Source: a virus. From it: DNA of 39,760 nucleotides. The notes under the pieces were generated by a model. The model worked only from the letters and a program-made list of their open reading frames with translations, did no database searches and was not told the origin of the DNA. Positions 1-39,760 of the stretch are shown piece after piece. The stretch is from IMG/VR virus record IMGVR_UViG_3300020119_000389, positions 1 to 39,760 of that record, one strand, 5' to 3'. Position numbers and translations under genes: made by a program. Numbering within the stretch: position 1 is the first letter of the stretch; the number at the start of each line of letters is the position of its first letter.

Positions 1-127
1 ATTCAATTTGTCATATTTTTTTTAGGAGTTTTTGGACTATTCATCTGGAACAGAACTGAGTCAAGATCTGATATTCGCCATATGGACAACAAGATGGATG
101 CAAACCGTGAGCTTATCCATGCCATCC
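1..127. repeat. Terminal direct repeat, copy 1 (circle closure)
   Basis: Bases 1-127 are identical to bases 39634-39760. The repeat lies inside a coding frame that stays open across the join. A 127-base exact overlap is what a k=127 assembly graph leaves on a circular or circularly permuted molecule, so I read it as an assembly overlap and not a biological terminal repeat. Unique genome length is then 39,633 bp. Confidence 0.9.
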
Positions 128-207
128 ATATTGAGATGAAGGATTTTCACTCCCAGCTACAGAAGCAGGATGCTGATTTTAAAGCATGGCTGATGAAAAA
201 CCGATAG
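1..207 (+). CDS. Small membrane-anchored coiled-coil protein, 3' part (gene crosses the circle junction)
   Basis: Reading frame 1 is open from the first base to TAG at 205-207 and continues the gene that starts with ATG at 39625, giving about 71 residues in total. The N-terminus (FVIFFLGVFGLFIW) is one membrane segment; the rest is charged and helical and includes EMKDFHSQL. The same EMKDFH core occurs in the leftward 53-residue protein at 23745-23906, so the two are paralogs. The gene follows a small lipoprotein gene (39436-39606) by 18 bases. A type II anchored coiled coil next to a lipoprotein could be a spanin pair, but that is inference only; the function is unknown. Confidence 0.8.
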   Translation: MQFVIFFLGVFGLFIWNRTESRSDIRHMDNKMDANRELIHAIHIEMKDFHSQLQKQDADFKAWLMKNR

Positions 208-217
208 AGATACCAAA

Positions 218-436
218 ATGAGCATACTCGAGAAATATCCTGAGCTTCCCTACAGGTTCCTTTGCTCTGTTGTTGCAGTAGTCGGGAAAGAGAAGATGGA
301 TCAGATTCTTGAGTTTTATGAGCACACCAACGGTAATACCAGTGACACGGCCATGCATCTCATGTGGGCGATTTATGATGAAGAGCATTTGGAAAGGAAA
401 ATTAAGGAGAGGCAGAGAGAACATGGATGTCCCTGA
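218..436 (+). CDS. Hypothetical acidic protein, 72 aa
   Basis: An ATG at 218 follows a GAGAT-type ribosome site, 10 bases after the previous stop. The product is soluble and helical (starts MSILEKYPELPYRF, ends KERQREHGCP) with no motif that I recognise. It is first in a dense rightward series of small genes, and its 3' end overlaps the start of the next small frame. The function is unknown. Confidence 0.6.
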   Translation: MSILEKYPELPYRFLCSVVAVVGKEKMDQILEFYEHTNGNTSDTAMHLMWAIYDEEHLERKIKERQREHGCP

Positions 437-506
437 ATGTATTGTTGTCTGTGTTTGTGCCATTTGTGTGAGTCGGCTGATAATCGCCTTTGTCAATAAA
501 ATATAA
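423..506 (+). CDS. Very small membrane peptide, 27 aa
   Basis: ATG at 423 sits about five bases after a GAGAG ribosome site that lies inside the end of the preceding gene, overlapping it by 14 bases. The peptide is almost entirely one hydrophobic, cysteine-rich segment (PECIVVCVCAICVSRLIIAF) ending in NKI. Good ribosome site, overlap and membrane character argue for a real micro-gene, but length alone makes it uncertain. Confidence 0.4.
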   Translation: MDVPECIVVCVCAICVSRLIIAFVNKI

Positions 507-518
507 AATTTTAAATAT

Positions 519-695
519 ATGAAAAAATTAGCACTCAAACAATTTCCACCACATATCATCGAAACTTTACTACTTGATGCGAAGTCGGGACTGCTAAATT
601 TCAACACTTTGTCACAGGCTTACATCATGAGAAAGCTAAAGTGCACAGAATCAATGGCTAAGCAGATTATCAGGGAACTTGAGATTGCAACATAA
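519..695 (+). CDS. Small helix-turn-helix-like protein, 58 aa
   Basis: ATG at 519 follows an AT-rich spacer containing the palindrome TAAAATTTTA at 504-513, with no clear Shine-Dalgarno. The C-terminal half (LSQAYIMRKLKCTESMAKQI) has the spacing of a winged helix of the FtsK-gamma or resolvase kind, where a recognition helix follows a short turn. Whether it binds DNA is inference. It is separated from its neighbours by short AT-rich gaps and may be transcribed on its own. Confidence 0.55.
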   Translation: MKKLALKQFPPHIIETLLLDAKSGLLNFNTLSQAYIMRKLKCTESMAKQIIRELEIAT

Positions 696-742
696 GACAT
701 ACTATCAGACGTTGTATTAAATAATTAAATTGGTTTGTGGGC

Positions 743-868
743 ATGGGTGGGAAAAGGATTCCGATCACTTTGGCGGAAAAAAAGGAAATAGAAAGGCTTC
801 ATTCTCAGGGTTATTACATTATGCTCAGAAATATCTATAACTACAAAAACCAGAACCCTGTGGATTGA
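743..868 (+). CDS. Small basic HTH-like protein, 41 aa
   Basis: ATG at 743 opens a 41-codon frame ending in TGA at 866-868, one base before the next start at 870. The sequence GGKRIPITLAEKKEIERLHS resembles the first helices of IS30/resolvase-type HTH domains, but the protein is too short to carry more than that. The tight junction to the next gene supports translation. There is no strong ribosome site. Confidence 0.45.
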   Translation: MGGKRIPITLAEKKEIERLHSQGYYIMLRNIYNYKNQNPVD

Positions 869-869
869 A

Positions 870-1115
870 ATGATCTTCTCAACAAGATCTTTCCCATCCA
901 TTCAATCCCTTTTCTCAGAGATTATGTCAGAGCATGAAGATATTGAAGAATTCGGAAAGTGGGCATTCGGCGAAGAATATGAGAAATTTACCAGTCTCGA
1001 AGAGTTCCTGCATTCATGGAATAGACTGCATGGTATGGATAAAATGCTTGATCCTGCGGCACAACCCATAGAGGATCGAGACGAAATGGTTGCATTATGG
1101 AGGAAATACTTATGA
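870..1115 (+). CDS. Hypothetical acidic protein, 81 aa
   Basis: Starts one base after the previous stop. The product is soluble, acidic and aromatic-rich (EFGKWAFGEEYEKFTSLEEF in the middle). I do not recognise it. Its stop overlaps the start of the next gene as ATGA at 1112-1115, a sign of translational coupling. Confidence 0.6.
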   Translation: MIFSTRSFPSIQSLFSEIMSEHEDIEEFGKWAFGEEYEKFTSLEEFLHSWNRLHGMDKMLDPAAQPIEDRDEMVALWRKYL

Positions 1116-1510
1116 AGTTCTGGGAAGCGATGCGCGAGATGCAGGAAAATGGAAAAAGGGTTCGCTGTAAAAGATGGAACGGACCATACGAGTCAAAGTT
1201 TTTTTGGGAGATAGGGTCAGATATGGAGCTACCTTCAGGATGTGACTGGCAGGATGTAGAGGACGAATGGGAGATTTACGAAACGAAATCTAAACCCGAA
1301 AATTGCGTACTTCCTTCCTGCAACGAGATTACATTCGCTTCAGGAACTATGCCTATAACTATTGAACAAGAGCAACCAATAAAAATAGCTGTTGACTATG
1401 CCTACATCCTTAAACAACTCATCAGAAAATGCAGACGCACAAAAGATGGGACGATTACGGACGAAGCATTGATAAATGCGTGTATGGAACTCTCTAAGGA
1501 GCAGGGATAA
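1112..1510 (+). CDS. DUF2829/Tad2-like protein, 132 aa
   Basis: I chose ATG at 1112 because GGAGG sits at 1099-1103, eight bases upstream, and the start forms ATGA with the preceding stop; an upstream ATG at 1097 lacks this. Residues 1-20 (MKFWEAMREMQENGKRVRCK) followed by RWNGP, and a later DEWEIYE, match the layout of the small phage DUF2829 family: an F-x-E-A-L/M helix, then G-K-x-V-R-x-x-W, closing with a DWEI-type strand. Tad2, the anti-Thoeris protein that sequesters signalling nucleotides, belongs to DUF2829. The C-terminal ~70 residues are an extra helical part. Family assignment is inference from pattern; the anti-defence role is a possibility only. Confidence 0.55.
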   Translation: MKFWEAMREMQENGKRVRCKRWNGPYESKFFWEIGSDMELPSGCDWQDVEDEWEIYETKSKPENCVLPSCNEITFASGTMPITIEQEQPIKIAVDYAYILKQLIRKCRRTKDGTITDEALINACMELSKEQG

Positions 1511-1513
1511 AAA

Positions 1514-1684
1514 ATGAAACTCAAATCCTATGAAGTTGTGATTTACCTATGCTGCATCGGGGCATTCATTCAATTGATTTGTCTGGAAAAATGGTGGGTG
1601 GGACTTTATTTATTGGGCGTTTTGATATTGATTGTGCTTATTGGCATTTTACAGGTGTTGATGGCCAAAAAGGATGAAGAATGA
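1514..1684 (+). CDS. Small two-pass membrane protein, 56 aa (paralog A)
   Basis: Starts three bases after the previous stop. Two hydrophobic segments (VVIYLCCIGAFIQLICL and WVGLYLLGVLILIVLIGIL) are joined by EKWW, followed by a charged tail MAKKDEE. The next gene encodes a protein of the same length and layout that aligns without gaps, so this is a tandem duplication. Stop and next start overlap as ATGA at 1681-1684. The size and topology would fit a superinfection-immunity or holin-like protein, but nothing identifies a role. Confidence 0.6.
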   Translation: MKLKSYEVVIYLCCIGAFIQLICLEKWWVGLYLLGVLILIVLIGILQVLMAKKDEE

Positions 1685-1842
1685 AAATCACAAAATTAGA
1701 GATATTTTTTATTGCCTCCCTTGCGCTCAGCTTCTTGCAGCTTTCTGTATTTAAAAATTTTGAATACGCAATCTGGTTTTTGGGTGCTTTGATTTTTTTT
1801 CTTCTATTGGGGATCGTTAATATTTTATTGGTGAAAAAATGA
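1681..1842 (+). CDS. Small two-pass membrane protein, 53 aa (paralog B)
   Basis: ATGA-coupled to the preceding gene and, at 1839-1842, to the following one. Layout matches paralog A: MK-x5-E start, a first membrane segment ending FLQL, a short aromatic loop, then AIWFLGALIFFLLLGIVNIL and a basic end VKK. Two diverged copies side by side suggest selection for heteromers or for diversification. The function is unknown. Confidence 0.6.
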   Translation: MKITKLEIFFIASLALSFLQLSVFKNFEYAIWFLGALIFFLLLGIVNILLVKK

Positions 1843-2054
1843 CAATTCAGATTGAAAATATAGGCCACATAACAAAGATCGCCAATCTTTCAGGCTATGA
1901 TATAGAGCTGTCAATCAAGCCTGTAAAGCCAAAGAGGACATATATTTTGTTCAGTTTTATCGCTAAAGGAACGTTTCATATTTATGAATTTCCAATCGAC
2001 ATGACAAAAATTTCGATATCTTTCCATGATACACCCAAGGATAAAAATGACTGA
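1839..2054 (+). CDS. Hypothetical beta-rich protein, 71 aa
   Basis: Start overlaps the preceding stop (ATGA). Short alternating strands (MTIQIENIGHITKIANL, RTYILFSFIAKGTFHIYEF) suggest a small beta domain. It is not recognised. It ends by overlapping the next gene by eight bases. Confidence 0.55.
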   Translation: MTIQIENIGHITKIANLSGYDIELSIKPVKPKRTYILFSFIAKGTFHIYEFPIDMTKISISFHDTPKDKND

Positions 2055-2268
2055 CAAAGAAACATGCAAATTACAAATATTTTATGATGATCCCCAGTTT
2101 ACCACAACGCATGAGGGTGTTAGTTCCGAAATGCTACAAAAAGTTATGAAAAGCTTTGAAAAACGTAAGATTTTTTGGTTTTATGGAACTAAAAAACTTG
2201 TTGGGGTTGATTTTTCAAAAGTAGTATCTATTTTTTACGAGGTAACAAAAATTGATCCTACAACTTAA
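2047..2268 (+). CDS. Hypothetical protein, 73 aa
   Basis: I chose ATG at 2047 because AAGGAT lies five to six bases upstream; an in-frame ATG at 2026 lacks a ribosome site. The protein is mixed alpha/beta (FWFYGTKKLVGVDFSKVVSI near the C-terminus) with no family I recognise. It overlaps both neighbours slightly. Confidence 0.55.
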   Translation: MTDKETCKLQIFYDDPQFTTTHEGVSSEMLQKVMKSFEKRKIFWFYGTKKLVGVDFSKVVSIFYEVTKIDPTT

Positions 2269-2515
2269 CCCCTCGCTTCCCATAAAAACTCCTAAAGGTC
2301 CAGCCCTGGCGCACTTCCTGATCGACGAAGGAATTGAACACGATATTTTGTGGGTGTGCTTCCAGGATGACACTGGAGAGTGCTGGACGTGGAAGAACAG
2401 AGACATCCGGGCGCAGAAGAATGTGACGGCAGGAAGGGAGAATATTTCTGCTTTCTGTGATCCTAAAGAGATCGGCTGGAGTCAACGGGATCCTTTATAT
2501 CAGGGAGAAAAATGA
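2252..2515 (+). CDS. Conserved phage protein of unknown function, 87 aa (TTG start)
   Basis: The likely start is TTG at 2252 with GAGG about ten bases upstream; no in-frame ATG gives the conserved N-terminus. The pattern (PLPIKTPKG near the start as SLPIKTPKGPALAHFLIDEG, then DILWVCFQDDTGECW and NRDIRAQKNVTAGRE) is one I associate with a recurring small phage protein with a P-x-x-TPKG loop and an N-x-T-x-GR end. The role is not known to me. Its stop is ATGA-coupled to the next gene. Confidence 0.6.
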   Translation: MILQLNPSLPIKTPKGPALAHFLIDEGIEHDILWVCFQDDTGECWTWKNRDIRAQKNVTAGRENISAFCDPKEIGWSQRDPLYQGEK

Positions 2516-3216
2516 TCTCTGACTTTCTTTTCAAAAAACTGGGTAGGCTAATCCATTCAGAAGAAAGCGATGGAGACTATGAGATACACGAAAGGTTTGC
2601 AGATCGCCTTTTGGATGCAGGATACATTGAGTATCTTCAATGGAATGAGCCCTTAGCCTGGGGACATATGCACTGTGTGAAAATGATCTCAACGGAAAAG
2701 GGTAGAGAGGCCTATCTGAAATGGCAGCAGAAGAAAATGCTCCCAATAACTAGTGAATCTTATTCGCAAGCAGTCGGCAAATCACCGTCTGAATGTAACT
2801 GCACAAAATGCCAGCAAATGTGCCATGCTCCATGTTGCGGATCTGTTGATGATTTTGAAAAGCTTATCGACGGAGGCTATGCCAACAGACTTATGTTTGA
2901 CGATTTGCCTTCTTCTAGTGACGGAGGTGATATTTTAAAGCCTGCTCTTAAGGGATATGAAGGAAAACAAGCCCCATGGGAAACTGCATCAATCAAAGGA
3001 TGTACATTTTGGAAAAAAGGAAAATGTGAGCTCCATAAATCAGGTCTCAAGCCTATTCAGGGGAAAATTGCAACTCATGAAGACATGGATGAAGAATATT
3101 TCGAAAAGTTTGCTGAAACATCCAAAATTGATTGGGAAAGTGATCGTGGGTTGGCACTTATCGAGAGGTGGAAAAAATTGGTAAACTATCAAAAGACAGA
3201 TGCAGATCTGGGGTGA
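2512..3216 (+). CDS. Winged-helix-like plus YkgJ-like cysteine-cluster protein, 234 aa
   Basis: ATGA-coupled to the upstream gene. Residues about 25-70 (RLLDAGYIEYL ... MISTEKGREAYLKW) have the shape of a small winged helix. Residues 95-109 hold a dense cysteine cluster (C95, C97, C100, C104, C108, C109), and GCTFWKKGKCELHKSGLKP at 163-181 adds C164 and C172. This two-part cysteine pattern resembles the YkgJ/UPF0153 metal or Fe-S cluster family. The role in the phage is unknown; a metal-binding protein fused to a DNA- or protein-binding domain is my reading. Confidence 0.55.
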   Translation: MISDFLFKKLGRLIHSEESDGDYEIHERFADRLLDAGYIEYLQWNEPLAWGHMHCVKMISTEKGREAYLKWQQKKMLPITSESYSQAVGKSPSECNCTKCQQMCHAPCCGSVDDFEKLIDGGYANRLMFDDLPSSSDGGDILKPALKGYEGKQAPWETASIKGCTFWKKGKCELHKSGLKPIQGKIATHEDMDEEYFEKFAETSKIDWESDRGLALIERWKKLVNYQKTDADLG

Positions 3217-3229
3217 TTCTTGATGGGAT

Positions 3230-3295
3230 GAATTAACACCAGAGATTTCTCGAGTTAACACTTCCACTATGCAAGAACGCATAAAATTTTAACAA
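3230..3295. repeat. 66-bp direct repeat, copy R1
   Basis: Aligns without gaps to 3485-3550 with 54 of 66 positions equal. It contains GAGTTAAC, AAGAACGC and the palindrome TAAAATTTTA (3282-3291). It lies between the stop of the 234-residue gene and the start of the 56-residue gene and probably carries a promoter or operator; a weak -10-like TATGCA lies where R2 has TATAGA. Confidence 0.75.
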
Positions 3296-3320
3296 TCAGC
3301 AAAGTGTATGTAAAGGATGA

Positions 3321-3491
3321 ATGATGAAAAAAATGATGCAAAGAATTATTCGATATCATGACGATCTCTTAATGAAGTATGTGAAATTTAGAGCGGAGCG
3401 TACGGAAAAGATAAATCAAAATCTTCGATCGGAGAATGTAAAATTGAAAAAGGAAATTTGGAATATGTCCTTTAGGAAAAAGAGGAATTAA
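3321..3491 (+). CDS. Small basic coiled-coil protein, 56 aa, between two 66-bp repeats
   Basis: ATG at 3321 follows AAAGGATGA. The product is strongly basic and helical (MMKKMMQRIIRYHDDLL at the start; INQNLRSENVKLKKEIW later), a short coiled coil that might bind nucleic acid or another protein. The gene is bracketed by the R1 and R2 repeats; R2 begins in its last codons. I do not recognise a family. Confidence 0.55.
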   Translation: MMKKMMQRIIRYHDDLLMKYVKFRAERTEKINQNLRSENVKLKKEIWNMSFRKKRN

Positions 3492-3550
3492 CATCAGGAA
3501 TTGACCGAGTTAACATTTCCTTTATAGAAGAACGCGTAAAATTTTAACAA
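3485..3550. repeat. 66-bp direct repeat, copy R2
   Basis: Second copy of the unit at 3230-3295 (54 of 66 identical, no gaps). Its first bases are the AAT-TAA end of the 56-codon gene; its end holds TAAAATTTTA at 3537-3546, 22 bases before the next start. A sigma-70-like promoter fits inside it. Confidence 0.75.
3501..3528 (+). promoter_or_regulatory. Candidate sigma-70 promoter inside R2
   Basis: TTGACC at 3501-3506, a 16-base spacer and TATAGA at 3523-3528, pointing to the zinc-ribbon gene at 3569. The predicted start point falls just before the TAAAATTTTA palindrome, which could be an operator. Confidence 0.45.
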
Positions 3551-3568
3551 ACCGATAAGGATGATTTT

Positions 3569-3844
3569 GTGAAGTACTGTCCAAAATGCGAAGGGGCCAT
3601 TTATCCAAATTTTACCTTAAAGATGTGCCATAGCCATCAGAAAAAATATGATGACTGGCTGAATAAACCTTATTCTCCAGAGGTTAAATGCAAATGTGGA
3701 AGCGATCAGTACATAGATGGATTTTTGCAGATGACTAGTCCCCCATCATTTCCTGAGGAAAAAGTATATCGGAGTGCTAAATGCAATGAAATGAGATGTG
3801 AAGTCGCGGATGATAGCGAAGTAAGGATTATGGTGAGGAGGTGA
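3569..3844 (+). CDS. Zinc-ribbon-like protein, 91 aa (GTG start)
   Basis: GTG at 3569 follows AAGG by eight bases. C4 and C7 (YCPKCEG), C20 with a histidine (CHSH), and C41/C43 (KCKCGS) form two probable metal-binding knuckles. The rest is not recognised. Its stop overlaps the next GTG start (GTGA at 3841-3844). Likely a small nucleic-acid or protein-binding protein; this is inference. Confidence 0.6.
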   Translation: MKYCPKCEGAIYPNFTLKMCHSHQKKYDDWLNKPYSPEVKCKCGSDQYIDGFLQMTSPPSFPEEKVYRSAKCNEMRCEVADDSEVRIMVRR

Positions 3845-4041
3845 AAGAAGAACAGAACTTTGTGTATCTAAACGAATCTGGACAGAGCTTTCCTGTTAGA
3901 TTTATCACTGATGGGACTGCATATGATTCGGAGGGTAATGAAATTGAATGTCCAAGATGTTCAACATGTCAGACCACAAAAAATCTAGTGATTGGAGTTA
4001 GTTTTGATGCATGGATATGCCCAAATGTATGCGAGGAATGA
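3841..4041 (+). CDS. Small zinc-ribbon protein, 66 aa (GTG start)
   Basis: The start is the GTG in GTGA at 3841, coupled to the preceding stop; GGTGAG precedes it closely. A CPRCSTC knuckle (C37, C40, C43) and a CPNVC knuckle (C60, C64) at the C-terminus form one zinc ribbon. The N-terminal half is beta-rich. Its stop overlaps the ATG of the next gene. Confidence 0.5.
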   Translation: MKEEQNFVYLNESGQSFPVRFITDGTAYDSEGNEIECPRCSTCQTTKNLVIGVSFDAWICPNVCEE

Positions 4042-4298
4042 TGGAGTGGATAAGCGTTAATACCAGAAAGCCCAAGAAGAAAGATTCTCCTATACTTGCT
4101 ATCGAGGAAGAAGACTATTTCACAATGCGAGCGCTTCACTTCATCGACGGATGGGACGGGGAAGGTTGGTATGATGCATCTGATGAATATGGAATGAGCC
4201 TTAACAAAGACGAAGCTCATTTTCCTTCGTGGTTGAAAAAAGGAAAAATGGCTTATTGGATGCCACTACCAGAACCTCCAGAGGTAAAAAATGGATGA
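4038..4298 (+). CDS. DUF551-like protein, 86 aa (copy 1)
   Basis: ATG at 4038 (or 4041) overlaps the preceding stop, with GAGG just upstream. MEWISVNTRKPKKKDSPIL at the N-terminus and AYWMPLPEPP at the C-terminus are the two hallmark ends of DUF551 proteins, common in phages and prophages and of unknown function. A glycine/tryptophan-rich middle (DGWDGEGWYDASDEYG) links them. The next gene encodes a second member. Confidence 0.7.
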   Translation: MMEWISVNTRKPKKKDSPILAIEEEDYFTMRALHFIDGWDGEGWYDASDEYGMSLNKDEAHFPSWLKKGKMAYWMPLPEPPEVKNG

Positions 4299-4512
4299 AT
4301 GGATTTGCTCCGATGACAGACATCCCGACGAAGGCACCTATGTACTATTCTCAACAGGAAACTTTGTTGGAATAGCTTACTTTATAGACGGAGATTGGGA
4401 CACCGTAGGAGCAAACAGAAGGCATTACATGTTTTCTGCGAAAGAAAAGGCCTATTCAGCTGCCAGACCACAATATTGGATGCCTCTACCAAAACCTGCT
4501 GTCTTAAAGTAA
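4291..4512 (+). CDS. DUF551-like protein, 73 aa (copy 2)
   Basis: Overlaps copy 1 by eight bases, with GAGG about six bases before ATG. It begins DEWICSDDRHPDEGTYVLF and ends QYWMPLPKPAVLK, again the DUF551 W-I-x-x-x-x-R-x-P and WMPLP signatures. The two copies differ through the middle, so the duplication is old. It is the last gene before the packaging block. Confidence 0.7.
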   Translation: MDEWICSDDRHPDEGTYVLFSTGNFVGIAYFIDGDWDTVGANRRHYMFSAKEKAYSAARPQYWMPLPKPAVLK

Positions 4513-4575
4513 ATTATTGCCAATCCTGCAATCATGTGGTAAAAATAAAACTTATCACTATGAAGAAGGTATTAA

Positions 4576-5070
4576 ATGGCAGCTCCTAAAGGAAATAAGT
4601 TTGGTGTAGGGCATGGAAGACCACCCAAGCATTTTACGGATGAGCAGGTAACAGCTCTCGGAGAAGAAATGCTTATGTGGATGGAAGAGCAGGACAATGA
4701 TCCCAAGTCCGACGTTGTGCATTTATCTGAGTGGTATTCAGAGGTAAAAGGGATTTTTCCTCCCCAATGGGATGATCTTACAAGAAGAGATAGCTTTTCC
4801 GCTTATCACAAAGCAGCAAAACTTTGGATGGGTAAAAGACTCATGAAAAACAAGAACCTGCAGTCAAGTTATGGCAACAGATTTCTTGGCATTTACTTCT
4901 CTGAGATCAAGGCCCATGAGATCGAAATGATGCAGATCAAAAACAAGACAGAAGATGAGAACAAAGCAGAGCAGATCCGGCATGCTCTCAGCACTATGCA
5001 GCAGTTTAAGGATCAGGTCTCGGCTTTAAACAGCGCTGACATCAAAAGCAGCGAAGAGAGCAAATCATAG
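4576..5070 (+). CDS. terS: Terminase small subunit, 164 aa
   Basis: ATG at 4576 follows AAGG. The N-terminus (MAAPKGNKFGVGHGRPPK) is the basic arm typical of small terminase subunits, followed by a helical domain (ALGEEMLMWMEEQ, then AYHKAAKLWMGKRLM) and a charged C-terminal helix rich in E, K and Q. It lies directly before the large subunit, as expected. It should recognise the packaging site and regulate TerL. Its last 58 bases are overlapped head-on by the leftward gene at 5013-5396. A weak promoter-like TTGCCA-17-TAAAAA precedes the gene. Confidence 0.8.
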   Translation: MAAPKGNKFGVGHGRPPKHFTDEQVTALGEEMLMWMEEQDNDPKSDVVHLSEWYSEVKGIFPPQWDDLTRRDSFSAYHKAAKLWMGKRLMKNKNLQSSYGNRFLGIYFSEIKAHEIEMMQIKNKTEDENKAEQIRHALSTMQQFKDQVSALNSADIKSSEESKS

Positions 5071-5396
5071 TTCGATACAGGCATGGACATAGCGTGCTGT
5101 GGAAGATTTTCTATGCTCTTTATCATCATGTCGAGTTCATCAAGCAGCTGTTTACGGCCTGGTTTGTCTAGAGCCTCTTCTTTTTTTTCACCCTCTATAG
5201 ACCCAGACACTTTAACGGGGATCACGTTGTCTTTGTCATCGACTCTTTGAAAGTTCGCATAGTCTTTTGCATATGATCTGTAAACAGATTCTCCACCCTC
5301 GATAGCGATCTCGCCACATTTGCATTGAACGTAGTCGGTCAGGTGAAAACTCTCAATGATGGAACTGCACAACCTGCACTTTGCTCTATTTCTCAT
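5013..5396 (-). CDS. Conserved zinc-binding protein (DUF7695-like), 127 aa, leftward
   Basis: Transcribed against its neighbours, between terS and terL. C7-x-x-C10 and C25-x-C27 in MRNRAKCRLC ... YVQCKCGEIAIEGG form a zinc knuckle; RSYAKDYANFQRVDDKDN follows, then a helical C-terminus (LLDELDMMIKSIENLPQH). I have seen this arrangement as a widespread small phage/bacterial family, possibly the one called DUF7695; the name is from memory. Function is unknown. The head-on overlap with terS is unusual and marks a late insertion or a moron. Confidence 0.65.
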   Translation of the reverse strand: MRNRAKCRLCSSIIESFHLTDYVQCKCGEIAIEGGESVYRSYAKDYANFQRVDDKDNVIPVKVSGSIEGEKKEEALDKPGRKQLLDELDMMIKSIENLPQHAMSMPVSNYDLLSSLLLMSALFKAET

Positions 5397-5426
5397 AAAA
5401 TCTTCTCTCTGTTATGGTGTAATATT

Positions 5427-6737
5427 ATGTCTCAAATACTCGCTCCAAAGCAAATGGAGTTTATCATCAACTCCAATGGCAAGTGGAACATAGCTCACGG
5501 TTCTGTGCGTTCTGGAAAAACCGTCTGCACGCTCTTTGCTTTTATGGACTCGCTCATAGAGTGCCCCGATTCAAAGATCTGGATGATTGGTAAGACCTCT
5601 GAAACCATTTACGACAATGCCATTCGACTTCTTACCGAGCCACAGGGAGGGAATTACCCTGACTGCCTGGCCATTTTCAGACCTCATCTCACATGGCGTC
5701 CGGCAAAAAGAGAACTCCTTTATCTCGACAAGGTGATAAATACTATTGGGGCAAAAGACGAGGGATCTATTGGGCTTATTCAGGGGAAAACCTTCTCCAG
5801 AGTCTATTGTGATGAGATGACACTTTACCCAGAGTCTGTGATCGACATGATCGACACGCGCCTGTCCTATCCCTATTCCAAAGGCTATGCGTCGATGAAC
5901 CCTTCCTATCCATCACACAAACTCAAGCAGTGGATTGATAGGGGCGAAGCTGGGGATAAAGACTATTACGCGATGCACTTTGAACTGGATGACAACCTGT
6001 TTTTGGATGAATCCTACAAATCCAGAGTGCGCGCTTCATCGAGTGGTCTTTTCTACAAAAGGAACATTTTGGGTCTATGGTGTCTGGCAGAAGGTGCTAT
6101 CTTCGACTTCTTTGACAGGAAAATTCACACATTCCAACGCCCTCCCTGCGCAGCCGAGTACTGGATTGCAGGCATTGACTATGGAACCATCAATCCATTT
6201 GCCTGCGTTATCATGGGGGTATCATCTGGAAAGAATACACAGTCTGGTAAGCGGATCTGGGTGGAGAAAGAGTACTACTGGGATTCCCGAAAGATGGGCA
6301 GGCAAAAGACCAACAGCGAGTACGCAGAGGACATTGCAAACTTCATAGAGCCATATAACATAAAGAGCGTTTATGTTGATCCATCAGCTGCTGCTTTTAA
6401 GGAAGAACTTAGGCGCAGAAAGATACATGTGGTAGATGCGAACAATGAAGTGGAAGATGGGATCCAGATAATGACATCGGAGATGAAGCGGGGAGTATTG
6501 AGCGTATCGTCTGAATGTCCCAACCTAATACGCGAGATTGAAGGGTATGTGTGGGATAACAAGTCAGCTGAACGTGGTTATGATGCACCGGTAAAGCAGG
6601 CAGACCACGCGCTCGATGCTGTTAGATACTGCGTGGCAACACACAAGATAGCGACATTTGACGCCGATGCTTACTACAGAAAACAGGAGATGCAGATGCG
6701 ACAACAGCATGGGTGGGGGAATTCAGCATTTAGATGA
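5427..6737 (+). CDS. terL: Terminase large subunit, 436 aa
   Basis: ATG at 5427 gives the expected N-terminus; the frame is open further upstream but over the antisense gene. ATPase part: Walker A GSVRSGKT at residues 25-32, Walker B VYCDE at 126-130 and MNPSYP at 157-162 as the coupling motif. Nuclease part: D251 in GIDYGT, D318 in VYVDPS and D393/D397 in ADHALDAV make an RNase H-type site. It is of the PBSX/Terminase_3 or Terminase_6 kind, of normal length, and apparently intact. It pumps DNA into the prohead through the portal. No strong ribosome site is visible. Its stop is ATGA-coupled to the next gene. Confidence 0.93.
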   Translation: MSQILAPKQMEFIINSNGKWNIAHGSVRSGKTVCTLFAFMDSLIECPDSKIWMIGKTSETIYDNAIRLLTEPQGGNYPDCLAIFRPHLTWRPAKRELLYLDKVINTIGAKDEGSIGLIQGKTFSRVYCDEMTLYPESVIDMIDTRLSYPYSKGYASMNPSYPSHKLKQWIDRGEAGDKDYYAMHFELDDNLFLDESYKSRVRASSSGLFYKRNILGLWCLAEGAIFDFFDRKIHTFQRPPCAAEYWIAGIDYGTINPFACVIMGVSSGKNTQSGKRIWVEKEYYWDSRKMGRQKTNSEYAEDIANFIEPYNIKSVYVDPSAAAFKEELRRRKIHVVDANNEVEDGIQIMTSEMKRGVLSVSSECPNLIREIEGYVWDNKSAERGYDAPVKQADHALDAVRYCVATHKIATFDADAYYRKQEMQMRQQHGWGNSAFR

Positions 6738-7408
6738 CAGACACAAGAACAGAAATGGAAATCGTAATGTCGAGACTATCGAGCCTAGAGTCACACATAA
6801 TCAACCTGATCATCCCTATCCAGAACATATCCCGGGCGCTGACAGACCCACGTTATGTCAACGATATCCGAAAGACAGCAGATTTTATCATCAACAATCC
6901 CGTCAAACTCGACGATGCAGAATTGAGGCGTGAGTGTAGAGAATTGAAAGCGTTGCTGCGGGAGTTTACAGAGAATAAACAGGCAGTCGATCTCAACCAG
7001 ACTCTGGCAGAGATTAAATATATCGGCAAACGTGTCATGCAGATTGAGCAGTGCTTGGCACGGATCGATGCATCAGGGATTAAAAATGATGTGACGATCT
7101 CTGTGGTCCATAATGGAATAAGGCCAAAGGATTCAGAAGATGAATACTATAACTCTGTGGATATTTCACTTGAGAATATATGTAACTCGCTTCCGATGAG
7201 GGGGTCTGTTTATTTACGTCATTACATAGAAGGCGCGGGAACCGCAACGCAAAGCTCTATTGCAAAAAAGATGGGGATAACATCCGAAAGGGTTGGCCAA
7301 ATAAAGAAGAAAGTAAAGCGAGTATTGAGCAGTCCTTTCTTGCTGCCTGACATTAATAAAATGAAGGATGCTAAGACCAAGGAAATCTTGAGCATGTTGA
7401 TAAAGTAG
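6734..7408 (+). CDS. Sigma-70 region-4-like HTH protein with helical N-terminus, 224 aa
   Basis: ATGA-coupled to terL. Residues 1-115 are long amphipathic helices. Residues 145-200 hold LENICNSLPMRGSVYLRHYI, then QSSIAKKMGITSERVGQIKK: the 'all helices, short loop, S-x-x-R-x-x-Q-I' layout of sigma-70 region 4 or LuxR-type HTH. It lacks regions 2 and 3, so it is not a full sigma factor. It could be a late-gene activator or a region-4 mimic; position between terL and portal is odd for a regulator, and a structural DNA-binding role is also possible. Confidence 0.6.
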   Translation: MTDTRTEMEIVMSRLSSLESHIINLIIPIQNISRALTDPRYVNDIRKTADFIINNPVKLDDAELRRECRELKALLREFTENKQAVDLNQTLAEIKYIGKRVMQIEQCLARIDASGIKNDVTISVVHNGIRPKDSEDEYYNSVDISLENICNSLPMRGSVYLRHYIEGAGTATQSSIAKKMGITSERVGQIKKKVKRVLSSPFLLPDINKMKDAKTKEILSMLIK

Positions 7409-7468
7409 CCGCTCTTGCAGTAATAAAAACTTTAGTGGTACTCTGATGTACTCTACCATCGGAGTCTC

Positions 7469-9613
7469 ATGTCATTCTATTATCCCCCATGGAATAACGC
7501 GCTTGAGCCCAATCAGGGCAACGTCAGACAGTGGCTGGATAATCTCTACAGCAAATTTCAGCCCATAGAGCAGAGTCGCTGGAACCAGTCAAATATTGAT
7601 TCTCTCTTCTACGCAGGCTCACAGACCTTTGTGAACCGCTATTTCAACATGAATCCATCTGCCGGACAAAACCAGTTCTACTTTAACCTGCTACAGCAGC
7701 CGGTCAATATGGTAACTGGCTACCAGCGTCAGCATAGGAAAGGGTTTAATTACGTACCAACTGAGGGTTCTGATCCCAATACCACTGATCAGTATACCAA
7801 AATCATGACCCATGTGGCCAATAAAGAGGGGATTCATGAGCAGTTCTCCAGAGCGTGCGAGCAGGCATGTATCACAGGTCTTGTTCTCACGCAGCCCTAT
7901 CTCGACTATTCTGGCGATGATCAGGCTCAGGGGTCCTTAAAATTAAAAGTGTGGGAATACAACAGCTTTCTCGTCGATCCATTCGCGCGGAACTATGATT
8001 TTTCTGATGCACAGTTCATCTGGTGTCAGGAGTACATTTCCAAAAAAGAAGCCGAGGATCGTTTTCCCGACAGGATGCAAAACATCGCTCCAATGGCAGG
8101 AACACCCCAGCGCTACGGATCTTTCTATTTCCTTCCAGAGAACTACAATATGGCCAGGAACGATCTTCTGGTCCTTTCCTATGTCTGGTACAAGTGGAAG
8201 AGAAAAAAGAAGCGCCTTTATTCCCGTACGCGTAACCAGTTCTTTGACTTTGCCGGTGGCGATGGGAATCTGGAAGCCATTCTATACAATATTCCGGATA
8301 TGGAAGTTGTCACTGTCGATGTTCCTACATGGAAACTGGCTGTTGTTCTCAATGACCAGCTCATGTTTCAGGGTGACAATCCTCTTGGATTTGATGACTG
8401 TCCTTTTGTCCCGGTATTCTGGAACTACGAGCCCCATCTCAGTTACTACGATCTGAGAGCAAGAGGACTTGTGCGCACCATGCGTGACAGTAATTTCCTC
8501 ATGAATCGCCGCATCATAATTAACCATGACATATCAGAAGCTACCATCAATGCGGGCTGGAAGCGTAAAGTAGGGGCTGTTGCCAATGAAGACAATCTCA
8601 AAAAGTCAGGTCAGGGATGGGATATCATTATCAATGATGGGTATGAACTGTCCGATTGCGAAAAGATTATTCCTTCTTCTGTTCCCGAGTCAGATATGGC
8701 GCTTGCGGATCAACTCCGTTCACTCATATTTGGTACATCGGGGGTAGATTTAGAGAACTGGAGTGCGCAAAATGACAAGCAGGCATCTTCTCTAACTACC
8801 ATGCTAAAGCAGGCAGCCAATCTTCTTGTTCTTCAAAAGTATTTCGACCAGTGGGATTTTTCTCTAAAGACACTTGGAGAAAGAATGCTGCAGATTGTGC
8901 TTAACAACTGGAATGCAGAGAAGGTTGGGCTGTTAATTGGAGAGGAGCCATCACCTCATTTTTATTCGAAGGTGTTTGCCAAATATCAGGTTCTGGTTGA
9001 AGAAGGAGTTCTTACTCCGACCCAACAGAACATGCAGGCCCAGTCGCTTATGGATATCAACGCGGCCTTTGGAAGAGAGGTGTTTCCGCCATCCATGGTT
9101 GTTAAAAATCTCAACATTCAGGGCAAAGCAGATGCGATCCAATTCCTTAAAGACCAGGAACAGCAGGCAGCAGCGGTACAGTCAGAGGCTACAAATATTC
9201 AGCACGCTTTTGAAGAGGCTCGACTCAAAGAACTCATGTCCAAAGCAGCCGCCAACCTTGCCACAGCTAGAGAAAGACATGGAAGATCTCAGGCTGATAT
9301 TGGACTCTATGAAGAGAGACTTAGTGAAATTACAAGGAACAGAGCGCTTGCGACCAAAGACAAGATGGAAGCGCTTGAAAAAATGGTGGATGTCACTGCT
9401 AAGCTCGGAGCCATAGAGACAATGGTCAAGCTGGGACAGATCGAACAGTTCAATGACCAGCAGTCAATTGGTGAGGATATTGAGAAGCGTGATGCACAAA
9501 AGACAAGCGACTCCAACCAGTTTTTGATGGAAATGCTGAAGGGAATTCCTGGAATGCAGCAACCGCAGCAGCAGCCCCAGCCTGGTATGGATATGCAGCA
9601 GGGGATGATGTAA
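7469..9613 (+). CDS. Portal protein, 714 aa
   Basis: ATG at 7469 with GGAG eight bases upstream. The length, position after terL, and motifs of the podovirus portal type (FYFNLLQQPVNMVTGYQRQH near residue 70; LVDPFARNYDF near 170; LRARGLVRTMRDSNFLMNRR near 330) identify it. The C-terminal third is a long helical barrel-like segment with A/E/K/Q repeats, ending in a Q/P/M-rich tail. It forms the dodecameric ring through which DNA is packaged and ejected. The protein looks complete. Confidence 0.9.
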   Translation: MSFYYPPWNNALEPNQGNVRQWLDNLYSKFQPIEQSRWNQSNIDSLFYAGSQTFVNRYFNMNPSAGQNQFYFNLLQQPVNMVTGYQRQHRKGFNYVPTEGSDPNTTDQYTKIMTHVANKEGIHEQFSRACEQACITGLVLTQPYLDYSGDDQAQGSLKLKVWEYNSFLVDPFARNYDFSDAQFIWCQEYISKKEAEDRFPDRMQNIAPMAGTPQRYGSFYFLPENYNMARNDLLVLSYVWYKWKRKKKRLYSRTRNQFFDFAGGDGNLEAILYNIPDMEVVTVDVPTWKLAVVLNDQLMFQGDNPLGFDDCPFVPVFWNYEPHLSYYDLRARGLVRTMRDSNFLMNRRIIINHDISEATINAGWKRKVGAVANEDNLKKSGQGWDIIINDGYELSDCEKIIPSSVPESDMALADQLRSLIFGTSGVDLENWSAQNDKQASSLTTMLKQAANLLVLQKYFDQWDFSLKTLGERMLQIVLNNWNAEKVGLLIGEEPSPHFYSKVFAKYQVLVEEGVLTPTQQNMQAQSLMDINAAFGREVFPPSMVVKNLNIQGKADAIQFLKDQEQQAAAVQSEATNIQHAFEEARLKELMSKAAANLATARERHGRSQADIGLYEERLSEITRNRALATKDKMEALEKMVDVTAKLGAIETMVKLGQIEQFNDQQSIGEDIEKRDAQKTSDSNQFLMEMLKGIPGMQQPQQQPQPGMDMQQGMM

Positions 9614-9621
9614 AGAATTCC

Positions 9622-9649
9622 TTGAGCAATAAGGGTGCTCAGGTATAAT
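9622..9649 (+). promoter_or_regulatory. Strong sigma-70-type promoter after the portal gene
   Basis: TTGAGC at 9622-9627, 16-base spacer, perfect TATAAT at 9644-9649. The spacer and -35 form a small hairpin (GAGC ... GCTC). ATTCCT and AGGAAT arms flank the whole element. It serves the 73-residue gene at 9678. Confidence 0.6.
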
Positions 9650-9677
9650 AAAGGAATATTACGCTATAGGAGGAACT

Positions 9678-9899
9678 ATGAGCGGCAGAAAAATTAACGA
9701 TCATTCGTTCTGGGCAGGCGGCCCTGGCAAAGATTCAGTACTGCCAGATGGTCCCCACAAAGTAAAAGCTGAGACATCCGCAGAGGGTGCTGGTTCTATC
9801 TCCAAATATGAAGATACAACTGAAGCAATCCGCGCTCAGCAGGTAATGGGTGACAAGAAAGTGAAGAGCCATCCGATGAAGGCCGGTTACCGTTATTAA
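9678..9899 (+). CDS. Small conserved virion-region protein, 73 aa
   Basis: ATG at 9678 with a strong AGGAGG site. Starts MSGRKINDHSFWAGGPGK and ends KVKSHPMKAGYRY, with KYEDTTEAIRAQQ in the middle; I associate this short protein with the gene after the portal in N4-gp56-capsid phages. It is highly charged, glycine/lysine-rich, and may be a minor head protein. Own promoter upstream and a terminator directly after it suggest strong, separate expression. Confidence 0.65.
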   Translation: MSGRKINDHSFWAGGPGKDSVLPDGPHKVKAETSAEGAGSISKYEDTTEAIRAQQVMGDKKVKSHPMKAGYRY

Positions 9900-9903
9900 T
9901 TTT

Positions 9904-9961
9904 CAGGGGATCCGGTCGCGTTGTGAGCATGACTAATTCCCAAATGGGTCCCCTGTTTTTT
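9904..9961 (+). terminator. Rho-independent terminator with a long loop
   Basis: CAGGGGATCC (9904-9913) pairs with GGGTCCCCTG (9946-9955), ten pairs with one G-U, followed by six T (9956-9961). The loop is 32 bases. It closes the single-gene unit of the 73-residue protein. Confidence 0.7.
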
Positions 9962-9970
9962 GGAGTTGTT

Positions 9971-10222
9971 ATGAAAAAGGTTATCAAAGATCGGATCTCC
10001 CCCAGACAAAAGGTCAATGGAACATATCCATGGGACTTTGCGGCTCCTACCAAAGATGTGTCCCACAGTGGATGCCTGTCTGCCGGTAATGACTATGGTG
10101 TTGGCTTTCGTCAGCCCGTAGGAAAATTTAAGGCTGAAGGTCCAGCATCTGGCCCGATCCCCCAGTCTCCCGTATCATTTTCTCCCAAAGAGATTTTCTA
10201 TGGCGAAGACAAAAAAGGGTAG
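9971..10222 (+). CDS. Small virion-region protein, 83 aa (paralog 1)
   Basis: ATG at 9971 follows GGAG; an upstream in-frame ATG would place the start inside the terminator. The centre reads AGNDYGVGFRQPVGKFK, matched by GDNYGTGFKNPIGKLR in the next gene, so these are tandem paralogs. Both are basic, low in hydrophobic residues and probably disordered. Such peptides between portal and scaffold may be minor head proteins. Overlaps the next gene by 23 bases. Confidence 0.55.
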   Translation: MKKVIKDRISPRQKVNGTYPWDFAAPTKDVSHSGCLSAGNDYGVGFRQPVGKFKAEGPASGPIPQSPVSFSPKEIFYGEDKKG

Positions 10223-10385
10223 TGAGCTAAAGAGATTCGCACATGTTGCCAAGACAAAGTTTGGTATGGGCGATAACTATGGGACAGGCTTTAAGAATCC
10301 CATAGGCAAGCTTAGATCTGACACTGTTGGCTACAGGCCTGTCACAAAGAAGCAGATGGGAACTCCACCGAAGTCTGTTGTTTAG
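10200..10385 (+). CDS. Small virion-region protein, 61 aa (paralog 2)
   Basis: ATG at 10200, in another frame, overlapping the end of paralog 1. MAKTKKGSELKRFAHVAKTK is a basic arm; GDNYGTGFKNPIGKL is the shared D/N-Y-G-x-G-F-x-x-P-x-G-K motif. The 3' end is overlapped head-on by the leftward gene at 10342-10836. Confidence 0.55.
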   Translation: MAKTKKGSELKRFAHVAKTKFGMGDNYGTGFKNPIGKLRSDTVGYRPVTKKQMGTPPKSVV

Positions 10386-10836
10386 TCTGTCTGGCCCTAA
10401 GCGAAATTTCCTTATAGATCAAATCAATCGCAGCGTCGCTCAAATCGTCATCTTCTCTGGCTTCCAGTTTCCCCGGGTTTTTCTTAAAATCTTCAATGCT
10501 TTCTGACACGATTTTGTTTTCAGTAAGAAGTCCTCTTGAATATTGACCCCAAAGCGCCCTGTCGGGAATCATCCAGATAACCTTGATCGTATCTGTGCCA
10601 GGATATGCCTTAAACAGCATCGAATTGGACTGGGCTTTTGGTTTGGTAAGCCTGGGCTGCCATATAAGGCGCTTCGTTGCCCCATCTGACTCTGTTCTCG
10701 TGTGTGCAAAAATATAGAAAGCATGTTCACCAAATGGTCTTTTGTTGATCAGATCCTGACAGCATTCAGCAATATCAAAGCTCTGTTTTGTCAGGTGAGT
10801 GTACCTGTCATGGGCATCAAGTCTGTTTATCTTCAT
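10342..10836 (-). CDS. Conserved hypothetical protein, 164 aa, leftward
   Basis: Leftward gene between portal-side and scaffold genes. Starts MKINRLDAHDRYTHLTKQSF and contains RPFGEHAFYIFAHTRTESDG, KRLIWQPRLTKPKAQSNSML and VIWMIPDRALWGQY. This strongly patterned alpha/beta sequence is one I have met in phages with this capsid type, always unnamed. Residue mix suggests a folded cytoplasmic protein. It is downstream of, and overlaps by 20 bases, the 86-residue gene, so they form an operon. Confidence 0.65.
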   Translation of the reverse strand: MKINRLDAHDRYTHLTKQSFDIAECCQDLINKRPFGEHAFYIFAHTRTESDGATKRLIWQPRLTKPKAQSNSMLFKAYPGTDTIKVIWMIPDRALWGQYSRGLLTENKIVSESIEDFKKNPGKLEAREDDDLSDAAIDLIYKEISLRARQTKQQTSVEFPSASL

Positions 10837-11077
10837 TTTCTTCTTTGTTAAGTAGGTAGTTTTTAAGAAAAGCGAGGTCTTTTTCTGCAGAGTGGTGAAT
10901 CTTAATGACTATCTGGGGAACAGTGTCACAGCATCCATTGATAAACGGCTGTTCCAGCTGATGGGCAAAGTGTTTAGCGAGCACATTCTCCACCACGTAT
11001 TCACCCTTAATCAACTTTTTGATTTCTTCAAGGGTAAGTTCGATATTCAGTGTCACAGTTTTAGTAATCTGACTCAT
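10817..11077 (-). CDS. Hypothetical protein, 86 aa, leftward
   Basis: First gene of a two-gene leftward operon, diverging from the scaffold gene. Begins MSQITKTVTLNIELTLEEIK, a beta strand pair followed by a helix, and ends in a K/E-rich tail. No family is recognised. It shares a 76-base divergent promoter region with the scaffold gene. Confidence 0.6.
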   Translation of the reverse strand: MSQITKTVTLNIELTLEEIKKLIKGEYVVENVLAKHFAHQLEQPFINGCCDTVPQIVIKIHHSAEKDLAFLKNYLLNKEENEDKQT

Positions 11078-11080
11078 CTG

Positions 11081-11109
11081 TTGCCATCAATTAAAATTTG
11101 ATATTTAAT
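11081..11109 (+). promoter_or_regulatory. Candidate promoter for the scaffold gene
   Basis: TTGCCA at 11081-11086, 17-base AT-rich spacer, TTTAAT at 11104-11109. The opposite strand of the same gap holds a weaker TTTACG-17-TTAATT for the leftward operon. Confidence 0.35.
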
Positions 11110-11153
11110 ACCGTAAAACAAATCGCTTGTCGGCGTCAAGACAAAGGATAAAA

Positions 11154-11828
11154 ATGACAGTTCCACCAAATGACTCTATCGTTAGCAATGAACAACCCGT
11201 CGATCTGGAGACAAACTTTGCAAGACAGCGAAGACACTACGAGAAACAGTTGGAACAGGAACGAAATGCAAGGCTTGCGGCTGAAGAGAGAGCAGCCCAG
11301 TTGCAAAATTCTATGGGAAGCCGTTCAAACCCAAAAGATGAGGTAGACGATGACGATGACTCCGAACCCTACATCGACAAAAAAAGGCTTAAAAGAACGC
11401 TTGATCGCGTCATTCCAGGCGTGCGCGAAGAAGCTAAAAATGATGTTCGTCAGGAAGTTCAAAGGGCGATAGTTCAGGAAAGAAGAAATGCGTGGATGAA
11501 GACCAATTCAGATTTTCAGGAAGTGATGTCACATGCGCAGACTTTTGCCGAGAGATTCCCGGAAGAAGCGGAAACTATTCTTGAGCTTCCCGAGGGATTT
11601 GAGAGACAGAAACTTGTCTATCATGCCATCAAACGCCAGCAGCTTCATAAAAAACCAGAGCCCCAGCAATCCATTCAGCAGAAGATTGATGCCAACCGCA
11701 AGTCTCCCTACTATCAGCCCTCTGGTGTTGGATCTGCTCCCTATTCATCGGGTGGAGATTATTCACCAAGCGGTCAGAAGAACGCCTATGAAAAGATGCA
11801 GGAGCTAAAACAGAGATTAAGGATTTGA
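11154..11828 (+). CDS. Scaffolding protein, 224 aa
   Basis: I chose ATG at 11154 because AAGGAT precedes it; a TTG at 11127 is in frame but overlaps that site. Residues 22-52 form a coiled coil (RQRRHYEKQLEQERNARLAA), residues 62-72 are an acidic run (DEVDDDDDSEPY), then a charged helix to about residue 150 and a P/Q/S-rich tail. This composition, length and position between portal and capsid gene are those of head scaffolds. It should direct procapsid assembly and then leave. Sequence alone cannot show proteolysis. Confidence 0.75.
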   Translation: MTVPPNDSIVSNEQPVDLETNFARQRRHYEKQLEQERNARLAAEERAAQLQNSMGSRSNPKDEVDDDDDSEPYIDKKRLKRTLDRVIPGVREEAKNDVRQEVQRAIVQERRNAWMKTNSDFQEVMSHAQTFAERFPEEAETILELPEGFERQKLVYHAIKRQQLHKKPEPQQSIQQKIDANRKSPYYQPSGVGSAPYSSGGDYSPSGQKNAYEKMQELKQRLRI

Positions 11829-11833
11829 AAGGA

Positions 11834-11905
11834 CTCCAGGTGCAGGATTTGAACCTGCGGCCAACGCATTAACAGTGCGCTGCTCTACCGCTGAGCTAAC
11901 CTGGA
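11834..11905 (-). tRNA. tRNA-Asn (GTT)
   Basis: On the minus strand a full cloverleaf folds: acceptor TCCAGGT/ACCTGGA, D arm GCTC-AGCGGTA-GAGC, anticodon arm GCGCA-CTGTTAA-TGCGT with anticodon GTT, variable loop TGGCC, T arm GCAGG-TTCAAAT-CCTGC, discriminator G. The 3' CCA is not encoded. Seventy-two bases. It reads AAC/AAT codons, which fits the Asn-rich tail proteins. It lies between scaffold and capsid genes, head-to-tail with the nuclease-fold gene upstream, whose stop codon is inside it. Confidence 0.95.
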
Positions 11906-12273
11906 ATAATAGATCTTTTGTATGGGGCATATGAGTTTAAAGAAATCTGTCTTGCCGAATGAATGTCGGAAGACGGGATCTCATAAACATCCATCTGTTC
12001 GGTAACAACAAAAATAAAGTCGCAGGAAGCCGGATCAAACTTCTTTATCGAAGTGTTTGGCTGGTTTCCTCCGCTGCTTCTTATGTTTGCCGAGTATACT
12101 CCATACTTTGTCTTGTATGAGCATGAGACAACTTTGATCCTGAACAGCCCCTTTTGATCGTCAAAAATCAGATTATATTCACAGGGAGAAAGGGGAATGC
12201 TTACCATACCGCGCAGAGCGTAGTAGGAGATTGCAATTCCAACAGCTCCCTTTCCTCTGATTTCTTTCGTCAT
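11896..12273 (-). CDS. PD-(D/E)XK-like (PDDEXK_5 type) protein, possibly inactive, 125 aa
   Basis: Leftward. The layout GKGAVGIAISYYALRGMVSI-PLSPCEYNLIFDDQ-RIKVVSC-FDFIF follows the small PD-(D/E)XK family found with group I introns and as phage free-standing nucleases: helix, 'PLS/PFG' turn, Y-D-L-x-x-D, then I-Q-V-K-T. Here the usual first Asp is Asn (EYNLIF) and the catalytic Lys position is Val (IKVVS), so catalysis is doubtful. The TAG stop is formed by bases 8-10 of tRNA-Asn. It could be a decayed homing enzyme that carried the tRNA in. Confidence 0.5.
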   Translation of the reverse strand: MTKEIRGKGAVGIAISYYALRGMVSIPLSPCEYNLIFDDQKGLFRIKVVSCSYKTKYGVYSANIRSSGGNQPNTSIKKFDPASCDFIFVVTEQMDVYEIPSSDIHSARQISLNSYAPYKRSIIPG

Positions 12274-12300
12274 AACACCATCCTAACAGTCTGCTGTTTT

Positions 12301-12328
12301 TTCAAAAATATGAATGAATTAATATACT
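12301..12328 (+). promoter_or_regulatory. Candidate promoter for the capsid gene
   Basis: TTCAAA at 12301-12306, 16-base spacer, TATACT at 12323-12328, preceded by a T-run. It would give a leader of nearly 200 bases before the capsid ATG at 12529. Confidence 0.4.
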
Positions 12329-12364
12329 GACAAATAAACGTTTTACTTGTTAAATTAAAGATTC

Positions 12365-12486
12365 GCTAGCGCAGGCGTTACTGCGCACTCGCTCTCACCG
12401 GCGTTAAGGTGAAAATCGCGTAAGGAAGATTTCGCAACTTCCATCCCCGGTATGTCTGAAAACGGACGTAGTAGGTCGTTTCGTCC
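12365..12486 (+). promoter_or_regulatory. Structured RNA leader of the major capsid gene
   Basis: The leader packs at least four hairpins. GCGCAG/CTGCGC at 12369-12386 has loop GCGTTA; TCACC/GGTGA at 12395-12412 has loop GGCGTTAA, so two hairpins show the same GCGTTA. GGAAG/CTTCC follows at 12424-12442 and a seven-pair stem with an AAAA loop at 12452-12469, which can alternatively use CGTCC at 12482-12486. No open frame explains this stretch, and the capsid start has only a weak ribosome site. A cis-acting or processed RNA is likely; its role is unknown. Confidence 0.55.
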
Positions 12487-12528
12487 ACCGATCAGCATGC
12501 CAATAGTGACTCGACAATTGAGAATCCC

Positions 12529-13500
12529 ATGTCAATTACTACAACTGGCAATTTGGGGCCAATGATCCTCCAGTCGCTTGCGCCTGCGATGCTCTATGTC
12601 CCAACGCCAACAATGAACTACATTCTCGTTTGCGACAAAGTTTCCATGCCAGCAAATGGCGGAACAACTTGCCGCTTTATGAGACCAAGAGCTCTCGTAC
12701 CACCTACTGTCCAACTTGGCAATAGTGGTATCGATCCCCCAGCTCAGGTACCACAGCGTGATATCATCGATGCACAAATGGCATTCTTTGGTACAGGCTG
12801 CATCATCAATGAGCAGGTTATTCTGCAGGACCAGGAAGGCGTACTCGCCTGGGTTTCTGAGAGACTCGCTGTTGCAATGCGTCAGGCTGAAGATCTTATT
12901 CTGCGCGACTACATTGTTTCTGCTGCTTCCCAGATTTATGCTGGTGGCGGATCCAATGGAGATAACCCAACCAACCTTGGAGTCACAGACTTCTCGCTGG
13001 TTGCTGCAACTCTCGATACCAACAATGCCTACAAATTCATGTCAGGGATTGAAGGTATGGATCGCTTTGGCACAGGTCCTGTTCGATCTGCATATTTTAT
13101 GCTCAGCTCAACAGAACTGCAGCCAGACTTTGATGGAATGACAGGATCTGGATTTCTTTCCACCTGGCAATACCCAACAAATGCATCTGCTCTGCCATCA
13201 GAATATGGTTCAGTTTACAACATTCGTATTCTGACAAGTTCTGAAGCACCGGTTGCAAGAGCATCCTCCCAGAATGCACAGGACGTGTATTACAATACAG
13301 TTCTCGGTAAGCAGGCTATCACGCATATTAATCAGGATGGATATTCCATGAATCTGATTTATCGCGATCCCTACTATTCCGGCATGCTCGCACAGAACGC
13401 AACTCTTGGTGTTAAGTTTGCGCAGGCGCAGGCGATCACGCAGGATACTGCAATCCGAAACCTTCTTAGCACCAGATTAAACTCTGCTGCAGGACCATAA
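12529..13500 (+). CDS. Major capsid protein (N4-gp56 family), 323 aa
   Basis: ATG at 12529; ribosome site weak (GAG). The pattern DKVSMPANGGTTCRFMRPRA, then DAQMAFFGTGCIINEQ and QAEDLILRDYIVSAASQIYA, fits N4-gp56-type major capsid proteins of HK97 fold: a conserved 'P-x-N-x-G-x-T-x-x-F-R' strand and an 'AE-x-x-D-x-x-I-R-D' helix. Length is at the short end of the family, without an added Ig domain. It follows the scaffold gene and a structured leader that probably sets its high expression. Confidence 0.85.
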   Translation: MSITTTGNLGPMILQSLAPAMLYVPTPTMNYILVCDKVSMPANGGTTCRFMRPRALVPPTVQLGNSGIDPPAQVPQRDIIDAQMAFFGTGCIINEQVILQDQEGVLAWVSERLAVAMRQAEDLILRDYIVSAASQIYAGGGSNGDNPTNLGVTDFSLVAATLDTNNAYKFMSGIEGMDRFGTGPVRSAYFMLSSTELQPDFDGMTGSGFLSTWQYPTNASALPSEYGSVYNIRILTSSEAPVARASSQNAQDVYYNTVLGKQAITHINQDGYSMNLIYRDPYYSGMLAQNATLGVKFAQAQAITQDTAIRNLLSTRLNSAAGP

Positions 13501-13509
13501 GGGGGAAAT

Positions 13510-14616
13510 ATGGGCGAATATAACAAGATTTTAAGAGGAACATTTACATCTACTGGTTTTGCCCAATATGTAAATCTTCCATTCCAACCGACAATGGTTG
13601 AGATGTGGAACTACTCTGCTTTTGCAACACCTGCAAACCATGGAATTTCCAGAGCATACTGGGATTCTGCAATGGGTCAGGGATTTGCAGTAGTAGATTT
13701 GTTCAATGCAACTCCAGTACAAACAACTGGTGTTGTTACATCCAATGGTATCAGCACATTCAGTGCAGGACTTGCACTTCAATATGGACCATCACAGGTC
13801 ATCATTGGCGCAACCGCTGCAAACCCGATTGTATTTAACGTGACAGCTCACGGTTATGCAGTTGGCGATGTCGTTGTATTCTCAAACCTGTTTCAGACAA
13901 CAACAACTGGTATGCCACAAATCGTTGGTATGCCTTTTGTGATTAGTGCAGTCGGCGATGCCGACCACTTCTCTGTTGTGTGGCCCGGTAACGGATCCAA
14001 CTACACAGCGCTGTCAGGTACACCAGTTGTAAACGGAAGAAATGCTACAGTTAAAAAAGTGCTGTATCCTTTCCTCTATTCTCCTGGAGTATCTGTCATT
14101 GAAGCTATTACAACAGGAACAACAACAACTGTTGTTACAACAACTCCCCACAACCTCGTCGCAGGTCAGGAAGTTGCGTTCCGTATCCCAGCAGTATGGG
14201 GAACAGTTCAGCTTAACTCACTGCCAGATGTTCAGATCCCTGGATCTCCGATCTATGGATTTGTACAGTCAGTGACAAACAGCACAACTGTTGTGGTTAA
14301 TATTAACTCGACTGGTTACACAGCGTTTAATACCAACCAGACTGTAGCGTCAACTCCTGGCACTACACCTCCTCAACTGATTGCAGTGGGTGATGTCAAT
14401 ACAGGCGGCGTGCAATACAGCGGCGGCAATCTGTATCCTTCACCTCTTGTTAATGGTGTAAGCACTATTAATGGTCCTGCAATTCAGGGCGCTTTTGTAA
14501 ATAACACACGCCAGGGATTTGTCATCGGCGCGGGAGCTGCAGCATCTGATGCTTCTTCTTCTCTCGTTGGAGCAGCCGGTAATGTTATTTACTGGAGAGC
14601 AATGCGCGGAGACTAG
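13510..14616 (+). CDS. FCCH-domain virion surface protein, 368 aa (long paralog)
   Basis: ATG at 13510 with a strong GGGGGAAAT site nine bases after the capsid stop. A stretch near residues 197-240 (TTTTVVTTTPHNLVAGQEVA) is the phage version of the ubiquitin-activating-E1 FCCH-like domain; a similar unit lies near residue 110 (IVFNVTAHGYAVGDVVVFS). Thr/Ala/Val-rich beta protein. C-terminal half is repeated in the 138-residue protein after the terminator (IGDVN and IQGAFVN versus IGDVN and IPGSFIN). Likely head decoration or head-tail joining protein. Confidence 0.65.
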   Translation: MGEYNKILRGTFTSTGFAQYVNLPFQPTMVEMWNYSAFATPANHGISRAYWDSAMGQGFAVVDLFNATPVQTTGVVTSNGISTFSAGLALQYGPSQVIIGATAANPIVFNVTAHGYAVGDVVVFSNLFQTTTTGMPQIVGMPFVISAVGDADHFSVVWPGNGSNYTALSGTPVVNGRNATVKKVLYPFLYSPGVSVIEAITTGTTTTVVTTTPHNLVAGQEVAFRIPAVWGTVQLNSLPDVQIPGSPIYGFVQSVTNSTTVVVNINSTGYTAFNTNQTVASTPGTTPPQLIAVGDVNTGGVQYSGGNLYPSPLVNGVSTINGPAIQGAFVNNTRQGFVIGAGAAASDASSSLVGAAGNVIYWRAMRGD

Positions 14617-14623
14617 TTTTTTT

Positions 14624-14652
14624 GGGGGCTGTGCAAATGGCCCCCTTTCTTT
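14624..14652 (+). terminator. Rho-independent terminator after capsid genes
   Basis: GGGGGC at 14624-14629 pairs with GCCCCC at 14640-14645 around a ten-base loop, followed by TTTCTTT. A T-run before the stem makes it partly bidirectional. It closes the capsid-decoration unit. Confidence 0.7.
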
Positions 14653-14673
14653 AAACCTATACAGGGTATTTCC

Positions 14674-15090
14674 ATGGGTTTCGTTATTGGTCCTGTGGCT
14701 CCAGAAAACAATCCTCCCATCGAGCCCCAGTATTACCTTCCCAATAGATTCAACATTTCCCAGATTGCAACTGGACAAAAGACGACAGTCACAACGACAG
14801 TCGATCATAACTATGTCACTGGACAGCTGGTTAGACTTACCATTCCATCAATCTGTAGAGCAGAAGCCTTAAACGAGCAGTCGGGGCTTGTAACTGCTAT
14901 TCCTGCCGCCAATCAGGTTGTAGTCGATATCTTTTCCCTCTATGTCACTCCCTTTGTTCCGGCTCCATCTACTGGCACACAACCGGAAATTATGGCTATA
15001 GGGGACGTAAATAGTGGACCTACGAATTTTGGACGCACAAACAACACAACATTTATCCCGGGAAGCTTCATCAACATATCACCAGCGTGA
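14674..15090 (+). CDS. FCCH-domain virion protein, 138 aa (short paralog)
   Basis: ATG at 14674 with CAGGG upstream. TTVTTTVDHNYVTGQLVRLT matches the FCCH-like unit of the 368-residue protein, and AIGDVNSGPTNFGRT and FIPGSFINIS match its C-terminus, so it is a partial duplicate carrying only the C-terminal half. Probably also on the virion surface. Confidence 0.6.
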   Translation: MGFVIGPVAPENNPPIEPQYYLPNRFNISQIATGQKTTVTTTVDHNYVTGQLVRLTIPSICRAEALNEQSGLVTAIPAANQVVVDIFSLYVTPFVPAPSTGTQPEIMAIGDVNSGPTNFGRTNNTTFIPGSFINISPA

Positions 15091-15098
15091 AAGGTGTA

Positions 15099-15127
15099 TT
15101 GAAATTCTTTGAGAATAAGCTTATAAC
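15099..15127 (+). promoter_or_regulatory. Candidate sigma-70 promoter
   Basis: TTGAAA at 15099-15104, 17-base spacer, TATAAC at 15122-15127, about 35 bases before the start at 15162. Confidence 0.55.
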
Positions 15128-15161
15128 TGGATAAATATTAAATTTTACTTATGAGGTGTCT

Positions 15162-15746
15162 ATGTCAGAGATGAAGAGAGCGAGGTCTGGAAGTGAGTCA
15201 GCCAGTAAAGAACTGGAGCGTGTTGAAGGGGATTTCAAGGCATTTGATGAGAATGTGCAAAGTCTTACTCTCGACAGAATGAATGAAGCGCCAAAGCTCG
15301 AGACACAGATGCAGACAAAGATGTCCTCCAGAGAAATGGACAAGACAACTGGCACCTACCTCAAGCCAAAAAGATCGATCATGGGCAGAGATAGATTTAA
15401 TGAAAGCTTTCGTAAGGACTGGGAGTTTGCCAAAGAATACGTCAACTTCATTGCGGAGAACAAAGAAATCATTGGAGAGACCATTGACATGTGGACCCGT
15501 CCTTTTGGTGGAGTTCCAGCAGAAGAGTGGGAAATCCCAACAAACAAACCGGTGTGGGCTCCCCGTTATGTTGCGGAGCAGTTAAAGCGTTGCACATATC
15601 ACCGTCTGAAAATGGAAGACAGGCCAACCCATACAGAAGGTGGCAACACATTCTACGGGACTTTGGCTGTAGACAATATCGTTCAAAGGTTGGATGCGCA
15701 TCCAGTAGCAGCAAGAAAGTCCATATTTATGGGCGGAGGGTTCTAA
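15162..15746 (+). CDS. Virion-associated hypothetical protein, 194 aa
   Basis: ATG at 15162 with GAGG six bases upstream; a GTG six bases earlier is less likely. The first 75 residues are charged, helical and likely disordered (ARSGSESASKELERVEGDF). The rest is folded: FRKDWEFAKEYVNFIAENKE, MWTRPFGGVPAEEWEIPTNK, WAPRYVAEQLKRCTYHRL. Position before the connector suggests a head-completion or internal head protein. I recognise the pattern from related phages but know no function. Confidence 0.55.
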   Translation: MSEMKRARSGSESASKELERVEGDFKAFDENVQSLTLDRMNEAPKLETQMQTKMSSREMDKTTGTYLKPKRSIMGRDRFNESFRKDWEFAKEYVNFIAENKEIIGETIDMWTRPFGGVPAEEWEIPTNKPVWAPRYVAEQLKRCTYHRLKMEDRPTHTEGGNTFYGTLAVDNIVQRLDAHPVAARKSIFMGGGF

Positions 15747-16901
15747 TTGAATCTCTTAAGCGATGTGATTACATATGTTCGCAGGATCATCAAGTCGCCA
15801 TCGAATGCGCAGGTGTCAGATAACCTGATCATCGATTACATCAACAGATTCTGGTTGATGGATGTGGATGCCAGAGTGCAACTGTTTGATCTGAAAACAA
15901 AATACCAGTTTCAGACATCACCCGGAATCGATCAGTACAACATGCCACTTTACGATGTGCAGACAGAACCAGGTGCACAGACGATTGCCATGTTTCCTGT
16001 GTATCAGGGTTTTTCGCCAGAGGCAAGTGTCAATGGAATACAAATCCCAGTGTATACGCAGAGGGTGTTGTTTGAGAACATCTGGCCCAATTACATCCAG
16101 TCATTGAATCCAGTCATTACAGCAGACGGGACAGCTGGACCCTACACTGTCAACCTTCCCTTTATGCCTGCCATTCCAGGTCACGTTGACATTACCGGTA
16201 TTATTGCAACTGGCGTAAACCAGGATCCTCCGTTCGGCAACGTGTTAAATACAGCCATTCCATCGACAAGCATTTATCCCGGTGTGTATTTTACAGCTGT
16301 CGATGCCAATGGTAACAAAGCGGTTGTGTCAGACAGTGGTCAGTTTTTGCTCAACAGCGGAGACGGAGATCTTTACGGACTGCTGATGATTCCAGGTAAT
16401 GCACCGTTTGGTTATTCGCAACCCTTTGGTGGATACAGCACAACACTAAACACAGTCAATTACAATACAGGTGTGGCAAGTGTCACATTCGCAACTCCAA
16501 TTCCTGCAGGCAACAACATTCAGGCGCAGTGCTACTTTATCCAGCAGGGGCTTCCCCGCGCTATGCTGTATTACAATAATGTAATCACACTGCGCAGCCC
16601 TCCTGACAAATCATACCTCGTAGAAATTGATGCCTACCTTACACCTGCTGCTTTCCTGAATACAACATCAGCTCTTCCGTTTGGTTACATGGCAGAATAC
16701 ATTGCACGTGGAGCTGCACGTAAAATGCTGGCTGATACTGGAGATGTCGAGCAGTTCTCTTTTTATGAGCCACTATTTAGAGAGCAGGAAATGCTGGTGT
16801 GGAAAAGAAGCCAGAGACAGTTTACAGCAACAAGAACACCTACAATATTCAGTGATCAGCAGTATCCTGGATATGCAAACTGGGGACAGGGCGGAACATG
16901 A
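15747..16901 (+). CDS. Head-tail connector/adaptor protein, 384 aa (TTG start)
   Basis: TTG at 15747 is directly after the previous stop, with GGAGGG six bases upstream, so a non-ATG start is well supported. The N-terminus (VITYVRRIIKSPSNAQVSDN, LIIDYINRFWLMDVDARVQLFDLKT) is the helical adaptor core of podovirus neck proteins (P22 gp4/T7 gp11-like role). The middle is an inserted beta-rich domain; the end (YMAEYIARGAARKMLADTGD) is helical again. It joins portal to tail nozzle. Confidence 0.65.
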   Translation: MNLLSDVITYVRRIIKSPSNAQVSDNLIIDYINRFWLMDVDARVQLFDLKTKYQFQTSPGIDQYNMPLYDVQTEPGAQTIAMFPVYQGFSPEASVNGIQIPVYTQRVLFENIWPNYIQSLNPVITADGTAGPYTVNLPFMPAIPGHVDITGIIATGVNQDPPFGNVLNTAIPSTSIYPGVYFTAVDANGNKAVVSDSGQFLLNSGDGDLYGLLMIPGNAPFGYSQPFGGYSTTLNTVNYNTGVASVTFATPIPAGNNIQAQCYFIQQGLPRAMLYYNNVITLRSPPDKSYLVEIDAYLTPAAFLNTTSALPFGYMAEYIARGAARKMLADTGDVEQFSFYEPLFREQEMLVWKRSQRQFTATRTPTIFSDQQYPGYANWGQGGT

Positions 16902-17473
16902 CAATTTCATACAATAACGGAATACCTGCAGCCAACAATAACCCATCTGTTGACCAGCCAAATCTGCGCACCAACACAGATGCTGTTGATACAATTCTGC
17001 AAAGAGACCACATCTCATTCAATACTGCATTTGGTGGAACACATAAGCAGGTGACCTTCGCATCAAATAACGTGCCGTCTGTTCCGACATCTCCTCCAGT
17101 TCTTTTTACCAACAACGTGACACTCAGCGGAACTCTTCCGCAGTTGTTCTACTACTCTGGCGATGCAACGCATGGCTCTTCGCAATACACAGTGAATAAC
17201 ATCGTTGGTAGCACGTTTTTGTTTGGTGGAATGATTTTGAAATGGGGAACTACAAATGTTGCAGCGGGCAGCACTTCGAACGTGTTTTTCCCGGTTCCAT
17301 TTCCCAACAACTGCTATGCCGTCTCAGCCAGTGTTTCGACTACATCACAGGCACCATCGAACACAGAGAACTATACGATACAGCCATTTAACTTCAGTAT
17401 CGGTGGTTTTCAGATACTCAAGAGCAATTCTACCAAGATTTTAAGCATTTCATATGTCGCTATAGGAAACTAA
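16898..17473 (+). CDS. Small tail/virion protein with fibre-like C-terminus, 191 aa
   Basis: ATGA-coupled to the adaptor gene. Residues 1-60 (MTISYNNGIPAANNNPSVDQ then PNLRTNTDAVDTILQRDHIS) resemble a module used by several tail-attached phage proteins. The C-terminal half has LKWGTTNVAAGSTSNVFFPV and FPNNCYAVSASVSTTSQ, the fold signature of gp53-like tail-fibre tips. Probably a small tail spike or nozzle-associated protein. Confidence 0.6.
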   Translation: MTISYNNGIPAANNNPSVDQPNLRTNTDAVDTILQRDHISFNTAFGGTHKQVTFASNNVPSVPTSPPVLFTNNVTLSGTLPQLFYYSGDATHGSSQYTVNNIVGSTFLFGGMILKWGTTNVAAGSTSNVFFPVPFPNNCYAVSASVSTTSQAPSNTENYTIQPFNFSIGGFQILKSNSTKILSISYVAIGN

Positions 17474-17474
17474 A

Positions 17475-20228
17475 ATGCGCGAAAAGATTGTTATCGGGCC
17501 AATCAACAAAGGTTTGAAGACCGATCGTGAGCCGTTTGTCATCGATAATGATTCTTTTCCAGTACTCATCAATGCCTATCAGTGGAGAGGCCGAATTAAG
17601 AGAAAACGGGGAACATCCCTTTTGGGCAGACTTCGCCGGTACTTTGATTCAACTTCTACAGCGTATTCTGCAACTGCAACAATTACGCTCTCTGGTGGAG
17701 CTGCAAATATCCTTACCGGATTTGGTCTGCAGGCAAACGGCAATATATTTCCTGGCTCTGTCACAATTACAGATGTGACGACATCCAATGTGTACACAGA
17801 TCCTGCAATGGATGGAACTCTCGTGGGAACTCCATCAGGAACTGGTACGATCAACTATGCAACTGGAGCGATTACAATTGCAGCTGGGGCATCTGATGTC
17901 ATCAGTGTTAAGTTTAACTACTATCCAGATCTGCCTGTTATGGGCCTTGAAGATTTGACTCTAACTACATCTCCATTTCCCGGCACAATTGCTTTTGATC
18001 AGAAATACTCCTACAACATTCTGACCAATTCTCCCTTCAGCATCTATGATGTCAGCTTCTACAAAAATCCTCCTACAGGGACCTATGTTGGGTATGTTCA
18101 GAAAACAACAGTCACTCCTGCAACATGGAATGGACAGAACTATCAGCAGTTTTGGACGACCAATTATCAGGGCGCTCTGTGGGCAACCAATGGCATTACG
18201 ATCCCTTTCACAACTGCCAACATCGGGATGCAGTATAAGCCTATTGTTACAACCACTGTAACGTCCGGTGGCCCTCCTGCAATTGTAACCCTGAACATCT
18301 TAGCTCATGGTCTGGTCGTTGGTGATTTTGTGTACATCAATGAAGTGGCAACAACTACCGGCATCAACTATCAGACAGGTTATGTGGTAACGGTTATCGA
18401 TGCCAACAATGTCAGCGTAGAATTTCCCAATGCCACAATCTCTACAAATGGAACTGGCGGGATTGCGCAGTATTTGACAGCAAATGCAGACGCCACAAAA
18501 GATGGCATACGCTGGTATGACGGAGATCCGACAGATGGCAATGCAACGCTTCCGACTTTAGATGGAAGAAAAGGTTGGGTAAACTTTGCACCCCCGCTTT
18601 CCAACAGCGCATTTTCTATCTCTGATCTTCCTGCTGCAAAATACTATCTCGTTGGTGCAAGGTTGATTGTACCATTTAAAGACAGACTGTTGTTCTTTGG
18701 ACCTGTTGTTCAGACATCTGTTGCAGGATCTCAGATGTACCTGGAAGATACGGTTATTTATTCACAGAACGGAACCCCCTATTACACATCCTCATTCACC
18801 GGATCTGCAACATCTACAGCCACAACTTTCAATCCTGTTCTTGTGCCAATCAACCAGACAGCAACAGCACCCGCCTATTTTGAAGACATTTCAGGATATG
18901 GTGGTTTCATTTCTGCCGGCGTTCAGCAGGCGATCACAACTGTTACATCTAACGAGGATGTGCTTATTGTCGGATTCAACACACAGCAGTCAAGACTTGT
19001 GTACACAGGCAATGATGTCATTCCATTTAACTTCTTTACGATTAACTCAGAGCTTGGATCTGGAAGCACATTCTCTGCCATAAACATGAATCTTGGAGCA
19101 ATAACAATTGGCTCGCGCGGAATCATCATTTCCACGCAGACAGGGAGTACGCGTATTGATCTGGATATTCCCGACCAGATATTTCAGTTCAATCTTGGAA
19201 ACAATGGTGATCAGCGCGTCTGTGCACAGCGTGACTTCATCAATGAGTGGGTGTATTTTACGTACCTTAGCAATGGTTCTGCATATATATTCCCCAACCA
19301 GACACTGCTCTACAATTATCGTGACGATTCGTGGGGGATATTTAATGAGTCCTACACAACCTATGGACAGTTTCGAAGACAGACAGGAAATACCTGGGCT
19401 ACAATTGGAACGATCTTTCCAACATGGGCAGACTGGAATGAAACATGGAGTGCAGGCTCTACCACTCTATTTCAGCCACAGGTCATTGGCGGCAATCAGC
19501 AGGGATTTGTAATTTTTCGTGATGACGGTACGGGAGAAAGTAATTCGCTCTACATTCAGAATATCGTTGGCAAGACAGTCACTTCTCCCTCCCATGGTCT
19601 ATCAACTGGCGACTACATTATCATCAGTGGCGTAATAGGTACTGTAGCATCCCAGGTAAATGGAAATGTTTTTTCTGTTGCCAATGCAACAACCGACACA
19701 TTTGATCTTAACCCGACTATCACAGGTGGTACATATCTTGGGCGTGGATTAATTAAGCGCATGTACATCCCATTCATTCAGACAAAGCAGTTCCCAGTGT
19801 CGTGGGGAATGTCCAGAAAAACCCGCATCGGTCCACAACAGTATCTTTTATCGACAACACAGGATGGACAGATTGAATTGCAGATCTACCTTAGCCAGGA
19901 TTCTTCCAATCCATACAATTTTGGTCCTGTAATCCCATCTACCAATGTTTCAAACAATTCGCTTATCTACACAGATATCCTGTACACATGTCCAGAAAGC
20001 ACAAACATTGGGCTAACTCCTGCCAATACAAACCTCAATATGGTCACAGCATCCTCGCAAAGTCAGATATGGCACAGAATGAACACATCGCTTTTGGGCG
20101 ATACAGTTCAGATTGGCTTTACACTGTCCGATGCACAGATGCGGGATCCCGACAAAGAAGTGCAGTTTGAGGAGATTGAGTTGCATTCCATTATACTCGA
20201 TGTATCACCATCGGGAGTATTGGCATGA
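17475..20228 (+). CDS. Tail nozzle/stabilisation protein, 917 aa
   Basis: ATG at 17475. N-terminus (IGPINKGLKTDREPFVIDND, then VLINAYQWRGRIKRKRGTSL) is the 'binds the connector, then R-x-K-R-x-G' start of P22 gp10/T7 gp12-like nozzle proteins. A beta-rich insertion at about 60-150 and an FCCH-like unit near 270 (NILAHGLVVGDFVYI) are extra domains; a second one lies near 710 (PSHGLSTGDYIIISG). The rest is beta-propeller-like. It should form the short tail tube and keep DNA inside. Confidence 0.65.
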   Translation: MREKIVIGPINKGLKTDREPFVIDNDSFPVLINAYQWRGRIKRKRGTSLLGRLRRYFDSTSTAYSATATITLSGGAANILTGFGLQANGNIFPGSVTITDVTTSNVYTDPAMDGTLVGTPSGTGTINYATGAITIAAGASDVISVKFNYYPDLPVMGLEDLTLTTSPFPGTIAFDQKYSYNILTNSPFSIYDVSFYKNPPTGTYVGYVQKTTVTPATWNGQNYQQFWTTNYQGALWATNGITIPFTTANIGMQYKPIVTTTVTSGGPPAIVTLNILAHGLVVGDFVYINEVATTTGINYQTGYVVTVIDANNVSVEFPNATISTNGTGGIAQYLTANADATKDGIRWYDGDPTDGNATLPTLDGRKGWVNFAPPLSNSAFSISDLPAAKYYLVGARLIVPFKDRLLFFGPVVQTSVAGSQMYLEDTVIYSQNGTPYYTSSFTGSATSTATTFNPVLVPINQTATAPAYFEDISGYGGFISAGVQQAITTVTSNEDVLIVGFNTQQSRLVYTGNDVIPFNFFTINSELGSGSTFSAINMNLGAITIGSRGIIISTQTGSTRIDLDIPDQIFQFNLGNNGDQRVCAQRDFINEWVYFTYLSNGSAYIFPNQTLLYNYRDDSWGIFNESYTTYGQFRRQTGNTWATIGTIFPTWADWNETWSAGSTTLFQPQVIGGNQQGFVIFRDDGTGESNSLYIQNIVGKTVTSPSHGLSTGDYIIISGVIGTVASQVNGNVFSVANATTDTFDLNPTITGGTYLGRGLIKRMYIPFIQTKQFPVSWGMSRKTRIGPQQYLLSTTQDGQIELQIYLSQDSSNPYNFGPVIPSTNVSNNSLIYTDILYTCPESTNIGLTPANTNLNMVTASSQSQIWHRMNTSLLGDTVQIGFTLSDAQMRDPDKEVQFEEIELHSIILDVSPSGVLA

Positions 20229-20695
20229 GCACGAACATTGTCAATCAGGTTTCGTATCTCAGGACAACACGTTCCTTTCCAGAGGATCCTAAAGCTCTGG
20301 GTGTTGAACTATCCAAAAGCTATCTCGACACGGCAACTGCTATCAATACCCGGACAATTGGTATTTACTCTAAAGGTCAGGCTGCAGTCAATGGTGAGCA
20401 GTGGTTTGTCAATGGAAGTCAAAAGCAGCAGGCGCTGAGACAGATTTATTCGTTTACCGCAGCCGGTAATATTGCACATGGTCTTAACTTTGCAAATCTC
20501 ACCCAGTTTACCAAATGCTCTGGATCCTACACAGATGGAACAAACTGGTATGGTGTGATCTTTGGAACAAGTGTTGCAATTGCCGGAGAGCTTAGTTTCT
20601 ACATTACACCGACCAATATCGTAGTTCTGGCAGGAGCTGGATCTCCTGCAATATCCTCTGGCACTATTGTTCTGGAATGGCTCTCCAACGCATAA
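20225..20695 (+). CDS. Tail-associated protein, 156 aa
   Basis: ATGA-coupled to the nozzle gene. NIVNQVSYLRTTRSFPED, then DTATAINTRTIGIYSKGQ and GEQWFVNGSQKQQALRQIY, follow a pattern that I have seen in small tail proteins of related podoviruses. The C-terminal half is a beta domain. It may cap or decorate the nozzle; no catalytic motif is visible. Confidence 0.55.
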   Translation: MSTNIVNQVSYLRTTRSFPEDPKALGVELSKSYLDTATAINTRTIGIYSKGQAAVNGEQWFVNGSQKQQALRQIYSFTAAGNIAHGLNFANLTQFTKCSGSYTDGTNWYGVIFGTSVAIAGELSFYITPTNIVVLAGAGSPAISSGTIVLEWLSNA

Positions 20696-20703
20696 CTGAT
20701 AAA

Positions 20704-20733
20704 TTGGTATAAATTCCTTTACAGGAATATACT
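20704..20733 (+). promoter_or_regulatory. Candidate promoter with hairpin spacer
   Basis: TTGGTA at 20704-20709, 18-base spacer, TATACT at 20728-20733. The spacer is a perfect small stem-loop, ATTCCT-TTAC-AGGAAT (20713-20728). The same ATTCCT/AGGAAT pair flanks the promoter at 9622. Confidence 0.45.
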
Positions 20734-20753
20734 TCATAAAAAAGAGGTGAGCT

Positions 20754-21293
20754 ATGTCTGTATCTGGTTTTGGATTGAAGGGTAACAAGGTCCCAAGTGG
20801 ATTCTCTCGTGGACAGGTGCAGCAGTTTACGCCCGAGCAGATGAAACTCTTTCAACAGATGTTCGGAAATCTGGGATCTGATAGCTATCTCAGTAAACTT
20901 GCCAACGGAGATCAGGGTGCATTTGATGAAATGGAAGCGCCCGCTCTTCAGCAGTTTGCAGGAATGCAGGGCAATTTGGCCTCCAGATTTAGTGGCATGG
21001 GGTCTGGTGCAAGAAACAGTAGCGGATTTCAAAATTCAGCCAATCAGCAGTCAGCCGACTTTGCCCAACAGCTACAGTCCAACCGGATGGGAATTCAGCG
21101 GCAGGCAATGCAGGATCTTATGGGAATGAGCAATGAGTTACTTGGTCAAAGGCCCTATGAGCAGTTCCTGACAAAAAGAGATATGCCATTCTGGAAGCAG
21201 TTGATGATGGGTGGTGTTGCTGGACTTGGGCAGGCGGCATCTTCTGCTGCGGGTTCATATGGAGCAGCTAAAGGCGCAGCTTGGGCTGCATAG
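20754..21293 (+). CDS. Internal virion/ejection-type protein 1, 179 aa
   Basis: ATG at 20754 with AGAGGTGA upstream. Glutamine-, glycine- and serine-rich helical protein (FTPEQMKLFQQMFGNLGSDS, LQQFAGMQGNLASRFSGMGS) ending with a hydrophobic Ala/Gly helix (MMGGVAGLGQAASSAAGSYG). The membrane-active looking C-terminus and position before two more helical proteins fit podovirus ejection proteins. Assignment rests on context and composition. Confidence 0.55.
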   Translation: MSVSGFGLKGNKVPSGFSRGQVQQFTPEQMKLFQQMFGNLGSDSYLSKLANGDQGAFDEMEAPALQQFAGMQGNLASRFSGMGSGARNSSGFQNSANQQSADFAQQLQSNRMGIQRQAMQDLMGMSNELLGQRPYEQFLTKRDMPFWKQLMMGGVAGLGQAASSAAGSYGAAKGAAWAA

Positions 21294-21300
21294 GAGTAAT

Positions 21301-22416
21301 ATGGTACAGGTATTAGAAAGAAATCCAAGTTTTGGTTCACAGATCGGAAGAAGTCTTGGCGAAGGACTGGGATCTGCATTTGGGAATGCTATCGGTGGAG
21401 GCGTGCAGGGTTATCAGGATAAAAAGAACTCCGATAAGTTTGCCAGGGCATTCAAGGAACGTACTGGTATGGATCTGTCTGAATATCCACCAGAAATTCA
21501 ACAGGAGTTCGCAAAGCAGTTTTCTAAATACCAGGCGCAAGAGCAGATGTTCAATCGGATGTTTCCATCAAAAGGCGGGAATCAGGGAGGAATTGGGAAA
21601 GATCTGATGAAAGGAGGAGGGGAAGGCCAATCAGAAGCAGGTATGGATTCTGAAGGAGTAGATCTTACTAATCTTGACCAACAGGATCGTATGAAATTGG
21701 CTATGTTAAACCCTGCTTTGGGGCGTCAGGCTGTCGAAGAAGAAAAATTAAAACACAAAAAATCAGAAACAGAAATTGCCAGAGGCTATGAAGAATCCAA
21801 ACCCACTAGAGCTCGGGGCCGCCAATTAATCGAATCTTTGCCACAAAAAGAAATGGCACTCGAAACCATGAAAAATGCAATACAGTCAAATAATTTAGGA
21901 GCATTTTCATTGGATAATTTAGCGGAGTTAACCGGAATTGAGGGGCTGCGCACTCCAGAAGGGGCTGCATTTAAAACTGCATCTAAAGAATATTTCTTAG
22001 GGAATTTGGGAAGAATTGGTGCAAAAGGCCTTAATCAGATGATGGAAAAGGTAGTCATGGAAATGTCTCCTCTTATTGGAAGAAAGAAAGAGGCCAATCT
22101 TGCTGTTGCAGAAATTTTGGAAGCGGAAAACGATGTAGCAAGAAAAGAAGCCGAGTTAATCAATAGCATTGGAAACAATTTCAAGGAAAAAAATGGACAT
22201 TATCCAGACGACCTTGAGCATCTTGTTTATAAACAGCTGCACCCATATGCAGTTGAAAGACAAAAAGAAACACTAAAAAAAATAGATCAGATAAAAGAAA
22301 AATACGAACCTAAAAATAAAGGGGGCGTATTGATGTATGATCCATCGGGAAATTTACGAAGAGTCCCTCATGCGGATATTAAAAATGCCGAAAAGGAAGG
22401 ATATAGAAAAGGATGA
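21301..22416 (+). CDS. Internal virion/ejection-type protein 2, 371 aa
   Basis: ATG at 21301 with AGGAG five bases upstream; the frame is open 90 bases further up over the preceding gene, which I reject. N-terminal glycine-rich segment (GRSLGEGLGSAFGNAIGGGV) is followed by long charged helices and a basic C-terminus ending EGYRKG. Lysine-rich and soluble. Probably ejected with DNA or lining the portal. ATGA-coupled to the next gene. Confidence 0.55.
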   Translation: MVQVLERNPSFGSQIGRSLGEGLGSAFGNAIGGGVQGYQDKKNSDKFARAFKERTGMDLSEYPPEIQQEFAKQFSKYQAQEQMFNRMFPSKGGNQGGIGKDLMKGGGEGQSEAGMDSEGVDLTNLDQQDRMKLAMLNPALGRQAVEEEKLKHKKSETEIARGYEESKPTRARGRQLIESLPQKEMALETMKNAIQSNNLGAFSLDNLAELTGIEGLRTPEGAAFKTASKEYFLGNLGRIGAKGLNQMMEKVVMEMSPLIGRKKEANLAVAEILEAENDVARKEAELINSIGNNFKEKNGHYPDDLEHLVYKQLHPYAVERQKETLKKIDQIKEKYEPKNKGGVLMYDPSGNLRRVPHADIKNAEKEGYRKG

Positions 22417-23690
22417 CATACAAGGAATATGGAGAGGTTATAGAGCCGGCAAAGCAGCAGGGAGAATTTAAAGAGTTTGGAAAGGTGATTTCACCTCTTT
22501 CGCGCACTAAATCTTTAATTAACGCACCAGCAAAGGGGGCAGTTAAAAGAGCTGGCGACATTGCTGGATTTGTACAGGATCTCGTTCCTTCTTTTATTCC
22601 AAAAGGCCCCCTGACACAAGAAAAAGCCCATAAGTATGCAGACGAAAATTTGCCAACCTTCGATAGGGAACCGGAAAAATTTTTGGAAAGAACTGGCGGT
22701 GTGGCAACGGAGGCGTTGTTATCTCCTGGAGGACTGGCTGCTAAAGCTGTTCAGGTTCCTCTCGGCGCCGGGTTGGGATATGCCGCAGAGAAGTTTGGGG
22801 CTCCGGAATGGGTTCAGTCAATAGCAGAAGGGGCACCATTTTTCTATTCTGGAGGAAAAAAAATTCCTCTAAAACCCAGTCAAAAAAAACTTGGCGAATT
22901 CATGAGAGAAAATGGATTGACTGAACAGGAGATAGCCGTGATGCTTAAAACTCCTGAACAGGTAAATAGATGGGGTAAATGGGCTATTAAAGGGGAAAAA
23001 AATAGCAAGTTGATGGAGTCAATCTATCATAAAACTGGAAAGATATATGACGGAATAAAGACTGAAGCAGGTGCTTTGGGAAATAAGTTTGTTACACCTG
23101 AGGCTGGGATAAAATTCTTAAACGACACTTCTGAAATTATTAAGGACATGCCCCACAAATACCGAAGCATTATAAAACAGGATGCAATTGACCTTTTGAA
23201 TTCAGGAGGGGATTTCAACGCATTTACAAATTTTTATCACGACGTGAATGCGGTTATTGGATCTGAAAGCGGGGGGAAAGCCATTGTTGGGCGGATCAAA
23301 AAACCTGTAATGGAAGCCATCGAGTCGATAAATCCAAAACTGGCAAGCGATTTTCAGTTGGCAAATGATCTTTTTAGAACTCGGGCAAATGTAAAAGGGG
23401 CCTTAGTGAACCCAAAAGATTTTGATAAACTCATGGATTTAGGTGAAGGGCTGGGACTTGCGCAGGGTATAGCGAATAGAGATTCTGGAATGATTGCAAA
23501 GGTTGTTGGAATGTCTGGGTGGAGATATCTTGCAGGAGAAATGCTGACTAATCCCAGATTGCAAAACAAAGCCACTCGAATAGCTGAAGCATTAAAGAAA
23601 AATAAATACATGCTTGCAGAAAAATATACCCGTGAAATAATTGATGAAACTGGTCTCAATGAATATATGAAGGATGAAAATCAGGAATGA
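22413..23690 (+). CDS. Internal virion/ejection-type protein 3, 425 aa
   Basis: ATGA-coupled. A glycine/alanine membrane-like stretch (LLSPGGLAAKAVQVPLGAGL, residues about 105-125) sits before a long helical part (EFMRENGLTEQEIAVMLKTP; RTRANVKGALVNPKDFDKLM). No lytic transglycosylase motif is visible. It is last of three in the ejection-protein position. Its final ten bases are overlapped by a leftward micro-frame. Confidence 0.55.
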   Translation: MTYKEYGEVIEPAKQQGEFKEFGKVISPLSRTKSLINAPAKGAVKRAGDIAGFVQDLVPSFIPKGPLTQEKAHKYADENLPTFDREPEKFLERTGGVATEALLSPGGLAAKAVQVPLGAGLGYAAEKFGAPEWVQSIAEGAPFFYSGGKKIPLKPSQKKLGEFMRENGLTEQEIAVMLKTPEQVNRWGKWAIKGEKNSKLMESIYHKTGKIYDGIKTEAGALGNKFVTPEAGIKFLNDTSEIIKDMPHKYRSIIKQDAIDLLNSGGDFNAFTNFYHDVNAVIGSESGGKAIVGRIKKPVMEAIESINPKLASDFQLANDLFRTRANVKGALVNPKDFDKLMDLGEGLGLAQGIANRDSGMIAKVVGMSGWRYLAGEMLTNPRLQNKATRIAEALKKNKYMLAEKYTREIIDETGLNEYMKDENQE

Positions 23691-23743
23691 ACCCAAGTGA
23701 CAAAAGCAAAAGCCAAAATCACAGCAAAAAAACATAATATCAT
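23681..23743 (-). CDS. Membrane micro-peptide, 20 aa (tentative)
   Basis: ATG at 23743, overlapping nothing upstream but only one base from the preceding leftward stop, encodes one hydrophobic helix (CFFAVILAFAFVTWV). GGAG lies about eleven bases upstream. It overlaps the end of the rightward ejection-type gene. Length makes it doubtful. Confidence 0.25.
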   Translation of the reverse strand: MILCFFAVILAFAFVTWVHS

Positions 23744-23744
23744 T

Positions 23745-23906
23745 TTATTTTTTCTCCAAAATTCTTTGCATCATCTGAATATATCTCTCCTCCAAAGTGC
23801 ACAATCTGCCGTGAAAGTCCTTCATTTCCTTAGTGCTTTCTCTGTGCATAAACCAGCAAGCTCCAAGAGTTGAACCTGCTATGGCCATTACTTGTAACCA
23901 GTCCAT
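23745..23906 (-). CDS. Small membrane-anchored EMKDFH protein, 53 aa
   Basis: The ATG shares its A with the stop (TAATG) of the upstream 110-residue gene, so translation is coupled. One membrane segment (WLQVMAIAGSTLGACWFM) is followed by EMKDFHGRLCTLEERY and a helix. The EMKDFH core also appears in the protein encoded across the circle junction. I associate this motif with small membrane proteins of environmental chlamydiae and similar bacteria (memory). Role unknown. Confidence 0.65.
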   Translation of the reverse strand: MDWLQVMAIAGSTLGACWFMHRESTKEMKDFHGRLCTLEERYIQMMQRILEKK

Positions 23907-24238
23907 TATTCAGCCTTTGTAACGTGTCTTGGCCTTCTTCCCACAATTTTCCTTATCGCTTCTTCTCTGGATGCGGGAGTAGAGTTAACCTGAACAAGAA
24001 TAACTGACATTTCAAGACCGACCATTCGTTCCCGAATATCCCCAATTTCGTATTGGATGGTGTCAATTTTCTCATCAATTTTCTCGAACTTTTTATCGAT
24101 TTTATCAAACCCAACACGCATGTCAGCCTTGATTTCATCGAATCGTTTGTCCCGACAGCTTTTCCAAAGTGCTATAATAGATGTCGTGGCAGCAACCAGC
24201 GCTGCTATTCCTGTCAGAGATTCTGTATTAAGTTCCAT
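23906..24238 (-). CDS. Membrane-anchored coiled-coil protein, 110 aa
   Basis: Leftward, upstream partner of the 53-residue gene. TGIAALVAATTSIIALWKS at residues 9-27 is a membrane anchor; residues 28-75 are a heptad-rich coiled coil (FDKIDKKFEKIDEKIDTIQY). A basic C-terminus (IVGRRPRHVTKAE) follows. Layout suggests an inner-membrane anchored trimer or dimer, e.g. exclusion or lysis-related, but nothing identifies it. Confidence 0.65.
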   Translation of the reverse strand: MELNTESLTGIAALVAATTSIIALWKSCRDKRFDEIKADMRVGFDKIDKKFEKIDEKIDTIQYEIGDIRERMVGLEMSVILVQVNSTPASREEAIRKIVGRRPRHVTKAE

Positions 24239-24296
24239 TTTTCACCTAAATTTTCCAGAGATATTATCATAGTTTGTCGAATATCACAATTCGCAT

Positions 24297-24527
24297 TTAT
24301 TCTTTTATTCTCTCGTCTATAATCCTGTTCACTATCTTTTCCAAATCGACTACCGCCAGACGGTTAAGTTCAGACCTGGCTATTCTAAATCCGGACCTGT
24401 CACTTTCTCCTATTCGAAAAGCACTTATTCGGCCTCTTAAAATACCTCTTCTTACGGTATTGGGGTGCACGCGTATAAGCCGGGCAAACTCCTTAATCGT
24501 AAGAAAGTCGGGGACATCTGTGTGCAT
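24297..24527 (-). CDS. Excisionase/MerR-like HTH protein, 76 aa
   Basis: I take ATG at 24527 (GGTGA about six bases upstream); the frame extends to an ATG at 24587 without a ribosome site. PDFLTIKEFARLIRVHPNTV-RRGILRGRISAFRIG-FRIARSELNR is the compact winged HTH of excisionase-family proteins, where the K/R-x-G-R-I-x-A-x-R-I-G wing contacts DNA. Without an integrase it is more likely a regulator of this leftward island or of the fibre gene starting 95 bases away on the other strand. Confidence 0.7.
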   Translation of the reverse strand: MHTDVPDFLTIKEFARLIRVHPNTVRRGILRGRISAFRIGESDRSGFRIARSELNRLAVVDLEKIVNRIIDERIKE

Positions 24528-24621
24528 GGCATTCACCAAAAGTTGTGAATCATGGTTAATTGACGAAATCGCGATTCTACTCCACATTTAATGTTAATTA
24601 AACATTTTATTCGGAGGGAAT

Positions 24622-26244
24622 ATGTCCAGTTTAGCCTATGGTATCGGCGGTCTCGTCAGCGTTCAACCAGCTCCAGTTGAAGGAAATGGTCCACCACCGG
24701 CCAGTTTCAGAGGGCTGTTGGGTCAGCAATATTTTGATGAAAGCGTATCGCCTCCACAACAGTATGTTTATAACGGTCAAACGTGGGCATCTGGTGGTAA
24801 CTCATATGCAACGACAACAGTTCCAGGGATTGTTCAGCTCTCCACTTCCATTGTGGGTGATGCAGCCTCCACGACACTCGTTCCCACTGTAAAAGAAATT
24901 AAAGACTATGTTGACGGTGTTGCAGTAGCAGGAGCTCCAGTTGCTACAACAACGACTCAGGGTATCGTTACTCTCGCAACAAACGCCCAGGCGGTAGCAG
25001 GAACACCCTCTACAGGACTTGTTGCTCTTGCAGTGCAGCCATCCAATCTCGCTTCAGTATTTGCCGCACCTCCTGCAATTGGAGGAACAACTCCCGCAGC
25101 TGGAACATTCACAACCATTGGATTCACAACAGCCACAGGTACTGCTGGTGGAACATGGGCCTCTGGAGGAACTGCAATCAGTATTGGTGCCGATGCTTCC
25201 ACTGATACGATCAATATCGGTACAGGTGCAGCAGCGCGTACTATCCATATCGGAGATTCTGCTCAGGCCAATCTGGTTACCATCGGTTCTACATCAGGTG
25301 CTGCTTCTCTTACTCTAAATGCTGGAACTGGTAACTTTGTTCTGGCAACAGCAGCTACTACCAACGTTACAATGGGTGCAGCTCAAACAAGCGGGACATT
25401 CACAATTGGTGGAACAGCAGCAACAGGAAACCTCACTCTTGGATCCTCATCCGGCACAAACTCTGTACTCATCGGTAACGGAGCTGGTGCTACCACTGTC
25501 AATATTGCCAACGTCACAACAGCAGGCGCTGTCAACATTGGTGCGGGTCTCACTTCAGGAACTATTACAATTGGTGGTACAGCTCAGGCTGGAACTCTGA
25601 CACTTGGTTCAAGTTCTGCTTCCAATACCCTGATCATTGCAGGCGGTTCCGGTGCTACAACACTTCAAATTGCAAATGCCCAAACCGGTGGATCTGTATC
25701 CATTGCACATGCAATGACAACAGGTAACATCGTAATAGGTGATGCTCAAACATCTGGAACACTCACTATTGGTTCTACAGCAGCAGGAACCGGTGCGGTA
25801 AGAATTGCAGATGGTACAGGAGCTCAAACAGTCTCAATTGCAACAGGAGCTGGCGCCAAAACAGTATCTCTGGGAAGCACCAATACAACATCCACTACTA
25901 CCATCAACTCTGGATCTGGAAACGTAAACGTTACAGGCGGTCATCTGGCAATTGCGTCCGTTGCAAAAACACTTCTTGTTAACGGTGGTGCAGTAACCGA
26001 CTTTATCGGTACAGGCGTGCTGACAGCTGGAACACAGACTATTGCCAATACCAACATTGCAACAGGGGATGTAATTCTTCTCACAAGAACAGGGGCTGCC
26101 GCTTCTACAACACTTGGTGAGCTGAGCTACACAATCAGCAACGGTGCCAGCTTCACAGTGACAAGTTTAATTATTGGAACGCCTGGCAGCACACAGACTG
26201 GCGATGTATCGACCTACGCCTACTTTATTGTTCGTCCTACCTAA
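24622..26244 (+). CDS. Repetitive tail-fibre protein, 540 aa
   Basis: ATG at 24622 with GGAGG. Residues 1-60 form an attachment domain with PQQYVYNGQTWASGG. From about residue 256 there are three 55-residue repeats starting TSGTFTIGG, TSGTITIGG and TTGNIVIGD, built of short T/G/I/N strands as in trimeric beta-helical fibres. The C-terminal 60 residues (LGELSYTISNGASFTVTSLI) form a compact tip. Gly, Thr, Ala and Ser dominate. Likely one of the host-binding fibres. Confidence 0.75.
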   Translation: MSSLAYGIGGLVSVQPAPVEGNGPPPASFRGLLGQQYFDESVSPPQQYVYNGQTWASGGNSYATTTVPGIVQLSTSIVGDAASTTLVPTVKEIKDYVDGVAVAGAPVATTTTQGIVTLATNAQAVAGTPSTGLVALAVQPSNLASVFAAPPAIGGTTPAAGTFTTIGFTTATGTAGGTWASGGTAISIGADASTDTINIGTGAAARTIHIGDSAQANLVTIGSTSGAASLTLNAGTGNFVLATAATTNVTMGAAQTSGTFTIGGTAATGNLTLGSSSGTNSVLIGNGAGATTVNIANVTTAGAVNIGAGLTSGTITIGGTAQAGTLTLGSSSASNTLIIAGGSGATTLQIANAQTGGSVSIAHAMTTGNIVIGDAQTSGTLTIGSTAAGTGAVRIADGTGAQTVSIATGAGAKTVSLGSTNTTSTTTINSGSGNVNVTGGHLAIASVAKTLLVNGGAVTDFIGTGVLTAGTQTIANTNIATGDVILLTRTGAAASTTLGELSYTISNGASFTVTSLIIGTPGSTQTGDVSTYAYFIVRPT

Positions 26245-26276
26245 CCATGGGTGACACAATAAAATTTTAATGGCAT

Positions 26277-26301
26277 GATGGGTAAGAATTTATTACCCAT
26301 C
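26277..26301 (+). other. Perfect 9-bp hairpin before the 71-residue gene
   Basis: GATGGGTAA (26277-26285) and TTACCCATC (26293-26301) flank a seven-base loop, directly before the AAGGAAGG ribosome site. No T-run follows, so it is not a standard terminator; it could stabilise the message. TAAAATTTTA lies just upstream at 26260-26269. Confidence 0.55.
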
Positions 26302-26315
26302 TAAAGGAAGGCAAT

Positions 26316-26531
26316 ATGCTTAAGAACGTTGCAAGACTTGAACATGTAATAGGAAGCAGGATATTTCATTTTCTGTGTGACCCTGATTCCCCATTAAATG
26401 AAGTCAGAGATGCTCTGGCAGTATTTAACGAATACGTAGACAAAGTTGAAGCTGCAGCAAGGGGATCTCAAAATCCCGAGCCAGTACAGGAAAATCCAGC
26501 TCCTTTGGAAGAACAACCGAAACAGGAGTAA
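26316..26531 (+). CDS. Hypothetical helical protein, 71 aa
   Basis: ATG at 26316 with a strong AAGGAAGG site. LEHVIGSRIFHFLCDPDSPL and EVRDALAVFNEYVDKVEAAA are helices; the tail is P/E/Q-rich. It is not recognised beyond a feeling that it recurs in phages of this type. Placement inside the fibre block suggests a tail or assembly role. Confidence 0.55.
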   Translation: MLKNVARLEHVIGSRIFHFLCDPDSPLNEVRDALAVFNEYVDKVEAAARGSQNPEPVQENPAPLEEQPKQE

Positions 26532-26534
26532 TCC

Positions 26535-26867
26535 GTGTCAACACAAGTAGCAATCCTCGATAATTTAAGGTCTCTTGCGTCTGGAGGAATATCTGGCACC
26601 TACGCACCTGTAGGGACAGCATTCCCGGCAGCAGTGCGTCTGATCTGTATTACAAACAATACAGACGGGGACATGATTTTTACAGATGATGGGATCAACG
26701 ACAAACTTTTTATCCCAAAGGGATCTTTTAAGCTGTTTGATATTGGCTCCAACAGAACCAATAACAACACGACCTATGTCATAAGACAGGGAACACAGTT
26801 TTCAGTGAAGCAGAGCACAGCGCCCACTACAGGATCCGTTTATATCGAAGTAATATTGGGTAACTAA
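26535..26867 (+). CDS. Small beta-rich tail protein, 110 aa (GTG start)
   Basis: GTG at 26535 with GGAG six bases upstream, three bases after the previous stop. SLASGGISGTYAPVGTAFPA, then ITNNTDGDMIFTDDGINDK and NTTYVIRQGTQFSVKQS are typical of a small jelly-roll virion protein. I think it is a tail or baseplate-like accessory protein; not proven. Confidence 0.6.
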   Translation: MSTQVAILDNLRSLASGGISGTYAPVGTAFPAAVRLICITNNTDGDMIFTDDGINDKLFIPKGSFKLFDIGSNRTNNNTTYVIRQGTQFSVKQSTAPTTGSVYIEVILGN

Positions 26868-27818
26868 ATGAGTGATGGAAGGAAGTTTTTGAAGGTCGAC
26901 GTAGGCCAGATGAGTGCCGAAGAAAGACTTGCCTCTCTGGAGGGAAAACTTCCCGCACTCATAGAGAGAATCCAGTCCTATGACAAGATTGTAGACAGCT
27001 ATAACGCGCTGGCCTCTGGGCTAAGTGCTATCAATAAACGGCTGTCTGACATCTCAAGGGATATTTCCGATCTTCACATGGCAGTCGATGGAGTCAACAA
27101 AAGGACTCTTTATGAATCCCAGGACAACCAAAATTCTTTTGCCCGAATCTCCAGAAATGTTGCAGATCTCTCAAAGAATCAGGATTCAGTTGGGGAGACT
27201 CACTCGAAAGCGCTGGAGAAAAAAACCTCTGAAATCATGGAAATTCAGAAAAATATTTCCCAGATTTCAGACAGGATGGTATCTAGACATGATCTCCAAC
27301 CGGTTTTACAGTCTATTTATTCCGAAATGGAAGACCTGAAAGGGTTTGCAGACAGCAATTACGTAAAAGTTTCTTCCCATCAGGATCTGCAAAAATCATT
27401 ACTCAATGCAACTGCTGACCTTAACTTCCAGATAAATTCTGTGGACGCAAAGGTAAATGCTATCAATGCAGACTTTTCGGCTTTTCCAAAGCAGCTCTCG
27501 GAAATTGATGCCAGACTCAACTACGACATCAACCAGCGCTTTATGGTCTTCTTCGAGAAAGTCAATACCCGACTGGATGCTCTGTCTACCAAACTTGTCC
27601 CCCAGGGGATCAGTCTGCAGGAGATCAAGTCTGAATTTTCCGGGCGTCTGGATTCCTTTAAACTAGATATCAGCAACTCGGTTCTCAAGAGCGGAAACAA
27701 TTCCCAGCAGATCATTCTTTTGGAAAAAAAGCTGGAGAATCTGAAGTTGCTCTTCAATAAGTACATGATAGAACAGGGTTCCAGTGTCCCAAACGCAGAA
27801 GAGGGATTGTCTAAATGA
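26868..27818 (+). CDS. Long coiled-coil protein, 316 aa
   Basis: ATG directly after the previous stop. Heptad repeats run over most of the length (RLASLEGKLPALIERIQSYD; RLSDISRDISDLHMAVDGVN; LEKKLENLKLLFNKYMIEQG). Probably an elongated trimeric shaft or a fibre chaperone. ATGA-coupled to a fibre gene, which favours a tail-fibre connector or assembly role. Confidence 0.6.
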   Translation: MSDGRKFLKVDVGQMSAEERLASLEGKLPALIERIQSYDKIVDSYNALASGLSAINKRLSDISRDISDLHMAVDGVNKRTLYESQDNQNSFARISRNVADLSKNQDSVGETHSKALEKKTSEIMEIQKNISQISDRMVSRHDLQPVLQSIYSEMEDLKGFADSNYVKVSSHQDLQKSLLNATADLNFQINSVDAKVNAINADFSAFPKQLSEIDARLNYDINQRFMVFFEKVNTRLDALSTKLVPQGISLQEIKSEFSGRLDSFKLDISNSVLKSGNNSQQIILLEKKLENLKLLFNKYMIEQGSSVPNAEEGLSK

Positions 27819-28975
27819 GCCAGGCAGGAAAAATAAACGATCAGTTTACCCCGATTCCTCCGACAATCGCCACATCCTATGTGACCGATGCGGGCACTGC
27901 TGTTCCTGCAGCAAATATTTTAAATGTTCTGGGTGGAACAAGTATAGCCACATCTGCAGTCGGGAATACGATCACCATCTCATTCACTGGCGGTACCGGA
28001 TTAATAGAGACGATCAATGGTGACACCGGATCGATAACAGGAAATACGGTCACAATCTATGCCAATAATGCGGCCAACAATTGTGGAGCGTCTGTCAATT
28101 TTGCAAATTCCGGCACCATATCTACATTAAATGTCACGGATGGTTCCAACAATACATTCGTGGGTTTAAATTCTGGTCGTCTTGGATCAAATACAGCAGG
28201 AAATACAGGATTTGGTCATTCCACACTTTCATCGCTAAATGGATCGATAACGCTCGGAACCAATAACTGTGCTTTTGGTAATGCCGCTTTAAACTCGAAT
28301 GTGACAGGAATCGGGAACTGTGCATTTGGAGCAGTGTCGCTCGCAAATACTACAGGATCTCAAAACTGCGCTTTTGGTCAAACAAGTCTTGGAAATCTGA
28401 TAACAGGCACTCAAAATACAGCTCTGGGAACTGCATCAGGAATTTCCTACACTGGTGCAGAATCATCCAATATTCTCATCCGAAACTCAGGAACTGCTGC
28501 CGAATCCAATACAATCCGTATCGGTACGCAGGGTGCAGGATCCGGGCAACAAAATAGATGCTTTGTAGCAGGAATTGTTGGTGTCACAACGACAAATACC
28601 CAGTTTGTAACGATCAACTCATCTACGGGTCAGTTGGGAGTTCAGTCAGCGCTTAATGTTACCTCATGGGTAGATGCAAGTGGGGTGATTCTGGCAGTTA
28701 TAAATACAGGTTATTTTCTAACAGCCGCATCTACTGTTACCCTTCCAGCGGCACCTGTTCAGGGGCAAAGAGCCACTTTTGTTTGCGATACCACAGGATC
28801 GGTTGTGATCACAGCAAATGCAGGGCAAACAATACGTCTTAGCACGAACGTTACATCTGTAGCTGGGACAATGACCAATTCATTTCGTGGCGATACCCTT
28901 GAAATGGTATACCGTGCCGCAACTACACAATGGATCGCAACTCCCGGCAGCATTGGCGCCTGGACAAACGCATAA
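27815..28975 (+). CDS. Tail-fibre protein with YadA-head-like repeats, 386 aa
   Basis: ATGA-coupled to the coiled-coil gene. The middle repeats N-x-A-F-G-x-x-(A/S)-L motifs (NNCAFGNAAL, GNCAFGAVSL, QNCAFGQTSL, QNTALGTASG), the left-handed roll seen in trimeric autotransporter heads and many fibres. The C-terminal domain (GYFLTAASTVTLPAAPVQGQ) resembles fibre tips. Likely receptor-binding. Confidence 0.7.
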   Translation: MSQAGKINDQFTPIPPTIATSYVTDAGTAVPAANILNVLGGTSIATSAVGNTITISFTGGTGLIETINGDTGSITGNTVTIYANNAANNCGASVNFANSGTISTLNVTDGSNNTFVGLNSGRLGSNTAGNTGFGHSTLSSLNGSITLGTNNCAFGNAALNSNVTGIGNCAFGAVSLANTTGSQNCAFGQTSLGNLITGTQNTALGTASGISYTGAESSNILIRNSGTAAESNTIRIGTQGAGSGQQNRCFVAGIVGVTTTNTQFVTINSSTGQLGVQSALNVTSWVDASGVILAVINTGYFLTAASTVTLPAAPVQGQRATFVCDTTGSVVITANAGQTIRLSTNVTSVAGTMTNSFRGDTLEMVYRAATTQWIATPGSIGAWTNA

Positions 28976-28990
28976 AAGGGCTTAAAAATT

Positions 28991-29890
28991 ATGACATATG
29001 CGATTACCTCAGGAGCAAATTACGGAACAGTTAAATGGATCGTGTCTGCCACTCCAGGACTTGGTACCCATACAACGATAACTGCCGCAATCGCAGCATC
29101 TTCAAGTGGCGACACAATCGTGGTTCGGGATGGAACATACACAGAGAACTGTACAGTTAAGCCGGGAACTACTCTTACAACATGGGAAGGCTCAGGTTTT
29201 GATCCCAATGTGACTGTAATTGGTAAATTTACAATGTCTGGAGCTGGAACTGCGACTATTTCAGGGATAAGGTTGCAGACAAATTCAGATTTTGCTGTGC
29301 AGGTAAGTGGTTCATCCAACTCCCATCTAAACATTGAAGACTGTTTTGTTAACGCCACAAACAATACTGCGATCAGTTTTACATCCAGCGGATCTTCTTC
29401 TTTAACATTTAGCAATTGCACAGGTGATATAGCTACAACCGGGATCACTTTATTTTCTGCTTCTGGGTCGGGAACTATAGCCTTCAATTATAGCGATTTC
29501 ACAAACACTGGTTCTTCAACGACAGCCAGCACAATTTCGGCAGGATTATTTGGAGCATCCTACAGCAAATTTTTAATGCCCATTACATCCAGTGGAACAG
29601 GCGGATTTTCTGTAAACCAGACAGTGATAAATAATCAAACAACCAATACCACAAGCTTAACGGTAGGCGGTTCCGGAGGATGCGTTTGGCGTTCGGGAGA
29701 ATTTATTTCTGGAAGTGCATCGGCTGTTGTTGTGAATACAACAATGACAGGGACTCATTTGGATATTGATTCCTCCAATACCAATGCAATCACAGGAGCT
29801 GGAACGTTCAGCTATGGATTTATAGCATTTACAGGATCATCCTCAGGACATAACGTAACAACAGAAAATGCGCTTGCAACCCTAATCTAA
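28991..29890 (+). CDS. Right-handed beta-helix tail protein, 299 aa
   Basis: ATG at 28991. TTITAAIAASSSGDTIVVRD followed by GTYTENCTVKPGTTLT is the start of a pectate-lyase-like parallel beta helix ('stacked coils', as in tailspikes). Asn, Thr and Ser ladders follow. No catalytic residues of a known depolymerase can be named from the sequence. Likely a spike or fibre part. Confidence 0.65.
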   Translation: MTYAITSGANYGTVKWIVSATPGLGTHTTITAAIAASSSGDTIVVRDGTYTENCTVKPGTTLTTWEGSGFDPNVTVIGKFTMSGAGTATISGIRLQTNSDFAVQVSGSSNSHLNIEDCFVNATNNTAISFTSSGSSSLTFSNCTGDIATTGITLFSASGSGTIAFNYSDFTNTGSSTTASTISAGLFGASYSKFLMPITSSGTGGFSVNQTVINNQTTNTTSLTVGGSGGCVWRSGEFISGSASAVVVNTTMTGTHLDIDSSNTNAITGAGTFSYGFIAFTGSSSGHNVTTENALATLI

Positions 29891-29897
29891 GGTCTCC

Positions 29898-30527
29898 ATG
29901 GTTAATAACTCTTCTGGAACAAATACAAGCGGAAATCTTTTCTCTACCAGCATCGCCAATGCGACCTCTCTTGCAGCCGATGCGACAGGACAGATTATTG
30001 CAGGGGGTGGAGGCGGAGGAGGGAACTATACTCTGATTTCTACGCAGACAGCAGCAAACTCTGCATTTGTAATTTTTACGAGCATTCCAAACACCTACAA
30101 CCGTTTCCAGCTGATGTTCGATCTGGTCCAACCCATATCATCTGGGGGTCAATTTTACCTTCAGATTTCTACAGATAATGGCGCTACATACCAAAGCACC
30201 AATTATACATCAGGCACAAACCAGTTTTCCATTGCTTCTGGTAGCTGGTCGAGTTCTCAAACCACAGGCGGTATGTTGCTAACAGATGCAATTGCTGCAG
30301 GCAACCAGGATGTTCAGGGGACTGTTTTTCTTCACAGCTTTACCTCAGGCGTAGGGTTTCCGGGACTTGAGGGGATTTCATCAGGAAATTCTGGAACAAT
30401 ATTTGGGTCCATTATCCTCATGGCCTACTATAACATCCCTGGAGCTGTCATTAACGCCATAAGAATTGGTAATTCAGCCGGAAATATAGATACGGGAATA
30501 TTCAGCCTGTATGGGATTTCCCAGTAG
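29898..30527 (+). CDS. Tail-fibre tip-like protein, 209 aa
   Basis: ATG at 29898 with AAGG. A flexible N-terminus and a glycine run of eight (residues 37-44) lead to a beta-sandwich-like domain (YNRFQLMFDLVQPISSGGQF; YLQISTDNGATYQSTNY). The layout is that of a receptor-binding head on a short linker. Last rightward gene of the fibre block; its 3' end is overlapped head-on by a leftward gene. Confidence 0.6.
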   Translation: MVNNSSGTNTSGNLFSTSIANATSLAADATGQIIAGGGGGGGNYTLISTQTAANSAFVIFTSIPNTYNRFQLMFDLVQPISSGGQFYLQISTDNGATYQSTNYTSGTNQFSIASGSWSSSQTTGGMLLTDAIAAGNQDVQGTVFLHSFTSGVGFPGLEGISSGNSGTIFGSIILMAYYNIPGAVINAIRIGNSAGNIDTGIFSLYGISQ

Positions 30528-30690
30528 TTCTGGCATTCAAATCTTCAAGCATTCCAAGGATCAACTGGATTTGGAAAATGTCATAAAGATGCATGTTTTT
30601 TTCAGAAAAGTCTTTGTATATAGAAAACTGCATGTCAAAAAGTGTTTTCCACTTCTCTATTATATCATCTGTCGCGATCAGGCTGTCCAT
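30502..30690 (-). CDS. Hypothetical helical protein, 62 aa, leftward
   Basis: I chose ATG at 30690 because GAGGATGG lies just upstream. It overlaps the end of the lipoprotein gene by 26 bases and the end of the fibre gene by 26. The product (MDSLIATDDIIEKWKTLF; LYDIFQIQLILGMLEDLN) is a small helical protein. Not recognised. Confidence 0.5.
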   Translation of the reverse strand: MDSLIATDDIIEKWKTLFDMQFSIYKDFSEKNMHLYDIFQIQLILGMLEDLNARTTGKSHTG

Positions 30691-30952
30691 GCCATCCTCT
30701 GTCATGCTCGTAATCTCTGTAGTCATAAACTTCCCTGATAAATGCATCTGACTGGTCCTGTCTGTGCTTCTGTTCCTGAGAATCTCTTCTGTTATCATCA
30801 ACAATCCTGTCATAGTCAACATGGAAGTCCAGAAAATGGTCGATCACAGACACGTCGGGGTGATCTTCCCAGCACGCAGCAACAGTAGTCAAAACGATAG
30901 ACACAGACAGCATGGAAAGGCAGCTAATCCCCAGAATTCTATTAAAGCTCAT
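30665..30952 (-). CDS. Small lipoprotein, 95 aa
   Basis: ATG at 30952. A signal peptide (ILGISCLSMLSVSIVLTTV) ends in the lipobox VAAC with C27 as the modified residue. The mature part is extremely charged, rich in D, R and H (VDYDRIVDDNRRDSQEQKHR). A lipoprotein of this size could be an outer-membrane spanin, a superinfection excluder or an envelope protein; the sequence does not decide. It is first in a two-gene leftward island after the fibre genes. Confidence 0.6.
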   Translation of the reverse strand: MSFNRILGISCLSMLSVSIVLTTVAACWEDHPDVSVIDHFLDFHVDYDRIVDDNRRDSQEQKHRQDQSDAFIREVYDYRDYEHDRGWHGQPDRDR

Positions 30953-31071
30953 ATTCTCACCATCAAGGTATTTTTTACATTTCTTATAGACAAGAGTACT
31001 TTCTTTTTTAGTTTCTGACAATCCGTAAAATATTCACAATGCGGTATCAAAATTTAAAAGCAGGAGACAGT

Positions 31072-31653
31072 ATGGCAGTCGATGCATTGGGAAGAGTGGT
31101 AGTAGGGGGAGCTAGATTTGCAGAGAATGGTGAGAGGATAGCACGTGGTGCGGAACTGATAGCCCAGAACGCAGAAAGGGTAGCTCCAGCTGTCAATAGA
31201 TGCCTTGAAGCTGTTGCGCTAAATCCAGGGCATGTAGTGGTAGGAAACGGTCTTCTTGATCCTACAGCCAGGGAAATTGTGCAGAGAATAACCGTTGAAT
31301 TTGGATCCAATCCACCCTGGGTTCCTTTTGAAAGAGCCGTGCTAATCCCCACGCAGGTTCCCCATGCCAGTACTCTGGTCAGGCGCGCCTCCAATCCGAG
31401 TCTCATGGAACATAACCAGAATGAACGTGATCGGGAAATGGACCGTTTTAGAGAACGCAATGAGAGAGACTGGGACAGACTGCAACGAGCTGGCAGGGAG
31501 CTTGCACTTACAGCCGGGTGTGCAGGGGCAGGCGATACCCAGGGGGCATTTGAGCATGGAATACAGGCAGGAATAGCACTGACAGAACCCTACGTGGAAG
31601 CAGGTCAGGGATTATGGCAGGCAACAAAAAACTTCTTTGGATGGGGTGACTGA
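31072..31653 (+). CDS. Hypothetical protein, 193 aa
   Basis: ATG at 31072 with AGGAG. Three parts: helical Ala/Glu/Arg-rich N-terminus (FAENGERIARGAELIAQNAE), a hydrophobic middle, and an extremely charged helix (NERDREMDRFRERNERDWDR), ending with a Gly/Ala amphipathic region (HGIQAGIALTEPYVEAGQGL). Possibly membrane-active; I cannot assign it. Its stop shares bases with the start of a membrane peptide. Confidence 0.6.
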   Translation: MAVDALGRVVVGGARFAENGERIARGAELIAQNAERVAPAVNRCLEAVALNPGHVVVGNGLLDPTAREIVQRITVEFGSNPPWVPFERAVLIPTQVPHASTLVRRASNPSLMEHNQNERDREMDRFRERNERDWDRLQRAGRELALTAGCAGAGDTQGAFEHGIQAGIALTEPYVEAGQGLWQATKNFFGWGD

Positions 31654-31757
31654 TGTTTTATGGATTAACGCAACATAAGGACTGGATGGTTACAGTATTT
31701 TTAATGGCAGTTGTATTTGGTATGGCCTGGTATTTTGGGCGGAAGAATTCAAAATAG
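31653..31757 (+). CDS. Small single-pass membrane peptide, 34 aa
   Basis: TGATG overlap with the 193-residue gene argues for coupled translation. DWMVTVFLMAVVFGMAWYFG is one membrane helix, followed by RKNSK (positive-inside tail). Small peptides like this can be holin-like; no evidence here beyond topology. Confidence 0.5.
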   Translation: MFYGLTQHKDWMVTVFLMAVVFGMAWYFGRKNSK

Positions 31758-32033
31758 TCAGTCGAAACCATTAATGTAGCTCCAGTCCCAGGAATCAGGA
31801 TCCTGCAAATACATGTATCGCCAGTCGATGTAAAACATGTGATGTTTGCGTAAAAATAGAAGATCCACATTGTGGGGATTACTTTCATAAAGTGCGTCCC
31901 ATATGGCCACAATGACATAACGGGGAGGGTATTGTTCGTATGAACCGTCAGGATTACGTACCTCTACTCTGGCATCTGCTGATAAGGCCATAAATATCAA
32001 TACGGCCATGAATACGGCCACAAACCATTTCAT
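31758..32033 (-). CDS. Secreted protein with signal peptide, 91 aa
   Basis: Leftward. KWFVAVFMAVLIFMALSADA is a classical signal peptide with an A-D-A cleavage region; the mature 70 residues (RVEVRNPDGSYEQYPPRYVI, then WDWSYINGFD) are aromatic-rich. It would act in the periplasm or envelope. Unknown family. It ends head-on, one base from the preceding membrane peptide's stop. Confidence 0.6.
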   Translation of the reverse strand: MKWFVAVFMAVLIFMALSADARVEVRNPDGSYEQYPPRYVIVAIWDALYESNPHNVDLLFLRKHHMFYIDWRYMYLQDPDSWDWSYINGFD

Positions 32034-32088
32034 TATATTTGCCCTGTAAAATTCAATTTATAATACGCTTGAGAAAAAGGGGGATGCC

Positions 32089-32196
32089 ATGACACTCTCG
32101 GCGTTTCTAATAGGATTGGGGGTAGGTTTTGTCTATCTTTGCATCATATCGCTCTGCGCGTACATGATCTATACGACTGTCAAAAAACACCTCTGA
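32089..32196 (+). CDS. Small membrane peptide, 35 aa, antisense to a leftward gene
   Basis: A strong AGGGGG ribosome site precedes ATG at 32089, and a perfect TATAAT at 32060-32065 lies upstream (its -35 is weak). The product is one long membrane helix (AFLIGLGVGFVYLCIISLCA) with tail TTVKKHL. It overlaps 90 bases of the leftward gene at 32107-32313, so one of the two may be spurious. Confidence 0.45.
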   Translation: MTLSAFLIGLGVGFVYLCIISLCAYMIYTTVKKHL

Positions 32197-32313
32197 GTCT
32201 TTGTTCTCATGGGTGTGGATGCTGTCAAAGATGGTCATCAGAGCGATCATGGAGATGAAGATTGCAAAGCCGATGACAAGATAAAGTGACAGTTTGGGAT
32301 TCATCTCTTCCAT
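32107..32313 (-). CDS. Small membrane protein, 68 aa, leftward
   Basis: Starts three bases after the previous leftward stop, so coupled translation is plausible; a second ATG lies three codons in. KLSLYLVIGFAIFISMIALM is the membrane segment, followed by a charged soluble part (HENKDSEVFFDSRIDHVRAE). Antisense to the 35-residue membrane peptide. Unknown function. Confidence 0.5.
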   Translation of the reverse strand: MEEMNPKLSLYLVIGFAIFISMIALMTIFDSIHTHENKDSEVFFDSRIDHVRAERYDAKIDKTYPQSY

Positions 32314-32316
32314 AAA

Positions 32317-32640
32317 TTAAAATAATTTTTTATCAAAGTTATTTATATATGCCGTTAATACTTCAAACATCTGTATTTTAAGTATTCTCCACTCCATCTT
32401 CATTTCCTGCATTAATTTCTTGTCACGGATCACCCTGTCCAAATCTTCTCTTGCCCATTCACCCTGACGTCTGATGCAATACTCACGGATTTGGGCCTCT
32501 ACGGCCTTATTTGACCACCAGATGTACTCTGACAGCTTTTTACGAAAACGCCACGTTTCTCCGGCCTTAAAACAGGCCGTAGCGTAATCGTGCCATGAGT
32601 CGATGGTCAGTGCGTCGGGGTCCAGGTCAGCCATTTTCAT
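32317..32640 (-). CDS. Hypothetical helical protein, 107 aa, leftward
   Basis: ATGA-coupled to the upstream zinc-motif gene. WHDYATACFKAGETWRFRKK, then EYIWWSNKAVEAQIREYCIR: charged helices with many aromatic residues. No family is recognised. Part of the leftward early block downstream of the replication gene. Confidence 0.6.
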   Translation of the reverse strand: MKMADLDPDALTIDSWHDYATACFKAGETWRFRKKLSEYIWWSNKAVEAQIREYCIRRQGEWAREDLDRVIRDKKLMQEMKMEWRILKIQMFEVLTAYINNFDKKLF

Positions 32641-32909
32641 TTCTGATAAAATCCTGTAAATTTTGGATAAGAGACATCGATGTATTGTGTTTTTTCTTTT
32701 TCCGTCTCAACGAATTCTCTTCCTAAAAACCAATGTACGGCTCTGAGTTCTGTGTGCTTTAGCAGAATAACAAGTTTGTCTCTGCATTCACGACAGATGC
32801 AATAATTCATGCGCGGGTCTCGATTTAAAAGAGCCCCATCTGTGGGTTTTTCTTCTTTACATTTTTCGCATGAAAATTTTTCTTTATAGTATAAAGGGTC
32901 AAAATCCAT
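32637..32909 (-). CDS. Zinc-finger-like protein, 90 aa, leftward
   Basis: I chose ATG at 32909 (AGGA nine bases upstream) over TTG at 32918. CEKCKEEKP and YCICRECRDK supply four or more cysteines in the order C-x2-C ... C-x-C-x2-C, a treble-clef or zinc-ribbon knuckle. LVILLKHTELRAVHWFLGRE follows. Probably a nucleic-acid or protein-binding early protein. Confidence 0.6.
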   Translation of the reverse strand: MDFDPLYYKEKFSCEKCKEEKPTDGALLNRDPRMNYCICRECRDKLVILLKHTELRAVHWFLGREFVETEKEKTQYIDVSYPKFTGFYQK

Positions 32910-32929
32910 AATTTTCAATCCTACTTGGC

Positions 32930-33727
32930 TTATTTGGGTGATTTAAGGTAAGTATGCTTTTTTATCGTCGAATAATAGGCTGGCCAGTCTATGTACATCC
33001 CCTGTTTTTTAGCCATCTTGAGAGCCGATCCAACCACATATTCGCTATGATTCCTTATATGCCAACCGTTCCTATGCTTATATTTTGCAGACTCGAGAGC
33101 ACTTTGAAACGTCCCCTCCGAGACGAGGGATAGCTTTAGTTTAATCTCTAGTGGAAGATCGAGACGGTCAATGTACTTAGGAATGGTAAGGATTCTTTCC
33201 GGAGCTTCCTTTTCCCTTTTATATGTCGGAGAACAGATACCCGTAATCCCTTTACCAGTAAGATTTACATATGTACCTGGGATAAGAAGAGGATTGGGTC
33301 GCAAATACCGACATGGGGGGTCGCAAATACCGACATTGCCATAGACAAATTCAAGTTCTTTTTTTAATAGCATTTTATACCAGTTTTTTTGCTGTTTGGT
33401 GTTCTTTTCCAGTATCCCGTGGGCATCCATAAACTGCATCGCATGAAGGAATGTCTCTGCCAGTTCATACCTGTTGGTTCTGTAAGCACGTCTGTGTCGC
33501 TTAACCAAATAAGGATATTTTGAAAAAAACCTGCATACTGTGTCGTATGAACAGTCAGAATTTTCAGCGATGTATTTTATTCCCATCTGTAAACCCAAAG
33601 GCATCGTACCTTTTTGCCAGGCCCTAAACCAAAAATAAAACTGAACAGCTATATTTTTATGACTGGGAGAAAGATTTATTAGAGTTTCAATCAGATTAAA
33701 AGCGAGAGGGGAGCAGTCTTTTTTCAT
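32930..33727 (-). CDS. Replication-initiator-like protein (lambda O-type layout), 265 aa
   Basis: ATG at 33727. N-terminal domain: AVQFYFWFRAWQKGTMPLGL, then QMGIKYIAENSDCSYDTVCR (HTH, about 48-68) and VKRHRRAYRTNRYELAETFL (wing). A linker at 128-148 is encoded by two iteron-like repeats; the C-terminal domain (150-265) is mixed. HTH plus second domain with repeats in the linker is the lambda O arrangement, where the N-terminus binds iterons in its own gene and the C-terminus loads helicase. The phage has no helicase, so the partner would be a host protein. Function is inference; the repeats are seen directly. Confidence 0.55.
   Translation of the reverse strand: MKKDCSPLAFNLIETLINLSPSHKNIAVQFYFWFRAWQKGTMPLGLQMGIKYIAENSDCSYDTVCRFFSKYPYLVKRHRRAYRTNRYELAETFLHAMQFMDAHGILEKNTKQQKNWYKMLLKKELEFVYGNVGICDPPCRYLRPNPLLIPGTYVNLTGKGITGICSPTYKREKEAPERILTIPKYIDRLDLPLEIKLKLSLVSEGTFQSALESAKYKHRNGWHIRNHSEYVVGSALKMAKKQGMYIDWPAYYSTIKKHTYLKSPK
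33296..33336. repeat. Two iteron-like 19-bp direct repeats with AT-rich flank (putative origin)
   Basis: GGGTCGCAAATACCGACAT occurs at 33296-33314 and 33318-33336, identical, 22 bp apart (two helix turns). They lie inside the gene above and are read in different frames (CRYLRP versus VGICDP), so the identity is kept at the DNA level. Next to them, 33341-33390 has only 10 G/C in 50 bases, a possible unwinding region. Confidence 0.6.
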
Positions 33728-33750
33728 CAGGATCTCATGGTTGAGTCCCG

Positions 33751-33869
33751 TTGCGACTATAAAGCTTGTATTTTACTTAAGCTTTATTCAGCATTATGGA
33801 TAAGATATTGCGCGTTCGGCTCTACAAATTCGAACGTCGCGATCTTTCTCCGCCTCTTGTTAGTCGCAA
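33751..33869. promoter_or_regulatory. Operator-like inverted repeats upstream of the replication gene
   Basis: The 223-base gap 33728-33950 holds TTGCGACTA at 33751-33759 and its exact reverse complement at 33861-33869, plus AAAGCTT/AAGCTTT at 33761-33785 with an 11-base gap. TTGCGAC is also part of the iterons. These are candidate binding sites for autoregulation. No convincing -35/-10 pair was found. Confidence 0.4.
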
Positions 33870-33876
33870 GGGGCAT
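33784..33876 (-). CDS. Tentative basic peptide, 30 aa
   Basis: ATG at 33876 opens MPLATNKRRRKIATFEF followed by VEPNAQYLIHNAE and a stop. The start of the peptide looks coding, but there is no ribosome site (an A-run precedes it) and it lies within the operator region, so it may be a remnant. Confidence 0.25.
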   Translation of the reverse strand: MPLATNKRRRKIATFEFVEPNAQYLIHNAE

Positions 33877-33950
33877 TTTTTTTTGTGAAACCCGATCATC
33901 CTAATCTTCAGCCTGGATATCGGCAACGAATTTTTCTTAAACCCCTATGT

Positions 33951-34220
33951 TCAAGTAAGTTCTTCATCACCCATTTGCCGTAAATACATCTCCATTCTTT
34001 CTATAGTATGTTCCCTGCATTTTTCAGGAGTGTGAAGAAATGAATAGATGCAGTTGATATACCCATAAAACAAAGAGTCGCACATCGCTGCAGGATGGTG
34101 ACCGGAATGCGACATGAAGTCTACCAGCTTACTCTGAAAATCTTTGATATTCTCTATTAACTCCAGAACAGCTTTTTCACGGTCACTTTTTTTTTCATAC
34201 CTTCCCCTTTTCGTTTCCAT
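33951..34220 (-). CDS. Small helical protein of a three-gene family, 89 aa (member 3)
   Basis: Start uncertain: ATG at 34220 or 34259. Core LFYGYINCIYSFLHTPEKCREHTIERMEMYL has the same spacing as members 1 and 2 (aliphatic/aromatic helix, five to nine residues, then x-x-R-x-x-x-x-x-x-(M/I)-(E/D)-x-(Y/F)-(I/L)). This is the most diverged member. Overlaps the previous gene slightly. Confidence 0.5.
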   Translation of the reverse strand: METKRGRYEKKSDREKAVLELIENIKDFQSKLVDFMSHSGHHPAAMCDSLFYGYINCIYSFLHTPEKCREHTIERMEMYLRQMGDEELT

Positions 34221-34413
34221 AAACAGAAGAAATATAATTTTCCATCCATGCCATGGCAATATCCCGGAATCCTTCTCGGGAGGTGGTACATTCGTGAATG
34301 GTGGAATAAAAAATCACGGAAAATGCGGTTAGGCGATCCTGTTTTGTGGCTTTGTTTTTAATTGTGATTTTAGCCAAATCGTCAATGAAATTTTTAATTT
34401 CTGAATCTGTCAT
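34195..34413 (-). CDS. Small helical protein of a three-gene family, 72 aa (member 2)
   Basis: ATGA-coupled to member 1. Core is AFSVIFYSTIHECTTSREGF followed by RDIAMAWMENYI. Matches member 1 in A-x-S-x-I-F, C-x-S/T-R-x-x-F-R-x-I-A. Compact all-helical protein, unknown function. Confidence 0.55.
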   Translation of the reverse strand: MTDSEIKNFIDDLAKITIKNKATKQDRLTAFSVIFYSTIHECTTSREGFRDIAMAWMENYISSVYGNEKGKV

Positions 34414-34655
34414 ACCTGATCCTTTGAGCCATCTTTATCATAGTATGCGCTTTTATCAATAAATTCTTTTATGAAAACATCAATCAATTCCACTGCAATT
34501 TCTCTGAATTTTTGACGGGATTTACAATTTCTCATTAGAGTAAAAAGGAAAATGTAACTTGTGGCATTAATTACACTTTTATCCGAAGTGTCGTTTTTTA
34601 AAATACACTCATCTATTTTTTTAAGTAATTTTATGTTTTCTTCATCATTAATCAT
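34410..34655 (-). CDS. Small helical protein of a three-gene family, 81 aa (member 1)
   Basis: I chose the ATG at 34655 because it overlaps the exonuclease stop as ATGA; an upstream ATG at 34673 is within the exonuclease gene. Core ATSYIFLFTLMRNCKSRQKF then REIAVELIDVFI. Three copies in a row directly after a recombination exonuclease suggest an accessory role in the recombination operon or a defence-related expansion; unknown. Confidence 0.55.
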   Translation of the reverse strand: MINDEENIKLLKKIDECILKNDTSDKSVINATSYIFLFTLMRNCKSRQKFREIAVELIDVFIKEFIDKSAYYDKDGSKDQV

Positions 34656-35503
34656 ATCTGATCCATCCTCCATCGTATCATTGCAGGTTTCCTATAAGCT
34701 TCCAGATTCACATTCTGAAGTTCAGGCACGGAACTGTAGTCAATATGCCCTTTTGTGTGCACTGGAATCATCTTTATCCGATACCCTACACTTGGCTTCT
34801 CTCCACATAGATCAATGAGCTTTCTTTTCAGATTCTCTTTTCTCTCTTCAATGGCTTTGCTCTGGGTAATCAGGTGACTGAGTTCCTCTTCAAGCATCAG
34901 CCATGTCCTGTCTTCTCTTTTTACCAGATCTTTGGCGGTGGGTTCTGGAGGGATTCCAAGCTGCATGTTGTCCCAAAACTCTTTCTCCATCTTCATCATA
35001 CCCGGTACAAAATCAAAATCCCTGGCTACCTTAATAAGAGCACAGGGCTGAATATCTCCCGGGCGATAGCTGAAATAATAAATATCATTAACTCCGGCTA
35101 CTACTATTTGATGCTGAAGCTGCGGATAGTATTTATCAGGAACCTTACCACTCACTGCAATATCATGGTCTGCTTTTCCAGGACATTTTATTTCGCAGCA
35201 AATCCCAGCGTCATTAATTCCGTCCATGCTCGCACCCATCCATGGGAATGCGTAATTTGTGATCCATTCAGGATTAACAAAATGACCTGTGATCTGCTCA
35301 AAAGCGCGCCTCGCCTCTGGTTCCAGATCATTTCCACGTTTCATGGCATCATTTTGAACAGTCTCACGAGCCTCCATCTTGTCAAAATAAAGCTGTCTTG
35401 CAGTTTTCCAGGGAGACAGCCCCATAATTGGAGCTGCATCCGTGGCTGTGATGAGTTTTCTTCTGGCTTCCAGCCATTCTTTGGAACCGATCTCTAGTTT
35501 CAT
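34652..35503 (-). CDS. YqaJ/lambda-type exonuclease, 283 aa
   Basis: Leftward, ATGA-coupled on both sides. LEARRKLITATDAAPIMGLS is the YqaJ N-terminal signature; RGNDLEPEAR gives the conserved E63 helix; the catalytic set is D94 in ASMDG, E104-x-K106 in CEIKC and Q128/Q132 in YYPQLQHQ. All PD-(D/E)XK residues are present. It should resect double-strand ends 5' to 3' for the Bet protein encoded 190 bases upstream. A helical C-terminal extension (about 200-240) is typical. Confidence 0.88.
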   Translation of the reverse strand: MKLEIGSKEWLEARRKLITATDAAPIMGLSPWKTARQLYFDKMEARETVQNDAMKRGNDLEPEARRAFEQITGHFVNPEWITNYAFPWMGASMDGINDAGICCEIKCPGKADHDIAVSGKVPDKYYPQLQHQIVVAGVNDIYYFSYRPGDIQPCALIKVARDFDFVPGMMKMEKEFWDNMQLGIPPEPTAKDLVKREDRTWLMLEEELSHLITQSKAIEERKENLKRKLIDLCGEKPSVGYRIKMIPVHTKGHIDYSSVPELQNVNLEAYRKPAMIRWRMDQI

Positions 35504-35694
35504 CTTACTGTGACTCCATAGGGAACATTATGCGATACATCCATATCAATTCGGTTTGCAGTGGAATGTCTTATTCTGTAATCCGTTGGCAGATCATGCA
35601 CAATTTTGACTTCGATGACCCCACGTGGAACAAACAGGTAAAATGCAATGCCCACAATAAATGTGTGGGCACAAAACATGGCTAAATTTTTCAT
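35500..35694 (-). CDS. Small membrane protein between bet and exonuclease, 64 aa
   Basis: ATGA overlaps on both sides (35691-35694 and 35500-35503). An N-terminal membrane segment (NLAMFCAHTFIVGIAFYLFV) is followed by a soluble beta-rich part (EVKIVHDLPTDYRIRHS). It is unusual to find a membrane protein between the two recombination genes. Function unknown. Confidence 0.55.
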   Translation of the reverse strand: MKNLAMFCAHTFIVGIAFYLFVPRGVIEVKIVHDLPTDYRIRHSTANRIDMDVSHNVPYGVTVR

Positions 35695-36440
35695 GTTTTA
35701 TCCTTAACTTTTCTTCTTTTCTCAAATACATTTACCACATATCCAAAGTCTTTCTGCTCCAAATCATACACGTCAGATAGTCCAAACTTTTCACACAGGC
35801 CTTTTTTGGAATCGGGAAACTCTTCAAGGTACACATCTAGCTGTGCAGACTGTTCTTCGGTGATTTTTTGTTCTATTACTGGAGGATTAACAGTGACATT
35901 TTCCATGACATCGGCCTGTTCCATTTCATCTTTGGTGTAAATGCCGGACATTTCAGCAGGGAAAGCTCTTCGTAGTGCAATGGACTCTGCACATTTTGCA
36001 AGCATTACATGCGGCATATTTGACCAGAATTGTGTTACTTTGCCGTCTTTATCTTTCTGCACATACTCTTCAAAATAGGCTGTAGCAGCCACTTCATGCC
36101 ATGTACCATCCGATGTGCGCTTTTTCACATAACTGGTAGCAGAAATGATTTTTTTGTTGTCGTCATAGACATACAGTGGCTCTCTTCCGGGGGAATAGTT
36201 TCCTGTTCTCTCAGCAATCAGCCTAAATCCATCGATGGAGGTTTGGATGGTCATGGTGTATCTTTTATCTTTATTGCTCCATCTTGGCACTGGATAGATC
36301 TGTCTCATAAAAGGATCCAGACCGGTGCGACGGCAAACTGCACTAAACAGTTCAAATTCGTCGTCGGTTGAGCCTTTACAGATTGTTCTCTTTATTAAAT
36401 CAGTTTTTGTATCTATGTGTTGTGATGACTGTAGGCTCAT
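35691..36440 (-). CDS. bet: Bet/RecT-type single-strand annealing protein, 249 aa
   Basis: ATG at 36440 with GAGGAG upstream and ATGA overlap. ELFSAVCRRTGLDPFMRQIY, PVPRWSNKDKRYTMTIQTS-IDGFRLIAERTGNY and MLAKCAESIALRRAFPAEMS are the defining stretches of phage Bet proteins (RecT clan). It anneals complementary single strands produced by the exonuclease. The C-terminal 60 residues are a typical variable tail. Order here is bet, membrane protein, exonuclease. Confidence 0.92.
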   Translation of the reverse strand: MSLQSSQHIDTKTDLIKRTICKGSTDDEFELFSAVCRRTGLDPFMRQIYPVPRWSNKDKRYTMTIQTSIDGFRLIAERTGNYSPGREPLYVYDDNKKIISATSYVKKRTSDGTWHEVAATAYFEEYVQKDKDGKVTQFWSNMPHVMLAKCAESIALRRAFPAEMSGIYTKDEMEQADVMENVTVNPPVIEQKITEEQSAQLDVYLEEFPDSKKGLCEKFGLSDVYDLEQKDFGYVVNVFEKRRKVKDKT

Positions 36441-36616
36441 TTCTGTACTCCTCTAAAAGTTACTCTGCTCTTACCATTTAACCAGTTCTTTTCCCAGTTG
36501 ATCTCTGTGACCTTCATAAAGCTGGGGACATTTTTTTCTTCTATTTCAGAAATCTGCGCCATTACGGGGATCTCTTCACTCGGTTCATAGTTCACTGAAA
36601 TTGTGATCTCATTCAT
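36437..36616 (-). CDS. Hypothetical protein upstream of bet, 59 aa
   Basis: I chose ATG at 36616, which overlaps the previous gene by eight bases. MNEITISVNYEPSEEIPVMA, then VTEINWEKNWLNGKSRVTF: beta-rich, acidic. Its end is ATGA-coupled to bet. Possibly a recombination accessory protein, e.g. a Gam-like inhibitor; no such motif is visible. Confidence 0.55.
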   Translation of the reverse strand: MNEITISVNYEPSEEIPVMAQISEIEEKNVPSFMKVTEINWEKNWLNGKSRVTFRGVQK

Positions 36617-36860
36617 AGTCCAAACACTCCTCGTAGCCGTATCCATCATAGAGTTTTTCCTCTGCCCATTTTTCATATCCTTTCCAGATGTCCTCTTCGA
36701 TTTTTTCAGCAGGGACACCCGCATCCATTTCATCAATTGCCCAGCATGAGTGCATCAGGGGTTTGAGCACCTCTTCTTTAAATAGGTCAATCAGAAAGTC
36801 CATATTCCATGTGCACAGTCTGGGATCGTCACAGGGTTCTTCAAGCCACGCGTCAATCAT
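36609..36860 (-). CDS. Acidic hypothetical protein, 83 aa
   Basis: I chose ATG at 36860 (AGGTGG five bases upstream and ATGA with the previous stop); the longer frame from 36929 runs inside the preceding gene. MIDAWLEEPCDDPRLCTWNM, then WKGYEKWAEEKLYDGYGYEE: strongly acidic and aromatic, perhaps a DNA mimic, but that is guesswork. Confidence 0.55.
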   Translation of the reverse strand: MIDAWLEEPCDDPRLCTWNMDFLIDLFKEEVLKPLMHSCWAIDEMDAGVPAEKIEEDIWKGYEKWAEEKLYDGYGYEECLDYE

Positions 36861-37024
36861 TTTTGCCACCTGTCTTTCATTCCGTAAATCTTGCGCATAG
36901 AGCTGATTGACATTAGAAGAGAGTTGCATGCATCTTCGGTTTCGTTCAGGAACTTGTTGAGAACCTGCCAGTCTTTTACAAATTCCTCTTGAACCTGTCT
37001 GTCTGGTTTTATATTCTTGTCCAT
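36857..37024 (-). CDS. First gene of the leftward early operon, 55 aa
   Basis: ATG at 37024 has AAGGA six bases upstream. An alternative ATG at 37048 lies against the GGGGG arm of a hairpin. Product is helical (QVQEEFVKDWQVLNKFLNET). Unknown function. Confidence 0.5.
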   Translation of the reverse strand: MDKNIKPDRQVQEEFVKDWQVLNKFLNETEDACNSLLMSISSMRKIYGMKDRWQK

Positions 37025-37050
37025 ACCGATTCCTTGTGTTGTTGACATTT

Positions 37051-37076
37051 CCCCCGAGGGGCTAAATCTTCGGGGG
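37051..37076. promoter_or_regulatory. GC-rich hairpin at the head of the leftward early operon
   Basis: CCCCCGA (37051-37057) pairs with TCGGGGG (37070-37076) around a 12-base loop. On the plus strand it is followed by ATTTTCTTTTTC and could end rightward transcripts; in leftward RNA its GGGGG arm is the ribosome site of the ATG at 37048 and would be hidden. Either role is possible. Confidence 0.5.
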
Positions 37077-37087
37077 ATTTTCTTTTT

Positions 37088-37163
37088 CTACTCAATTTCA
37101 TCTACTACCTGCCAACATTTAAGCCAGACCTCAGGGAGAATCCATCTTTCGATATGCCGTCAT
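37088..37163 (-). pseudogene. Frameshifted small gene remnant, leftward
   Basis: One frame reads MTAYRK from ATG at 37163; after a one-base shift at the AAA run the other frame reads RWILPEVWLKCWQVVDEIE to TAG at 37088-37090. The second part alone has stops just upstream and no start codon. It looks like a real protein end joined by an indel, either mutation or base error. Confidence 0.3.
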
Positions 37164-37204
37164 TATTGCCACACGTTCTTTTTTTCAGCAACAATTTTCT
37201 ATTC

Positions 37205-37272
37205 TTCATAGACAAATGTTCTGTATTCTCAAAATAAAACTGATTGACAATCAATAATCTTTTTAATATACA
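37205..37272. promoter_or_regulatory. Divergent early promoter region with palindromic operator
   Basis: Rightward: TTGACA at 37244-37249, 17-base spacer, TATACA at 37267-37272, a near-consensus promoter. TGATTG-A-CAATCA at 37241-37253 is a perfect palindrome covering the -35. Leftward (minus strand): TTGAGA at 37232-37227, 16-base spacer, TATGAA at 37210-37205. The palindrome is placed to control both and is the natural target of the Cro-like protein encoded next. Confidence 0.65.
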
Positions 37273-37351
37273 TCCTGTCGAAAGTTTTGTTGACCATGGA
37301 CAAAAAATTCAAAATTCACTATGTTTTGATCAAAGTTCATGGGAGAATAGA

Positions 37352-37618
37352 GTGGAAACAGAAAATTTGTTGAATAAATATTTGAAAGAAAGAGGACTCA
37401 AGTGCTCTGAATTTTCCAGACTCCTCAAATGCAAGTCGGGCTGTGTCTATAAATGGATTAACGGTACAGGCCGCCCGGCGCATCAGAATGCATGGAAAAT
37501 CCACAAGATGACCAAAGGTGAGATCCCAATCAGTTACTGGGGATACGCCATCATCAACGGGAAGATGAAGAGACTGGGAAATGAAGGGTTGTCTGAGGAA
37601 TGCTTTAAGCGGGATTGA
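37352..37618 (+). CDS. Cro-like HTH regulator, 88 aa (GTG start)
   Basis: I chose GTG at 37352: GGGAG lies seven bases upstream, and a longer frame would start inside the promoter. LLNKYLKERGLKCSEFSRLL followed by KCKSGCVYKWINGTGRPAHQ is a Cro/YdaS-type HTH (helix, turn, recognition helix with 'V-x-K-W' contact). First gene of the rightward early operon, behind the strong promoter with the palindromic operator. Likely represses one or both early promoters. No separate CI-type repressor or integrase is seen. Confidence 0.7.
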   Translation: METENLLNKYLKERGLKCSEFSRLLKCKSGCVYKWINGTGRPAHQNAWKIHKMTKGEIPISYWGYAIINGKMKRLGNEGLSEECFKRD

Positions 37619-38023
37619 ATGGTATATGTGTATGAAATCAGCGGCCCTCCGGTGCCATGGGCATCGCACAAAGGGACGGGCAGGAAGAGTTACAGTCCGC
37701 GATCTAGAGAAAAGAAAGCTGCCCAGTGGGAGCTATCAATTCAGCATGCTCACAGACCTCCCATTACAGGAGCGGTTAGGGTTGATTTTTTTTTCGAAGT
37801 GCCAGTTCCCAAATCTATGCCAAAAAGAGAAAGGCTCAAAATCGCTGCAGGGGAGAAGGTGTGGTGTACTAAACGGCCAGATCGTACGAACTACATCAAA
37901 CACATTGAGGACAGCCTCTCTGGCACGGTACTATCAGATGATAATATTGTTGTCGCTGGAGAAACTCAGAAGTACTATGCTAAAGGCAGCCCTCGAACGC
38001 TAATCCATATTCAGGAGCTTTAA
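37619..38023 (+). CDS. rusA: RusA-type Holliday junction resolvase, 134 aa
   Basis: ATG directly after the Cro-like stop. YEISGPPVPWASHKGTGRKS is the RusA N-terminus; KRPDRTNYIKHIEDSLSGTV with D88, D98 and the LSDDNIV aspartates form the metal site. The classical second Asp of P-D-x-D-N is Thr here (PDRTN), a variant I believe occurs in phage members. Resolves branched DNA made by Bet/exonuclease recombination and packaging intermediates. Confidence 0.85.
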   Translation: MVYVYEISGPPVPWASHKGTGRKSYSPRSREKKAAQWELSIQHAHRPPITGAVRVDFFFEVPVPKSMPKRERLKIAAGEKVWCTKRPDRTNYIKHIEDSLSGTVLSDDNIVVAGETQKYYAKGSPRTLIHIQEL

Positions 38024-38203
38024 ATGGAACTTACGCAGGAAGAGGTAGCTAAAGTTGTCTATGCATCTATCATTATGGCCATAAAAGATATGAGAGATAA
38101 TGGGATAGGGGATGATTATCATATCGGGTTTCCTGATTTTGTGACTATTGATGATTCTGTATATGAATTTATCTCGGCAAAGGAGAGATTGAAATGCCAT
38201 TGA
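38024..38203 (+). CDS. Hypothetical protein, 59 aa
   Basis: ATG immediately follows the RusA stop, with AGGAG seven bases upstream. [20 protein letters not shown] begins a helical protein; [20 protein letters not shown] follows. Overlaps the next gene by ten bases. No family recognised. Confidence 0.6.
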
Positions 38204-38331
38204 AATCTGGAAAATCAAAAAAGGTAGTCTCTTCCAATATTAGATCTGAAATGGAAGCTGGCAAGCCCCAAAAGCAGGCTGTAGCTATCGCCCTTTCCAA
38301 AGCTGGCAAGTCAAAGTCTAAAAAAAAGTGA
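38194..38331 (+). CDS. Small basic DUF6496-like protein, 45 aa
   Basis: ATG at 38194 with GGAGAG upstream. [20 protein letters not shown] then [20 protein letters not shown]: this short Lys-rich protein is very common in phages and is, from memory, the DUF6496-type family. Function unknown; nucleic-acid binding is likely from charge. Ends the rightward early unit before a 270-base gap. Confidence 0.75.
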
Positions 38332-38600
38332 TCCAGTTATACTTTAATTTTTGGCCGGAGCCTGACACGCACACTGTTTAAGAGCTTGGGATTTTTGGGG
38401 CTGCAACCTACCCATAGCTTAAATCAGGGTTCATGGCTCCTGTCTTTTTCTCAATCTGCACCCCTTCACCCAGTTGTCTTTTTGCTGCCGCAAAAACCCA
38501 ACAAACAGTCAGGCAGCTCCGCTGTCCCTGAAAATATTCTGAACCCTCGCATTTCTTCTTGCTAAAAAAATACTTTCAGACAAATTCTTGTGATCGTATT
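38332..38600. other. Non-coding segment of unknown nature, about 270 bases
   Basis: No frame with a credible start spans it. It has many short open stretches on both strands, e.g. a 32-codon plus-strand frame at an ATG near 38450 and a longer minus-strand frame without a start. GCTGCC and GGCAGC 22 bases apart form an inverted repeat. It may hold a structured RNA or a decayed gene; I cannot say which. Confidence 0.35.
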
Positions 38601-38618
38601 TAAAATTTTAGGTTCACA

Positions 38619-38849
38619 TTGAGGCTGGAGACGCTCTACCACTCAAACCGGACCCACAAGCATTGCGCCAGGTATGACCGGCTGCATGACAGAATACCCA
38701 TCACATTTAACAAGTGGAAAGAAATGGAAAAGAAAATCAAAAAAATCGAGAAAGAAGAAAAACACCTCAGTAAAGAACTCAAAAAACATGAGAAAGCTGA
38801 CATGGTGTGCAAAATGGGCAAAAAAGCTGCCATGAAAAAGAAGAAGTAA
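38619..38849 (+). CDS. Basic coiled-coil protein, 76 aa (TTG start)
   Basis: TTG at 38619 has TAGG about seven bases upstream; the next in-frame ATG would remove the conserved-looking start. LETLYHSNRTHKHCARYDRL is followed by a Lys/Glu coiled coil (KEMEKKIKKIEKEEKHLSKE) and a Lys-rich end. TAAAATTTTA at 38601-38610 lies just upstream. Not named, but I have an impression of homologs in related phages. Confidence 0.5.
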   Translation: MRLETLYHSNRTHKHCARYDRLHDRIPITFNKWKEMEKKIKKIEKEEKHLSKELKKHEKADMVCKMGKKAAMKKKK

Positions 38850-38942
38850 CTTCTGTCTACCTACCTTCTCATCCTGATGGGCACAGCTTTAATCTGTTTG
38901 GAGTTCGTGCTCATCGTCATTTCATACATTTAGGAAAATCGC

Positions 38943-39173
38943 ATGTTTGAGCTGTCGATAAAAGTTTCCAATGAAGAGAAGAAATCTATTTCCAAACATC
39001 TTGTCTATCGGACAGATATATACCTGTCAGAACATGATGAGACTTTGTCTGCTCTGGTGAATAAAGCGAAAAAAGAGTTTCCGGGTGAGATCCAGGATGT
39101 GAAACTCACGATCCATTATTTCTGGGGTGAGGAAGAGGAAGAAGTTAGTAGTACGGGACCCTTGTCAGACTGA
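38943..39173 (+). CDS. Hypothetical protein, 76 aa
   Basis: ATG at 38943 with TAGGA upstream. MFELSIKVSNEEKKSISKHL, then TDIYLSEHDETLSALVNKAK and KLTIHYFWGEEEEEV: alpha/beta with an acidic end. Unknown. Ends head-on in the leftward zinc-finger gene with 29 bases of overlap. Confidence 0.55.
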   Translation: MFELSIKVSNEEKKSISKHLVYRTDIYLSEHDETLSALVNKAKKEFPGEIQDVKLTIHYFWGEEEEEVSSTGPLSD

Positions 39174-39354
39174 TCCCTTTTCTCAATATTCTATGGGATT
39201 CACCCATCCTGTCAAATAGCCGTCTTCTGGGGCGGCTGGCAATCGAGTTATATACCTTCTTGCACTCTTTGCACGGTGTCATTAGCCGTGCTGTCTGTTT
39301 ATTTCTTACAAATTCCCAATCGGCTTTTTCTTTTTTGCATGTAGTACAAAACAT
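39145..39354 (-). CDS. Zinc-finger-like protein, 69 aa, leftward
   Basis: ATG at 39354 with AGGAG six bases upstream. CTTCKKEKADWEFVRNKQ and CKECKKVYN give C-x2-C ... C-x2-C, then a basic tail (ASRPRRRLFDRMGESH). This is the small zinc-knuckle that often precedes or replaces HNH enzymes in phages; no HNH residues are present. Only leftward gene in its neighbourhood. Confidence 0.6.
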   Translation of the reverse strand: MFCTTCKKEKADWEFVRNKQTARLMTPCKECKKVYNSIASRPRRRLFDRMGESHRILRKGISLTRVPYY

Positions 39355-39373
39355 CAAAACTCCTGAATTTTTG

Positions 39374-39402
39374 TTGATAACTTATAGACAAATCCCTTAT
39401 CT
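39374..39402 (+). promoter_or_regulatory. Candidate promoter for the junction lipoprotein unit
   Basis: TTGATA at 39374-39379, 17-base spacer, TTATCT at 39397-39402, about 33 bases before the ATG at 39436. Confidence 0.4.
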
Positions 39403-39435
39403 TTCCATTTTCATGGTTTTCCACAGGAGGAACAT

Positions 39436-39606
39436 ATGCTCAAAACCCACATGTCACTTGTAGCGGCTTTAATCACCTGCACATCCTGCACATATAATAT
39501 CTCGATGGCGCACACGCAGGGAAGAGCAAATGATGTGATTGACGATAACCAGACACCAACCAGCACGATGACTGCCGATGTTCAGGTGCCTGTTAAGGCA
39601 ATTTAA
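39436..39606 (+). CDS. Small lipoprotein, 56 aa
   Basis: ATG at 39436 with AGGAGG. A short signal sequence (LKTHMSLVAALITCTSC) ends with a probable lipobox at TSC (C18) or ITC (C15). The mature peptide YNISMAHTQGRANDVIDDNQ is polar and ends with TADVQVPVKAI. I recall small lipoproteins with the same H-T-x-G-x-A-x-D-V-x-D pattern in other phages and bacteria. Followed by the membrane-anchored coiled-coil gene, together a possible envelope pair (spanin-like or exclusion). Start and length are well supported. Confidence 0.7.
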   Translation: MLKTHMSLVAALITCTSCTYNISMAHTQGRANDVIDDNQTPTSTMTADVQVPVKAI

Positions 39607-39624
39607 TAAAAAAGGAAGGAAGTA

Positions 39625-39760
39625 ATGGAATGGATTCAATTTGTCATATTTTTTTTAGGAGTTTTTGGACTATTCATCTGGAACAGAACTGAGTCAAGAT
39701 CTGATATTCGCCATATGGACAACAAGATGGATGCAAACCGTGAGCTTATCCATGCCATCC
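39625..39760 (+). CDS. Small membrane-anchored coiled-coil protein, 5' part (continues at base 1)
   Basis: ATG at 39625 with AAGGAAGG upstream. The frame (MEWIQFVIFFLGVFGLFIWN) runs off the window and continues at base 1, where ATT at 39634 equals base 1, to the stop at 205-207. See the entry at 1-207 for the whole 71-residue protein. Confidence 0.8.
   Translation, partial: MEWIQFVIFFLGVFGLFIWNRTESRSDIRHMDNKMDANRELIHAI
39634..39760. repeat. Terminal direct repeat, copy 2 (circle closure)
   Basis: Exact copy of bases 1-127; see the first entry. It shows that the molecule is circular or circularly permuted. Confidence 0.9.

What the first reader, a model, noticed from the sequence alone, without database searches (positions are those of the whole stretch)
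12329..12528. Structured leader RNA before the major capsid gene with twin GCGTTA loops
A promoter-like element at 12301-12328 would give a ~195-base leader. Two consecutive hairpins present GCGTTA in the loop, followed by GGAAG/CTTCC and a seven-pair hairpin with an AAAA loop; alternative pairing is possible with 12482-12486. The capsid gene itself has only a weak ribosome site. Twin identical loops suggest a protein or RNA partner binding twice, e.g. capsid autoregulation, RNase III control or a stabilising 5' element. I know no named motif with this form.
Basis: partly seen in the sequence, partly recalled or inferred. Interest (0 to 1): 0.7.

Follow-up and report, generated by a model that had tools for sequence, protein, structure and literature searches.

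The report
Tandem pseudoknot leader of capsid mRNA
In a large group of uncultured bacterial viruses, the message for the main shell protein begins with a row of tightly knotted RNA folds that evolution has kept in shape while changing their letters, which suggests a new way to protect or control one of the virus's most needed messages.

Summary
The twin GCGTTA loops are real, but they are half of something larger. Each loop's GCG pairs with a CGC just upstream, so each hairpin is an H-type pseudoknot. A third pseudoknot of inverse polarity (12418-12442) and a stem-enclosed fourth (12449-12501) follow. Among 95 distinct leaders upstream of relatives of this capsid gene, sequences diverge but the fold covaries: 118 pseudoknots against 5.2 in shuffles; a sequence-only model finds the terminal domain in 83 of 95 loci, with 72 double-changed pair cells against 15 in shuffles. 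Modules vary in number and order. The first pseudoknot stem starts 6-8 nt after a predicted -10 box in 31 of 53 leaders that have a promoter match, control mean 3, so it sits at the predicted 5' end of the mRNA. In the window that promoter is 12327-12356, not 12301-12328. A single pseudoknot also precedes the ribosome site of the gene before the capsid gene, probably scaffold (48 of 82 leaders). No Rfam family matches. That this is a conserved RNA of the sense strand is close to certain. Its function is inferred: most likely a 5' mRNA shield; the main rival is a translational operator.

The parts
12327..12356 (+). Predicted promoter of the capsid transcription unit: -35 CTGACA 12327-12332, -10 TAAATT 12351-12356 (TG before the -10); predicted start about 12363-12364
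   Evidence: same spacing to the first pseudoknot in relatives. Start site inferred, not measured.
12364..12386 (+). Module A1, H-type pseudoknot: S1 CGC 12364-12366/GCG 12375-12377; S2 GCGCAG 12369-12374/CTGCGC 12381-12386; loop 3 UUA 12378-12380
   Evidence: covariation of S1 and S2 in relatives
12390..12412 (+). Module A2, H-type pseudoknot: S1 CGC 12390-12392/GCG 12401-12403; S2 TCACC 12395-12399/GGTGA 12408-12412; loop 3 UUAA
12418..12442 (+). Module B, H-type pseudoknot of inverse polarity: S1 GCG 12418-12420/CGC 12433-12435; loop 1 UAA; S2 GGAAG 12424-12428/CTTCC 12438-12442
12449..12501 (+). Terminal domain C: outer stem GGTATG 12449-12454/CATGCC 12496-12501 (extended by CTGA 12456-12459/TCAG 12492-12495); inner stem GGACG 12464-12468/CGTCC 12482-12486; pseudoknot GG 12474-12475/CC 12488-12489; conserved unpaired GAAAAC, GTA, GATC
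   Evidence: R2 hit 12447-12503, E 6.1e-11; sequence-only model and pair counts
12502..12528 (+). 27-nt spacer with a weak ribosome site; in many relatives a small hairpin holds the ribosome site here
12529..13500 (+). Major capsid protein gene (323 aa)
   Evidence: PHROG 1357 E 1.1e-19; weak match to a solved major capsid protein, 9e99, E 0.0098
11124..11143 (+). Single type A pseudoknot (CGC-T-TGTC-G-GCG-TCAA-GACA) directly before the AAGGA ribosome site of the upstream gene
   Evidence: same place in relatives
11154..11828 (+). Gene between portal and capsid genes (224 aa), probably the scaffolding protein; no family match
   Evidence: position and charged, probably coiled sequence; no Pfam or PHROG match: inference

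Best explanation
SHOWN: the capsid mRNA leader is a conserved RNA made of a variable row of H-type pseudoknots (A: CGC-S2-GCG-UYA-S2'; B: GCG-UWA-S2-CGC-S2') ending in a stem-enclosed pseudoknot (C). INFERRED: transcription starts at the first base pairs of the first pseudoknot, so the mRNA has almost no unpaired 5' nucleotides. The row then works as a 5' shield. It hides the 5' triphosphate from pyrophosphohydrolase and from 5'-end-dependent nucleases, and each further pseudoknot is a roadblock to 5'-to-3' decay and keeps the leader from pairing with the ribosome site. One of the phage's most needed messages thus stays long-lived and translatable. The single pseudoknot abutting the ribosome site of the upstream, probably scaffold, gene would be a minimal version of the same device.
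For: RNA fold. Sense-strand RNA: 37 G-U against 5 A-C cells in the stems of C. Position at the 5' end whatever the first module type: first stem 6-8 nt after the predicted -10 in 31 of 53 leaders with a promoter match, control mean 3, max 8 (28 of 66 at exactly 7 nt against 1.9). Shape kept while letters change, modules swap type (A, B) and number varies, which suits a mechanical role better than a letter-specific operator. Once per genome, before the capsid gene. B. subtilis RppH is reported to need at least two unpaired 5' nucleotides (PMC3997798, passages seen).
Against: No transcript end, half-life or structure was measured. The host, and so its nucleases, is unknown. In the upstream gene the predicted start lies about 8 nt before the pseudoknot, so its 5' end would not be hidden. 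Domain C has conserved unpaired letters (GARAAC, GUA, GAUC) that look like a recognition site. The third loop of A modules is UYA in 29 of 32 pseudoknots found by pairing alone, which may be structural or recognised.
Confidence: 0.42

Rival explanations
1. Translational operator: an unassembled capsid-assembly protein (capsid or scaffold) or another phage protein binds the pseudoknots in both leaders and represses initiation, matching synthesis to assembly, as gp32 does on the T4 gene 32 leader pseudoknot.
For: Only two leaders in the window carry these pseudoknots, those of the capsid gene and of the gene before it. In the upstream gene the pseudoknot abuts the ribosome site. A hairpin of at least 5 bp holds the capsid ribosome site in 50 of 95 leaders, swapped control mean 19, max 29. 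Conserved unpaired letters in C. Precedent in T4 (PMC3014915, passages seen).
Against: The capsid leader's row starts at the predicted transcription start, which an operator does not need. Module type and number vary and stem letters are free. C is not found in 12 of 95 loci. No binding protein identified.
Confidence: 0.3
2. Processive antitermination RNA: like HK022 put RNA, the nascent leader binds RNA polymerase and makes it pass terminators of the long late operon.
For: At the very start of a predicted unit of same-strand genes running to about 31.6 kb, once per genome, formed as soon as it is transcribed.
Against: Ends a nearly fixed 25-32 nt before the capsid start codon in 56 of 70 parsed leaders, which antitermination does not need. 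The pseudoknot of the upstream gene abuts its ribosome site. The put paper holds no mention of pseudoknots (find in main text).
Confidence: 0.1
3. Ligand-sensing riboswitch: C, or the row, binds a small molecule and gates the ribosome site.
For: H-type pseudoknots are common aptamers (recalled); C has a conserved unpaired core; ribosome-site hairpins exist.
Against: Found only before capsid genes of one phage group, no metabolic gene context. C is replaced by B-type modules in some leaders. No Rfam match.
Confidence: 0.06
4. DNA-level element or chance hairpins.
For: The window's own fold is only z -1.84.
Against: Compensatory changes, G-U tolerated but A-C not, about 100-fold density over the rest of the loci.
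Confidence: 0.01

Closest known systems
Phage T4 gene 32 leader pseudoknot (translational operator)
   Same: An H-type pseudoknot in the 5' leader of a phage mRNA upstream of the ribosome site; that message is reported as the most stable T4 mRNA (PMC3014915 passages).
   Different: One pseudoknot there; here a row of variable number, two polarities and a stem-enclosed form, before capsid and scaffold-like genes. No binding protein known. No sequence relation tested.
5'-terminal stem-loop mRNA stabilisers (ompA type)
   Same: Structure at the extreme 5' end with few unpaired nucleotides (inferred here).
   Different: Pseudoknot rows with covariation instead of a simple hairpin; stabilisation not shown here. 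ompA facts recalled; only its reference titles were seen.
HK022 put antiterminator RNA
   Same: Structured nascent RNA soon after a phage promoter.
   Different: The put paper holds no mention of pseudoknots; here there is tight coupling to the capsid start codon.
Exoribonuclease-resistant RNAs and tandem pseudoknots of plant and animal RNA viruses; tmRNA pseudoknots
   Same: Pseudoknot rows that protect or scaffold RNA (recalled).
   Different: Here DNA phages of bacteria, at the 5' end of an mRNA. In C the pseudoknot partner lies inside the outer stem. Resistance untested.

Membership tests
Any Rfam 15 family | Covariance model score at or above the gathering cut-off | tested here: not met
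   Window: only the tRNA; ten relatives' loci: only tRNAs. Permissive scans of the window leader and the L062 leader give only matches far below cut-off.
H-type pseudoknot (fold class) | Loop of one stem pairs with the strand beside it, with compensatory changes in both stems | tested here: met
   S1 of module B varies little (GTG/CAC 4 of 7, ACG/CGT 4 of 15, some of these at A sites).
T4 gene 32 type autoregulated leader | Leader pseudoknot upstream of the ribosome site | tested here: met
T4 gene 32 type autoregulated leader | Repression by the gene's own product binding the pseudoknot | not testable with these tools
   Needs binding and reporter assays.
5'-terminal mRNA stabiliser | 5' end within or next to base-paired nucleotides | tested here: inconclusive
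   Predicted from promoter spacing; no transcript ends available.
5'-terminal mRNA stabiliser | Longer mRNA half-life | not testable with these tools
   Needs an experiment.
   No such hit even at E 10; best capsid model Phage_capsid_4, E 0.016.

The most novel reading that the evidence does not exclude
A new class of prokaryotic virus RNA: an evolvable 5' cap of pseudoknot modules, added, lost and swapped like beads, that blocks 5'-end-dependent decay of capsid-assembly messages. It would be a DNA-phage counterpart of the exoribonuclease-resistant RNAs of eukaryotic RNA viruses.
Probability: 0.25. Interest if true: 0.88.

Novelty: new variant of a known kind. Interest (0 to 1): 0.72.

Why it matters
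It appears to be an undescribed, strongly covarying RNA family in a phage group for which a capsid search of 50,697 phage records gave no match. If it is a 5' shield, it gives bacteria a portable mRNA stabiliser and shows how a DNA phage protects a key message. If it is an operator, the row allows a direct test of how phages match scaffold and capsid synthesis. Either way the two inverse pseudoknot modules are compact, well-defined folds for structural work.

Tried and rejected
Rfam scans of window and relatives: nothing but tRNAs above cut-off. Kissing of A and B loops: not favoured, because where A's S1 changes (for example CGGC/GCCG in L059) B stays GCG/CGC. First G-U versus A-C test on A and B stems: uninformative, since each stem was chosen as the longest under each rule (22 against 46 and 76 against 81); its anchors also mixed module types and were tightened. 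First promoter scan broke ties towards the far end and was redone. RNA outside capsid leaders: the viral pattern scans give 51 loci; 50 lie before a capsid gene and one, L112, ends just after the RNA. The genome scan gave 2 loci: one Peregrinibacteria MAG contig with a split capsid gene (L133) and one chance match in a Nocardioides sequence without a capsid gene. Host: 2 of 379 genomes of the MAG's phylum match the capsid protein, one of them that MAG itself and one remote (22% identity), so the host stays unknown. Independent origins of the C pseudoknot change: 10 and 11 changes on a quick capsid tree, 56 of 57 rows agreeing, but only 3 pairs on well-supported branches (all concordant, p 0.25). 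Capsid model by AlphaFold2: pLDDT 30.7, not used. A second R2 match at 38085-38127 (E 0.047) lies in a presumably coding stretch and is taken as chance. Literature: searches show no paper on such a leader in their listings; searches did not find the P22 scaffold autoregulation that I recall.

Rows dropped: one search reported 100 distinct leaders; they were stored under locus names, so leaders sharing a first locus name overwrote each other, and L054, L065 and L286 (capsid start not the true first exon, or no start codon) were removed; 95 remained and are the n of the later calls. A2 used 57 of 70 parsed domains. A4 used 70 of the 75 and A5 59 of the 72 anchored stretches. One search covered the records of 49 of the 95 loci.

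Full report
WHAT IS THERE. The window is a 39,760-base virus record. ORF 12529-13500 is its major capsid protein (PHROG 1357, E 1.1e-19; no Pfam family at E 0.001; no match in 50,697 phage records). Read with their surroundings they are H-type pseudoknots: CGC 12364-12366 pairs with GCG of the first loop, and CGC 12390-12392 with GCG of the second (module A, twice). The GGAAG/CTTCC hairpin is the core of a third pseudoknot of inverse polarity, GCG 12418-12420 with CGC 12433-12435 (module B). By energy alone the window is unremarkable (z -1.84).

RELATIVES. Capsid searches and two RNA-pattern scans of viral contigs and one of genome contigs gave 100 distinct leaders. 95 of them are used below: three loci without a usable first exon or start (L054, L065, L286) were removed, and leaders stored under the same locus name overwrote each other. 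The capsid protein is well conserved (83-94% identity to the window among 18 relatives in A1), while the leaders share little beyond short motifs. A pairing descriptor, written after I had seen the sequences, finds 118 pseudoknots in the last 200 nt of the 95 leaders against 5.15 (sd 2.0) in dinucleotide shuffles, with at least one in 78 of 95 leaders. With loop signatures added, density is 5.76 per kb in 94 leaders against 0.058 per kb elsewhere on the same strand of those loci (140 against 58 hits; 23 on the other strand); in the whole window, both strands, there are four hits, three in this leader.

COVARIATION. Domain C: a sequence-only model from 57 rows finds it in 83 of 95 loci, once each, in 1.06 Mb; 26 of the 38 loci not used to build it are found. 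The twelve misses are L006, L007, L020, L038, L039, L052, L061, L073, L074, L080, L279 and L280. On that alignment 89.8% of cells pair, 72 cells are changed on both sides against 15.0 in shuffles (0 of 500 reach it), and slid versions give at most 29. The C pseudoknot covaries: CC with AGG 63 of 66 (the other three hold GG as well), CG with ACG 15 of 15, CT with AAG 2 of 2; Fisher p 1e-13, not corrected for relatedness. Stems of C hold 37 G-U and 5 A-C cells, as expected of RNA read from the + strand. Module A stem 2 pairs with its own partner (at least 4 bp) in 58 of 80 instances against 13.5 on average (max 26 of 1000 swaps); module B in 71 of 89 against 28.2 (max 42). Module A stem 1: loops with GCG have CGC upstream in 36 of 52, ACG has CGT in 13 of 15, CCG has CGG in 4 of 4, GAG has CTC in 1 of 1, and CGC stands before only 2 of 47 non-GCG loops. 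Column counts agree: covariation score 0.378 against 0.177 for A and 0.371 against 0.149 for B, though the number of pairs with double changes does not exceed shuffles in these two short alignments, and the B rows were chosen with fixed GCG and CGC. B stem 1 evidence is thinner: GCG with CGC 57 of 73, GTG with CAC 4 of 7, ACG with CGT 4 of 15. On a quick capsid tree the two sides of the C pseudoknot change 10 and 11 times and agree in 56 of 57 rows, but only three independent pairs lie on well-supported branches (all concordant, p 0.25).

ARCHITECTURE. Parsed leaders (70 with C) show orders such as ABC (29), BC (12), AC (8), BBC (5), AABC (4) and longer rows; C ends 25-32 nt before the start codon in 56 of 70 (the rest include inserted hairpins and a few misparses such as L042). 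Some leaders end in a B module instead of C. When pseudoknots are found by pairing alone, loop 3 of A is UUA or UCA in 29 of 32, while loops 1 and 2 vary. In C the unpaired GARAAC, GUA and GAUC are conserved.

THE 5' END. A promoter search that knows nothing of the fold finds a match of at least 9 of 12 in 53 leaders. The first stem-like triplet follows the -10 by 6-8 nt in 31 (7 nt in 23); random anchors give 3.0 on average, 8 at most. This holds whether the first module is A or B (L055, L060). In the window the site is 12327-12356 with 7 nt to the first CGC. With the usual start 7 or so nt after the -10 (established knowledge), transcription would begin at the first pair of the first pseudoknot. 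No transcript was measured.

A SECOND LEADER. Outside capsid leaders, by my reading of the list 33 of the 58 same-strand hits (plus one in the window, 11124-11143) are a single pseudoknot directly before the ribosome site of the gene upstream of the capsid gene. That gene (11154-11828, 224 aa, no family) is probably the scaffold protein by position. Of 82 distinct leaders of this gene, 48 hold a type A pseudoknot with at least 3 bp in stem 2 (35 with the stricter scan), with CGC/GCG 42, CGT/ACG 3, ACG/CGT 3. Of 58 anchored instances, 38 pair at 4 bp or more against 17.0 swapped (max 28). L279 and L280 appear by eye to have a B-type pseudoknot there (sequences). Here the predicted -10 lies 15 nt before the pseudoknot, so about 8 unpaired nt would precede it.

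MECHANISM. Shown: a conserved sense-strand RNA of modular pseudoknots tied to capsid-assembly genes. Inferred: it acts on the mRNA in cis. I favour a 5' shield (0.42), because the row starts where the message is predicted to start whatever the module, because shape rather than letters is kept, and because modules are interchangeable. B. subtilis RppH is reported to need at least two unpaired 5' nucleotides (PMC3997798, passages). The best rival is a translational operator (0.30): only the scaffold-like and capsid leaders carry the fold, one of them against the ribosome site, and the capsid ribosome site is held in a hairpin of at least 5 bp in 50 of 95 leaders (19.1 swapped, max 29; not in the window). 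T4 gene 32 is the precedent (PMC3014915, passages). Autoregulation of scaffold synthesis in P22 is recalled and was not found. A put-like antiterminator (PMC9378689, passages) and a riboswitch are less likely.

KNOWN OR NEW. No Rfam 15 family reaches its cut-off in the leader of the window or anywhere but tRNAs in ten relatives' loci. Five literature searches (listings and abstract starts seen) show no such leader; the library lacks most subscription papers. R2 searches of 49 records find C in 43, once each apart from two weak extra matches (E 0.195 and 0.65). I file it as a new variant of a known kind (structured phage mRNA leader with pseudoknots), with an architecture I know from no named family.

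LIMITS. All relatives are metagenomic contigs, and the host is unknown. The descriptor and module names are mine. Swaps and shuffles do not remove relatedness.

Noticed in passing
L133, L111, L096, L103, L109, L117, L118, L124, L127, L290 and others: The capsid gene of many relatives is split by intervening sequences at many different codons (for example after residues 29, 36, 69, 88, 97, 120, 171); L054 and L065 look like introns. A heavily intron-invaded capsid gene.
   Followed up: no
window 11831-12273: tRNA-Asn and a PDDEXK_5 gene on the - strand sit between the scaffold-like gene and the capsid leader. In relatives this interval varies in length and 11 of 95 have tRNA genes within 4.5 kb upstream of the capsid gene: an insertion hot spot.
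   Followed up: partly
window 6734-7408: ORF between terminase and portal genes with a weak match to a phage sigma factor family (phrog_351, E 4.5e-5); could serve the conserved promoters.
   Followed up: no
upstream of the scaffold-like gene in relatives: A shared promoter-like pattern TTGCCN-17-TTTAAT followed by ATCCAAC just before the pseudoknot.
   Followed up: partly
L011, L012, L013, L092, between C and the start codon: 50-90 nt inserts holding long hairpins between domain C and the capsid start codon.
   Followed up: no
window 34652-36440 (-): YqaJ recombinase nuclease and RecT annealing protein genes, a phage recombination pair.
   Followed up: no

Follow-up and report, generated by a model that had tools for sequence, protein, structure and literature searches.

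Two identical 19-bp direct repeats lie within the gene for a probable initiator of 265 residues in a virus represented by a 39,760-base IMG/VR record (the whole record was analysed and is called the window below). These repeats are probably the binding sites of the protein encoded around them, with the middle of the gene acting as the phage's replication origin. Origins of this type are already known: the relevant cases in the open literature are lambda, the Stx phages, SPP1 and mycobacteriophage RepA, and an earlier description may exist elsewhere. The gene described here (P0001, 32930-33727 on the minus strand) is a new divergent case, and it supplies a concrete candidate origin and initiator for a virus with a replication gene that none of the libraries recognises.

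The repeat pair and its setting

The 19-mer ATGTCGGTATTTGCGACCC occurs exactly twice in the record, at 33318-33336 (the first copy in gene sense) and at 33296-33314, both on the minus strand, giving a start-to-start period of 22; with up to three mismatches allowed, no third copy was found in the 39,760-base window. Two matches to the 19-mer arose in none of 100 dinucleotide shuffles, and a local direct repeat of even 15 bp arose in 2 of 200 Markov shuffles. The pair is also the sole exact direct repeat of at least 12 bp in the record whose copies lie no more than 200 bp apart. Both copies fall at codons 131-144 of the gene, where they are read in two different frames and encode the peptides NVGICD and CRYLRP. 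The first-pass annotation had described identical 19-mers with a 22-bp period inside an initiator gene, and had proposed that they are conserved as DNA; both points were confirmed. In a test that shuffles synonymous codons while keeping the protein and its codon usage, the gene's self-match at offset 22 (17/17) was never equalled (0/500 shuffles, null maximum 16). Because synonymous shuffles never reach this self-match, the repeat is taken to be held at the DNA level. The same test gave p 0.004 for lambda O, and it was significant at 0.01 for none of the 28 other genes in the window. Dyad symmetry within the iteron is weak: it consists of GTCG/CGAC arms only, with 5 of 9 positions symmetric.

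On the 5' side of the iterons in gene sense lies an AT-rich stretch (33341-33390) that could serve as an unwinding element. The G+C content of the 50-mer starting at 33341 is exactly 20%, and this 50-mer belongs to the least stable 0.6% of 50-bp windows. The segment that the earlier annotation had placed beside the repeats is thus present and adjacent, but it is not unique: it is one of 13 clusters in the record at or below 20% G+C, and since the 12 others are equally AT-rich, the stretch is not special by itself. GC skew had been suggested as a check on the origin; it appears to follow gene orientation and is therefore not taken as a sign of replication direction. There are 20 one-mismatch DnaA boxes where 11 would be expected; they are scattered along the record with no cluster at the repeats.

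The probable initiator protein and its relatives beside recT

Searched alone, P0001 gave nothing above cut-off in Pfam (helix-turn-helix models included), PHROGs, NCBIfam or PDB sequences, and no close relative was found among phages, plasmids, viral contigs or genome contigs. For this reason the neighbouring gene for a RecT annealing protein (35691-36440, minus strand; PF03837, E 1.5e-30) was used as bait; the other recombination gene nearby encodes a RecE/YqaJ-type exonuclease (34652-35503, minus strand; PF09588, E 1e-26). Eighty related viral neighbourhoods were fetched in this way, and an iterated profile identified 32 initiator genes (30 distinct) within them. Several of the 30 exceed the cut-off of the Phage_rep_O model of lambda O (PF04492), a model that P0001 fails and that has no match elsewhere in the record. 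The window has two other features: a single tRNA-Asn gene (anticodon gtt; 11831-11906, minus strand), which sits amid the structural genes but in the opposite orientation to them, and, between the genes for terminase and portal, an ORF (6734-7408, plus strand) with a weak match to an RNA polymerase sigma factor family (phrog_351, E 4.5e-5).

P0001 is linked to this set mainly via two members, L218 and L186. Its C-terminal domain (codons 176-257; 32957-33202, minus strand) shares 35% identity with L218 over 81 aa (phmmer E 4.6e-12), and it is the probable helicase-recruiting part of the protein. Its N-terminal region (codons about 24-92; 33452-33658, minus strand), a putative helix-turn-helix region with a probable wing, aligns with L186 (z 6.2, 0/300 shuffles), itself a weak match to PF13730 (HTH_36). 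A single-sequence structural model of the N-terminal domain is helical (pLDDT 71) and has no significant match in the PDB, and the corresponding fold of full-length P0001 was unusable (pLDDT 45). Helix-turn-helix domains (PF13730 among them, all scoring below curated cut-offs) are present in both L218 and L186, whose PHROG matches are to DnaD-like loaders, O-like initiators or helix-turn-helix DNA-binding proteins. When P0001 is left out of the profile, its score against it is no better than E 0.004, so it is regarded as an edge member. It had been suggested that P0001, not being an obvious O homologue, might found a new initiator family. It is more readily placed, as a highly divergent member, in a broad class of O-like/HTH_36-like initiators than in an isolated new family.

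Repeats like those of P0001 recur in the linkers of its relatives. A gene was counted as positive when, at 30-60% of its length, it held repeats with a period of 21-23 and an identity of 14/17 or more (period and position limits that were chosen after a first look at the repeats of these same genes). By this count 13 of the 30 initiator genes were positive, compared with 3 of 475 similarly sized other ORFs (Fisher 3e-15). A broader repeat test, free of limits on period and position, was positive at p <=0.01 for 7 of 30 initiators versus 11 of 475 ORFs. One of the three repeat-positive control ORFs, L214, itself matches a replication protein in PHROGs. No clear repeat pair was found in L218 (the closest C-terminal relative of P0001) or in about half of the 30 genes. 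Where repeats occur, their sequences are unrelated from phage to phage (for example GACACtagaccaGTGTC in L203, GGTGCaacgaacGCACC in L188, GGTGCggaaaaatGCACC in L202 and GTGCGaaacCGCAC in L253); many are inverted repeats, like the lambda iterons, and the side on which the AT-rich DNA lies varies. Winged helix-turn-helix initiators linked to recT (such as these four, L186 and L218) share the domain layout and the recT neighbour of P0001, whereas their repeats are unrelated to its own, a pair known from one record only.

One check proposed for the repeats was that both persist in relatives while the residues vary: position, spacing and identity within a gene are kept, but the repeat sequence is not conserved. 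A kept position and spacing with a changed sequence is what would be expected of co-evolving initiator-site pairs, and unrelated repeats recurring at one place offer a natural record of such co-evolution. Looking in linkers for codon-independent local repeats with a period of 21-23 is also a simple test for finding initiators and origins in unclassified phages. L214 (ORF at 4611-5705, minus strand), a protein outside the profile, has an exact mid-gene ATACCCCAATGGGGAAA pair with a period of 23 and was found by the repeat test alone.

A second group of genes, reached through the core ATGTCGGTA that they share with the P0001 iteron, appears from sequence comparison to be a clear case of initiator-site co-evolution. 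These HTH_36-like initiators (L151-L174, 17 distinct genes; for example L151, 3001-3777) mostly have three linker iterons, with periods of 22 and 23 and in different frames; the iterons are near-identical inside a gene, differ between genes and are followed directly downstream (3') by a very AT-rich flank. Neither hhalign nor a PSSM found a sequence relation between P0001 and this group, the PSSM having low power in that it also misses lambda O. The idea that many initiators carry the ATGTCGGTA core found no confirmation beyond L053/L151. An exact scan of viral contigs for TGTCGGTATTTGCGAC returned 7 single matches, all attributable to chance, and a double GGTATTTGCGAC pattern had no match in viral contigs. 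Scanning genomes for a triple ATGTCGGTA pattern returned coding repeats and mobile-element-like ends, and no in-gene iteron class. Near-identical ATGTCGGTA arrays stand at the ends of contigs L106, L126, L128, L131, L138, L140, L146, L147 and L149, all from one metagenomic genome labelled Klebsiella pneumoniae; their appearance suggests a mobile element present in multiple copies, at whose ends the assembly broke. A separate group of viral contigs (L086 at about 675, L087 at about 176, L093, L097, L098 and L100) carries arrays of GTCGGTATTT(A/T)ATC with a period of about 22, which are iteron-like but lie outside long ORFs.

A divergent structured element upstream of the initiator

The part of this system most likely to be new is a structured element on the opposite strand, directly upstream of the initiator start (33729-33883, plus strand). 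The region 33728-33900 has a fold z of -4.6 versus shuffles, and the element ends in a hairpin followed by a T run. Rfam gave no credible match to it, and no promoter match was found at the element. The element recurs in relatives. It lies likewise upstream of the L180 initiator (9788-9968, minus strand), where 27 of the 29 core bases match, and a covariance model built from these two sequences finds the region upstream of the L218 initiator (E 0.0009 in 0.9 Mb). In L218, which was outside the model, the element has the same place and orientation (5098-5261, plus strand); L179 has a weaker instance (8738-8930, minus strand). In the window, L180 and L218, whose sequences differ, pairing is possible between a 5' segment and the terminator's 3' half, with a predicted energy of -20 to -26 kcal/mol versus -10 to -13 for the terminator hairpin. 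Across 31 initiators, that of the window among them, the mean fold z of the upstream 200 nt is -3.4, versus -0.4 for the regions upstream of other ORFs at the same loci (p 3e-11).

The position of the element recalls the lambda oop RNA, a transcript that lies next to the origin and runs in the direction leading away from gene O (PMC3985674, PMC3349717). Like OOP, the candidate element is short, has a terminator hairpin and is divergent from the initiator gene just upstream of it; unlike OOP, which is 77 nt, it is about 150 nt long and could form a long-range stem that excludes the terminator. It is possibly a new RNA family that is OOP-like in position. A wider proposal can be made tentatively, and with more doubt than belief: the RecE/RecT phages of this group may share a two-part replication control module in which fast-changing linker iterons with a fixed period of 21-23 bp, each set matched to its own initiator, are combined with a divergent structured RNA of ~150 nt at the start of the initiator gene, whose 5' segment competes with the terminator. 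The RNA would then represent a new family and control origin firing through a switch of transcriptional or antisense type, in the layout of lambda oop and O with unrelated sequence.

The candidate origin, its alternatives and known systems

In the proposed mechanism, the putative winged-helix domain at the N-terminus of P0001 would bind both iterons and, because these are 22 bp apart (about two helical turns), the bound protein would lie on one face of the DNA. Assembly on the iterons would strain and then open the adjacent AT-rich stretch, and the C-terminal domain would bring in the host's replicative helicase, either directly or via a loader. A host helicase is proposed because the record encodes no recognisable helicase: neither DnaB nor a DnaC/IstB-type loader was found in it, in line with the first-pass description of a phage without its own helicase. 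The location of the iterons can be understood from the inter-domain linker, which tolerates almost any peptide; the DNA encoding it would be free to evolve as a binding site, following changes in the recognition helix. The reading of the repeats as in-gene sites of their own initiator and as a likely origin, already put forward in that annotation, gains support from the protein relatives and from the linker-repeat enrichment.

DNA binding alone would explain the repeats, and winged helix-turn-helix proteins are often autoregulators. The repeats could therefore be an operator through which the protein limits its own transcription, with replication starting elsewhere, for example at the upstream element (33729-33883), which is conserved in relatives, or by RecE/RecT recombination. 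We consider this improbable: an operator about 390 bp into a gene would be unusual, the proven cases with the same layout (lambda O and SPP1 gene 38) are origins, and members of the family match replication models rather than repressor models. An operator role would in any case be compatible with use as an origin. There is a slimmer chance that the pair is a neutral or recent 22-bp tandem duplication with no function in binding. It has just two copies, and linkers tolerate insertions, yet a 22-bp insertion shifts the frame and would require a compensating change, the 3-bp spacers 3' of the two copies differ (CCC and AAT), and related genes repeatedly carry repeats of period 21-23 at this place with unrelated sequences.

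The same recurrence bears on whether the sites serve some other factor, such as a host protein or another phage regulator, and lie in the gene by chance. Any DNA-binding protein could in principle use them, but the repeat sequence changes with each initiator while its position in the initiator gene is kept, as would suit a site recognised by the product of the gene that contains it, and another factor is considered very unlikely. Least credible of all is a remnant of a transposon end. This idea arises from the core ATGTCGGTA, since the triple scan gave near-identical end arrays in numerous contigs belonging to a single metagenomic genome (L106, L126, L128 and others); the remainder of the repeat, TTTGCGACCC, is absent from those arrays, and the iterons stand inside an intact ORF with relatives to both its ends.

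As an origin inside its initiator gene, the candidate is most readily compared with those of lambda and SPP1. In lambda, direct repeats likewise lie within gene O, with the DNA-binding domain on their N-terminal side and the partner-binding domain on their C-terminal side; an AT-rich tract adjoins them as it does here, and the iteron period of 20-24 bp (in the annotation of the lambda record) compares with 22. The claim of the same architecture as lambda ori nevertheless goes too far: there are two iterons rather than four, the hyphenated inverted symmetry of the lambda iteron is replaced by a weak dyad, and the AT-rich stretch is 5' of the iterons instead of 3' as in lambda and L151-L174. Nor was a lambda P-like loader recognised here. 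With regard to copy number, two iterons and the AT tract form the minimal unwinding unit of lambda, and the two iterons proximal to the tract are sufficient for in vitro replication (cited in PMC7466680). Since lambda's minimal unit has two, two copies would be enough in principle. The Bacillus phage SPP1 has its own loader (gp39) and DnaB-type helicase (gp40), neither of which is recognised here. Its oriL, within gene 38, has repeats to which the initiator binds, situated in the initiator's own gene and accompanied by an AT-rich unwinding element (PMC6316719), the same pairing of in-gene repeats and AT-rich DNA as in the candidate origin of P0001.
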